51,665 nt of DNA. Source: an uncultured Pelagibacteraceae bacterium (lineage in GTDB: Bacteria > Pseudomonadota > Alphaproteobacteria > Pelagibacterales > Pelagibacteraceae). Position 1 is the stretch's first letter. Every line of letters starts with the position of its first letter. Below the pieces are notes generated by a model. It made no database searches. It was not told where the DNA came from and saw only the letters and a program-made list of their open reading frames with translations. The stretch lies in assembly GCA_902590395.1 (NCBI GenBank), contig CACIWQ010000008.1:1-51665 (forward strand), read 5' to 3'. This document shows, in pieces, positions 1-51,665 of this stretch. A program made the translations under genes and the position numbers.

Positions 1-184
1 TTTTTAACCAAAATTTATTTATAGGATAGTCCAGTTTCTTTATTTTTTTTCTTACATTTTTATTATCATCCCAACAAAATATTTTAGATTTTCCTTTTAT
101 CAACGTTCTTGCGACTGAGCACCCACTTAAACCCATGCCATATATAGCTATTTTTTTATTTTGGTATTTTTTTAAAGATAACAT
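1..184 (-). CDS. murD: MurD, UDP-N-acetylmuramoyl-L-alanine--D-glutamate ligase (N-terminal part, cut by window edge)
   Basis: Only the first 61 codons are inside the window. The protein starts MLSLKKYQNKKIAIYGMG and shows a Rossmann-like G-x-G-x-S-G turn (GMGLSG), followed about 20 residues later by an acidic WDD, as in the N-terminal UDP-binding domain of MurD. MurD adds D-glutamate to UDP-MurNAc-L-Ala in the cytoplasm during peptidoglycan synthesis. The ATG lies 3 bases after the mraY stop, and murD follows mraY in the standard dcw order, which supports the call. The catalytic centre lies outside the window and cannot be checked. Confidence 0.85.
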   Translation of the reverse strand, partial: MLSLKKYQNKKIAIYGMGLSGCSVARTLIKGKSKIFCWDDNKNVRKKIKKLDYPINKFWLK

Positions 185-187
185 TAA

Positions 188-1273
188 CTATCTTAATTTT
201 AGTGTTGCTAGTCCTATAAGCGCCAAAATTATAGATATAATCCAAAATCTAATAACTACTGTAGATTCTGCCCACCCTTTTTTCTCAAAGTGATGATGTA
301 GTGGAGCCATCATAAATACTCTTTTGCCTGTCAATTTAAAAGATATTACTTGAATGATGACAGAAACAGTTTCTAAAACAAATAAACCTCCAACTATTGC
401 TAAAACTATTTCATGTTTTGATATAATGCTGACTGCACCCAAAGAACTACCGAGTGATAGTGAACCGGTGTCTCCCATAAAAATTTTTGCTGGAGGTGCG
501 TTGTACCATAAAAAACCTAAACAAGATCCAACAATTGATCCACAAAAAATAGAGGCTTCTCCAACATTTGGTATGTAAGGTATTTGTAAGTATTCCGAAA
601 AAACTGTATTTCCAACTACATAACAAATAAATGTAAAAGATAACGCTACCAGCATTACCGGAACTGTAGCGAGACCATCCAACCCATCAGTTAAATTCAC
701 AGCATTCGATGAACCTACAATTATAAAAATAGCAAAAGGAATAAAAAATAAACCCAAGTGAAGTATTAAATTTTTAAAGAAAGGAAAATAAAGATTTTTA
801 AGATGATCATTATCTCCAAACTCTACTAATAAAAGTACAGCAACAAGAGAAAGTATAATTTGAAAAATTATTTTTTTTCCGGATGATATACCTCGAGAAT
901 TACTGTGTCTTATTTTTAAATAATCATCAACAACACCGAGCAAACCAAAACTCGTTACTACAAACAATAAAACCCAAATATATGAATTGCTTAGGTCGGC
1001 CCACAACAATGTGCCAAAAAGTATTCCAATTAGAATAAGTAAACCTCCCATGGTTGGCGTTCCTACTTTTTTAACAATGTGATCTATTGGTCCATCTTCT
1101 CTTATTGGGCCAGTAATTTTATGAGATTGAATAAATTTTATGAATGGCCCTCCTACTAAAAAAACTATTATCATGGAAGACATTACTGATAGTCCGGTTC
1201 TAAATGTTAAATATCTAAATACATTAAGTGCCGAAAACTGTTCGATTAAAGAAATGAAAAAACTATATAGCAC
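188..1273 (-). CDS. mraY: MraY, phospho-N-acetylmuramoyl-pentapeptide transferase
   Basis: 361-residue polytopic membrane protein, the usual MraY length. MraY transfers phospho-MurNAc-pentapeptide from UDP to undecaprenyl phosphate, making lipid I at the cytoplasmic face. Visible family motifs are the early GTPTMGG segment, the DDYLK loop that contributes catalytic aspartates, NLTDGLDGLA, the FMGDTGSL loop, and the C-terminal APLHHHFEKKGW histidine motif. About ten hydrophobic stretches alternate with short loops. The start overlaps the end of the murE-murF fusion by 11 bases and the stop is 3 bases before murD, so these genes are surely co-transcribed and probably translationally coupled. 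Confidence 0.97.
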   Translation of the reverse strand: MLYSFFISLIEQFSALNVFRYLTFRTGLSVMSSMIIVFLVGGPFIKFIQSHKITGPIREDGPIDHIVKKVGTPTMGGLLILIGILFGTLLWADLSNSYIWVLLFVVTSFGLLGVVDDYLKIRHSNSRGISSGKKIIFQIILSLVAVLLLVEFGDNDHLKNLYFPFFKNLILHLGLFFIPFAIFIIVGSSNAVNLTDGLDGLATVPVMLVALSFTFICYVVGNTVFSEYLQIPYIPNVGEASIFCGSIVGSCLGFLWYNAPPAKIFMGDTGSLSLGSSLGAVSIISKHEIVLAIVGGLFVLETVSVIIQVISFKLTGKRVFMMAPLHHHFEKKGWAESTVVIRFWIISIILALIGLATLKLR

Positions 1274-4067
1274 TTATTCGTCCTCTTTTTATTTTTTTAG
1301 AAAATTGATTCAAACCAGTTGCATTTGATCCTTTTACCATAAGCAAATCGTTGTTGTGTATAATTTTATCAAAATGATCGTATGCTTCTCTAAGGTTTTT
1401 AAATGATTTTCCCTTTTTATTCTTTAACAAACAACTAAACGTTTCTTTTATGAGTTTTCCATAAACAAAAACTTTATCAATATCGCTTTTATTAATAGTT
1501 TTTGATAATTCTTTATGAAGTTTTTTTGACTTTTTTCCTAGCTCCAACATATCTCCCAGAAGTGCATATTTTTTTTCTTTATTTTTTGTATCAAATTGAC
1601 TTACATTTCTTATCGCTGATCTCATAGATAGCGGATTTGCATTATAACTTTCATCAATAAATTTAAACTTTTTATTAAAGGTTTTAATAACCTGTATATC
1701 TCCCCTACCTTCGGGAATTTTAAAATCAAAAAATATTTTTTCCATATTATATAAATTTAAATCAAAGATTGATAATAAACAAATACAAGCCAAAATATTA
1801 TACTTGAAATTATTTGTTGCATATTTTGAATTAAAATAAAAAATCTTATTTCTTACTTTTACTTTTAATCTATAATAATTTTTTATTCTTTTTATGCTTA
1901 ACAAAAATACATCTGATTTTTTTTTAATTCCAAAAGTGACCACTTTAATTTTTCTTTTTTTGGCTTTTGCAGATAAAAAATTGAAAAATTTACAATCTTT
2001 ATTTAAAATTATATTTCCACTCTCCAAAATATTGGAGATTATTTCTGATTTAGCTCTAGCAATATCCTTTAAGTTTTTAAAATTCTTTAAGTGTGCCTCT
2101 GAAATGTTTGTAATAATTGCTGTATCTGGTTTAACGATTTTCGACAAATTATCTATTTCGCCTTTTTTATCCATCCCAATCTCAAATACTCCAAAATCTA
2201 CATTGCTTTTTAGATTTGAAATGCTTAATGGCACACCATATTTGTTATTATACGAATATGGAGAGTGGTGAACTTTGCCATAATTCTTTAGACAAAAACT
2301 TATAAGATTTTTTAGGGTAGTTTTGCCTACGCTACCTGTTATTCCTAAGATTCTCGCTGATGAACCGTCTCTGGTAGCTTTGGCCAAACTATTTAAAGAT
2401 GAAAAAGTATTTTTTACTTTTAAAATTTTATTTATTGGTAATCCTTTTATTTTTCTACTTACTACAATTTTGACGGCACCTTTTTTTATTGCTTCTTTAG
2501 CATAAAAATGTCCATCATTTTTTTTTCCTTTGATGGCAAAAAAAATATTATTTTTTTTAATATTCTTAGAATTAATCGAAACTCCATTATATTTAATTTT
2601 TTCAAAAGTATTTTCATAATAATTTTTATTTCTTAATAGTATTTCTTTTATAACTTTTTTATCAGAAAAATTCATAATTCTGTTACCATAGTCTTGTTTG
2701 TTTTCATGTCCTTTGCCGGCAACTAAAAGAACTTCGTTGGATTGTAAATTTTTAATGGCCGACTTAATCGCTTTTCTTCTGTTGCCAATATTAACGGCAA
2801 GTTTCTTACAGCCTTGCATTATTGAATTTCTTATTTTTTTAGGATTTTCATTTCTGGGATTATCATCTGTAACAAAAATTTTTCTACAATATCTCTTAGC
2901 TATTTTACCCATTATTAATCTCTTTTTTTTATCTCTCTCTCCCCCACACCCGAAAACTATTATAATTTTTTTTTTAAATTGATTTTTTATTGCTATCAAA
3001 CTTTGTTCTAATGCATCGGGAGTATGTGCAAAATCAATAATAATTTTAGAATTGTTATTTAAATTTGCTACACATTCGAGTCTTCCTGGTACAGGTTTGA
3101 TTTTATTTACTATTTTAAAAATTTTTTTCTTATTTAATCCAAAATTTTTAGCCACCAAAATTGCCATAAGCAAGTTTTTAACTTGAAAATATCCAATCAG
3201 AGGAATCTTTATTTCAAAAACTTTTGAATCTATTAAAATTTTAATTTTTTGTTCACTCTTGTGATATTTGTGACCTAAAACTCTTATCGTGCCAGTGTCT
3301 GAGCCGATAGTTTCTTTTCTGATCTTTCTTTCATTAGCTATTTTATTTATGGATTTGTATTCTTTTATTTCTTCATCCGTAATAATTTTGGAATATTTGT
3401 TTAATAAATTTTTAAATAAGTACATTTTAGAGTTAAAATAACTCTTAATACTTTTATGATAGTCTAGGTGGTCGTGACTTAAGTTGGTAAATATCCCTAT
3501 ATTTATATCTAAACCATCTAATCTTTTTTGACTCAGTCCATGACTTGATGCTTCTAAGATTACACTATTAACTTTATTTTTAGATAAAATTTCCAAATTT
3601 TTATGTAAAGTTAATGGATCTAAGGAAGTTAAATTGGTCTTTTGGCTATATTTTTTAGATTTAACTCCTAAGGTTCCAATTGAAGCAGCAGAAATGTTGC
3701 ATAGAGTCAATATTTGATAAAAAAAATCTGATACAGAAGATTTGCCGTTTGTACCTGTCACAGCAGCAATAAATTGTGGTTTTTTTTTATAAAAATTAGA
3801 GCAAGCTTCTGACAAAGTTTTTCTAATATCATTTACTTTTAATATAGGAATTTTTGAATTGGATATTTTGTACTTGTTGTCACTAACAATTACAGAAGCA
3901 CCTTTTAATATAGCTTCTTTTATAAATTTCTTTCCAGATGTTTTGTGTCCTGTGATAGCGAAAAAAACATCTTGTTTTTTAACTTTATTACTATCGAAAC
4001 TAATTCCTTTTATTATAATATTTCGATAGTCTCTTTCCGAAATTTTGAGCAAGCTACCTAAACGCAT
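1263..4067 (-). CDS. murEF: MurE-MurF fusion: UDP-MurNAc-tripeptide synthetase joined to D-Ala-D-Ala-adding ligase
   Basis: One 934-residue frame carries two complete Mur ligases. Residues 1 to about 480 are MurE: ATP loop GTNGKS at 105-110, DNPRNE at 402-407 (the DNPR signature of meso-diaminopimelate-specific MurE), and GKGHE at 451-455. Residues from about 488 to 934 are MurF: substrate-binding N-terminus (GVSINSKNIKKNNIFFAIKG), ATP loop GITGSVGKTT at 575-584, NISEAHL at 654-660 and a C-terminal ligase domain. Together they would add diaminopimelate and then D-Ala-D-Ala to the UDP-MurNAc peptide. The linker is very short and no stop or frameshift separates the halves. The ATG abuts the ftsI stop directly. 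Fused MurE-MurF proteins are known in a few lineages (for example Bordetella), but separate genes are the rule. Confidence 0.95.
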   Translation of the reverse strand: MRLGSLLKISERDYRNIIIKGISFDSNKVKKQDVFFAITGHKTSGKKFIKEAILKGASVIVSDNKYKISNSKIPILKVNDIRKTLSEACSNFYKKKPQFIAAVTGTNGKSSVSDFFYQILTLCNISAASIGTLGVKSKKYSQKTNLTSLDPLTLHKNLEILSKNKVNSVILEASSHGLSQKRLDGLDINIGIFTNLSHDHLDYHKSIKSYFNSKMYLFKNLLNKYSKIITDEEIKEYKSINKIANERKIRKETIGSDTGTIRVLGHKYHKSEQKIKILIDSKVFEIKIPLIGYFQVKNLLMAILVAKNFGLNKKKIFKIVNKIKPVPGRLECVANLNNNSKIIIDFAHTPDALEQSLIAIKNQFKKKIIIVFGCGGERDKKKRLIMGKIAKRYCRKIFVTDDNPRNENPKKIRNSIMQGCKKLAVNIGNRRKAIKSAIKNLQSNEVLLVAGKGHENKQDYGNRIMNFSDKKVIKEILLRNKNYYENTFEKIKYNGVSINSKNIKKNNIFFAIKGKKNDGHFYAKEAIKKGAVKIVVSRKIKGLPINKILKVKNTFSSLNSLAKATRDGSSARILGITGSVGKTTLKNLISFCLKNYGKVHHSPYSYNNKYGVPLSISNLKSNVDFGVFEIGMDKKGEIDNLSKIVKPDTAIITNISEAHLKNFKNLKDIARAKSEIISNILESGNIILNKDCKFFNFLSAKAKKRKIKVVTFGIKKKSDVFLLSIKRIKNYYRLKVKVRNKIFYFNSKYATNNFKYNILACICLLSIFDLNLYNMEKIFFDFKIPEGRGDIQVIKTFNKKFKFIDESYNANPLSMRSAIRNVSQFDTKNKEKKYALLGDMLELGKKSKKLHKELSKTINKSDIDKVFVYGKLIKETFSCLLKNKKGKSFKNLREAYDHFDKIIHNNDLLMVKGSNATGLNQFSKKIKRGRISAI

Positions 4068-5792
4068 TTAAAATTTTTTGGAAGCTTGTAAGTTATTTAT
4101 GGCTAAAATTGGACCAATTTTCTCTATAATCTTGCCGGCAACTACTACCGTATTCCAGCCTGAAGTATTGCGCTTTTCTCCCTTGTGCTTATAACCGTTA
4201 GGAAATTCATATACAAAATTTGGGGCTGGCTTTGGCTCGTCTAGCATTACAAGTAAAAGATACTTTGGTTTGCTAGTTGGAAATAATGATATGAATGTAT
4301 TCAATTTTTTTTCTGTGTAAATTCCATCGATTGACTTTAGCGCAGTTCCCGTTTTTCCTCCAACTTCATAACCATTTATATTTGCAAAATTAGCTGTTCC
4401 TTCTTTATTGGCTACAACTTTTCTTAACATAGAATTAATCGCATCGCTCGTTTTAGATGAAACAATCTTTTTTCTTTCATCTGAAAAGCTAATTCTTTTT
4501 TGTAAAATGGTTGGTTCAACTTCATATCCCCCATTTCCCAAAATAGCATAGGCTCTTGCTAACTGTAATGGTGTGGTAGTAATACCGTGTCCAAAAGATG
4601 AAGTTGCTAGCTTACATTTGCCCCATGTAAAAGGAAGTGGTGTACCAACTTCTTCTAAATCAAAATCGATGGTTTTAAAAAGTTCTAATGAATTTAAAAA
4701 ATCTTTATATTTTTCCATACCTACCTTTTGAGCTATTCTAATTGCTCCTATATTGGATGATCGAATCAATATTTGTTCTGCGCTTAAATTTTTTGGCAAA
4801 CGATCATGTTCGGATATTTTTCTTCCAGCACAAAATATTTTATCTTCCAAGTTGTTAAACATAGTATTTGAATCAATTACTTTGGTTTCTAATCCAGCAG
4901 CTAGTGTAAAAGTTTTAAAAACTGAGCCCAGCTCATAAACCCCTTTGGTTATTTTATTCGTATACATGTCATCTTTTATTGATATTCTTTTATTTAAATC
5001 ATAGTCAGGCAAAGAGACTAGAGATAGTACCTCACCATTATCTATATTCATCAGAAGTGCTGCGCTACCTACAGTATCAAAATTTTTTTCTGCTTTAATT
5101 AATTCTTCTCTTATTAAATGCTGCAAATTCGAATCCAATGTCAAAATAACAGAGCTATTTATAAATTCTTTTCTTTTTAAATCTGCGTCGAGGAATTTTT
5201 CTAAACCAGAAATGCCAGTGTTATCGTCATCGATTTGACCCAGAATATGACTAAATAAATATTTTTGTGGATAAATTCTAAATTGTTTTTTTTCTAGGAC
5301 AATAGCTTTGTTACCCATTAACCAGAAATTTGTTTTTTCATCTTCTGTTAATCTTTTTTTTATATAAAAAAATTTATTTCCATTAAGTTTTTTTTTAATC
5401 TCATTAGAATTTAACTGGGGGAATGCTATTCTTAAATTTAATAAGAATTTTTCTTTATTTTTTACTAGTTTTGGTCTTACTGCCGCTGAATAAATATCAA
5501 TGTTTCTTGCAAGTATTGTTCCATTCCTATCGATAATATCGCCTCTGTCTTTTAAAAAATTCTTATTAGCTTTTTCTAAAAAAAAATCTTTTTCAGGATA
5601 TAAGGAAAGATAAATAATTTTAATACTAAAGATAAAAATTAATGTTAAAAAAACAAAAAATAAAAAACCAACTCTGCTTAGCGAAATTTTTACTAATTGA
5701 CTACTTTTGCTTTTTGTATTTATTTCTGACTCTGTGTAATCCTCAAAATAAAAACTTTTTTGATTATTTTGTTTTTTTATTTTGCCTTTCAT
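4068..5792 (-). CDS. ftsI: FtsI/PBP3, septal peptidoglycan transpeptidase
   Basis: 574-residue class B penicillin-binding protein that crosslinks septal peptidoglycan in the divisome. It has a short cytoplasmic tail, one membrane segment at about residues 43-65, a pedestal domain starting with DRGDIIDRNGTILA, and a transpeptidase domain. The catalytic motifs are complete: SVFK at 290-293 with the acylated serine, SSN at 345-347, and KTG at 480-482. Length is typical for alphaproteobacteria. It lies between ftsL and the murE-murF fusion, the normal dcw position, with no spacer before murE-murF. Confidence 0.96.
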   Translation of the reverse strand: MKGKIKKQNNQKSFYFEDYTESEINTKSKSSQLVKISLSRVGFLFFVFLTLIFIFSIKIIYLSLYPEKDFFLEKANKNFLKDRGDIIDRNGTILARNIDIYSAAVRPKLVKNKEKFLLNLRIAFPQLNSNEIKKKLNGNKFFYIKKRLTEDEKTNFWLMGNKAIVLEKKQFRIYPQKYLFSHILGQIDDDNTGISGLEKFLDADLKRKEFINSSVILTLDSNLQHLIREELIKAEKNFDTVGSAALLMNIDNGEVLSLVSLPDYDLNKRISIKDDMYTNKITKGVYELGSVFKTFTLAAGLETKVIDSNTMFNNLEDKIFCAGRKISEHDRLPKNLSAEQILIRSSNIGAIRIAQKVGMEKYKDFLNSLELFKTIDFDLEEVGTPLPFTWGKCKLATSSFGHGITTTPLQLARAYAILGNGGYEVEPTILQKRISFSDERKKIVSSKTSDAINSMLRKVVANKEGTANFANINGYEVGGKTGTALKSIDGIYTEKKLNTFISLFPTSKPKYLLLVMLDEPKPAPNFVYEFPNGYKHKGEKRNTSGWNTVVVAGKIIEKIGPILAINNLQASKKF

Positions 5793-5798
5793 TAAAAT

Positions 5799-6470
5799 TT
5801 ATCTACCGGGTATTACAGGAATACCTAGAAAAACTTTGACAACTTGAATTCCGGCCCACTTGTACATTCTATCTGAAGTAATTGTCTCAGATGGATTTTC
5901 ATATATTTTTTTTAAATCAAACTTTGCTGCCTCTATTTTTTTTGAGAGTTGAAGTTTAATTTCTCCAGGTAATTTTTTTGGCTGTTCGTAAATTTCTTTA
6001 AGCTTTGCAAGTTCCACTCTTTTTTCTTCTGCTTTTTCTTTAATTATTTTTTTTATTTTGTTTTTTTTTGTTATTTTTGTGCTTGCGATAATTTTTTCGT
6101 TTTCATTTAAATTTTTAATTTGGTCTTTTTTGTATGGAATAAAATCATGTTCCAAATATTCTTGTGCTAATTCCTCAATATTTTCTGGAGATGTAATTAC
6201 TACATGATCCAATACAGTCTGATGTAATTCACGATTAATTGAATTAATAGATGCGCGAAGATTGCTTATCTCCTTTTGTAAATTTCTTGTTTCATTTTTA
6301 ATTACAGATACAGAGATGAGGCCAATGATGAACAAAATAATTGTTAAGTAATATTTTATTGAAGGAAACTTGAATGTTGTGTCTATGTTATTTTTACCTC
6401 TGGCTGGAAGAGTATCAAGCCATTTATTAGGGTCTAGTTTATAATCATAACTTTCAAATTTATCGTTCAT
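5799..6470 (-). CDS. ftsL: FtsL-like bitopic division protein with long C-terminal extension
   Basis: 223-residue protein with a cytoplasmic N-terminus of about 45 residues, one membrane helix at about 46-63 (YYLTIILFIIGLISVSVI) and then a heptad-like coiled coil (ETRNLQKEISNLRASINSINRELH). This is the architecture of FtsL, which bridges FtsQ/FtsB and FtsI/FtsW at the septum. The call rests on architecture and position between rsmH and ftsI, because FtsL diverges strongly in sequence. The protein is about twice the usual FtsL size: a Lys/Glu-rich region of about 110 residues follows the coiled coil and ends in a hydrophobic VKVFLGIPVIPGR tail. The ATG overlaps the rsmH stop by 4 bases (ATGA). 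Confidence 0.75.
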   Translation of the reverse strand: MNDKFESYDYKLDPNKWLDTLPARGKNNIDTTFKFPSIKYYLTIILFIIGLISVSVIKNETRNLQKEISNLRASINSINRELHQTVLDHVVITSPENIEELAQEYLEHDFIPYKKDQIKNLNENEKIIASTKITKKNKIKKIIKEKAEEKRVELAKLKEIYEQPKKLPGEIKLQLSKKIEAAKFDLKKIYENPSETITSDRMYKWAGIQVVKVFLGIPVIPGR

Positions 6471-7480
6471 AACATTATTTCTTCTACATTAAAAATTTTT
6501 TGAAATTTTTTTTGAATCTCATTTGAATAAAAAAACGAATTGTCATTTCTTATAGCGTATCTGAGTTTTGCTGACCTGCTACGAATATTTTTAGAAATTT
6601 CTTTTTTGTTTGGTGTTAAAGGTTTTTTTAAAAACAACTTAAATAAATTTGGTTTCTCCTCTTTTTGAGGTAAGTACCTTGATGGATTTTTATTTAAACT
6701 AGAATAATAATTGAAAAAATTTTTAACTATTTTGTCTTCTAAAGAATTAAAACTTACAACCGCTAAAATTCCTCCATTTTTTAAAAGTTCAGTTGCGGCA
6801 AATAGTCCAGAGATTAGTTCCGACAACTCTTGATTTATAAAAATTCGTATAGCTAAGAAAGTTTTGGTTGCTGGATTTGTTTTAAATCTACTATAATTTT
6901 TTTTTGCCCTTCTAATTATATTCGCTAATTCTTCTGATGTATTTATTGGTTTTTTAGTTCTGTATCTTACGATTTGATTTGCAATTATTTTTCCATCTTT
7001 TTCTTGGCCTAAAATTTTAATTATACTTGCTAAATTTCTCTTATCTAGATTGTTAACAACATCAAAAGCTGAATACTTATTAATACCCATTTGCATACTG
7101 AGATTTCCTGTTGATTGGAAAGAAAATCCTCTTTCATAATCTGAAAGCTGGAAGGAAGATACCCCTAAATCAAAAACTATGGCTTTTGGACTTGGATTTA
7201 AATTAAAAATATTTTTTAAATTACTAAATTTGCTTAAATTAAAATTAAATCTTTTTGGAAATTTGTTTGCTAATTGATTTGCATATTTCTTTGTAAGCTT
7301 GTCTCTATCGATTGCAAAAACTTTTGTGTTTGGGTGTTTTAATATTGCCTGCGAATACCCTCCACCTCCAAAGGTACAATCAATAAAAATGCCACCATGT
7401 TGAGGGGATATAATGCTTAATACTTGATCGAGCATCACTGGTTGATGTTGTGTTTTGTCCAGTGACATGGTGGCATTCAT
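6467..7480 (-). CDS. rsmH: RsmH (MraW), 16S rRNA m4C1402 methyltransferase
   Basis: 337-residue SAM-dependent enzyme that methylates N4 of C1402 in 16S rRNA. Family markers are HQPVMLDQVL near the N-terminus, the SAM loop DCTFGGGGYS, FDLGVSSFQL, the ERGFSFQ segment and the C-terminal RSAKLR. The start used here begins MNATMSLDKT; Met5 is an alternative, since the family homology only begins at HQPVML. The gene begins 22 bases after ftsZ and overlaps ftsL by 4 bases. In most bacteria it directly follows mraZ; here ftsZ separates the two. Confidence 0.96.
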   Translation of the reverse strand: MNATMSLDKTQHQPVMLDQVLSIISPQHGGIFIDCTFGGGGYSQAILKHPNTKVFAIDRDKLTKKYANQLANKFPKRFNFNLSKFSNLKNIFNLNPSPKAIVFDLGVSSFQLSDYERGFSFQSTGNLSMQMGINKYSAFDVVNNLDKRNLASIIKILGQEKDGKIIANQIVRYRTKKPINTSEELANIIRRAKKNYSRFKTNPATKTFLAIRIFINQELSELISGLFAATELLKNGGILAVVSFNSLEDKIVKNFFNYYSSLNKNPSRYLPQKEEKPNLFKLFLKKPLTPNKKEISKNIRSRSAKLRYAIRNDNSFFYSNEIQKKFQKIFNVEEIML

Positions 7481-7502
7481 AAATATCTTTACTCTCTTTC
7501 AT

Positions 7503-9002
7503 TTAGTTTTTTTGTCGTCTTAAAAAAGCCGGTATTTCAAAATCCTCTTCTTTGTTTGATTCTTCGAACATTTCAGGTTCTTTTGGTGTTGTTTCCTCTG
7601 ATTTTGTATTTTCGAATATTTTAGGCTCTGCTCCACTAACATTGTCTTGATTAAATGAATCTTCTACTTCATTTTCAGAAAAAAGTTCTGGAGTTGCTAG
7701 CTCGATACTTTCTACCTCAAATGTTGGGGTGTCTTCGTCTGTAGAAATATTTTCTTCAGGTGTATTTTCTACATTTTGAAGATATGCGGCATTTTCCATT
7801 GAAACATTCTCCAATGATGCATCATTTATAATGCTATCATTTTTATCTTTCTCTAAATTTTGTTGAGCTTCTTTGTTTTCTTCTACAATATTGTTTAAAT
7901 TTAAAGCCGTCGCACCTTCTGTTGCACTTAAAGTGTTTTGGTTAGTGGACATGTTGTTTGTGAAAGCACTACCATAACCTGCGTTTCTGTTATGAAGTCT
8001 GTGGATCATACTAACAACAGGCTTAGTTTCTGGTTCTTGTCCATCGAGAGCTGTAGCAACAATTGACACTCTAATTTTCCCATTTAGTCTTTCGTCCTCA
8101 ATAGAACCAAAGATTAACTCTGCTTCAGGATCTACTTCTGCTCTAATTTTGTTTACAGCTTCGTCAACTTCAAACAAAGTAAGATCTGATCCCCCTGTTA
8201 TATTAACTAGAAGACCTTTTGCACCTTTTAAAGAGTATTCATCTATCAATGGATTTAGCAATGCTGCTTGTGTAGCTTCCTCAGCTCTTTTTTCTCCTTC
8301 TGCTTCACCTGTTCCCATCATTGCTTTGCCCATTCCTTTCATAATGGTTTCTACATCTGCAAAATCTAAATTGACCAGACCTGGTCTTACCATCAAATCA
8401 GTAACGCTTTGAACACCAAACTTTAGTACGTCATTTGATAGTCCAAATGAATGTTTTAAAGTTGTCTTTTCATTTACTATTTTAAATAAATTTTGATTTG
8501 GAACTACTATATTGGTGTCTAAATGTTTTTTTAATTCTTCTAATCCTTGTAAAGCTATTCTCATTTTTTTTGGACCTTCTAAAGAAAAAGGAAGTGTAAC
8601 CACGCCTACAGTAAGAATATTTAATTCCTTCGCAGCTCTAGCTATAACATGAGATGCTCCTGTTCCAGTTCCTCCACCCATACCAGCTGTTATAAAAACC
8701 ATATTGCTTCCTTTTATGTAATCAACAATATCATTTAAAGATTCTTCTGCTGCTGCTTGGCCAATTTCATGTTTAGCTCCAGCGCCTAAACCTTTTGTTA
8801 AATTTGCTCCTAACTGAATTTTTCCAGTAGCCTTATTATTTATTAAATCTTGTGCATCAGTATTAACAGCAACAAACTCTACGCCTTCCATTCCGGCGTC
8901 TATCATTCCATTAATTGCATTTCCTCCTGCTCCACCAACTCCCAAAACTAAAATTCTAGGTTTTAATTCTTTCAACTCTGGACCTTTAATATTTATTGTC
9001 AT
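7503..9002 (-). CDS. ftsZ: FtsZ, tubulin-like division GTPase
   Basis: 499-residue FtsZ, the polymerising GTPase that forms the Z ring at midcell. The nucleotide-binding N-terminal domain shows GVGGAGGNA at about 21-29 and the tubulin signature GGGTGTG at 109-115, followed by the C-terminal GTPase-activating domain up to about residue 315. Then comes a long acidic, low-complexity linker of about 165 residues, and the protein ends EIPAFLRRQKN, the conserved C-terminal peptide that docks FtsA and other partners, in its alphaproteobacterial form. The ATG overlaps the mraZ stop (ATGA). Position second in the dcw cluster is unusual, since ftsZ normally lies at the far end after ftsQ and ftsA. Confidence 0.98.
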   Translation of the reverse strand: MTINIKGPELKELKPRILVLGVGGAGGNAINGMIDAGMEGVEFVAVNTDAQDLINNKATGKIQLGANLTKGLGAGAKHEIGQAAAEESLNDIVDYIKGSNMVFITAGMGGGTGTGASHVIARAAKELNILTVGVVTLPFSLEGPKKMRIALQGLEELKKHLDTNIVVPNQNLFKIVNEKTTLKHSFGLSNDVLKFGVQSVTDLMVRPGLVNLDFADVETIMKGMGKAMMGTGEAEGEKRAEEATQAALLNPLIDEYSLKGAKGLLVNITGGSDLTLFEVDEAVNKIRAEVDPEAELIFGSIEDERLNGKIRVSIVATALDGQEPETKPVVSMIHRLHNRNAGYGSAFTNNMSTNQNTLSATEGATALNLNNIVEENKEAQQNLEKDKNDSIINDASLENVSMENAAYLQNVENTPEENISTDEDTPTFEVESIELATPELFSENEVEDSFNQDNVSGAEPKIFENTKSEETTPKEPEMFEESNKEEDFEIPAFLRRQKN

Positions 9003-9463
9003 TTACCCTCCTTTTTAAATTGTGTTTCCCATTTTAGGCTCGCTCTATTCAAATTAGCTTTTTTTCTAGCTTGTGCTTTGAATTTTTCAAAAAGTTTTGG
9101 TTCCCAAATTTGGAAGGTCGTTCCCTGGCCTACAAAAAGCATGGTTTGTTTAATTTTTGCATGATTTAATAATTTATCAGGTATGGAAATTCTTCCTTCA
9201 CTATCGAAATGAAGATTAACGCTTTCAGCAAGAACTGACGTAGCAAAAATATCTCTTTTTTCCTCGAAAGGATTTAATGAATCTATAGATTCTGAAAGTT
9301 TTTCAATTCTGTTTTGTGGGAATGCTTCAATAGCAATATTATTAAATGATGGATAGCAAATAATTCCATTGTAACCCATGCTGCTTAAATATGACCTAAA
9401 ACTGGCTGGCACTGAAACCCTCCATTTCTTGTCTAGCTTGTTTTCGTAAGTTGATAAAAACAT
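8999..9463 (-). CDS. mraZ: MraZ, DNA-binding regulator of the dcw cluster
   Basis: 154-residue protein with two SpoVT/AbrB-like halves, each carrying the family D-x(2-3)-R motif: DKKWRVSVPASFR near residue 10 and DSEGRISIP near residue 90. MraZ forms ring-shaped oligomers, binds TGGGN repeats and represses its own promoter in E. coli. It heads the operon here and is translationally coupled to ftsZ by an ATGA overlap, so MraZ dosage would set FtsZ expression directly. A stop codon lies 9 bases upstream in frame, which fixes the ATG. No clear Shine-Dalgarno site precedes it. Three TGGGN boxes cover the promoter upstream. Confidence 0.95.
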   Translation of the reverse strand: MFLSTYENKLDKKWRVSVPASFRSYLSSMGYNGIICYPSFNNIAIEAFPQNRIEKLSESIDSLNPFEEKRDIFATSVLAESVNLHFDSEGRISIPDKLLNHAKIKQTMLFVGQGTTFQIWEPKLFEKFKAQARKKANLNRASLKWETQFKKEGK

Positions 9464-9533
9464 GTATTTTTAAGTCAAAGGCACCCTGAAAGAAATCTAG
9501 ACCTGATCTATGATTTAGCTTTCTAAGCACCAT
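9396..9533 (-). CDS. Possible 45-residue upstream reading frame in the mraZ leader
   Basis: A start codon preceded at 5 bases by a GGAGG core (in AAGGAGGGGG) opens a 45-codon frame beginning MVLRKLNHRS and ending EGFSASQF. It overlaps the first 68 bases of mraZ in another frame. This is among the best ribosome-binding sites I see in the window, while mraZ itself has none. It could be a leader peptide that tunes mraZ translation, or the site could simply load ribosomes that re-initiate at mraZ. The peptide matches no family I know. An unproven candidate. Confidence 0.3.
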   Translation of the reverse strand: MVLRKLNHRSGLDFFQGAFDLKIHVFINLRKQARQEMEGFSASQF

Positions 9534-9545
9534 ATCCCCCTCCTT

Positions 9546-9570
9546 TGGGAATACATGGGATATTATGGGT
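9546..9570 (+). promoter_or_regulatory. Three MraZ-type TGGGN boxes in direct repeat
   Basis: TGGGA at 9546-9550, TGGGA at 9556-9560 and TGGGT at 9566-9570 form three direct repeats with 5-base spacers, one per helical turn. This matches the TGGGN-N5 arrangement known for E. coli MraZ. The boxes run from the edge of the -35/-10 spacer through the -10 to the expected transcription start, so binding would block RNA polymerase. The boxes read on the strand opposite to mraZ. Confidence 0.8.
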
Positions 9571-9588
9571 TTTCAACCTATACGTCAA
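9560..9588 (-). promoter_or_regulatory. Sigma-70 promoter of the dcw operon
   Basis: On the minus strand, TTGACG (9588-9583) is separated by exactly 17 bases from TAATAT (9565-9560), a near-consensus -35/-10 pair. Transcription would start near 9553, about 90 bases before mraZ. The element fits the only sizeable gap upstream of this long operon. Confidence 0.75.
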
Positions 9589-9730
9589 TACCCTATTTTT
9601 TGCTTAAAAATGGGTTAATTTTACTTAAAACGCAGAAGTTGTTTTTTAAGCACAAATTTGAATCATTTTAGAATCAAATAGCGAACATTTAGCCTTTTCT
9701 AATTATTTATGTGTTGATAGAACTTTTAAG

Positions 9731-10091
9731 AAGCCAGACAACCTATAAGCCGGGTTCTGTCATTTAAATCAGTCATTTATCTGGGATCAAATTCGCATTT
9801 GATCTCTAGCAACCAACCCAGATAGCTAACTAAGAACTGTTTTCGGCTATTAAGCCATGCTACCTCTATTTGGTCTTGCTCCCGGTGGGGTTTTCCATGC
9901 GTTTTTTGTTACCAAAAAACCGGTGCGCTCTTACCGCACCTTTTCACCCTTGCCTCGATCAGGCGGTTTATTTTCTGTGGCACTATCCCTGAGGTTTCCC
10001 TCGCCAGAAGTTATCTGGCACCGCGTTCTTATAGAGCCCGGACTTTCCTCTCTTGTTTATTCAACAAAAGCGACTAATCAATTGTCTGGCA
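9731..10091 (-). ncRNA. rnpB: RNase P RNA (type A)
   Basis: The catalytic RNA that trims tRNA 5' ends. The 5' conserved block GAGGAAAGTCCGGGCTC lies at 10050-10034 on the minus strand and the 3' block ACAGAACCCGGCTTATAG at 9760-9743; these form P4 and its flanks. The ends pair as helix P1: GCCAGACAA (near 10090-10082) with TTGTCTGGC (9741-9733). Internal landmarks such as GGTAAGAGCGCACC and GAGGGAAACCTC are present. Length of about 360 bases fits bacterial type A. Ends are set from the P1 helix and are accurate to a few bases. The open frame on the opposite strand is spurious. Confidence 0.96.
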
Positions 10092-10097
10092 ATGGGT

Positions 10098-10125
10098 TAT
10101 TAATGAAAAAACAACATAAAATCAA
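10098..10125 (-). promoter_or_regulatory. Candidate promoter of rnpB
   Basis: On the minus strand, TTGATT (10125-10120) is followed after 16 bases by TTAATA (10103-10098). The predicted start falls at the P1 5' end of RNase P RNA, 7 to 8 bases downstream. It lies just before the end of the upstream amidase gene. Confidence 0.5.
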
Positions 10126-10132
10126 GGTTTTT

Positions 10133-10855
10133 TTACAGCTTTTTTGATAGATTTTGAGCTATTATAAAGCATTCTTGATCCAAACTCCCATTAATTAGCT
10201 CTTTTCTAAAATGTCTCTGAAAAGCCTTAATGGTTCTAGATAAAAACTTCTTTCTATTTGTAAAACGATAGCCAATCTTATTTAAGTTTTTCAAAAAAAT
10301 TTTTCTACTTTGCTTATTAATAAAAAAATTTTTTCTATATTTTTTTAAAAAACGGTAATTGTAATTATGCCAAATTCCGATTTTATATTTTGCCAAATGT
10401 TTCCAAGGGAATTTTTCACCTGGATCAATTTTTCTTAAAGGAGCTATATCTGAGTGACCAATAATATTGTTTTTTTTAATCTTATATTTTTTCATAAGAA
10501 TTTTGCAAAGTTTAATTAAATTCGATATTTGTTTTTTTGTAAAATTTTTGTAACCAAATTTATGCCCTTTATTGACTAGCTCTATACCAATCGAATTATT
10601 GTTTAAATTTTTATACTTTCCCCAATTAGATTTTCCTGCATGCCAAGCTACTCGGTGTTCTTTAACTAACCTGAAAACTTTGCCTTTTATATTAATTAAA
10701 TAATGGCAGCTTACCTCAGACTTTGGATCACATAATCTTTTAATGGATTCTAGTTCAGATTGCATTCCAGTATAATGTATTACGATAAATCTTATTGATT
10801 TAAATGATCTTTTCCCTCTTTTGAAGTTTGGTGACTTTATACTAGTAATTTTCAT
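10133..10855 (-). CDS. ampD: AmpD-like N-acetylmuramoyl-L-alanine amidase
   Basis: 240-residue zinc amidase of the Amidase_2 family, which cleaves the lactyl-amide bond between MurNAc (or anhydro-MurNAc) and the stem peptide for cell wall recycling. Likely zinc ligands are His27 (IVIHYTG), His134 (GHSDIAP) and Asp144 (KIDPGEKFPW); GIELVN near residue 92 carries the usual Glu. A C-terminal stretch (TIKAFQRHFR) resembles a small peptidoglycan-binding helix bundle. No signal peptide is visible, which fits a cytoplasmic recycling enzyme. It stands alone, divergent from mlaA, with rnpB about 40 bases downstream. Confidence 0.88.
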   Translation of the reverse strand: MKITSIKSPNFKRGKRSFKSIRFIVIHYTGMQSELESIKRLCDPKSEVSCHYLINIKGKVFRLVKEHRVAWHAGKSNWGKYKNLNNNSIGIELVNKGHKFGYKNFTKKQISNLIKLCKILMKKYKIKKNNIIGHSDIAPLRKIDPGEKFPWKHLAKYKIGIWHNYNYRFLKKYRKNFFINKQSRKIFLKNLNKIGYRFTNRKKFLSRTIKAFQRHFRKELINGSLDQECFIIAQNLSKKL

Positions 10856-10962
10856 CTTGTTATATCTTACTAAAATTCTTATAAAAAAGACCTATTTTTA
10901 ACAACATTTAAACTAGTTATTGTCAATAAATGATATATATAACATACTAACCAGGACACATT

Positions 10963-11775
10963 ATGATGATGCTGAAAAAATTATTTTTGATAGCTGTTCT
11001 ATCTCTGATGGTTCAGGCCGGTAACGCGTTTGCCGGATCTACGGGGAGCGAAGATTTAAAAGATTCAAATAAACCAGGAACTGCAAATGAATGTTTTGAG
11101 GGCGTAAGTAGAGCTGTGTTTAAATTTAATCATGCCTTAGACACGGCAATATTTGAGCCTGTAGCAAGAGGCTATCGAGCAATACCACTACCAATAAGAA
11201 AAGGCACAGGTAATTTTGTTGATAATTTACGTTCTTTGTTAACTTTGTCCAATAACATCCTACAAGGAGACTTGGGAGCAGCTGGTAATACAGCAGGAAG
11301 ATTTGCAATAAATACGACTGTTGGAATTTTAGGTGTTTTTGATCCTGCCGCTGCAATGGGATTGGAAGATCCGGGAAAAGAAGATTTTGGACAAACGCTT
11401 GGTGTTTGGGGAACGGATAGCGGTTGTTATTTTGTACTTCCAATATTAGGACCAACGACAGCCAGAGATGCTGTTGGATTGGTAGGTAACGCATTTTTAG
11501 ATCCTGTCTATCATATAACTCACAACAGTGAAGTGAAAGCAGGAATAGGTAATAGCAACTATTCAGAACACAACTATTATTATTACAGAGGAACTGGAGC
11601 CGTAGATTTTAGAGCAAAAAATATTGAGTCTTTTGATAGTCTAGAAGAAAATTCAATTGATCTCTATGCATCGGTAAAAAGTTTATATTTGCAGAATAGA
11701 GAGAAAAAAATATCCAATTCTAAATCTCCAATTGAAACTCAAGACGACGGTGATTGGGAAGAGATAGATAATTAA
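10963..11775 (+). CDS. mlaA: MlaA (VacJ) outer-membrane phospholipid removal protein, without lipobox
   Basis: 270-residue MlaA/VacJ family protein, which extracts misplaced phospholipids from the outer leaflet of the outer membrane and hands them to MlaC. Family landmarks include FNHALDTAIFEPVARGYR, NFVDNLRS, NTTVGILGVFDPA, EDFGQTLGVWG and the hydrophobic GCYFVLPILGPTTARD ridge. A signal peptide ends in GNAFA before GSTGSED. E. coli MlaA is a lipoprotein, but here there is no Cys after the signal sequence; the first Cys is in the mature domain (NECFEG). The start could be any of three adjacent ATG codons; an AGGA lies about 7 bases upstream of the first. mlaC follows by 22 bases. The acidic C-terminal tail ends DGDWEEIDN. 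Confidence 0.92.
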   Translation: MMMLKKLFLIAVLSLMVQAGNAFAGSTGSEDLKDSNKPGTANECFEGVSRAVFKFNHALDTAIFEPVARGYRAIPLPIRKGTGNFVDNLRSLLTLSNNILQGDLGAAGNTAGRFAINTTVGILGVFDPAAAMGLEDPGKEDFGQTLGVWGTDSGCYFVLPILGPTTARDAVGLVGNAFLDPVYHITHNSEVKAGIGNSNYSEHNYYYYRGTGAVDFRAKNIESFDSLEENSIDLYASVKSLYLQNREKKISNSKSPIETQDDGDWEEIDN

Positions 11776-11797
11776 TTTATTAAAAAAATTAAATTAT

Positions 11798-12400
11798 ATG
11801 AAAAAAAATTTTTTCATTATTGTTATTTTTATTTTCTTAACTTCAATTATCACACAAAAAAGTAACGCGTATAGCAGTGATCCCAAACAATTTATTACCG
11901 AAATAGTAAATGAAGCTAAAAAAGTGCTTGTCGATACAAATACAAAAGAATTCAAAACAGAAAAATTATCTAAATTAGCCTTAGAAACTGTCGATATTAA
12001 AGGTGTTGGTTATTATTCACTAGGAAGTTATAGAAAGCAATTAACCAAAGATCAGTTGAAAGAATATATGACATTATTCGAAAAATATTTTCTTAAAAGC
12101 TTTACTTCCAGATTGTCAGATTACTCAGACCCTAAAATTGAAGTTATTTCTGCCGAAGTCTTGAACGAAAAATATACCATAGTTAGAAGTCTGCTTCTTG
12201 CAACTGACAAAAAACCAGAGGTAAAAATTGATTGGAGGATTTATACAAAAAATCCTGATAAACCGTTGATTAGAGATTTAATTATTGAAGGGCTAAGTCT
12301 AGCAAAAACACAAAAAGAAGAATTCTCTTCAGTAATAGAAAGCAATAACGGCGATTTTACAAAATTATTTATTACATTAAAGGAATTTATCAATAAATAG
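11798..12400 (+). CDS. mlaC: MlaC-like periplasmic phospholipid carrier
   Basis: 200-residue secreted protein of the MlaC/Ttg2D family. The signal peptide (residues 1 to about 24) ends in QKSNA. The mature part shows the family pattern: an N-terminal helical region, TVDIKGVGYYSLGSYRKQL, TLFEKYFLKSFTSRLSDY, the strand-rich middle with VKIDWRI, and IIEGLSLAKTQKEEFSSVI. MlaC shuttles phospholipid between MlaA and the inner-membrane MlaFEDB transporter. It is paired with mlaA in one transcript. The transporter genes are not in this window. Confidence 0.9.
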   Translation: MKKNFFIIVIFIFLTSIITQKSNAYSSDPKQFITEIVNEAKKVLVDTNTKEFKTEKLSKLALETVDIKGVGYYSLGSYRKQLTKDQLKEYMTLFEKYFLKSFTSRLSDYSDPKIEVISAEVLNEKYTIVRSLLLATDKKPEVKIDWRIYTKNPDKPLIRDLIIEGLSLAKTQKEEFSSVIESNNGDFTKLFITLKEFINK

Positions 12401-12417
12401 ATCGTTAAACTTACCTC

Positions 12418-13401
12418 GTGGAAGAAAAATCTAGAATTTTAAAAAAATTGAATAGCGATAGCTCAAGACCTGTGCTGTTTGAAGAATCTTTTGGCGGCAG
12501 TGAAAATCAAATGCGAAGTCTTTTAAATCATTTACCAGATGAGAATTTTAAAGATATTAATTTAATTTTAAATAATGCCGATCATGACTTAATAGAAAGT
12601 GAAAAAATTAACGTCCTGTGGGTGCAGCATTTTGTTAATCAAAAAGAAATTCAAAATTTAGGATTAAAAGACTACGTGGATAAATTGGACTATATTGTAT
12701 TCAATTCCAATTGGAATTTTGAAAAATTTTTATATCAATTTAAAATACCGGAAAGTAAATCGATTGTTATTAAAAATGCTATTAATAAAATCGAATTTCA
12801 TAAAAAACCTAAGGGTAAAATAAATTTAATTTATCATACAACTCCCTGGAGAGGACTAGTACATCTTTTGAAAGTTTTTAAGGAATTAAATTTGGAAAAC
12901 GTAGAACTTAATGTCTGTTCATCAACAAAAATATATGGAAATAAATTTGATAATATATATGGAAAAAAATATCAAAATATTTTTGACGAATGTAAAAATA
13001 CAAAAAATGTTAATTATTTAGGATTCGTAGAAAATAAAAAAATAATTTCACTTTTAAAAAAAATGCACATATATGCATTTCCAAGTATTTGGCCGGAAAC
13101 TAGTTGCATCTCAGCAATTGAATCGATGGCCGCGGGGTGTGAAATAGTCACTACTAACCTTGGCGCTTTATACGAAACATGTACTCCATTTGCTTCGTTT
13201 GTATGTTTTGACAGAAATTTTAATAACTTAGAAATAAAATATAAAAAAAAACTTTTAAACAGCATTAAAAATTATTGGTCACCAGAAAACCAAAATAAAC
13301 TTAGACTTCAAAGCGAAAGTATAAATGCGACTTATTCATGGGAAGCAAGATCTATTGAATGGAAAAACTTCTTTGATGAAGCCAGAAACTCAAAGTCTTA
13401 A
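12418..13401 (+). CDS. GT4-type glycosyltransferase
   Basis: 327-residue GT-B-fold glycosyltransferase (group 1, GT4-like). The N-terminal domain begins near FGGSENQMRSLLNHLP, which resembles the GG-x-E sugar-acceptor turn, and the C-terminal domain has the nucleotide-sugar segment FPSIWPETSCISAIESMAAGCEIVTT with the E-x7-E arrangement. It would extend a surface polysaccharide or lipopolysaccharide chain; donor and acceptor are unknown. The start is GTG, because a stop lies four codons upstream in frame and no ATG occurs before about residue 32. It follows mlaC by 17 bases and opens the surface-sugar island. Confidence 0.82.
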   Translation: MEEKSRILKKLNSDSSRPVLFEESFGGSENQMRSLLNHLPDENFKDINLILNNADHDLIESEKINVLWVQHFVNQKEIQNLGLKDYVDKLDYIVFNSNWNFEKFLYQFKIPESKSIVIKNAINKIEFHKKPKGKINLIYHTTPWRGLVHLLKVFKELNLENVELNVCSSTKIYGNKFDNIYGKKYQNIFDECKNTKNVNYLGFVENKKIISLLKKMHIYAFPSIWPETSCISAIESMAAGCEIVTTNLGALYETCTPFASFVCFDRNFNNLEIKYKKKLLNSIKNYWSPENQNKLRLQSESINATYSWEARSIEWKNFFDEARNSKS

Positions 13402-13512
13402 ATTTATAAATTTAATTTTTTAAATAATAGGATCGTATTTTTATAATATAATTGAATTACTATTAAAAAAAAGATACGTATAGCTGAATATTAATAATAC
13501 AAAAAAATTTAT

Positions 13513-14496
13513 ATGTCGAAAGTTGCTTTAATAACTGGAATTACAGGACAAGACGGATCTTATCTTGCTGAACTGCTTTTAAACAAAGGTTATGAAGTTC
13601 ATGGAATAGTAAGGAGAGTGGCGCTTGAGGACGAAACCCACAGATTATGGAGAATAAGAAAGGTTCTAAAAGATATAACTTTGCATTCTGCTTCGTTAGA
13701 AAGCTACGCCAGTATATTTAATATCGTAAAAAAAATAAAACCAGATGAGGTCTACCATTTAGCTGCACAAAGTTATGTGGGTTATTCTTTTGAAGATGAG
13801 TTTTCAACTTTTAATACAAATATTAATGGAACTCATTACATACTTTCTGCGGTCAAAGAATTTTCTGGAAAAATAAAATTTTATTTTGCAGCGTCTTCAG
13901 AAATGTTTGGAGAAACAAAAACAAAACCTCAAAATGAATTAACTTTTTTTCATCCACGTTCAGCTTACGGTATATCAAAAGTTACTGGTTTTCACTTAAC
14001 AAAGAATTACAGAGAGGCTTACAATCTTCATGCTTCTAACGGAATTTTATTTAATCATGAATCTCCACGAAGAGGGTTTGAATTCGTAACTAGAAAAATA
14101 TCCTTTGGTGTAGCTAGAATTAAAAAAGGTTTACAAAAAAAAATAAAACTTGGAAATATAAAAGCAAAAAGAGATTGGGGTCATGCACAAGATTATGTAA
14201 ATGCGATGTGGTTAATGCTACAACAAAAGAAACCTGATGATTTTGTTGTTGGAACAGGCAAAGAATTTTCAGTAGAAGATTTTGCTAGAAAGGCTTTTAA
14301 TCATGTGGGTTTAAATTACAAAGATCATTTAATTATAGATAAACATCTTATGAGACCAGCAGAAGTTAACAGTCTTTTAGCTGACTGCTCAAAAGCAAAA
14401 AAAATTCTGAAATGGAAGCCGGAAATATCTTTTGATAACCTGGTAATTAATATGGTTGAGGCTGATCTAGAATATATTACAAATTTTAACTATTAA
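13513..14496 (+). CDS. gmd: GDP-mannose 4,6-dehydratase
   Basis: 327-residue short-chain dehydrogenase-type enzyme converting GDP-mannose to GDP-4-keto-6-deoxymannose. The NADP loop GITGQDGSYL is at 9-18, the catalytic SSE at 128-130, and Y152/K156 sit in AYGISK. ESPRRGFEFVTRKI and KRDWGHAQDYV are hallmark Gmd sequences. The product feeds GDP-fucose, GDP-rhamnose or GDP-perosamine synthesis, but the second enzyme is not in the window. It is preceded by 111 bases of AT-rich sequence, so it probably has its own promoter, and it converges on the next gene with 4 bases between stops. Confidence 0.95.
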   Translation: MSKVALITGITGQDGSYLAELLLNKGYEVHGIVRRVALEDETHRLWRIRKVLKDITLHSASLESYASIFNIVKKIKPDEVYHLAAQSYVGYSFEDEFSTFNTNINGTHYILSAVKEFSGKIKFYFAASSEMFGETKTKPQNELTFFHPRSAYGISKVTGFHLTKNYREAYNLHASNGILFNHESPRRGFEFVTRKISFGVARIKKGLQKKIKLGNIKAKRDWGHAQDYVNAMWLMLQQKKPDDFVVGTGKEFSVEDFARKAFNHVGLNYKDHLIIDKHLMRPAEVNSLLADCSKAKKILKWKPEISFDNLVINMVEADLEYITNFNY

Positions 14497-14500
14497 AAAA

Positions 14501-15232
14501 TCAAAATTTAATTTCTTTTATTTTTTCTTTTAAATATTTTAAACTCTCTAGGGCAATTTTATCTCTCTTTAATATCGATTCGTTTAAGTTTTTGCCATAT
14601 GAGGAAATTAAACCTGGGCTTTTGTTGTGACTTTCGTAAATCAAAGTGAATTTTTCATTTTCCTCTTTTTTAATATAATTTTGCAAAGACAGTATTTTGA
14701 TTTTTTTTAAATAAAACAAAAAATAGGAAATCCATAAATCGTCATGTATAAAAAGTTGCTCATAATCTTTTATCGCAAGATCATAAAATTTTTTTATACC
14801 ATCCAGATGATTTGTGTTTATAGCAAAACCATCTGCGCCCTGGCCAATTCCAAAATTTCCTAACGGATGAACATAAAAACTATAAGAATTATTTTTATCT
14901 ATACTGTAAAAATAAAAAAATTTTTCTATCATGTAATCTTTGTAAACATTATCGTCATCAGCTAAAATTACTAGTGAGTTTTTTTCAAATTTATTTAAAG
15001 ATCCTAATAATTTAGTTCCTGGCCCATAATCTTCGCATCTTATAATTTCAACAACATCATTATTAAATTTTGGTATTTGCTCGTCACTAATTTTTTCTGC
15101 AAAACGTTTATATTTCATTGGTATATTGATAAAAATTTTGTCAGGTTTTTGAGATTGACTTAGAAGTGAATTTACTGATTTATATAAATTTTTTATTCTA
15201 GAAGGAATAGTGCTTAGAGAAATATAAATCAT
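14501..15232 (-). CDS. GT2/GT-A-like glycosyltransferase, uncharacterised
   Basis: 243 residues. The start MIYISLSTIPSRIKNLYKSVNSLL, with an early S-x-x-P-x-R turn, and the LADDDNVYKDYM segment near residues 91-101 suggest a GT-A fold with a metal-binding DDD motif. A later EQLFIHDDLWISYFL could hold the catalytic acid. This looks like the family of small glycosyltransferases found in marine surface-sugar islands, acting on an unknown sugar. It is the only minus-strand gene in the left part of the island, and a tRNA lies just upstream. The function is inferred from motifs only. Confidence 0.6.
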   Translation of the reverse strand: MIYISLSTIPSRIKNLYKSVNSLLSQSQKPDKIFINIPMKYKRFAEKISDEQIPKFNNDVVEIIRCEDYGPGTKLLGSLNKFEKNSLVILADDDNVYKDYMIEKFFYFYSIDKNNSYSFYVHPLGNFGIGQGADGFAINTNHLDGIKKFYDLAIKDYEQLFIHDDLWISYFLFYLKKIKILSLQNYIKKEENEKFTLIYESHNKSPGLISSYGKNLNESILKRDKIALESLKYLKEKIKEIKF

Positions 15233-15248
15233 TTAATAAAACAAATTT

Positions 15249-15325
15249 TGGTGGGCCCGCCAGGATTCGAACCTGGGACCAATACATTATGAGTGTACTG
15301 CTCTAACCAGCTGAGCTACAGGCCC
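15249..15325 (-). tRNA. ileX: tRNA-Ile2 (CAT anticodon, lysidine type)
   Basis: 77 bases, full cloverleaf: acceptor GGGCCTG/CGGGCCC, D arm GCTC/GAGC, anticodon stem GTACA/TGTAT with loop CTCATAA, T arm CCAGG/CCTGG with TTCGAAT, and an encoded CCA. The anticodon CAT is at 15291-15289. A CAT tRNA could be initiator Met, elongator Met or Ile2. The acceptor pairs C4-G69 and C5-G68 and the TTGGTC variable region match E. coli Ile2, whose C34 is converted to lysidine by TilS. The alternative is elongator tRNA-Met. Confidence 0.93.
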
Positions 15326-15472
15326 TTATTAATAAATCAATGTTTACAAGTATTTTTAAGTTGTTTCAAGTTTAGAAATCTAATTCCTAATTTGTAAAGT
15401 TAAGATATTTTAATTTTTGTTATTCTATTGCTTAATTAGCAGAATCTAGCTATATCTATCAAATTAGTTGAG

Positions 15473-15489
15473 TGTTCAAATAATGAACA
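15473..15489. promoter_or_regulatory. 17-bp perfect dyad (TGTTCA-N5-TGAACA) upstream of the sugar dehydrogenase gene
   Basis: TGTTCA at 15473-15478 and TGAACA at 15484-15489 form an exact inverted repeat with a 5-base centre. It ends 3 bases before a TATAAT box (15493-15498), which itself lies 8 bases before the ATG at 15507. This is the position of an operator between -35 and -10. The regulator is unknown. It does not match the alphaproteobacterial LexA direct repeat GTTC-N7-GTTC. Confidence 0.45.
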
Positions 15490-15506
15490 ATGTATAATTT
15501 AAAGGC

Positions 15507-16817
15507 ATGCATTACTTAAAAAAAAAAATTATCAATAAAAAAATCAAAATAGCTGTTATTGGAATTGGTTATGTTGGCTTACCTTTGTGTCTTAGATTCT
15601 TAAAAAAAGGATATAAAGTTTATGGAATAGATAGGGATAAACAAAAAATTGATAGTATTAAAAGAAAAAAAAGCTACATCGCCAGCATTGATAGCAAAGA
15701 AATCAAACATGCTCTTTCACTAGGTTTCCAAGTAACTAATAATTTTAAAATAATTAGTTCGGTTGATGTAATCATAGTTTGTGTTCCAACACCTTTATAC
15801 AAAAATAAAACACCTGATATGAGTTATATCAGTGAAACTGCAAATAAAATTAAAAACTATATTAAAAAAAAGCAAATGATAATTCTCGAAAGTACAATAT
15901 ACCCTGGAGCAACTGAAGAATTTTTTCTACCAATATTAAAAAAAAATAAACTAGTGCCTGGTAAAGATGTTTTCTTAGTTTATTCTCCAGAAAGAGAAGA
16001 TCCTGGAAATAAAAATTTCACAATCGCTAAAGGAAATATTCCAAAAATAATTTCTGGCTTTTCTTTTAATTGTATTGATTTGGCAGAAACTTTGTATTCA
16101 CGAATTACTAAAATTGTAAAAGTAAGCACAATTAAAACTGCAGAATTTACAAAATTATTGGAAAATGTTTATAGATCCATAAATATTGGCTTCGTAAATG
16201 AAATGAAACTAATAGCAAATAAAATGGATATAAATATTCACGAAGCTATTAAGGCTGCTAAAACTAAACCTTTTGGCTTTCATGCTTTTTATCCCGGTCC
16301 AGGACTTGGTGGTCATTGTATACCTGTCGATCCTTTTATCTTAACTTGGAAAGCAAAAAAATTTGGATTAATGACAAGATTTATTGAACTGTCAGCAAAA
16401 ATAAATGATGGTATGCCTCAATATGCTATAGATGTTTTAAAAAAAGCTTTGCATGATACAAAAAAAAAATTAAATAAATCAAAAATATTAATCTTGGGAA
16501 TCTCGTACAAAAAAAATTCTGATGATATTAGAGAATCTCCATCAATAAGAATAATATCTATTCTTAATAAATTTAAATGCAAAGTTTTCTTCTCTGATCC
16601 TTTTCTTAAAAATAAGCCCGAGTTAAGGAATATAGAAAAAAAAATTCATGCCAAAAACATTATTTTAAATGTAAGAAACTTGAAAAAGTTTGATGCTTCA
16701 ATCCTGGTTACAGATCATGATAATTTTGATTATAATTTAATAAAAAAATATTCAAAAATTATTGTAGATTGCAGAAACAGATTTAATAAAAAATTAAACA
16801 AAATATATTTAGCTTAA
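15507..16817 (+). CDS. Nucleotide-sugar 6-dehydrogenase (UDP-GlcNAc/ManNAc dehydrogenase type)
   Basis: 436-residue member of the UDP-glucose/GDP-mannose dehydrogenase family, oxidising a nucleotide sugar at C6 to a uronic acid with two NAD+. The NAD loop GIGYVG is at 19-24, catalytic Lys215 and Asn220 lie in TKLLENVYRS, and Cys271 lies in GGHCIPVDP. PGPGLGGHCIPVDPF resembles the WbpA/WecC subgroup, which uses UDP-GlcNAc or UDP-ManNAc, more than UDP-glucose dehydrogenases. The substrate is therefore probably an N-acetylhexosamine. The epimerase gene follows after 2 bases, as in operons making UDP-GalNAcA-type sugars. A TATAAT only 8 bases before the ATG suggests a very short or leaderless transcript. 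Confidence 0.88.
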   Translation: MHYLKKKIINKKIKIAVIGIGYVGLPLCLRFLKKGYKVYGIDRDKQKIDSIKRKKSYIASIDSKEIKHALSLGFQVTNNFKIISSVDVIIVCVPTPLYKNKTPDMSYISETANKIKNYIKKKQMIILESTIYPGATEEFFLPILKKNKLVPGKDVFLVYSPEREDPGNKNFTIAKGNIPKIISGFSFNCIDLAETLYSRITKIVKVSTIKTAEFTKLLENVYRSINIGFVNEMKLIANKMDINIHEAIKAAKTKPFGFHAFYPGPGLGGHCIPVDPFILTWKAKKFGLMTRFIELSAKINDGMPQYAIDVLKKALHDTKKKLNKSKILILGISYKKNSDDIRESPSIRIISILNKFKCKVFFSDPFLKNKPELRNIEKKIHAKNIILNVRNLKKFDASILVTDHDNFDYNLIKKYSKIIVDCRNRFNKKLNKIYLA

Positions 16818-16819
16818 AG

Positions 16820-17746
16820 ATGAGTAAAATATTAGTTACTGGTGGTGGTGGTTTTTTGGGTAGAGAAACTATTAATGTACTTTCAAAAATGGGTCATGAA
16901 GTTGTTTGCTTTGATATTACTTCAATTGACAGTGAAAAAGACAAGAAACTGCCTTATAAAAAGATTTGGGGAAGTATATTAAATCCTTTCGACATTGATA
17001 AAGCCATTAAGGGTTGTGAAACAGTTATTCATCTAGCTGCTTTGGTCGGTGTCGAAATTACAGAAAAAAGAAGCTTACAATGCCTACATATTAACATTCG
17101 AGGAACATCAAACGTATTGGACTCCGCAGTAAAGAATAAAGTTAAAAAAATAATTTTTTCATCTTCTTCGGAAGTTTATGGTGAACAAAAAAAAATACCA
17201 ATTTCGGAAGACGCTATTCTTACGCCTAAATCTAATTATGGTATTAGTAAAATAGCAGGTGAAGAGTATGTAAGGGCTTATAGTCAAATCTATGATTTAA
17301 AATTTAATATATGTAGATTTTTTAATTTATATGGATTGGGCCAAAAAGAAGATTTTGTGATACCAAAATTTGCTAAAGCTATAAGAAATGGAAACTCGAT
17401 TAAAGTATATGGAGATGGAAAACAAATTAGAGCATATTGTCATGTAAATGATGCGGCTAATGGTATTGCTGGCATTCTTAAAAAAGGTAAAGAAAATACC
17501 GTATACAATGTTGGTAACGATTCAGAGCCAATCTCAGTAATTGATTTAGCTAAAAAAATGGTAAAAGTTTCTAACAAAAAAATAAAAATTGAAAAAATTT
17601 CTTTTGAAAAAAGTGATAGAAAAAAAACTAGAGAAATTTTTCATAGGCAACCAAATGTAGAAAAACTAAAAAAACAAACAAATTATACTCCCAAAATTAA
17701 ATTGGAAAGTGGAATTAAAGAAATTTTAAACTCTAAGAATTATTAG
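16820..17746 (+). CDS. NAD-dependent nucleotide-sugar epimerase/dehydratase
   Basis: 308-residue extended short-chain dehydrogenase. The NAD loop TGGGGFLG is at 7-14, SSSSEVYG at about 114-121 holds the catalytic Ser, and Y140/K144 form the Y-x3-K of NYGISK. FFNLYGLGQ and IRAYCHVNDAA resemble UDP-glucose/UDP-GlcNAc 4-epimerases. It probably acts on the uronic acid product of the preceding dehydrogenase, but the exact substrate cannot be read from sequence. It starts 2 bases after the dehydrogenase stop and is followed after 1 base by the cytidylyltransferase, so the three form one transcript. Confidence 0.85.
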   Translation: MSKILVTGGGGFLGRETINVLSKMGHEVVCFDITSIDSEKDKKLPYKKIWGSILNPFDIDKAIKGCETVIHLAALVGVEITEKRSLQCLHINIRGTSNVLDSAVKNKVKKIIFSSSSEVYGEQKKIPISEDAILTPKSNYGISKIAGEEYVRAYSQIYDLKFNICRFFNLYGLGQKEDFVIPKFAKAIRNGNSIKVYGDGKQIRAYCHVNDAANGIAGILKKGKENTVYNVGNDSEPISVIDLAKKMVKVSNKKIKIEKISFEKSDRKKTREIFHRQPNVEKLKKQTNYTPKIKLESGIKEILNSKNY

Positions 17747-17747
17747 A

Positions 17748-18485
17748 ATGAAAGTTGTTGCAATAGTACAAGCAAGATCAAATTCGGTTAGATTGCCTGG
17801 AAAAGTTATGAAACAAATTTGTGGTATTCCTATGATTGGTCTTTTATTAAAAAGATTATCACTTTCAAGAAAGATCGATGAAATTGTAGTTGCAACATCG
17901 AACCATAAAAGTAATGAAAAACTTTTAAAATATATTCAAAAAGAAAAATATCATTTTTTTGTTGGGAGTGAAGCTAATGTTTTAGAGCGATATTATAATG
18001 CTGCAATAAAATATAAAGCTGATGCTGTAGTTAGAGTAACTGCCGATAATCCCTTAACTGATCCGAAATTAGTGGACTATTTTGTAGAAACTTTTCAAAA
18101 TAGTAAAAAAGATTATGTTTCTTCAGGAAGTCCTCCCACTTTCCCGATAGGTTTAACTGTCGAGGTAATAAGCTTTCCTTCATTAAAGAGATGTTACAAA
18201 TTGGCTGAAAGTGATTTTGATAAAGAACACGTTACTACATATTTAAAAAAATCTGGAAAATTTAGTATGTTAAATATTCAGAGTGACAAAGATTACTCAA
18301 ATCAAAGATTAACAGTTGATGAAGAAGATGATTTTCAAGTAATTAAGTCAGTGTTTGAATATTTTCAGCCAAATATAAATTTTGATTGGAAAAAAATTCA
18401 AGAATTAATTAATCAAAGGCCAGAAATTTTTGAAAAAAATAAACACGTTTCACAAAAATACTTCAAAAAAAACAATCTTAATTAA
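17748..18485 (+). CDS. SpsF/NeuA-like cytidylyltransferase family protein
   Basis: 245-residue GT-A-fold nucleotidyltransferase. It starts with VVAIVQARSNSVRLPGKVM, the R-x3-R-x-P-x-K nucleotide loop of CMP-sugar synthetases, and has VRVTADNPLTDP with the metal-binding Asp. It belongs to the SpsF branch, whose members often lie in operons for nonulosonic acids and other surface sugars. The last 40 residues are a family-typical tail with DEEDDFQVIKSVFEYF. No NeuB-like synthase or NeuC-like epimerase is present nearby, so the activated sugar is unknown. Its stop abuts that of the convergent gene. Confidence 0.8.
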   Translation: MKVVAIVQARSNSVRLPGKVMKQICGIPMIGLLLKRLSLSRKIDEIVVATSNHKSNEKLLKYIQKEKYHFFVGSEANVLERYYNAAIKYKADAVVRVTADNPLTDPKLVDYFVETFQNSKKDYVSSGSPPTFPIGLTVEVISFPSLKRCYKLAESDFDKEHVTTYLKKSGKFSMLNIQSDKDYSNQRLTVDEEDDFQVIKSVFEYFQPNINFDWKKIQELINQRPEIFEKNKHVSQKYFKKNNLN

Positions 18486-18833
18486 TCACGAAATTTTATA
18501 TATGCCTGTAAGCATATCTTTAACTGAGCTTACAGCTTCGAATCTTAAAGCGGGATTTAATATCTTCTCACTAAGTCCTTGATTTCCTAAAGTTGCATAA
18601 ATCTCTCCCAATAAATTATATATTTTATCTTCTTGCTTGAATTCTAATGCAATCAACAAAGTATCAATTGCAATGTAGTATAATTTATTCATATAAAAAA
18701 TTTTGCTTCTTAAAAAAAGATATTCAGGATTTTTATGAAATTCTGATCCGAGTTTCGAAAGTTCCAATTGTGCCTGATCTATTTTTTTTGAAATTATTAA
18801 TTTATCAATTTCGTCAAGTTTAATTTCATTCAT
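18486..18833 (-). CDS. Small TPR-like protein
   Basis: 115 residues from the ATG at 18833 (MNEIKLDEIDKLIISKKIDQAQLELSKLG). A longer in-frame extension reaches back into the upstream gene but is unlikely; the chosen start overlaps that gene's stop by 8 bases, the usual coupling here. The sequence reads as two to three helical hairpins of tetratricopeptide type (LFLRSKIFYMNKLYYIAIDTLLIALEF, then IYNLLGEIYATLGN). No enzyme motif is visible. It may scaffold the exostosin-like protein encoded just upstream. I do not recognise a named family. Confidence 0.6.
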   Translation of the reverse strand: MNEIKLDEIDKLIISKKIDQAQLELSKLGSEFHKNPEYLFLRSKIFYMNKLYYIAIDTLLIALEFKQEDKIYNLLGEIYATLGNQGLSEKILNPALRFEAVSSVKDMLTGIYKIS

Positions 18834-19716
18834 TTGCAATTTTCCTTGAAATAAAATTTTGAAGCTCTTTTTTGTAATTGCTCCACCAGATCTTACAATC
18901 ATTTTTTTTTTTTATAATTTTACTATTATCCCATGCTCCAATTATATTTTTTGCTTCTTGCCACTTATCAACTTTTAAAAATGGATTGCTGGGAAATAAA
19001 CGATCATAATATTTATATGAATTTTCAACAATAGGAATACATTCGCATTCCAATGCTTCGTATAATCTATAAGTCTCTGGATGAACAAATCCGTTTGGGC
19101 ATGGAATAAATGTTGTTGAAGATAAAATTTCACTCATTTCTTCAACTTCTATTATCTTCTCGTTAAAATTTTTTGTCTTATAGAAAAAAGAAGGTTCTAT
19201 GTTTGAAAGCTGAAATAACAAATCGTGTCTACTTGATTTATGCGGGGTTCCGATAAAAGCCCACTTATATTTCCTATCATTTTTTTTGTTTTTTAGTACA
19301 ACACCAGATTTATACCCAATTGGTAAACAATTTACTTTTTCATTATTAAAATATCTATTTGTGCAAAAAGCCTTCCATACAAAATTACAATTGTTATAAA
19401 TTGGGCTTAAATCATGTCTGCCCGATTCATCTCCTAAATGTATTAAAAAAACCTTAGAACAAATCAATTTTAATTTTGTGTAAAGATCATTTTTTTTTTC
19501 AACGCTTGAGTCTACTATTATTAAAACATCGCCGCTGTCTATGTCTTTTTCACTTTCAATTTTTTGATATTGAATTTTTTCTAACAGGTAAAAAATCCAT
19601 TTATCTGAATAATGTTTATGATAAATTCCCCACTTGTGGTCAAAAACATCTTCCTTGTTAGGATCGTTTGAAGTAGGTGTTATCTGGTTGTGAGTGTTCC
19701 AAAATAATTTAATCAT
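18826..19716 (-). CDS. Exostosin-like (GT47-type) family protein
   Basis: 296 residues. The C-terminal half contains CPNGFVHPETYRLYEALECECIPIVE, which matches the exostosin/GT-B donor-site pattern in which a Glu-rich turn binds the nucleotide sugar. The N-terminal half has alternating strands such as DVLIIVDSS and SKVFLIHLGDESGRHD. It probably transfers a sugar to a surface glycan; donor and acceptor are unknown. The gene lies only 14 bases after rpoD on the same strand, so it is probably expressed by read-through from the yqeY-dnaG-rpoD transcript. It overlaps the TPR gene by 8 bases. Confidence 0.65.
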   Translation of the reverse strand: MIKLFWNTHNQITPTSNDPNKEDVFDHKWGIYHKHYSDKWIFYLLEKIQYQKIESEKDIDSGDVLIIVDSSVEKKNDLYTKLKLICSKVFLIHLGDESGRHDLSPIYNNCNFVWKAFCTNRYFNNEKVNCLPIGYKSGVVLKNKKNDRKYKWAFIGTPHKSSRHDLLFQLSNIEPSFFYKTKNFNEKIIEVEEMSEILSSTTFIPCPNGFVHPETYRLYEALECECIPIVENSYKYYDRLFPSNPFLKVDKWQEAKNIIGAWDNSKIIKKKNDCKIWWSNYKKELQNFISRKIANE

Positions 19717-19730
19717 TAAAGATTAAAACT

Positions 19731-21644
19731 TTATTTTTCTAGAAAACTTTTCAGATGTTTAGATCTACTAGGGTGTTTAAGTTTTCTTAAGGCTTTTGCC
19801 TCAATCTGTCTTATTCTTTCTCTGGTCACAGAAAACTGTAAACCAACTTCTTCTAAAGTGTGATCGGTATTCATTCCAATACCAAAACGCATTCTAAGAA
19901 CTCTTTCTTCTCTTGGAGTAAGTGTTGCTAAAATTTTTGTAGTAGACTCTCCTAGATTTAATCTTATTGAAGCATCGAGTGGTTGTAATGCATTTTGATC
20001 TTCAATAAAATCTCCTAAACTGCTATCTTCTTCGTCACCAACTGGAGTTTCTAACGAAACAGGTTCTTTAGATATTTTTAAAACTTTTCTGACTCTATCT
20101 AAAGGCATGGCTAATTTCTTTGCAATTTCTTCTGGGGTAGGTTCACGCCCTGTTTCGCCTAATATCTGACGAGACGTTCTAACTATTTTGTTTATAGTTT
20201 CAATCATATGTACCGGTATTCTTATTGTTCTAGCTTGATCAGCTATTGATCTAGTTATAGCTTGTCTTATCCACCAGGTAGCATAAGTAGAAAATTTATA
20301 ACCTCTTTCATATTCAAATTTATCGACGGCTTTCATGAGGCCAATATTACCTTCCTGAATTAAATCTAAAAATTGCAAACCTCTGTTTGTATATTTTTTT
20401 GCAATAGATATTACCAATCGTAAATTGGCTTCGACCATTTCTTTTTTCGCAATCCTTGACTCCTTGTCGCCTTTGAGAATTCTATTAACTAGTTGTTTAA
20501 ACTCACCTACTGGCAATCCAATCTTTTTACTAAACTCAACTAATCTTTCTCTAGTTTCTGTAAATTCTTTATTTTTCTTCTTTAAAAAATTTTTCCACTG
20601 AGGATGGTCGTTAACGATTGATTTAAAATTTGGATTAATTTCATTTCCTAAGTAATACTTAAGAAATTCTTCTCTCGATATCTTGCTATCGAGCGCAGAT
20701 CTCATTAAAAAACCCTCTAAAGAAATAACTTTTTTATTTTCCTGGTAATGTGCCAGAACCCAATCTTCTAATACTGATGGATTAAGTTGAAGGCTTTTTA
20801 CTTTATCAATTAATTCATTTTTTATTTTTTTATAGCCTGTTTCTTTAGCTCTTGAAAATTTTCTATCATTTAAAGAGCATTGCAATTTTTCATTTTGATA
20901 TTTAATTAATTTAGAATAGTTTTTTGCAAGAATATTTATAGTTGATATTATTTTAGGTTTGATTTCTTCTTCCATCGCAGCAAGAGATGGATTAAATTCA
21001 TCTTCTTCGTTATATTCTTCGCCTTTTTTATCTTCTTTATCATCTTTATCTTCTTCTTTGGAATCTTTTGATTCTTTATTTAATTTATCAGTTTTATTAT
21101 CTGCTTGTTTTTTTTCATTTAACTTATTTTTTGCACGAATTATAGATTCTCCTTCCGATTCGATATCCATATAAGTAGAATCAATATCTATAATTTCTCT
21201 AACTAATAATTCATTTTTTTCTATTTTTTCTTTCCATTCAAAAATTTTTTTAGCAGTTAGAGGACTTTGTAAAAGAGCGCTAGTCATAACTGTTTTTCCT
21301 GCTTCAATTCTTTTTGCGATTGCAATTTCACCTTCTCTTGATAGAAGCTCTACACCTCCCATTTCCCTCAAATACATTCTTATTGGATCGTCACTTTTAT
21401 CTAGATCTGATCCTTTTTCATTATCAGCTGCTGTAGATTCTTTTTTTCTATTTACGCGAAAATCTGATTTTTGTTTAACGAGACTAACTTTATTGTCAAA
21501 GATGTGTAAAAATGCTTTTTCTATATTTTCTCGACTAAAATGTCTTTTTCCTAATGATTTACCTAATTCATCATAAGTTACAAAACCCCTGTGTATCGCT
21601 TTTTCTAATAATCTACCGAAAGATTTTGTAATTACTTTTTCCAC
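19731..21644 (-). CDS. rpoD: RpoD, primary sigma factor (sigma-70)
   Basis: 637-residue housekeeping sigma factor. Region 1.1 occupies about the first 75 residues. Region 1.2 begins [22 protein letters not shown] non-conserved insert follows that includes a run of about 45 Lys/Asp/Glu residues. Region 2 ([39 protein letters not shown]) binds core polymerase and the -10 element. Region 3 starts near [12 protein letters not shown], and region 4.2 ([27 protein letters not shown]) binds the -35. All core regions are intact. It is the third gene of yqeY-dnaG-rpoD, about 80 bases after dnaG, so it may also have its own promoter. Confidence 0.98.
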
Positions 21645-21725
21645 TTTATTTTCCTTTTTTAAAACTTTTATAACTAAATAGAGAAGATATATATAATAAC
21701 TAAAAAAAAAAAATCTATAGTTTAT

Positions 21726-23513
21726 TTACCCACTTTTTAATTGATTTCTAAGGGAAAGAAGTTCCGAATATAGCTTTTCATCTAGATTCAGAGAAACTTT
21801 TTCCTCTAAAAACTCTATTTTGTCTCTCAAATTAATTTTTTTGATTTCATTTACTATTTCATTAAATACTGAAAGTATTTCATCATCATTTTTATTTTTT
21901 AAAATAATCTTAATAGGAGCAAATGTATTTATTTGATTAAGAATAATTTTAAATTTATCCTCAAAATCTTCTGGTTGAATCTTTTTAATTTCAGAAGATT
22001 GATCAGATAACAAAAAATTTAAAATTTTTTGTTTAAACTCTTTCATAAGATCGCTTGAAAAGTCGATCTCTGAAATTAGCTCAATATTTTTTCTAAAGAG
22101 GTTTAAATAATTTATTATTAAATATAAAATTGAAAACTCTTTTAATTCTTTTTCAGTAAATTTATTTCGTAGATTAAATGTTTCTTTAGTTTTCTGAAGA
22201 GGATTTTTTATTCTTTTAAATTGAAAAAATTTATTTTCATTAATATTTAAATTTGGAGTTAGTTCATTAATTTTTTGTTTAAAGCTATTAAGATAATACT
22301 TGGCCAATGTTTTATCTTTTACTTCATTGCAAAGCGATTCTATTTTTTTTTCAAATAATGAAAGTGAGTGAGGATTAGTTTTGTCTAAATTCTGGTAGTA
22401 AGACTCCCAAATAAAATTGTCAATTTCTATTTTTTTATTTGCTAGATTTATAAATGAGTCTTTGCCTTTTTCAATTACAAAAGAATCTGGATCTAAATTT
22501 TCAGGTAAAGTTAAAAAATAGATTTTAAAATCTGGTTTCATCATTGGAAATAATCTTTCTGCTGCTCTCAAAGCAGCTTTCTGCCCACTAGCATCTCCAT
22601 CTAAACAAATAATTGGATTTTTAAAAAATCTCCAAATCAAATCTATTTGTCTTTCAGTCATGGCAGTTCCTAAATTTGCAACTGTGTTACAAATTCCAAA
22701 TTTGTGCAAACTAATAACATCCATATAACCTTCAACAATAAATACTTCTTCTTTTTCATTTTTAATTTTTCTTGCACTGTCAATATTATATAAATTGTTT
22801 CCTTTTTTATAAAATTCTGTCTCAGGAGAATTAATATATTTAGCAAAAGTTAATTGTGATATCGATCTGCCGCCTAGAGCAAAAACAGAACCATTTAAAT
22901 TTTTTACAGGAAAAATTATTCTATTTTTAAATCTATCTATATATTTTTTTTTATTCTCATCGTAATAATAAATTCCAGAAGATATAATTTGTTTTTCATC
23001 AAATTCTTCTTTAAGTTTCTCATAAAAATCATTTTTTGCATCCGAATATCCTAATTTAAAAAAAATTATTTCTTTTTGGGTTATTTTTCTTTTGTTTAAA
23101 TATTGAATGACCTCTGAATTTTTTCCTGAATTTAAATATTCATAACAGTAATTAGAATATTTTTCTAAAATAGCATTATATATTTTCCATCTATTTTGTT
23201 TTTCTTCGTCAAATTTTGTAAATTGATAAGGTTTCATACCAGCTTCGCTAGCAAGTGTCCTCACGGCTTCTCCAAATCTATAGTTTTTTATTTTCATCAA
23301 AAAATCAAATATATTTCCGTGTTCACCAGAACTGAAACAATGATAAAAACCTTTTTCATCATTAACTGTAAATGATGGTGTTTTTTCATTTGAAAAGGGT
23401 GATAAACCAACAAACTCTTTTCCGCGTTTTTTAAGCTTTACAGACTTACCAACGACCTGAGAAACTTTTAGCCTAAGTTTAATCTCTTCAATATACTCTT
23501 TTGGATATTTCAT
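21726..23513 (-). CDS. dnaG: DnaG primase with degenerate zinc-binding domain
   Basis: 595-residue primase that lays RNA primers at the replication fork. The Toprim catalytic core is intact: EGYMD at 261-265 and the metal-binding DGD at 305-307 (LDGDASGQKAA). A C-terminal helicase-interaction region follows from about 430. The N-terminal CHC2 zinc ribbon normally reads C-P-F-H ... C-F-x-C; here residues 38-41 are SPFS and 59-62 are CFSS, so three of four zinc ligands are replaced by Ser while the surrounding sequence (NEKTPSFTVNDEKGFYH, GEHGNIFDFLM) is kept. Zinc binding is therefore probably lost without loss of the fold. The gene overlaps yqeY by 4 bases. Confidence 0.96.
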   Translation of the reverse strand: MKYPKEYIEEIKLRLKVSQVVGKSVKLKKRGKEFVGLSPFSNEKTPSFTVNDEKGFYHCFSSGEHGNIFDFLMKIKNYRFGEAVRTLASEAGMKPYQFTKFDEEKQNRWKIYNAILEKYSNYCYEYLNSGKNSEVIQYLNKRKITQKEIIFFKLGYSDAKNDFYEKLKEEFDEKQIISSGIYYYDENKKKYIDRFKNRIIFPVKNLNGSVFALGGRSISQLTFAKYINSPETEFYKKGNNLYNIDSARKIKNEKEEVFIVEGYMDVISLHKFGICNTVANLGTAMTERQIDLIWRFFKNPIICLDGDASGQKAALRAAERLFPMMKPDFKIYFLTLPENLDPDSFVIEKGKDSFINLANKKIEIDNFIWESYYQNLDKTNPHSLSLFEKKIESLCNEVKDKTLAKYYLNSFKQKINELTPNLNINENKFFQFKRIKNPLQKTKETFNLRNKFTEKELKEFSILYLIINYLNLFRKNIELISEIDFSSDLMKEFKQKILNFLLSDQSSEIKKIQPEDFEDKFKIILNQINTFAPIKIILKNKNDDEILSVFNEIVNEIKKINLRDKIEFLEEKVSLNLDEKLYSELLSLRNQLKSG

Positions 23514-23971
23514 TGGGTTAACAAACCTTTTACTATTGTGTTTGCTTTAGAAAAATCAATTGAATCAGAATGTTTCTGTTTTAGTGAACCCATAATCTTT
23601 CCCATGTCTTTAAGACTTGAAGCACCTAAAGATTCTATTGCTTCCTTGCAAATTTTCCTAGTTTCATCTTCGCTGAGTTGCTTTGGAAGAAATGAATCTA
23701 TTATTTTTATCTCGGTCTCTTCTGCTTCGACCAGCTCTTGTCTTTCTCCCTTTTTGTATAAATCTACCGAATCCTGTCTCTGTTTTTTCATTTTGCGCAA
23801 AACTTTTATAATTTCAGGATCTTTAATGTCCTCTTTTTTTCCGCCAGATCTATTAGCAATATCGCTTTCTTTAATAGCCGCCAAAATTAACCTCAGGGTA
23901 GAAACCAAAGTTTTGTTTTTATCTTTTAGTGCAATATTAAACTGACTGCTTATTTTTTCTCGTAGTGACAT
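23510..23971 (-). CDS. yqeY: YqeY / GatB-like C-terminal domain protein
   Basis: 153-residue helical protein of the YqeY family, which resembles the tail domain of the GatB subunit of tRNA-dependent amidotransferase. Recognisable segments are LRLILAAIKESDIA, KKQRQDSVDLYKKGERQELVEAEETEIKIIDSFLPKQLSEDE and MGKIMGSLKQKHS near the end. The molecular role is not settled; tRNA binding is suggested by the GatB similarity. It heads the primase-sigma operon in the place that rpsU holds in E. coli and is coupled to dnaG by ATGA. It is divergent from carA. Confidence 0.92.
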   Translation of the reverse strand: MSLREKISSQFNIALKDKNKTLVSTLRLILAAIKESDIANRSGGKKEDIKDPEIIKVLRKMKKQRQDSVDLYKKGERQELVEAEETEIKIIDSFLPKQLSEDETRKICKEAIESLGASSLKDMGKIMGSLKQKHSDSIDFSKANTIVKGLLTQ

Positions 23972-24032
23972 GAATTATAAAAAGTCAATTTACTTCAAAC
24001 ATTAAAATTATCAAAAGAAAAAAAATTCTATC

Positions 24033-24061
24033 TTGACGATATAAATACTTTTTCATATGTT
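24033..24061 (+). promoter_or_regulatory. Candidate promoter of carAB
   Basis: TTGACG at 24033-24038 and TATGTT at 24056-24061 are spaced by 17 bases in the gap between divergent yqeY and carA. Transcription would begin near 24068, leaving a short leader of about 35 bases. No PyrR-type or attenuator hairpin is visible in that leader. Confidence 0.6.
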
Positions 24062-24103
24062 GCGCGAAATCATGTTTTATAGTAAAAGCCTTTAACTCAT
24101 GAG

Positions 24104-25315
24104 TTGTATTTGGTAGTAAAAACAAATTTAACGCATCAAATAAAAGATAATCTCAAAAAGATTAATCCCACAGGCATTTTAGTTTTAGAAGATGGCAGTT
24201 TTTTCAAAGGTAATGGATTCGGTTATGAAAGCACAATAACAGGAGAGGTTTGCTTTAACACTTCTATAACCGGTTATCAGGAAATAATATCAGATCCTTC
24301 TTATGCGGGACAAATAATCAATTTCACATTTCCTCACATCGGAAACGTTGGAACGAATAAAGATGATCATGAATCTGATAAAATTTGGACCAGAGGAGTA
24401 ATCTTTAATTCTGAAATCTCTAATCCATCAAATTATAGAGCTTTAAAACATTTAGATCACTGGCTTAAAAAGAATAAGATCGTAGGTATTACAGGTCTCG
24501 ATACTAGAAGTTTAACAAACTTTATTAGGGACAAAGGAGCTCCGAAAGGAACAATTTCATTTTCCAAAAAAGGAAAATTTAATATTAATAAATTAAAAAA
24601 ATTATCTACTAAGTGGAGTGGTTTAAAAAATTTAGATTTAGCTGGACAAGTTACAACAGAAAAAAATTATAAGTGGATAGGTTTTAAAACTTGGAAAAAA
24701 GAAAGTCGTTTTATAAAAAATAAAATTAAATCATTTAAAGTTGTTGCTGTGGACTATGGAATCAAAAAAAATATTCTAAGATATTTTTCTGATTTTAGAT
24801 GTGAAGTTGATATTGTTCCTTGTAAAATAAGTGCAGAAAAAATATTAAAGATGAAACCTGATGGCATTTTTTTATCTAATGGCCCTGGTGACCCAGCTGC
24901 AACGGGCAAGTATGCAATTGCAACTATCAAAAAGCTAATTAAAAAGAATATTCCTATTTTTGGAATTTGTCTTGGTCATCAAATACTTGCTTTAGCGCTT
25001 GGTGCAAAAACAAAAAAAATGAAGCTTGGTCACAGGGGAGCCAATCATCCTGTCAAAAATTTAATTAATGGTAATGTAGAAATTACATCTCAAAATCACG
25101 GTTTTGAAATTGTTAAAGAAAGTTTACCAAAGAATATTGAAATTACTCATAAATCGTTATTTGACGGATGCATTGAAGGAATAAGATTAAAAAACAAACC
25201 GGTTTTTTCTGTTCAATATCATCCGGAATCTAATCCTGGACCACAAGACAGCGTCTATCTATTTCAAGAATTTATCAACAGTATTAAAAAAAATGCCAAA
25301 AAGAAAAGATCTTAA
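24104..25315 (+). CDS. carA: CarA, carbamoyl-phosphate synthase small (glutaminase) subunit
   Basis: About 403 residues if started at TTG 24104. CarA hydrolyses glutamine and passes ammonia to CarB for arginine and pyrimidine synthesis. The N-terminal domain has [13 protein letters not shown] and [24 protein letters not shown]; the class I amidotransferase domain has Cys289 in GICLGHQ and the His373/Glu375 dyad in QYHPES. No in-frame ATG exists near the N-terminus, so the start must be TTG (24104 or 24110) or another rare codon, and the first 20 residues are uncertain. The 3' end overlaps carB by 23 bases. Confidence 0.95.
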
Positions 25316-28300
25316 AAAAATTTTAGTAGTAGGCGCAGGTCCAATAATTATTGGTCAAGCATGTGAATTTGATTATTCTGGTACTCAAGCATGTAAAGCA
25401 TTAAAAGACGAAGATTATAAAGTAATTTTAATAAATTCAAACCCTGCAACTATAATGACAGATCCAGGTGTTGCGGATAAAACTTACATTGAACCAATCA
25501 CAAAAGAAATTTTAGAAAAAATATTAATAAAAGAAAAACCTGATGCAATTTTACCGACCATGGGAGGTCAAACTGCGTTAAATTTAGCAATGGAAGCAGA
25601 AAAAAGCGGACTTTTAAAAAAATATAAAATTGAATTAATTGGAGCAAATTCTAAAGCAATTTCAAATGCAGAAGATAGAAAAAAATTTAGAAAAAATATG
25701 TCGGACATTGGTTTAGATCTTCCAAAATCAGATATAGTTAAAAATTCAAAACAAGCAAAAAAAAGTTTAAAAAAAATAGGATTACCTGCAATCATTAGGC
25801 CGGCGTTTACGCTTGGGGGTCTTGGGAGTGGTATTGCTAAAAGCAAAAAGGAATTTTTCAAAATTATTAAAGAAGGCTTAGCAGCCTCCCCTGTGTCTCA
25901 AGTTTTAGTGGAAGAATGTCTAGAAGGTTGGAAGGAATTTGAAATGGAGGTTGTGAGAGACAAACATAACAACTGCATTATTATATGTTCAATAGAAAAT
26001 TTAGATCCTATGGGGATTCATACGGGAGATTCTATTACGATAGCACCCGCCCTAACATTAACTGATAAAGAGTACCAAGTTATGAGAAATGCCTCGATAG
26101 CATGTCTTAGAAAAATTGGGGTTGAAACTGGTGGTTCCAATGTCCAGTTTGCAATAAATCCAAAAAATGGAAGAATGGTAATAATAGAAATGAATCCTAG
26201 AGTGTCTAGGTCATCTGCGCTTGCCTCAAAAGCTACTGGTTTTCCAATTGCAAAAATTGCAACAAAATTAGCCATAGGTTATACGCTCGATGAATTAAAA
26301 AATGAAATTACAAAAGTAACACCAGCATCTTTTGAGCCGACCATAGATTACGTGGTTACTAAAATTCCAAGATTTACTTTTGAAAAATTTTCTACTACTC
26401 CAGCAATATTGGGAACTTCGATGAAATCTGTAGGTGAGGCTATGGCAATTGGAAGAAACTTCAAAGAATCTCTCCAAAAAGCTTTGGTGTCTCTTGAAAT
26501 TGGTTTTTCAGGATTAGATAGAATTTTTTCTTTAAGTAAAAAGGAAATCGAAAAAAAATTAAAGATAAATATTCCAAATAAGATTTTACTAGTTGCTGAA
26601 GCAATGCGTAAAAAAATTAAAATTAGCAAAATTTACAAATTATCAAATATAGATCCCTGGTTTTTAGAACAAATTAAAGAAATTGTAGATGCTGAAAATA
26701 TAATTTTAAAAAAAGGATTGCCTAAAAACTTTAATGAATTTAACAGAATTAAGTCAATAGGATTTTCAGATAAAAAATTGTCTCAATTAACTGGTTTAAA
26801 TGAAAAAGTTATTAGAAAAAAAAGACTGGCATTAAATATTTTTCCAGTTTTTAAAAAGGTAGATACTTGTGCGGCTGAATTTAAGTCTTTCACACCTTAC
26901 ATGTATTCAACATATCAAAGAAATTTCATGCTTAAAACAGAATGTGAAGCTGATCCATCATCTAAAAAGAAAGTAATTATTTTAGGTGGAGGGCCTAATA
27001 GAATTGGTCAAGGTATAGAGTTTGATTACTGCTGTTGCCAAGCGAGTTTTTCTTTAAAGGAATCTGGATATGAAACAATAATGATAAATTGTAATCCTGA
27101 AACTGTTTCTACTGATTATGATACCAGTGATAGATTATACTTTGAGCCTTTAATTGAAGAATATGTTCACAACATAATATTAAAAGAAAAATCTAAAGGC
27201 AATTTACTAGGAATAATAGCTCAGTTTGGTGGTCAAACTCCTATTAAATTAGCAAAATTTCTTCATGAAAATTCGTTGCCTATTTTAGGTACTCAATATT
27301 CTTCGATTGATCTTGCAGAAGACAGAGACAGATTTAGAAAACTTTTGATTAAATTAAAATTAAGACAAGCAGAAAGTGGAATTGCAAAATCCTATAATGA
27401 GGCAATCAAAATTGCTAATAAAATTGGTTTACCTTTAGTTGTAAGACCATCTTATGTTTTGGGTGGCAGGGCAATGGAAATAGTTCATGAAAAAAATCAA
27501 TTAAAAAATTTTGTTGAGGAGGCTTTTAAAGCTGCAGAAAATAATCCCATATTAATAGATAAGTTTATTAATAACGCAATGGAAGTTGATGTTGATGCTA
27601 TTTCAGATGGAAAAGAAGTATTTGTTGCTGGAATCATGCAACATATTGAAGAAGCTGGCATTCATTCAGGCGACTCGGCGTGTTGTTTGCCTCCAGTTGC
27701 TATTAAAAAAGAATTAATAGCTGAAATTAAAAATCAAACTAAAAAATTAGCATTAGCATTGAGAGTAAAAGGTTTTATGAATGTGCAATATGCAATTAAA
27801 AATGATGAGATTTATATAATTGAAGTGAATCCAAGAGCAAGTAGAACTGTTCCCTTTGTTTCAAAAGCTAAAGGAATTCCTCTAGCGAAGATTGCTTCAA
27901 GAGTAATGACGGGTGAAAAGTTATCAAAATTCAATTTAGTAAACAAAAACAAGAATATTTTTGCTGTAAAAGAAGCTGTTTTTCCATTTAATAAATTTCC
28001 AAATGTTGACGTTTTGCTAGGACCTGAAATGAAATCTACGGGTGAAGTTATGGGAATGGATAAAGATTTCGGTCTTGCGTACGCAAAAAGTCAAATTTCT
28101 TCAGGAAATTCGTTACCTACAAAAGGATTAGCATTTATCTCTTTAAAAGATAAACATAAAAATGAAGGAATAGATTTAGCGAAAAAATTAGTTGAATTAA
28201 ATTTTACTCTTTGCGGTACTGAAGGCACAGCAAATGCAATTCAAAAAAGTGGCATTAAATGCAAAAAAATAAATAAAGTAAGCGGAGGATCTCCGCATAT

Positions 28301-28517
28301 TGTCGATGTATTGAATGCAAAAAAAATTGCATTAGTAATCAATACTGGAGGAGGAAAAAAAGCTTACCGTATATTAGATTCAACGTCATTGAGAAGAGCT
28401 ACTTTAATTAATAAAGTTCCTTATTGCACTAACATGTCTACTGCTTATGCTTGCTTGGAAGGTATTAAATCTCTTAAATCAAAAAAAATTACAGTCACTT
28501 CTCTTCAAGATATTTAG
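25293..28517 (+). CDS. carB: CarB, carbamoyl-phosphate synthase large subunit
   Basis: 1074 residues, full length. Two homologous ATP-grasp halves are visible: the first starts [24 protein letters not shown] and makes carboxyphosphate, and the second starts [25 protein letters not shown] near residue 560 and phosphorylates carbamate. Each half has the substrate-binding [16 protein letters not shown] and [22 protein letters not shown] pairs. The final 140 residues ([22 protein letters not shown]) form the MGS-like allosteric domain. It makes carbamoyl phosphate with CarA in the cytoplasm. The ATG lies inside the carA end. The stop is directly adjacent to the stop of the convergent gene. Confidence 0.98.
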
Positions 28518-29180
28518 CTATTTTACTTGCCAATCTGTAGGAAACGTAACGTAGTTGACTTGTAAGCATCTTCTCTCTTTTTTAATTTCTTTTTTTTCCA
28601 TACCGTGCCATGTATTTGGTCCACTTGTAAAAAAATATCCATAATTATTTTTATAGGGAACCGTTTTTACTTTATTTAATTTTTCATCATAAAAATCTGT
28701 ACCTAAATTTTCAGATTCATTAAATGGATTTGCAAAAAAAAGGCCTGAAATCAATTTTTCTTTAATATCACAATGAGGTTTTAACCAAAATCCTTGGCGA
28801 TCACATATTACTTCAACTCTTACATATGAATTTGAAAGATCTTTTTTGATTAATTCACTAATATAACCATGAGTATCTTTTGATCTAAGCTCTTCTATTA
28901 AATTATTTAGATTAGGAAAATCTTTTGAATTGTCTTTGCTAACGAAGCATCTAAATTTTATTGCTTTTCCACCACTTGATATGCCTTCTCTAAATTTCCC
29001 TTCACCTCCATCAACAGCTCTCGTTCCATCATAGTTTATTTTCATTTTAGTTAAATCTGTAATTTCAGTTTTACAAATTTCTTTTATAGCGCCCTCTGTT
29101 AATGGTTCGTTTAATTCCCAATGACTAAAAGGTGTACTAAAATGTTTAGATCTTTTTTTTAAAGAATTTAAAAATTCCAT
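28518..29180 (-). CDS. Putative 2-oxoglutarate/Fe(II)-dependent oxygenase
   Basis: 220 residues. The C-terminal half has the metal and co-substrate arrangement of the double-stranded beta-helix oxygenases: His136 and Asp138 (KPHCDIKEK), His192 in GPNTWHGM, and an Arg at 203/204 (KERRCLQVNYV) that would bind 2-oxoglutarate. The stretch GLFFANPFNESENLGTDFYD fits the core strands. The N-terminal half is helical without known motifs. The substrate is unknown; related proteins hydroxylate peptides, amino acids or sugars. It lies 4 bases after the ELM1-like gene on the same strand, so the two are co-transcribed. Confidence 0.65.
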   Translation of the reverse strand: MEFLNSLKKRSKHFSTPFSHWELNEPLTEGAIKEICKTEITDLTKMKINYDGTRAVDGGEGKFREGISSGGKAIKFRCFVSKDNSKDFPNLNNLIEELRSKDTHGYISELIKKDLSNSYVRVEVICDRQGFWLKPHCDIKEKLISGLFFANPFNESENLGTDFYDEKLNKVKTVPYKNNYGYFFTSGPNTWHGMEKKEIKKERRCLQVNYVTFPTDWQVK

Positions 29181-29184
29181 TAAA

Positions 29185-30132
29185 TTAGTTTTCTATTTTA
29201 TTTTTTATTTCAACAGCTATTCTTTGTGCTTCATTATGTTTATTGTATGTCCAGGGTTCAACTTTTTCTCCTAAATCTCTGGTTATTCCCATTTGTTTAA
29301 ATAATTCAAAAAATCTCTTAAATCTATAATTATTTTTTTTTGCTTTCATGTGTGCAACAAATATAGGTTTTCCAGAAGTTGCTGCTTCAGAAATCATTGA
29401 AGTAGAATCGCATGTCACTATTACATAATTTGCAAGCGCGTAAGCGGATAAATAAGCTTGCTTATCTACTTTATCTACTACATGGCCGCATGAACTCATT
29501 TCTTTTATTGCTAATTCGATACTACTTTTTGGAGTTCTCATGGATGGAATCACAATAACTTTATAGCCTCGTGAAACAAAATCAGACTTTATCTGATTAA
29601 ATATATTTACTAATTGATCTTTGTCAAAATTATAATATTTATTTGGCCCTCCGAGAATTAAAGAAACAACCTTTTCATTATTAATATTTTTTTTTAAATA
29701 TGTTTTTGCATTATCTATTTCTGATTGAGTTATGTAATGAATAGCCCCCTTAGAACTATAAATGTTATTTCCTCTTAAATTATCATGCTCTGGAGATACT
29801 ATTACGTCAAAATTTTTAAAATTTACTTTTGGATCCTGAATGTGAATTGTAAATATTTTTGAATTTTTTCTCTTAAGAAAAATTGATGGTACTACACTTT
29901 TTCTACCACAAGAAATTATTAAATCTGGAGTTTCGTTTTCAGTTATATAAATCTTGTCTTTTAAAACTATTTGTGAAATAGGTGTAAATTTAGGTGGTAT
30001 TAAATTCCAAGGAAAACTTAATCTTACAATTTTATGACTATACTCAGTATCTAGCGCTTTAGCCATTCCCTCTACTTGACTAATCATTCCATGCATACCT
30101 TCGGTCAAAAGTAAGGCTTTTAGCTTTTTCAT
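29185..30132 (-). CDS. ELM1-like (mitochondrial fission ELM1 family) protein
   Basis: 315 residues, similar to the alphaproteobacterial family named after plant ELM1, which is needed for mitochondrial fission. It has a GT-B-like two-domain layout: an N-terminal half with LLLTEGMHGMISQVEGMAKAL and DLIISCGRKSVVPSIFLKR, and a C-terminal half with SLILGGPNKYYNFD and CDSTSMISEAATSGKPIFVAHM, which resembles a glycosyltransferase donor site. The bacterial function is unknown; a sugar-transfer or envelope role is an inference from the fold. It is transcribed divergently from guaC and leads a two-gene unit with the oxygenase. Confidence 0.8.
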   Translation of the reverse strand: MKKLKALLLTEGMHGMISQVEGMAKALDTEYSHKIVRLSFPWNLIPPKFTPISQIVLKDKIYITENETPDLIISCGRKSVVPSIFLKRKNSKIFTIHIQDPKVNFKNFDVIVSPEHDNLRGNNIYSSKGAIHYITQSEIDNAKTYLKKNINNEKVVSLILGGPNKYYNFDKDQLVNIFNQIKSDFVSRGYKVIVIPSMRTPKSSIELAIKEMSSCGHVVDKVDKQAYLSAYALANYVIVTCDSTSMISEAATSGKPIFVAHMKAKKNNYRFKRFFELFKQMGITRDLGEKVEPWTYNKHNEAQRIAVEIKNKIEN

Positions 30133-30227
30133 AGATACTTATATATATTCCAAAATTTTATTTATCCACAGCATAATAAATATGTTTTACTTAAAATAAT
30201 AAACCTTTATACATCCTCTATGGAAAT

Positions 30228-31259
30228 ATGCGTATTGAAGAAGATATTAAACTGGATTATGCCGATGTTTTGTTTCGGCCGAAACGCAGTACGCTATCTA
30301 GTCGTAAGGACGTAGAGCTTAAACGTACCTATAAATTTAAATACAGCAATCATCAGTGGACGGGTATTCCAATTATGGCCGCTAATATGGATGGGGTCGG
30401 AGAAATAGAAGTTGCTAAAAACTTGGCCTCATTTGAATTAATGACATGTTTAACAAAACAGCATGATCTTAAAACAATTAAACGTAATTCTTCTATAAAA
30501 GGAATTCACAAACATTTAATTCTAAGTACTGGAACAAGTAATGAAGATTACAAAAGACTTAATGAAATAATGAAAGAATGTAGTTTTTTTGAATTTATAT
30601 GTATCGATATTGCAAATGGTTATTCTGATCATTTTAGTAAATTTGTAAGTTCGGTAAGAGAAAAATATCCTACCAAAACTATAATTGCGGGAAATGTAGT
30701 GACAGCAGATATGACTCAGGAATTAGTAATGAATGGAGCTGATATAGTTAAAGTTGGTATTGGTCCTGGGAGCGTTTGTACAACTCGAATTCAAACAGGA
30801 GTTGGTTATCCCCAGCTTAGTGCCGTTATAGAATGTGCTGATGCAGCTCATGGTTTGGGTGCTCATATAATTGCTGATGGTGGTTGTACTTGCCCAGGTG
30901 ATGTTGCAAAAGCATTTGGTGGTGGTGCTGATTTTGTTATGTTGGGAGGAATGTTCGCTGGCCATGAAGAAGGTGGTGGAAAAAAAGTTAAAAAAAATGG
31001 ATCCCAATTTATTGAGTTTTATGGATCAAGTTCAGATACAGCCCTTGAAAAACATTATGGTGGACTTGCAGATTACAGAAGCAGTGAAGGAAAAAAAGTA
31101 CAATTAAAATTCCGTGGTAAAATAAAAGACACTGTGCAAAATATATTGGGTGGATTAAGAAGTAGTTGCACTTATGTTGGTGCCCCTTCTCTTAAACAGC
31201 TTAGCAAGTGCACAACTTTTGTAAGAGTTAACCAACAATTTAACGATACTTTTGAATAA
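30228..31259 (+). CDS. guaC: GuaC, GMP reductase
   Basis: 343 residues. GuaC reduces GMP to IMP with NADPH, returning guanine nucleotides to the central purine pool. It is an IMPDH/GMPR barrel without CBS domains. The catalytic Cys184 lies in [11 protein letters not shown], and [33 protein letters not shown] holds the phosphate site. The N-terminus [23 protein letters not shown] closely resembles the enterobacterial enzyme. The first six Arg codons are all CGN (CGT, CGG, CGC, CGT, CGT, CGT), while later ones are mostly AGA as in the rest of the window, and the 5' end is visibly more GC-rich. trxB follows after 56 bases. Confidence 0.96.
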
Positions 31260-31315
31260 GATAAAAAAGTTAAAAGCTTTAAATCTAATTAAAAGTACCT
31301 ATATGTGCCTTAAAT

Positions 31316-33462
<2,147 letters not shown>

Positions 33463-33474
33463 TTATTAATCAAT

Positions 33475-35625
33475 ATGCAAAATACATATCAAGAAAAGTC
33501 TCTAGATCCAATTGATAAAGACTTTTTATTTGGAAAAAAGTTGGAAGGTGGAATTAAGCTATCTACTGTATCTAATTTTAAACCCGCGGGAGATCAGCCT
33601 GGAGCCATCAAAAAGTTAATTTCAGGTTTAAAAGACAAAAAAAATGATCAAGTTTTATTAGGTGTAACCGGTTCTGGTAAAACATTTTCTATGGCAAAAA
33701 TAATCGAAGCATTAAATAGACCAGCTTTAATTCTCGCTCCAAATAAAACTTTAGCTGCCCAATTGTATGGCGAGATGAAAACTTTCTTTCCTAATAATGC
33801 TGTAGAATATTTTGTTTCTTATTATGATTACTACACTCCTGAAGCTTATGTACCAAGATCTGACACCTACATTGAAAAAGAGGCGTCAATTAATGAACAG
33901 ATAGATAGAATGCGACATTCGGCAACTCGATCATTACTTGAAAGAGATGATGTAATTATTGTTGCCAGCGTTTCCTGTATTTATGGTTTAGGTTCAGTTG
34001 AATCCTATAGCAAAATGACTTTAGGTATCAAAAAAAATCATGAACATAATCGCGAACAAATTATAAAAACGTTAGTTAATCTTCAATATAAAAGAAATGA
34101 TCAAAACTTTCATCGTGGAACATTTAGAGTAAGAGGAGATAATTTGGAAATTTTTCCATCACATCTAGAGGATAGAGCCTGGAGAATTTCTTTATTTGGA
34201 AACAAAGTTGAAAAAATTGTTGAATTTGATCCTCTGACAGGAAGCAAAACTAATGATTTAAATTTAATTAAATTGTATGCAAATAGTCACTATATAACTC
34301 CTAGACCTACAATTGAACAGGCAATTGTAGAAATTAAAAAAGAATTAGAAATTACTTTAAAAAAACATAAATCTGAAAATAAACTTTTAGAAGCACAAAG
34401 GTTAGAGGAAAGAACAAGATTTGATTTAGAAATGATAGAAGCTACAGGAACTTGTGCTGGAATAGAAAATTATTCCAGATTTTTAACAGGAAGAAAACCT
34501 GGAGAACCTCCACCGACTCTTTTTGAATATTTTCCGGATAACACTTTAGTTTTTGTTGATGAAAGCCATGTAACAGTTCCGCAGTTAAATGGAATGTATA
34601 AGGGTGACCACACAAGAAAGAAAACTTTATCAGAATATGGCTTCAGACTTCCTTCATGCATGGATAACAGACCTCTGAAATTCCAAGAGTGGGATGCTAT
34701 GAGGACTCAAACTATTTTTGTTTCAGCCACGCCGGGTCCATGGGAGCTTGAACAAACATCAGGAAAATTTGTTGATCAAGTGATAAGACCTACTGGATTG
34801 TGTGATCCAGAAGTTCAGATTAGACCGGCAAAAAATCAAGTGGATGATCTTTTATCTGAATGTAAAGAAGCTGCAAAAAAAAATTTTAGATCATTAGTAA
34901 CTACCTTAACAAAAAAAATGGCTGAAGATTTAACTGAATATCTTCACGAAAATGGAGTAAAGGTGAGATATATGCATTCTGACATAGACACCTTAGAAAG
35001 AATTGAAATTATGCGTGATTTAAGAATGGGTGTTTTTGATGTCCTTGTAGGAATTAATTTACTAAGAGAAGGATTAGACATTCCTGAATGCGCCCTAGTA
35101 GCAATATTAGATGCTGACAAAGAAGGTTTCTTGAGGTCAGAAAGATCTCTAATTCAAACAATAGGAAGGGCAGCTAGAAACATTGAAGGAAAAGCTATTT
35201 TATATGCTGATAAAAAAACCAAAAGTATTGAAAAAGCAATTGAAGAAACTGACAGAAGAAGAAAATTGCAATTAGCATACAACAAAAAAAATAATATTAA
35301 TGCAACCTCAATTAAAAAAGAAATAACGGACATTTTAGAAAGTATATATGAAAGAGACTATACAAAAATTAATGCTGATACATCCATAGGACACAATTTA
35401 AAAAAGCATTTAAAATCTCTTAAGAAAAAAATGAAAGAAGCTGCTGAAAATCTTGAATTCGAAGAAGCTGCAAAAATTAGAGATGAAATAAGAAAATTAG
35501 AAGCTAGCGAATTAGAGATTGGAATTAATCCAAAAATAAGACAGTCTAAGCTTCAAAATAAAATTTATCCCGAAGGAAGATCAACCCAAGGTAAACCAGG
35601 AACGAAACCAAGAAAAAAAAGATGA
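33475..35625 (+). CDS. uvrB: UvrB, excinuclease ABC subunit B
   Basis: 716 residues. UvrB is the damage-verifying helicase-like subunit of nucleotide excision repair. The Walker A is GVTGSGKTF near residue 64; the beta-hairpin segment [25 protein letters not shown] that clamps DNA follows. [10 protein letters not shown] is the Walker B region, and helicase motifs V and VI appear as [12 protein letters not shown] and [11 protein letters not shown]-terminal UVR domain ([21 protein letters not shown]) binds UvrC. It begins a tight plus-strand run with the SDR, folB, uvrC and pgsA. No LexA-like box is visible in the short upstream gap. Confidence 0.98.
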
Positions 35626-36371
35626 AAAATAAAAATTTATTAATTACAGGAGCGGCAACAAGAGTGGGTAAAGCCATAGCATTACATTTTGCTGAAAGGG
35701 GCTGGAATATCGCGCTTCATTATTTTCGATCATCATCAAAGGCTAAGAAATTAAAAAAAACCATAGAACAAAACTGGGTAAAAGTGACTTTAATAAAAGC
35801 TGATCTAAAAAATCCCAAACAAGTAGAAAAAATTATACCTTTAGCAAGAAAAAAACTTGGTACAATTGATTGTCTTGTAAACAACGCTGCTCTATTTGAA
35901 AAAGACGACATTGCAAATTTCACAACCAAGAGCTGGAATGATCATTTAAATATTAATCTTCTTGCTCCGACCATTTTAACTAAACAATTTGCAAAGCAAG
36001 CTTCAAAAAAAACTATGTCTAATATAATCAATATTATTGATCAAAGAATATTTAATCTTACTCCTTTTTTTATGTCTTATACGATAAGCAAAAGTGGTCT
36101 GCAAACTTTAACAAAAACTATGGCTATGCGATTAGGACCAAATATTAAAGTTAACGCTATTGCGCCTGGTCCAACGTTAAAAAACAAAAGACAAACGGAC
36201 AAACACTTTAAAAATCAAGTAAGATCTACACTTCTTAAAAAATCTGTTCGATCAGAAGATATTTGTGATACCGTTGAATTTTTGATTAATAATAATTCTG
36301 TCACAGGACAAATAATAGCTGTTGATAGTGGTCAAAATTTATCGTGGAATAAAAAAAATGAAAAAGAATAA
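35622..36371 (+). CDS. SDR oxidoreductase, pteridine-reductase-like (PTR1/FolM type)
   Basis: 249-residue short-chain dehydrogenase. The cofactor loop [28 protein letters not shown] has the TGAA-x-R form seen in trypanosomatid PTR1 and bacterial FolM rather than the common TGGxxGIG. NNAALF, the catalytic Y-x3-K in SYTISKSG and the APGPTL loop are present. It probably reduces a dihydropterin or dihydrofolate with NADPH. The adjacent folB supports a pterin role. The ATG overlaps the uvrB stop by 4 bases. A generic SDR of another substrate cannot be excluded. Confidence 0.78.
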
Positions 36372-36786
36372 TTTTAAAATTGTAGAACTAAAACCAATAA
36401 ATGGAAAAAGTTCAATTAAAAGAACTGTATTTATTAAAGATTTTATTATTGAAGAAATAATAGGTATTCATAAACATGAAAAAATTAAAAAACAAAAAAT
36501 AAAATTCAATATAGTTTTAGATATTAATCAAAGCTCTCTTCCTGATGAAAAAGACATAACAAGCATAGTAGACTATGAAAAAATTACAAATAAATTAGCA
36601 AAATTAACTAAAATTAAAAAATATAATTTCTTAGAAAGTTTAGCTGAAGATTCTTTTAAAGAAATATTTAAAGATAAAAGAATAAACTCTATAACAGTAA
36701 AAATCGAAAAGCCTGGAGCAATTAAAAATGCTGAATCAGTTGGAGTAGAAGTTTTTAAAACAAGAAAAGACTATGAGGGATCTTGA
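36358..36786 (+). CDS. folB: FolB-like dihydroneopterin aldolase
   Basis: 142 residues from the ATG at 36358 ([11 protein letters not shown]); an upstream TTG in the same frame is less likely. FolB cleaves dihydroneopterin to 6-hydroxymethyl-dihydropterin in folate synthesis. The T-fold pattern is visible: [32 protein letters not shown] (the beta strand and the Glu-Ile-Gly-x-His turn), [23 protein letters not shown], and [19 protein letters not shown] at the C-terminus. It overlaps the SDR by 14 bases and uvrC by 14 bases. Confidence 0.85.
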
Positions 36787-38614
36787 TTTCGGAAGAGAAT
36801 TAATTAAAAAAAAAATACCTTTAGTTTCTAATAGTCCTGGGGTTTACAGAATGCTTGATAAAAAAGGTCAAGTGCTCTACGTAGGTAAAGCTAAAAATCT
36901 CCCAAATCGATTAAAAAGTTACGCTCTAGATAAAAAACAAACAATACGAACGGAAAGAATGCTGGCCCTAACAAATAGTTTGGAAATTGTTACAACAAGC
37001 AGCGAAGCTGAAGCATTGCTTCTAGAAGCCAATCTTATTAAAAAATTTAAACCGAAATTTAATGTCCTTCTGAGAGATGACAAATCTTTTCCTTATATTT
37101 TTATAGAAAAAAACTGTGAATGGCCTCAATTATCAAAACACAGAGGAAAAAAAAATAAAAATGGTTATTATTTTGGTCCCTTCGCTTCAGCTGGTTCTGC
37201 TAACTGGACAATAAAAATTTTACAAAAAGTATTTTTGTTAAGGGTGTGTAATGATTCGGTTTTTAAAAATAGAGACAGACCCTGCATTCTTTACCAAATT
37301 AAAAGATGTTCTGCTCCTTGTGTAAGTTATGTAAGCAAAACCGAATACTCTAAGCTTGTATCGGACGCTGTATTATTTCTTTCAGGAAAATCAAAAAGTA
37401 TTCAAAAAAAATTATCTTTAGAAATGGAAAAAAGTAGTGAAAAAACAGATTATGAAAAAGCAGCCATTTTAAGAGATAGGATAAAAGCTTTGACTCAGAT
37501 TCAATCTTCACAAAATATAAGCTCTACAAATCTCGATAATGCTGATGTTATTTCTGTTTCGCAAGAAGCGGGTAGAAGTTGTGTTCAGGTATTTTTCTAT
37601 AGATCTAAACAAAATTGGGGTAATCAGTCTTATTTTCCTCTTCATGACAAATCTCATACAGCAGAAGAAGTCCTAACTTCATTTATTGCTCAATTTTATG
37701 AGAATAAAAATGTACCTGCTGAGATTCTGCTTAATAAAAAAATTAAAGATTTAAACTTAATTAAAGCTGCGCTAGAAAAAAAAGAAGAAAAATTTATATC
37801 TATAAAAGTTCCCAAAAAAGGAAATGCTTTAAAGCTATCAAAAATGGCTGAAAAAAATGCGAAAGAAGCTCTTACTAGAAAAATTTTCGAATCCGAAACT
37901 AATATTAAACTTCTTGATCAAGTAGCAGACAAATTTAAATTAGACATTTCGCCAAGAACAATTGAGGTATATGACAATAGCCATATTCATGGATCTAATT
38001 CTGTCGGTTCATTCATTACATTTGGATCGGAGGGTTTTATTAAAAAGCAATACAGGAAATTTAACATTAAAAATAAAGAACTTAATATCGGAGATGACTA
38101 TGGGATGATAAAAGAAGTATTTGAAAGAAGATTTTCTAAAATGGTCAAGAACAAAAATTCGAGTGACGCTGTGATACCTGACCTAGTGATTATAGATGGG
38201 GGAAAAGGACAATATTCAGTTGGCAGGAAAGTCTTAGATGAATATGGATTTCATGATATTCCGATAATAGCAATAGCTAAGGGAAAAAACAGAAATATGG
38301 GTGATGAAACTTTTATACACAAAGGCAATAGTATTAAATTAAATAAAAGAGAACCTTTGCTATTTTTTCTTCAAAGATTAAGAGATGAGGCACATAGATT
38401 TGCTGTTAGCAGCCATAGAATGAAAAGAAAGAAAAGCTTAACAAAATCTTTATTGGATCAAATAAATGGCATAGGCAGAACAAGAAAAAGAGCTTTATTA
38501 AATTATTTTGGCTCTGCAAGAGCTGTTGAATCAGCTAGTTTTGATGATCTAAAAAAGGTAGAAGGTATAGAAACTTCAGTGGCAAAAAAAATACATGATT
38601 TTTTTCATAATTAA
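36773..38614 (+). CDS. uvrC: UvrC, excinuclease ABC subunit C
   Basis: 613 residues. UvrC makes both incisions around damage in nucleotide excision repair. Domains in order are an N-terminal GIY-YIG nuclease ([26 protein letters not shown]), a Cys cluster ([13 protein letters not shown]), a UVR domain that binds UvrB ([17 protein letters not shown]), an RNase H-like nuclease with [17 protein letters not shown] and IIDGGKGQ, and a C-terminal double helix-hairpin-helix ([26 protein letters not shown]). It overlaps folB, and pgsA follows after 5 bases. Placing uvrB and uvrC in one run with folate genes between them is compact but functionally mixed. Confidence 0.98.
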
Positions 38615-38619
38615 AAAAA

Positions 38620-39192
38620 ATGAAACTTAAAATTCCAAATATATTAACTATTGGTAGAATTATTTTAGTCCCAATATTTATTGGAACTTTTTATTTACCT
38701 GGTGCTTTGGGAGACTGGATACCTTTTTTTATATTTTCGTTGGCAAGTTTTACGGATTTTTTGGATGGTTTATTAGCACGTCTTTATAAAGAGGAGTCTA
38801 AACTTGGCGAGCTTCTTGACCCGGTGGCAGACAAAATTATTGTTACAAGCGCATTAATTCTATTAGTAATGAATGATACAATAAAAAATTATGAAGTAAT
38901 TGCAGCAATTATTATTATGATAAGAGAAATACTAATTTCTGGTTTAAGAGAATTTCTTGCTAAAGCAAGAATTGCTATGCCTGTAACAAAACTAGCCAAA
39001 TTCAAAACTTTTGTTCAAATGTTTTCTATAGCAATTTTGTTAACTGGAGAAAGTGGAAATAGAATATTTAACTTTGGAGATTATAATGCTCATTCCTTTG
39101 GAATTGTTTTATTATGGATAGCAGCTTTTCTTACAATATACACTGGGTATGACTACGTAAGAAAAAGAATACATCATATTGACCTTGATTAA
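38620..39192 (+). CDS. pgsA: PgsA, CDP-diacylglycerol--glycerol-3-phosphate 3-phosphatidyltransferase
   Basis: 190-residue integral membrane protein of the CDP-alcohol phosphatidyltransferase family, making phosphatidylglycerol phosphate. The catalytic motif D-x2-D-G-x2-A-R-x8-G-x3-D-x3-D is complete in DFLDGLLARLYKEESKLGELLDPVADK, starting near residue 46. The N-terminal KIPNILTIGRIILVPIF is typical. Four to six hydrophobic helices are visible. pgsA next to uvrC is a common bacterial pairing. It converges on ilvE with a 4-base overlap of stops. Confidence 0.95.
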   Translation: MKLKIPNILTIGRIILVPIFIGTFYLPGALGDWIPFFIFSLASFTDFLDGLLARLYKEESKLGELLDPVADKIIVTSALILLVMNDTIKNYEVIAAIIIMIREILISGLREFLAKARIAMPVTKLAKFKTFVQMFSIAILLTGESGNRIFNFGDYNAHSFGIVLLWIAAFLTIYTGYDYVRKRIHHIDLD

Positions 39193-40067
39193 GCTGCATT
39201 TTTTTTTCTTACCAAAGCTTGATAACTTTCGGATAAATCTTTAATAACATTGCAAATTGTAAAATTATACTTATCAATTTGCGAAACTGGGGTAACTTCA
39301 GCTGCTGTACCTGTTAGAAAGCATCCTACAAAATTAGCCATTTCTTCTGGCTTAATTTTCCTTTCAACTACTTTAATACCCTTAGATTTTGCAATCTCAA
39401 TTATACATCGTCTTGTTATACCGTCTAAAAAGGAATCTGGAATTGGAGTATGCAATTCTCCAGATTTATTTTTAAAAAAAACATTTGCTCCGGTTGCTTC
39501 AGCTATATTGCCTTGATAATCAAGCATCATTGAATCCGTAAAACCTTCTTTTTCTGCATCATGTTTTGAAAGGGTGCAAATCATATAAAGTCCTGAAGCC
39601 TTTGTATCCCATGGAATTGTATCTGGTGCAGGTCTTTTCCATTTTGATATATTTAGTTTAATACCTTTATTAATATCGTAATAAGGGCCCCACTCCCAAG
39701 CGGCGATAGCTACGTTTATTTTAGTTTGTTGAGCAGAAATTGCCATCATTTCGCTTCCTCTCCAAGCTATTGGCCTAACATAACCATTTTTTATTTTTTG
39801 AATTGCTACAATATCTTTTGTAGCTTTATTTAATAATTCTTCTGTATATGGAATTTTAAAACCCATTCTAGAGGCTGAATGAAACAATCTTTTTGTATGC
39901 TCTTCTAGTTTGAATATTTCTCCATCATAAACTCGTTCACCTTCAAAAACACAGCTGGCGTAATGCAATCCGTGGCTCAATAAATGTATTTTTACATCTG
40001 GCCAGTCTAATGCCTCGCCATTAATCCAAATTTTTCCCGATCTTTTATCAAAGGGTACGGCTTCCAT
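39189..40067 (-). CDS. ilvE: IlvE, branched-chain amino acid aminotransferase
   Basis: 292-residue class IV PLP aminotransferase, catalysing the last step of Leu, Ile and Val synthesis (and the first of their breakdown). HYASCVFEGERVYDGEIFKLEEHTKRLFHSA is the N-terminal signature, PLP-lysine is Lys156 (IPWDTKASGLY), and AEATGANVFF and TGTAAEVTPVSQI are the later motifs. The promoter region faces that of the marR operon and contains a 19-bp palindrome, so ilvE is likely under the same regulator. Confidence 0.95.
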   Translation of the reverse strand: MEAVPFDKRSGKIWINGEALDWPDVKIHLLSHGLHYASCVFEGERVYDGEIFKLEEHTKRLFHSASRMGFKIPYTEELLNKATKDIVAIQKIKNGYVRPIAWRGSEMMAISAQQTKINVAIAAWEWGPYYDINKGIKLNISKWKRPAPDTIPWDTKASGLYMICTLSKHDAEKEGFTDSMMLDYQGNIAEATGANVFFKNKSGELHTPIPDSFLDGITRRCIIEIAKSKGIKVVERKIKPEEMANFVGCFLTGTAAEVTPVSQIDKYNFTICNVIKDLSESYQALVRKKNAA

Positions 40068-40086
40068 AAAAAATTACCAATCTTAA

Positions 40087-40115
40087 TTGATTTATTTAGT
40101 TCAAAAAAGTATCTA
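40087..40115 (+). promoter_or_regulatory. Candidate promoter of the marR-regulator-kinase operon
   Basis: TTGATT at 40087-40092 and TATCTA at 40110-40115 are spaced by 17 bases. The -10 lies inside the palindrome. The first start codon is at 40156. Confidence 0.55.
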
Positions 40116-40134
40116 TCTTAGATAGATATGTCAA
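40106..40134 (-). promoter_or_regulatory. Candidate promoter of ilvE
   Basis: On the minus strand a consensus -35 TTGACA (40134-40129) is followed after 17 bases by TACTTT (40111-40106). The 17-base spacer is almost entirely the palindrome. The ilvE ATG is at 40067, so the leader would be about 32 bases. Confidence 0.6.
40110..40128. promoter_or_regulatory. 19-bp perfect palindrome, likely MarR-family operator
   Basis: TATCTATCT at 40110-40118, a central T at 40119 and AGATAGATA at 40120-40128 form an exact inverted repeat. It lies between divergent ilvE and marR. It covers the -10 of the plus-strand promoter and fills the spacer of the minus-strand promoter. MarR dimers bind palindromes of this size and commonly regulate their own gene and a divergent neighbour. 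Confidence 0.75.
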
Positions 40135-40155
40135 TATAACTGACCCAAAAAAACT

Positions 40156-40593
40156 ATGAGCGATTTGCTATACTTAAAAGATGACCAGATAAAAGATTTA
40201 ATTGAAGAGATATTTTATGCTTACAGAGAAACTTACTCCGACCCAAGCAAAATATTAAAAAAATATTCCTTGGGAAGCGCACATCACCGAGCCATTCACC
40301 TTATTGAAAGACATGAAGGAATAACAATAACTGGCCTTTTAAATAAATTAAAAATTACTAAACAAAGCTTAAATAGAGTTATACAGGACCTGTCAAAAAA
40401 TAAAACTATTATTATAAAAAAGGGAGAAGTAGACTCCAGGCAAAGACACATTTTCTTAAATGATAAAGGTAAAAAACTTTTTTACGAAATATTTTTACAA
40501 CAAAAAAAAAGAATTTATAATGCTCTTAAAGGCTCAGATTCTGATTCGGTAATAAAATTTAAAAATGTTTTAAATAAAATTATAAATGAATAA
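40156..40593 (+). CDS. MarR-family transcriptional regulator (PetP-like)
   Basis: 145-residue winged-helix protein. The recognition region is GITITGLLNKLKITKQSLNRVIQDLSKNKTI, followed by the wing EVDSRQRHIFLNDKGKKLF, the D-x-R-x(4) pattern typical of MarR. The N- and C-terminal helices form the dimer interface. The likely target is the palindrome just upstream. It overlaps the OmpR-like regulator gene by 8 bases. In Rhodobacter capsulatus a MarR-type protein, PetP, is encoded next to the OmpR-type PetR that is needed for cytochrome bc1 expression; this pair may be its counterpart, which is an inference from gene types and order. Confidence 0.85.
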   Translation: MSDLLYLKDDQIKDLIEEIFYAYRETYSDPSKILKKYSLGSAHHRAIHLIERHEGITITGLLNKLKITKQSLNRVIQDLSKNKTIIIKKGEVDSRQRHIFLNDKGKKLFYEIFLQQKKRIYNALKGSDSDSVIKFKNVLNKIINE

Positions 40594-41263
40594 AAAAATA
40601 TTTCACATACTAGTTGTTGATGACGACAATAGAATTAGAGAGTTGGTTAAACAATACCTTGAAGAAAATGAATTCTTGGTAACTACTGCGATTAATGCAG
40701 ATGAAGCAAAGAAAAAAATAGAAATTATAAAATTTGATATACTTATTGTGGATATTATGATGCCGGGAGAAAGTGGTTTATCTTTAACCAAAGATATAAA
40801 ACAAAGTAGTCCCGTTCCAATAATATTATTAACCGCTAAAGGCGAAACTCAAGATAGAATTGAGGGTTTGGAACTGGGAGCCGATGATTATCTTGGAAAA
40901 CCTTTTGAACCCAAAGAACTTCTTTTAAGAATAAACAACATTTTAAGCAAAATACAAAAACCGGCTTTACCAGAAGAAATACATTTGGGCCCAGCTTTGA
41001 TTAATTTAAAAAAATTGAATATAAAGGCTAATAACAAAGTTAAAAAAATTAATCCACAGGAAAAAAAAATTTTAGAGAAAATGATCGGATCGCCTGGAAA
41101 AGTTTTTTCTAGAGAAGATATAGGAAAGATAATAAATCTATCTAAAGAAAGAACTGTAGATGTAATGATTACTAGATTAAGACAAAAAATTGAAACTAAT
41201 CCAAAAAATCCTAAATATTTACAAACAATCAGGGGGTCTGGCTATGTCTTATGGACTGAATAA
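40586..41263 (+). CDS. OmpR-family response regulator (PetR-like)
   Basis: 225 residues. The receiver domain has the acidic pocket VDDD at 11-14, phospho-acceptor Asp56 (LIVDIMMPGESG), Thr83 and Lys105 (GKPFEP). The C-terminal winged helix (FSREDIGKIINLSKERTVDVMITRLRQKIE and TIRGSGYVLW) binds DNA. All switch residues are intact. It is translationally coupled to MarR upstream (8-base overlap) and to the kinase downstream (20-base overlap), so the cognate kinase is clear. Targets are unknown; petABC is a candidate if this is a PetR orthologue. Confidence 0.93.
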   Translation: MNKKIFHILVVDDDNRIRELVKQYLEENEFLVTTAINADEAKKKIEIIKFDILIVDIMMPGESGLSLTKDIKQSSPVPIILLTAKGETQDRIEGLELGADDYLGKPFEPKELLLRINNILSKIQKPALPEEIHLGPALINLKKLNIKANNKVKKINPQEKKILEKMIGSPGKVFSREDIGKIINLSKERTVDVMITRLRQKIETNPKNPKYLQTIRGSGYVLWTE

Positions 41264-42566
41264 CATTATTAAAAAAATTCTTCCTAAAAAACTTTTTTAT
41301 AGATCTCTATTAATCGTTGCTACACCAATAATTATACTGCAAATAATTATCACAATAGTTTTCTTTGATAGTTTATGGATCAAAGCAAATAAAGGGATGA
41401 CTAGATCCTTGGTGGGTGAAGTTGAAACTTTATTTGATGTTTATAGAACTCAACAAGATCAAAAACAAAAAGAAACACTTATAGCCATATACAATAAGAA
41501 TTTTGATCTTACTGTAACTCTAAAAGAAAATGAGATTTTGCCTATAAAAAAAACTGAAAGATGGTATAGCCCAATCGATAGAACTTTGAGACGTGAATTA
41601 AAACCGGTATTTGGAAATTCTTATTGGTTTGATACCACCTCATACAAAGAAATAGTCGACTTAAGAATTCAGCATAAAGAAAATATACTTCAAATATTTT
41701 TTCCAAAAAATAAAATCGCTCCATCAGCAGCCAGACTTTTTGCTTTATGGATAACGGTACCAGGTTTATTTTTAATTTTTATTGCAATAATTTTTTTAAG
41801 GAATCAAACCCGCCCGCTCGTAAACTTGGCTAAAGCTGCAGAAAAATTTGGAAAGGGAGAATATGTAAAAGAATTCAGACCATCGGGCGCAAAAGAAATA
41901 AGGCAAGCAGCCTTTGAGTTTGACAGAATGAGAAAGAGAATTACTGTACATTTAAATCAAAGATCTGAAATGCTATCAGGAATAAGCCATGATCTAAGAA
42001 CTCCTTTAACTAGATTAAAATTGCAATTGGCTTTTTTAAAAGAGAAAGATTTAGTTAAAAAAATGGGAGACGACATAGAAGAAATGGAAAGAATGCTCAA
42101 TGAGTATTTAGAATTTGCGAGTCAACAAAAAACCGAGGATACAGAGCTAACGAATCTTAATAGCATGATTGAAGATATAGCAAAAAAATACGAAAAAGAT
42201 CGTATCAATTTATTTCTTGAAGAAAGCCCTGAAATTAATATTCGACCAAATTCAATTAAAAGATGTCTAATAAATTTAATAGATAATGCTTTAGCTTATG
42301 GAAAAAGAGCTGAAATTTTTTCAAAAAAATCTATGAATGCCATGATAGTTTTAATTGATGATGACGGATCTGGAATTCCTGAAAGTGAATATCAAAACGT
42401 TTTAAAACCTTTTTACAGGATAGATAAAAGTAGAAATCAAAATAAATCTGGAGTTGGATTAGGATTATCCATTGCTAATGATATTATACGTTCTCACGGT
42501 GGAAATATTTCTCTAGAAAAAAGCCCTTTGAACGGTTTAAGGGTTAAAGTTTCTTTGCCCTTTTAA
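41244..42566 (+). CDS. EnvZ-like sensor histidine kinase
   Basis: 440 residues from the ATG at 41244. An upstream in-frame start would extend further into the response regulator and is less likely. Membrane segments at about 20-42 and 165-186 flank a sensor loop of about 120 residues outside the cytoplasmic membrane, then a HAMP domain (RNQTRPLVNLAKAAEKFGKGEY), the phospho-acceptor His249 in GISHDLRTPLTRLKLQ, the N box LINLIDNALAYG, and ATP-lid motifs DDDGSGIPE and GVGLGLSIAN. The H box closely resembles EnvZ. The signal is unknown. The 3' end overlaps the convergent UbiK-like gene by 23 bases. Confidence 0.93.
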   Translation: MSYGLNNIIKKILPKKLFYRSLLIVATPIIILQIIITIVFFDSLWIKANKGMTRSLVGEVETLFDVYRTQQDQKQKETLIAIYNKNFDLTVTLKENEILPIKKTERWYSPIDRTLRRELKPVFGNSYWFDTTSYKEIVDLRIQHKENILQIFFPKNKIAPSAARLFALWITVPGLFLIFIAIIFLRNQTRPLVNLAKAAEKFGKGEYVKEFRPSGAKEIRQAAFEFDRMRKRITVHLNQRSEMLSGISHDLRTPLTRLKLQLAFLKEKDLVKKMGDDIEEMERMLNEYLEFASQQKTEDTELTNLNSMIEDIAKKYEKDRINLFLEESPEINIRPNSIKRCLINLIDNALAYGKRAEIFSKKSMNAMIVLIDDDGSGIPESEYQNVLKPFYRIDKSRNQNKSGVGLGLSIANDIIRSHGGNISLEKSPLNGLRVKVSLPF

Positions 42567-42810
42567 TTTTCTTTTTTGTAAAATTTTTTCTTTTTTTAGT
42601 TTTAAGGCTCATCAAATCTTTTTGCATTTTTTCTGTTATTTTTTTTTGTACCTCAAATTCTTCTCTAGAAACAAGATTTAATCTATTTGCGATGTCCTCT
42701 ACTTTAAATTTTAGCATATTCTCTATCTCTCTTTTAAAATCCTTTGAGGTAAATAAACCTTTTTCAATTAATTCTGCTATATTTCTTAAGAACTTATTAT
42801 ACTTTTCCAT
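42544..42810 (-). CDS. UbiK-like (BMFP/YqiC family) coiled-coil protein
   Basis: 88 residues. The pattern KYNKFLRNIAELIEKGLFTSKDFKREIENMLKFKVEDIANRLNLVSREEFEVQKKITEKMQ matches the YqiC/BMFP family: an amphipathic N-terminal helix, then a coiled coil beginning after the NLVSREEFEV turn. UbiK in E. coli is an accessory factor for aerobic ubiquinone synthesis; alphaproteobacterial members have been described as membrane-fusogenic. The tail is very basic (KKRKNFTKKKIKRAKKL). It stands alone on the minus strand, with its stop inside the kinase gene end. Confidence 0.75.
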   Translation of the reverse strand: MEKYNKFLRNIAELIEKGLFTSKDFKREIENMLKFKVEDIANRLNLVSREEFEVQKKITEKMQKDLMSLKTKKRKNFTKKKIKRAKKL

Positions 42811-42870
42811 ATATTTTTAAATATCTTTAAGTTATTTTAGTTTTATTATTAAATAAATCTTTTTTTATGA

Positions 42871-43677
42871 ATGATAGTCCACAATTTTGACCCGGTATTA
42901 ATAGATTTAGGTTTTTTCCAAATAAGATGGTACTCGCTTGCCTATATTTTTGGAATTATATTGGGTTGGATCTACGCAATAAAAATAATTAAAAGTTTTG
43001 AAAAAAAAAACAATTTCTTGCTAGTAAAGCCAGAGTTGTTTGATGGTCTAATAATTTATCTTGTATTAGGAATTGTTTTGGGGGGAAGACTTGGCTACAT
43101 AATTTTTTATAATTTTGAATATTATAGTGAAAATATTTATGAAATTTTTAAACTTTGGAGAGGAGGAATGGCCTTTCATGGTGGTTTGTTAGGAGTAATT
43201 ATTGCAACCATTGTATATTCTAAAATTAATAAAATTAATTTCTTAAATTTAACAGATCTCGTTTCATGTGTGGCTCCTATAGGTTTATTTTTTGGAAGAA
43301 TTGCTAATTTTATTAATGGTGAACTTTACGGAAAAGTTACAAATGTCCCTTGGGCAATAGTTTTTCCAAATGGAGGAAATTTTTCCAGACATCCATCACA
43401 GATTTACGAGGCTATTTTAGAAGGAATTTTTCTTTTTGTTTTAATTAATATTTTGGCTTTAAAAAAAAACTTGCTGCTAAAAACCGGTTACACCTCTAGT
43501 CTTTTTTTAATTTTTTATTCAGTTGCTAGAATTTTTTCTGAATTTTTTAGAGAACCTGATGAACACCTTGGCTATTTTCTAAATTATCTTTCTCTTGGAA
43601 CATTACTAAGCATCGCCACATTTTTAATTGGTATTTTAATGATTTTTTTTATAAAAAAAAATGAACAAAATAATTAA
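42871..43677 (+). CDS. lgt: Lgt, prolipoprotein diacylglyceryl transferase
   Basis: 268-residue inner-membrane enzyme that attaches diacylglycerol from phosphatidylglycerol to the lipobox Cys of prolipoproteins. About seven hydrophobic segments are visible. Conserved sequences are IRWYSLAYIFGI, GRLGYIIFYN, WRGGMAFHGGLLG (with the essential His), and GRIANFINGELYGK, the family signature with its catalytic Arg; HPSQIYEAILEG follows. The start is the second of two ATG codons four bases apart; the first opens a short dead frame. It overlaps the next gene by 17 bases. Confidence 0.96.
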   Translation: MIVHNFDPVLIDLGFFQIRWYSLAYIFGIILGWIYAIKIIKSFEKKNNFLLVKPELFDGLIIYLVLGIVLGGRLGYIIFYNFEYYSENIYEIFKLWRGGMAFHGGLLGVIIATIVYSKINKINFLNLTDLVSCVAPIGLFFGRIANFINGELYGKVTNVPWAIVFPNGGNFSRHPSQIYEAILEGIFLFVLINILALKKNLLLKTGYTSSLFLIFYSVARIFSEFFREPDEHLGYFLNYLSLGTLLSIATFLIGILMIFFIKKNEQNN

Positions 43678-44725
43678 TATATTAAAAGAAAAAAAATCTA
43701 TTCCTTTAGACCAATTTATTAATATTTCCCTTTACGATAAAAAATTTGGTTACTATATGAAAAAAAATCCTTTTGGAAGAGATGGGGATTTTATTACTTC
43801 ACCTCTAGTTTCGAATCTTTTTGGAGAAATGTTAGCTGTATGGTGTGTTGCTTTCTGGGAAAAAATGGGAAAACCAAAAAAAATTTTATTAGTAGAACTT
43901 GGACCTGGGGACGGAACATTATGTAAAGATTTATTACAAACTTTCAAACAATTCAAAAACTTTTACGATTCTTTGGAAATACAACTATTAGAAATAAGCA
44001 GTAAATTAAAAAATATTCAAAAAATAAAAATTAGCAGTAAAAAAGTCAGATGGATTAAAAAAATTGACCAAATTAATTACGGTCCCATTATCTTTTTAGC
44101 AAATGAATTTTTTGACGCTCTGCCTGTTAAACAGTTATATAAAAAAAAAAAAATATTTTTTGAGAAACATGTTGTTCTATCTAGTGATAAAAAAAAATTA
44201 GAATTTTTATATAAAAAAGCAGACAATTCTTTAATAAAAAGTATAAGAAATTTAAATTTAACCTCCTCTAACGGCATTATTGAATATCCTATAGAAGCAC
44301 TAAAATTTCTTAAGATTATATCCAAAAAAATTAATAAATTTGATGGTGGGTTATTAACTTTCGACTATGGCTATAAAATGAAAAAAAACCAAAATACTTT
44401 ACAATCGATTAGAAAACATAAATTTTCAAATGTACTATTTAAGCCAGGTCACTCAGACATCACATCCCTCATTAATTTTGTGTTGTTTCATAAAATATTA
44501 AATAAGAATAATCTTGATGTAAAAAAAATAACAACACAAAATGAATTCTTAAAAAAAATTGGTATTTTGGAAAGAGCAAATATTTTATCTAAAAAAATGA
44601 CATTTAAAGAAAAAGCAAATATGTTTTATAGATTAAAAAGATTGATAGATCCCAAAGAAATGGGAAATCTTTTTAAAGTGATATTTGCTAAAAAAAAAGG
44701 TAAGGATTTCTCTTTAGGATTTTAA
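43661..44725 (+). CDS. MidA/NDUFAF7-like SAM-dependent methyltransferase
   Basis: 354 residues. The Rossmann motif VELGPGDGTL lies near residues 77-86. Other family landmarks are the N-terminal YDKKFGYYMKKNPFGRDGDFITSPLVSNLFGEM, ANEFFDALPVKQL, FDYGY and the late FKPGHSDITSLINF. Human NDUFAF7 methylates an Arg of complex I subunit NDUFS2, and alphaproteobacterial relatives are thought to do the same to NuoD. That substrate is inferred from the family. It is coupled to lgt upstream and followed after 2 bases by pgeF. Confidence 0.9.
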   Translation: MNKIINILKEKKSIPLDQFINISLYDKKFGYYMKKNPFGRDGDFITSPLVSNLFGEMLAVWCVAFWEKMGKPKKILLVELGPGDGTLCKDLLQTFKQFKNFYDSLEIQLLEISSKLKNIQKIKISSKKVRWIKKIDQINYGPIIFLANEFFDALPVKQLYKKKKIFFEKHVVLSSDKKKLEFLYKKADNSLIKSIRNLNLTSSNGIIEYPIEALKFLKIISKKINKFDGGLLTFDYGYKMKKNQNTLQSIRKHKFSNVLFKPGHSDITSLINFVLFHKILNKNNLDVKKITTQNEFLKKIGILERANILSKKMTFKEKANMFYRLKRLIDPKEMGNLFKVIFAKKKGKDFSLGF

Positions 44726-44727
44726 TT

Positions 44728-45489
44728 ATGTTTTTCTCACAAAAACTACAAAAATTTCAAAATATAAAACATTGTTTTTTTTCTAGAAAAAATGGTTTCT
44801 CAAAAGGTCTTTATAAAAGCTTAAACTGTGGACTGGGATCAGCTGATAAAAAGGAAGATGTCATGAAAAATCTTCAATTGGTTAGTAGGAAAATTGGATG
44901 TAAGGATGAATTTTTAATAACTTTGAATCAGGTACATAGTGATAAAGTTATATATTTTGAAGATAAAAGCCTGGTAGAAAATAAATTAGTTGGAGATGCT
45001 ATAGTTACAAAAGCCAAGAATGTAGGAATAGGAATACTTGCCGCAGATTGCGCTCCTATCTTATTGTATGATCCAAACAAAAAAATTATTGGATGTATAC
45101 ATGCTGGCTGGAAAGGTGCTTTAAAAGGGATTGTTAGAAATACCATTAATAAATTTAAAGAGCTAAATTCAAATATAAACGATCTAATTGTTGTTGTGGG
45201 ACCATGCATTAAAAAAGAAGAATATAATGTTAAAAGTGATTTCTTAGAAAAATTTATAAATATAAATCCAAAGCATGAAATCTTTTTTGAAAAAACTAAA
45301 AAAAATGAATACCTTTTTGATCTAAGATACTTTATAAATAAGGAAATATCCGACCTAAATATAATAAATATAGAAAATATAAAATTAGATACTTTTTCAG
45401 CTCCAGAAACTTTTTATAGTTATAGAAGGTCTCGTCATAATGAAGAAAAAGATTATGGTAGATGTATTTCTGTCATATTAATGACTTAA
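44728..45489 (+). CDS. pgeF: PgeF/YfiH, laccase-domain (LACC1-type) protein
   Basis: 253 residues. Conserved metal-site residues are in NQVHSDKV, the Cys of AADCAPILLYD and the His of CIHAGWKGALKGI. Family members act as purine nucleoside phosphorylase/adenosine deaminase-like enzymes, and YfiH has been linked to editing of faulty peptidoglycan precursors. NCGLGSADKKEDVMKN and the C-terminal SYRRSRHNEEKDYGR are also typical. It lies between the MidA-like gene and prs in the same direction. Confidence 0.9.
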   Translation: MFFSQKLQKFQNIKHCFFSRKNGFSKGLYKSLNCGLGSADKKEDVMKNLQLVSRKIGCKDEFLITLNQVHSDKVIYFEDKSLVENKLVGDAIVTKAKNVGIGILAADCAPILLYDPNKKIIGCIHAGWKGALKGIVRNTINKFKELNSNINDLIVVVGPCIKKEEYNVKSDFLEKFININPKHEIFFEKTKKNEYLFDLRYFINKEISDLNIINIENIKLDTFSAPETFYSYRRSRHNEEKDYGRCISVILMT

Positions 45490-45545
45490 TTAAATGTTTA
45501 ATTAACTGGAAAAGTTTTGTTAAAGTTGTATAAAAAGCTTATCTT

Positions 45546-46478
45546 ATGAAAGTTCTTGCTGGTACAAGTAATTCGAAATTATGTAAAGACATAGCAAGAC
45601 AACTCAAACTAAAATTAGTCAATTCACATATTGAAAGATTTGCAGATGGTGAAGTCTATATTGAAATAAACGAGAATATCAGAGGAAATAGTATATTTGT
45701 GGTCCAATCAACTTCCAATCCTGCGAATGATAATTTAATGGAATTATTAATTTGTATTGATGCATTAAGAAGATCTTCAGCAAAAAATATTACTGCCGTT
45801 ATCCCTTACTTTGGATACGCTAGACAAGATAGAAAGGTGGTACCTAGAACTGCAATATCCGCAAAACTAGTGTCAAATTTAATTACCAATGCTGGAGCTA
45901 ATAGAATTTTAAGCGTTGATCTTCATGCTGGTCAAATTCAAGGTTTTTTTGATATTCCGGTAGACAATTTATTTGCTACTCCTATTTTTGCAAGACATAT
46001 AAAAAATAAAATCAAATTAAATAATTTAATTTGTGTTTCTCCAGATGTTGGGGGGGTTGAAAGAACCAGAGCTTTAAGCAGAAGAATAAATTCAAATATT
46101 GCTATTATAGACAAAAGAAGACCAATGGCTGGAAAATCTGAAGTGATGAATATAGTTGGAAATGTAAAAAATAAAAATTGTGTAATAGTTGATGATATAA
46201 TTGATTCTGGAGGAACAATCGTTAACGCCGCCAAAGCTTTGAAAGATAAGGGGGCGAAAGATGTCTATGTTTATATTACTCATGCGGTTTTGAGTGGCCA
46301 AGCAGTGGAAAAAATAGAAAAATCTCAAATAAAAAAATTAATAACGACTGATACAATTGATAATTCAAAAAAAATTGCAAAAAGTAAAAAAATAGAAATA
46401 CTTTCTATAGCCCCTATGATTTCAGAAGCAATGAAAAGAATCGCCAACTCTACGTCGGTTTCCAGTCTTTTTAAGTAA
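45546..46478 (+). CDS. prs: Prs, ribose-phosphate pyrophosphokinase
   Basis: 310 residues. It makes PRPP from ribose 5-phosphate and ATP for nucleotides, His and Trp. FADGEVYIEINENIRG binds substrate, PYFGYARQDRK is the ATP region, DLHAGQIQGFF and SPDVGGVERTRALSRR are family signatures, and VIVDDIIDSGGT near residue 215 is the PRPP-binding loop. Length and motifs are those of class I enzymes. It is preceded by 56 bases after pgeF. Confidence 0.97.
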   Translation: MKVLAGTSNSKLCKDIARQLKLKLVNSHIERFADGEVYIEINENIRGNSIFVVQSTSNPANDNLMELLICIDALRRSSAKNITAVIPYFGYARQDRKVVPRTAISAKLVSNLITNAGANRILSVDLHAGQIQGFFDIPVDNLFATPIFARHIKNKIKLNNLICVSPDVGGVERTRALSRRINSNIAIIDKRRPMAGKSEVMNIVGNVKNKNCVIVDDIIDSGGTIVNAAKALKDKGAKDVYVYITHAVLSGQAVEKIEKSQIKKLITTDTIDNSKKIAKSKKIEILSIAPMISEAMKRIANSTSVSSLFK

Positions 46479-46480
46479 TT

Positions 46481-46508
46481 TTGCTTGTTTTTTTTACAAA
46501 CATATTAT
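46481..46508 (+). promoter_or_regulatory. Candidate promoter of rplY-pth-ychF
   Basis: TTGCTT at 46481-46486 and TATTAT at 46503-46508 are spaced by 16 bases, just after the prs stop. The rplY ATG follows at 46528. Confidence 0.45.
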
Positions 46509-46527
46509 AAAAACACCCCTTTCGTTT

Positions 46528-47307
46528 ATGAACATTTTAAAGGCTACAAAAAGAACTGTTACCTCAACTGGCAAAATTAACAAATTGAGAACAGATGGTT
46601 TTATTCCTGCTGTACTTTATGGGGGAAGAAAAGACAATATAAATCTAAGTATCAAAAAATTACAGGTTGAGGATATTTTAAAAACCGAAACTTTTATGTC
46701 ACAAGCTGTTAATCTTGACATAGATGGTCAATCTGAAAAAGTTTTACCAAGAGATATCGCTTACGACCCACTATCAGATGAACCTATACATATTGATTTT
46801 ATGAGAGTAGTTGCGGGCTCAGTTTTGACATTAGAAATACCTGTAAAATTTATTAACCTTGATAAATCTCCCGGAATTAAAAAAGGCGGAGTGCTAAATA
46901 CTGTAAGAAGAAAAGTAGAATTAAAATGTCCTGCTGAAAATATTCCAAACGAAATAGTTGTAGATCTAGATAAAACGGAAATAGGTAGCAGCTTGAAAAT
47001 ATCTTCGGTTAAACTACCTGAAAATGTAACTCCTTCAATTACTGATAGAGATTTCGTAATTGCAACCGTTGTATCACCGACAATTGTGGTTGAGCCTGAA
47101 AAAACTGAAGAAGGTGCTGTTGAGGGTGAGCCGGGCGCAGAAGGTGTTGTTGCAGGTGAAGTTGCTGAGGGCGAAACTAAACAAGAGGAAGGTAAAGAAA
47201 AAGCAGCCAAACCATCAGATGAAAAGGGTAAAACAGAAAAGGGTAAACCTGCTCAAAATGTAAAAGAAGCACCTGCTAATAAAACTAAAGAAACAAAAAA
47301 AAAATAA
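46528..47307 (+). CDS. rplY: Ribosomal protein bL25 (Ctc form)
   Basis: 259 residues. The N-terminal L25 domain (to about residue 92) binds 5S rRNA: RTVTSTGKINKLRTDGFIPAVLYGGRKDNINLSI and PIHIDFMRV are typical. The middle Ctc domain (about 95-185) contains VPVKFINLDKSPGIKKGGVLNTVRRKVELKCPAE-type sequence. The final 70 residues are low complexity: first Glu/Gly/Val/Ala-rich, then Lys/Glu/Pro-rich, and they look disordered. pth follows after 20 bases, a classical pairing (rplY-pth-ychF). Confidence 0.95.
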   Translation: MNILKATKRTVTSTGKINKLRTDGFIPAVLYGGRKDNINLSIKKLQVEDILKTETFMSQAVNLDIDGQSEKVLPRDIAYDPLSDEPIHIDFMRVVAGSVLTLEIPVKFINLDKSPGIKKGGVLNTVRRKVELKCPAENIPNEIVVDLDKTEIGSSLKISSVKLPENVTPSITDRDFVIATVVSPTIVVEPEKTEEGAVEGEPGAEGVVAGEVAEGETKQEEGKEKAAKPSDEKGKTEKGKPAQNVKEAPANKTKETKKK

Positions 47308-47327
47308 TATAGGATAAATCATTAATT

Positions 47328-47894
47328 ATGCTTCTTTTTGTTGGTCTAGGAAATCCAAATCCAAACAATTCTAATAATCGACATAATGTAGGATTTACTG
47401 TAATTGATGCCATCAATACAGAATTTAAACTATCCAAACAAAAACCAAAATTTAAAGGTTTGTTAACAACTGGAAAAATTGATGAACAAAAAATATATGC
47501 AATAAAACCACTCACTTTCATGAATAGTTCGGGTTTATGTATAAAAGAACTTATCGATTATTTTAAAATAGAACCAAAAAATGTTTTTGTTTTCCATGAT
47601 GATATGGATATTGATATTGGAAAAATTAAAGCAAAATTTGGCGGAAGCAGTGCTGGGCATAACGGAATAGAATCAATAGATAAAAATATAGGAAAAAGTT
47701 ATTCAAGAATTAGAATAGGCATAGGACGACCCAAAAATAATTCTGTTGCAGCTTCCGATCATGTTTTAGATAATTTTTCAACCGATGAAAAACAAAATGT
47801 TGAAGAAGTAACCAAAAATATTGTTGGTTCATTGTCAGCTTTAATTAAAAAAGATTTGGACCTTTTTTCAAGCAAAGTTAATCAAAAACAATAA
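47328..47894 (+). CDS. pth: Pth, peptidyl-tRNA hydrolase
   Basis: 188 residues. It releases peptides from stalled peptidyl-tRNA. VGLGNPNPNNSNNRHNVGF carries Asn and the catalytic His near residue 21; KPLTFMNSSG and VFHDDMDIDIGKIKAKFGGSSAGHNGI hold the conserved Asn and Asp. The stop overlaps the ychF start by one base (TAATG). Confidence 0.96.
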   Translation: MLLFVGLGNPNPNNSNNRHNVGFTVIDAINTEFKLSKQKPKFKGLLTTGKIDEQKIYAIKPLTFMNSSGLCIKELIDYFKIEPKNVFVFHDDMDIDIGKIKAKFGGSSAGHNGIESIDKNIGKSYSRIRIGIGRPKNNSVAASDHVLDNFSTDEKQNVEEVTKNIVGSLSALIKKDLDLFSSKVNQKQ

Positions 47895-48967
47895 TGGGTT
47901 TTAAGTGTGGAATTGTTGGTTTGCCCAATGTTGGGAAATCAACATTATTTAATGCACTAACTACATCAAAAAAAGCTCAAGCAGAAAATTTTCCTTTTTG
48001 TACTATTGATCCTAACGTTGGAATGGTTGCTGTTCCTGACGAAAGACTAAATAAAATATCTATAATTTCAAAGTCTGCAAAAAAAATAAATGCCGCTATA
48101 ACATTTGTAGATATTGCCGGTTTAGTTAAAGGCGCTTCGAAAGGTGAAGGTTTAGGTAATAAGTTTCTCTCTCACGTTAGAGAAGTGGATGCTATTATTC
48201 ACTTAACGCGGTGTTTCGACTCTGAAAAAATACAAAATGTAAATAAAAGTGTAGATCCTATACGTGATCTTGAAATTATTGAAACTGAAATTTTATTATC
48301 TGACCTAGAGTCTTTGCAAAAAAGGCTCGAAAAAAGTAATAAAAAAAAATTAGAAAAAGATGAACTGGATTTTTTAGAAGATTGTAAAAAATTAATTAAT
48401 GATGGAAAAAAACCTGAAGAATTAAAAAAAAAATACCATAAAGATTTAATAAAAAAATCAGCTCTTTTATCTCTTAAACCAAGAATAATTGTATGTAATG
48501 TAGATGAAAAAAGCTTACCAAATGGGAACAAATACTCAGATGTTTGTAAGAAAAAATTCCATGATGAAAATGTAATTATTGTATGTGCAGACATAGAGGA
48601 TCAAATTATGAGTCTTCAAGCAAATGATAGAAAAGATTTTATGCTTGAATCTGGGATAAAAAGCACTGGTTTGGATAATCTAATTAAAACAGGTTATGGA
48701 ACTCTAGGTCTTAGTACTTTTTTTACTTCTGGTCCTGAAGAAAGCAGAGCTTGGACTATTGAAAAAAACTCAAAAGCTGTAAATGCTGCTGGTGTGATTC
48801 ATACAGATTTTAAAAAAAAATTCATCAGAGCCGAAACCGTAACAAGCGAAGACTTTATAAAATATAAAGGTTTTAATGAATGCAAGAATGCTGGAAAATT
48901 AAGACTTGAAGGAAAAGACTATTTGGTGGATGACGGAGATGTAATGTATTTCAGAGTTGGAAACTGA
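47894..48967 (+). CDS. ychF: YchF, OBG-family P-loop ATPase
   Basis: 357 residues, slightly shorter than the usual 363. The P-loop is GLPNVGKST at about 8-16; the switch regions [25 protein letters not shown] follow. ICNVDEKS stands in place of NKxD, fitting the ATP preference of YchF. The C-terminal TGS domain shows [29 protein letters not shown] and [13 protein letters not shown]. It binds ribosomes and affects stress responses. It is coupled to pth by a TAATG overlap. Confidence 0.97.
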
Positions 48968-48972
48968 GTTTT

Positions 48973-49050
48973 TTAAAAAGACAAAATTGTAGCTACAGTA
49001 AAAAACGCAATAACAAGAGACCAGGAAGACAAAAATAGTATTTTAGTCAT
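48973..49050 (-). CDS. Possible 25-residue single-pass membrane protein downstream of petC
   Basis: An ATG at 49050 opens a 25-codon frame: MTKILFLSSWSLVIAFFTVA, then TILSF. It is almost entirely a membrane helix with one Lys at the N-terminus. It lies 174 bases after petC on the same strand, so it could be a late gene of the pet transcript, perhaps a small respiratory-complex subunit. The ribosome-binding site is weak. The rest of this 257-base gap (48968-49224) holds only AT-rich sequence and a small imperfect hairpin. The call rests on hydrophobicity and position only; chance cannot be excluded. Confidence 0.3.
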   Translation of the reverse strand: MTKILFLSSWSLVIAFFTVATILSF

Positions 49051-49224
49051 AAATTATTGCACAAATGGACCTAAAATGAAAAAAGTCCAGTGTAAAAAAA
49101 TAAAAGTGTAAAATATTTTAAAACGCATTTAACGATGATTTAGTATTAGATTGTGTTTAAAATATGAAAAAATCTTAAAAAATAATTAAAATTAAAATTT
49201 TTTTGTCGCACCCATGTGAGCGTA

Positions 49225-50085
49225 TTATTTAAAAGTTTTAGGATCTTCGCCTTCGTATTCTGTCACAACTTTTTCAACTTTATCAAAAGTTTCTTCTTCG
49301 GGTTCCTTCTTTGCCCCAAATCGTGACCATACTTTTTGTTTGCTCATATAGACTAATGTAAGCAATATGATTAAATAAATAATAACTTTAAAACCCATTC
49401 TATGTTGGGCTTCTAAATGGGGTTCTGATGCCCAAACTAAAAAAGCCGTTACATCTTTGGACATTTGATCGACAGAAGCCTGGGTTCCATCTGAATAATC
49501 AACTAGACCTTCTAAAAGTGGTGCTGACATCTTAATCTTGTTTCCCGGCATGTATTTGTTGTAGTAAACTCCATCATCTAACTCAAAACCTGCTGGGGGC
49601 TCTTCATATCCCATGAGAAGAGAATAAATGTAATCTGCGCCACCTGCTCTTGCCTTAGCCAATACAGACATATCTGGGGGGTAGGCTCCGCCATTAGCTG
49701 CTGTTGAAGCCTCTACATTTGGATAAGGTTTTACAAATTTATCTGATAATCTTGCTGGTCTCATAAACATTTCGCCATCGCTATTAGGTCCATCTTCTAC
49801 TTCAAATTGAGCTGCTATCGCCTTAGCTTCTTCGATAGAAAATTCTGGACCACCATTTTCAGATAAGTTTCTATAACTTAGATGTTGCGCGGAATGACAG
49901 CCGGCGCAAACTTCTTGGTAGACCTGATAGCCTCTTTGAAGTGAAGCACGATCAAAGGTCCCAAAAATTCCTTTAAAACTCCAGTTAGTTTTTAAATAAT
50001 TTTTATTTAATTCTTCTGAAAAAGCAGAGAAAGAAATTGTAGAAATAAAAATTATGAAAAGTAATCTATTTAAAAGAACCAACAT
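49225..50085 (-). CDS. petC: PetC, cytochrome c1 of the bc1 complex
   Basis: 286 residues. A signal peptide (about 1-23, ending SFSAFS) exports the protein. The covalent heme site is C60-A-G-C63-H64, and an axial Met is expected in [10 protein letters not shown] or a nearby Met. A C-terminal membrane anchor ([14 protein letters not shown], about 234-250) is followed by a cytoplasmic acidic tail. [18 protein letters not shown] is a cytochrome c1 hallmark. It passes electrons from the Rieske protein to soluble or membrane cytochrome c. It overlaps petB by 20 bases. Confidence 0.96.
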
Positions 50086-51352
50086 TATCCCCCTCGTAAT
50101 TTGTGGCAGCTTTTTTAAATTTATCCATAAGACCTGATTTATTTAAAACTGGATCAGAGATGCTCATTGGTAACGGATCTGTTTTTTCATATCTTCCAAG
50201 CAATGGAAGTAAAATTAAAAAATGAATAAAATAATAAGCTGTAGCTATTCTTGCCAAAATTAAATAAATACCTTCTGGCGGTTTTGCTCCTAAGTAGCCT
50301 AATAAAATAACAGTAATTACCAATACCCAGAAAAATTTTCTATATATAGGTCTAAAAACTGAAGATCTAACTTTTGAAGTATCAAGCCAAGGTAGAAGCA
50401 TAAGTACAAAAATTGCAGCAAACATAAAGATAACTCCTCCAAGCTTGCTTGGTATAGCTCTTAAAATTGCGTAGAAAGGTAATAAGTACCATTCAGGGAC
50501 TATATGCGCTGGAGTTACTAATGGATTAGCTTCTATATAATTATCTGGATGACCTAAAGCATTTGGTGCAAAAAATACAAACCATAAAAAAATAATTACA
50601 AAAACTAGCAGAGCAGTTATATCTTTCATAACCATATATGGATGGAAAGGCATAGTTTCATTGCTATTTTTTTTAACATCAATTCCTATTGGATTATTAT
50701 TTCCAGGAACGTGTAAAGCCCAAATATGAAGTACAATTAAACCAAAAATTAAAAATGGAAGTAGATAATGTAAAGCATAAAACCTAGTCAAAGTTGGGTT
50801 GTCAACAGAATAGCCGCCCCAAAGCCATGTTGTGATACCTTCTCCGATAAAAGGTATTGCGCTGAATAGGTTTGTTATTACAGTAGCTCCCCAGAAACTC
50901 ATTTGTCCCCAAGGCAAAACATAACCCATAAAGGCTGTAGCCATCATTAGCAAATAAATAATTACTCCAATTATCCAAATAACTTCTCTTGGAGCTTTAT
51001 ACGAACCATAGAACAAGCCTCTAAAAATATGAATGTAAACAGCTAAAAAAAACATTGAAGCGCCATTTGCATGCACATATCTAAGCAACCAACCGTAATT
51101 AACATCTCTCATTATATGTTCTATGCTTTCAAAAGCATGATCTGTATGCGCTACATAATGCATGCCAAGTATAACTCCTGTTACAATTTGAGTAATTAAA
51201 CAAAAGGTTAGTATGCCCCCAAATGTCCACCAATAATTTAAATTTTTAGGAGTCGGGTATTCTTTTAAATGATGGGATAAAGATAAAAGAGGTAAGCGAC
51301 TATCAAACCATTTGGCTAATTTTGTTTTTGGAATATATTTATTTTCACTCAT
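50066..51352 (-). CDS. petB: PetB, cytochrome b of the bc1 complex
   Basis: 428 residues with eight or so membrane helices. The heme-ligating His pairs are seen in [23 protein letters not shown] and in [22 protein letters not shown], and the quinol-site signature PEWY is in [14 protein letters not shown]. It oxidises quinol at the outer site and reduces quinone at the inner site. The N-terminal cytoplasmic part and the ending ([11 protein letters not shown]) are as in alphaproteobacterial cytochrome b. petA lies 7 bases upstream. Confidence 0.97.
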
Positions 51353-51359
51353 AATAAAA

Positions 51360-51665
51360 TTAGCCTATTTTGATTATATTATTATTTACAAATTCATACT
51401 TAGGTATTTCTAAATTTGTTGGTGCGGGTCCTTTCCTAATTCTTCCTGAAGTGTCGTAATGCGAACCATGGCACGGACAAAACCACGCGTTATAATCTCC
51501 CTTATTATCGAGCGGAACACATCCTAAATGTGTACAAACTCCAACCATAACTAGCCATTCTGGATTCTTTGCCCTGTCCGAATCTTTTTCAGGATCTTTT
51601 AAATCTTTTAAATCTACAGCCGCAGCCTCTTTAATTTCATCTTCAGTTCTTCTTCTTATAAAAAT
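51360..51665 (-). CDS. petA: PetA, Rieske iron-sulfur subunit (C-terminal part, cut by window edge)
   Basis: The last 101 codons are in the window; the frame is open to the edge and starts [19 protein letters not shown]. The [2Fe-2S] ligands are present in VGVCTHLGC and CPCHGSHYD, each with one Cys and one His ligand plus the disulfide Cys. The membrane anchor lies outside the window. As the first gene of petABC, it takes electrons from quinol and gives them to cytochrome c1. Confidence 0.96.

Follow-up and report, generated by a model that had tools for sequence, protein, structure and literature searches.

A class-wide conserved inverted repeat as the candidate operator of a MarR-family regulator shared by ilvE and a marR-two-component operon in SAR11 and other Alphaproteobacteria

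The window, a stretch of 51,665 nucleotides from a SAR11 genome of the family Pelagibacteraceae, contains a divergent gene arrangement in which ilvE and a gene for a MarR-family regulator are separated by a gap of 88 bp. The genes of this locus are as follows:

39189 to 40067, minus strand: ilvE, branched-chain amino acid aminotransferase of 292 aa (474 bits with NCBIfam NF005726, cut-off 396; 268 with TIGR01122, cut-off 245.6)
40156 to 40593, plus strand: MarR-family regulator of 145 aa, the presumed operator binder (Pfam MarR_2, E 1.4e-7, above the cut-off)
40586 to 41263, plus strand: OmpR-type response regulator, probable EssR (Response_reg and Trans_reg_C, with OmpR-like as the best family)
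41244 to 42566, plus strand: EnvZ-like sensor kinase, probable EssS (HAMP, HisKA and HATPase_c, with EnvZ-like as the best family)

The top PDB sequence matches of the first plus-strand product are MarR-family structures, and the domains and best families of the other two indicate that a response regulator and an EnvZ/CpxA-like kinase share one operon with marR. The EssR-EssS system of Brucella ovis (BOV_1472-1473), which is conserved in Alphaproteobacteria, likewise consists of an OmpR-type regulator and an EnvZ/CpxA-like kinase, and it is one of the five two-component systems listed for SAR11 (PMC10746171). By elimination from that SAR11 list, the pair in the window is probably EssR-EssS.

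Five elements in and around the ilvE-marR gap bear on its regulation:

40080 to 40096, no strand assigned: ATCTTAATTGATTTATT, in the ilvE leader, all 17 of its columns being invariant across 16 genus loci; it holds the -35 of the plus-strand promoter of the original prediction
40100 to 40128, plus strand: TTCAAA-N17-TAGATA, a putative alternative marR promoter suggested by the sequence and the class profile, with +1 near 40135, inside the operator
40106 to 40134, minus strand: TTGACA-N17-TACTTT, the ilvE promoter, whose -35 is the left half of the operator
40110 to 40128, no strand assigned: an exact 19-bp palindrome, TATCTATCT-T-AGATAGATA, probably a promoter-region feature and not an operator
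40130 to 40144, no strand assigned: the proposed operator GTCAATATAACTGAC (GTCA-N7-TGAC), adjoining the palindrome, the SAR11 form of a class-wide GTCAAYATGRCTGAC

We assembled 107 distinct loci from the SAR11 family, in which ilvE is divergent wherever it is visible. The 15-mer GTCAATATAACTGAC is kept in essentially all of them, taking the form GTCAATATAACT(G/T)AC wherever the sequence is readable; at one locus (L058) our script matched another GTCA, and the printed sequence carries the usual site. The SAR11 site lies in non-coding DNA with both halves at the same 7-bp spacing, and its right half is TTAC in most of the family, with dyad symmetry at about 4 of 7 pairs. As regards loss of marR within SAR11, the 12 genomes without a marR match were also without an ilvE match, which most likely reflects gaps in the assemblies.

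Next, 289 genomes of the class were searched with a MarR protein profile, and 107 loci from outside SAR11 were read. In 101 of these ilvE is divergent from marR; the original prediction had called the tie between branched-chain amino acid transamination and a membrane sensor system unusual, which is half right, as the gene linkage occurs in other genomes too. The strict pattern GTCA-N7-TGAC, with the consensus GTCAAYATGRCTGAC, is present in the gap of 91 of the 101 class loci with both genes, against a chance expectation of about 0.2% per gap. Near matches occur in several of the ten that lack it but are missing from L258, L259 and L260, three small, AT-rich genomes of a single genus. At another locus (L133) the site occurs twice, some 70-110 bases upstream of marR, and the two copies, inverted relative to each other (GTCAATGGTGCTGAC ... 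GTCAGCACCATTGAC), form a long inverted repeat.

The strict site is lost together with either partner gene. Where marR is kept and the genome has no close ilvE orthologue (L139, L222, L246, L251, L252 and L256), it is found in 0 of 6 genomes, one of which (L251) has a one-mismatch form. We also read 40 ilvE upstream regions from genomes without a strong marR match, four of which have a weak, diverged MarR; in those that keep ilvE without a detectable marR the strict site occurs in 0 of 36, and two members of one genus (L298 and L302) keep a degenerate site, GTCAATAAAATTGAT. Fisher's test of site presence against partner-gene loss gave p values of about 4e-6 for loss of ilvE and about 3e-24 for absence of marR, which are nominal, given that the genomes share ancestry. 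In several genomes without a detectable marR (L267, L268, L271, L282 and others of L267-L306) the response regulator gene lies directly beside the divergent ilvE, and these loci look as if marR had been precisely removed.

The site is a single-copy feature. Across 279 genomes the exact class pattern has 79 matches, of which 75 lie in the ilvE-marR gap and the other four inside coding sequence. A looser pattern gave 51 and 46 matches in the genome of the window, compared with 51 and 63 for the reversed control. We accordingly rejected a wider regulon, since the loose pattern is no commoner in this genome than its reversed control and the off-site matches in the class are all coding. A single-copy site argues for a dedicated local regulator.

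The most obvious such regulator is the product of the adjacent marR. Its recognition helix, TKQSL.RVL, is invariant or nearly so across the SAR11 family. In a set of 107 orthologues, each key residue of TKQSLxRVL is 95-100% conserved. A recognition helix so close to invariant implies that its target should be conserved in the family as well, which favors the 15-mer over the palindrome. In the three genomes that keep both genes and have wholly lost the site (L258-L260), the helix is altered to KKQSLxK(I/V)I; as the three belong to one genus, this co-variation of helix and site counts as one event. A near-normal recognition helix persists in at least five of the six genomes from which ilvE and the site have disappeared, and for this reason the regulator probably has another use in ilvE-less genomes and may act on other targets there. 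The original prediction had named the local MarR as the binding protein, and it is indeed the best candidate.

The ilvE side of the gap is the better defined of the two promoter regions. The minus-strand pair is formed by TTGACA (complement of TGTCAA at 40129-40134), a 17-base spacer at 40112-40128 and TACTTT (complement of AAAGTA at 40106-40111); its -35 and -10 bases are invariant in the 16 loci of the genus. Class-wide, TTGAC is kept and 49 of 92 loci have TAC at exactly N17, compared with 11 for the remaining spacings between 13 and 21 combined, so that this promoter is supported by conservation. A conserved GTAACATT was also observed in class loci about 20 bases upstream of GTCA; its complement, TGTTAC, would give ilvE an extended -10 (TG-n-TAC). 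The plus-strand pair originally predicted for marR, TTGATT (40087-40092), N17 and TATCTA (40110-40115), is weakly backed by conservation. In a scan of the region -35/-10 pairs occurred at the chance rate (29 found, 29.3 expected from shuffles), and neither of the originally predicted promoters was among its hits. For marR, TTGATT-N17-TATCTA and TTCAAA-N17-TAGATA both fit as putative promoters; the second agrees with the layout seen across the class, where the profile has TTGC near -30 and ATA at -4 to -2 relative to GTCA. This layout suggests that marR may be nearly leaderless. The block ATCTTAATTGATTTATT is more invariant in the 16 genus loci than the ilvE leader around it, and may be either a marR -35 region or an element of the ilvE leader.

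Taken as a whole, the locus probably contains a dedicated MarR autorepressor operator at 40130-40144, predicted to be bound by MarR and to gate ilvE together with marR-essR-essS. The regulator is of the MarR family, and the shared promoter region holds a conserved inverted repeat (91 of 101 class loci, with the TTAC/TGAC form in SAR11); the overlap of the operator with the ilvE -35 is clear, and the marR promoter and start are putative. A dimer of the adjacent MarR would bind GTCA-N7-TGAC, whose half-sites are one helical turn apart. The left half is the ilvE -35 (TTGAC) and the right half would lie at the transcription and translation start of marR, and because of this placement binding would be expected to shut both ilvE and marR-essR-essS, combining autorepression with control of the two-component system. 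MarR would then be released by a ligand, possibly a branched-chain amino acid or keto acid. The idea of shared control thus appears to hold with the site moved by about 20 bases: the two promoters very probably have one shared site, as originally proposed, and this site is the 15-mer and not the palindrome.

The alternative that survives best dispenses with a regulator altogether and regards the 15-mer as made up of two elements, the ilvE -35 (TTGAC) and the opening codons of marR (ATG RCT GAC), each kept separately. For 73 of the 92 class loci the right half possibly belongs to the marR reading frame, and part of its conservation, as well as its loss with marR, could therefore be coding. The halves can also part company, the left one often surviving the loss of marR as GTCAA (L267, L268, L279 and L286) and the right one that of ilvE (L139). 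However, in the 19 of 92 class loci where the site is in non-coding DNA its centres vary while the GTCA and TGAC arms are fixed, and these loci, like all those of SAR11, keep both halves at the 7-bp spacing. Nor would such a composite account for a near-invariant recognition helix that is altered in the one genus with both genes but no site. We hence consider this explanation unlikely.

Slightly less probable again is the original version, in which MarR has its operator in the palindrome at 40110-40128 and, bound to it as a dimer, shuts both promoters. The palindrome and both hexamer pairs with their 17-base spacers do occur at exactly the coordinates given for them, with the dyad between the ilvE -35 and -10, and just one copy was found in the 0.93-Mb assembly even when 3 mismatches were allowed. 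Perfect dyads (arms of at least 9, loop of 0-1) number 8 in the window against a mean of 2.15 in shuffles, and shuffling the 88-bp gap 20,000 times produced such a dyad by chance in 46 cases; the rarity of the palindrome in such AT-rich DNA is modest. In the 16 loci of the genus its arms are invariant or nearly so and its centre is more variable, as might be expected of an operator, but the whole promoter region is kept in these loci and the arms are conserved no better than the block at 40080-40096. Outside the genus the expected conservation in relatives with the same gene order fails: the dyad decays, most loci retaining 3-6 of 9 matching pairs at its position despite the kept gene order and MarR recognition helix, and in neighboring genera (L020-L022) the left arm is retained while the right arm is altered without compensation. 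It is on this family-wide loss that the palindrome was rejected as the operator. Being kept within the genus only, it is best regarded as a feature that the two overlapping divergent promoters have at the level of the genus; the arms continue, depending on the strand, into TAGATAC or TAGATAT. The case shows that a conspicuous palindrome may divert attention from the real site next to it.

The least probable alternative is another binder, for example autoregulation of the operon by EssR, the neighboring OmpR-type response regulator, whose gene directly follows marR and lies beside ilvE in many marR-less genomes, but the strict site is missing from marR-less genomes that retain the response regulator, and GTCA-N7-TGAC is an inverted and not a direct repeat.

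The favored arrangement, a MarR operator at the 15-mer, is already known in kind. MarR-family autorepressors acting at a divergent intergenic operator are a general textbook arrangement, and the present locus shares with them the local MarR gene, the divergent metabolic neighbor and one dyad of about 15-20 bp lying over promoter elements. It differs from them in that the site is single and conserved class-wide, and in that the operon runs on into a two-component system; its age, single copy and envelope-stress link set it apart. PetP-PetR of Rhodobacter capsulatus also combines a MarR protein with an OmpR-type regulator, and resembles the locus in this pairing of a MarR gene with an OmpR-type response regulator gene, the comparison being one of gene pairing alone. 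Our literature search found no description of the operator or of the ilvE-marR link. In the study of EssR-EssS no CenR binding was reported at the essRS promoter and upstream control of essRS was left open, and MarR and ilvE are unmentioned in its main text (PMC10746171).

These observations point to a precise candidate operator for a regulator that is uncharacterised yet found class-wide, and to a possible upstream control of EssR-EssS. The wide retention of a dedicated one-site regulator, streamlined genomes included, prompts one to ask what it might sense. More tentatively, we suggest that an ancient one-site regulator might sense a branched-chain metabolite, with one operator setting both IlvE and EssR-EssS in Alphaproteobacteria. 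If this is true, envelope sensing would be coupled to branched-chain supply and perhaps to that of fatty-acid precursors.
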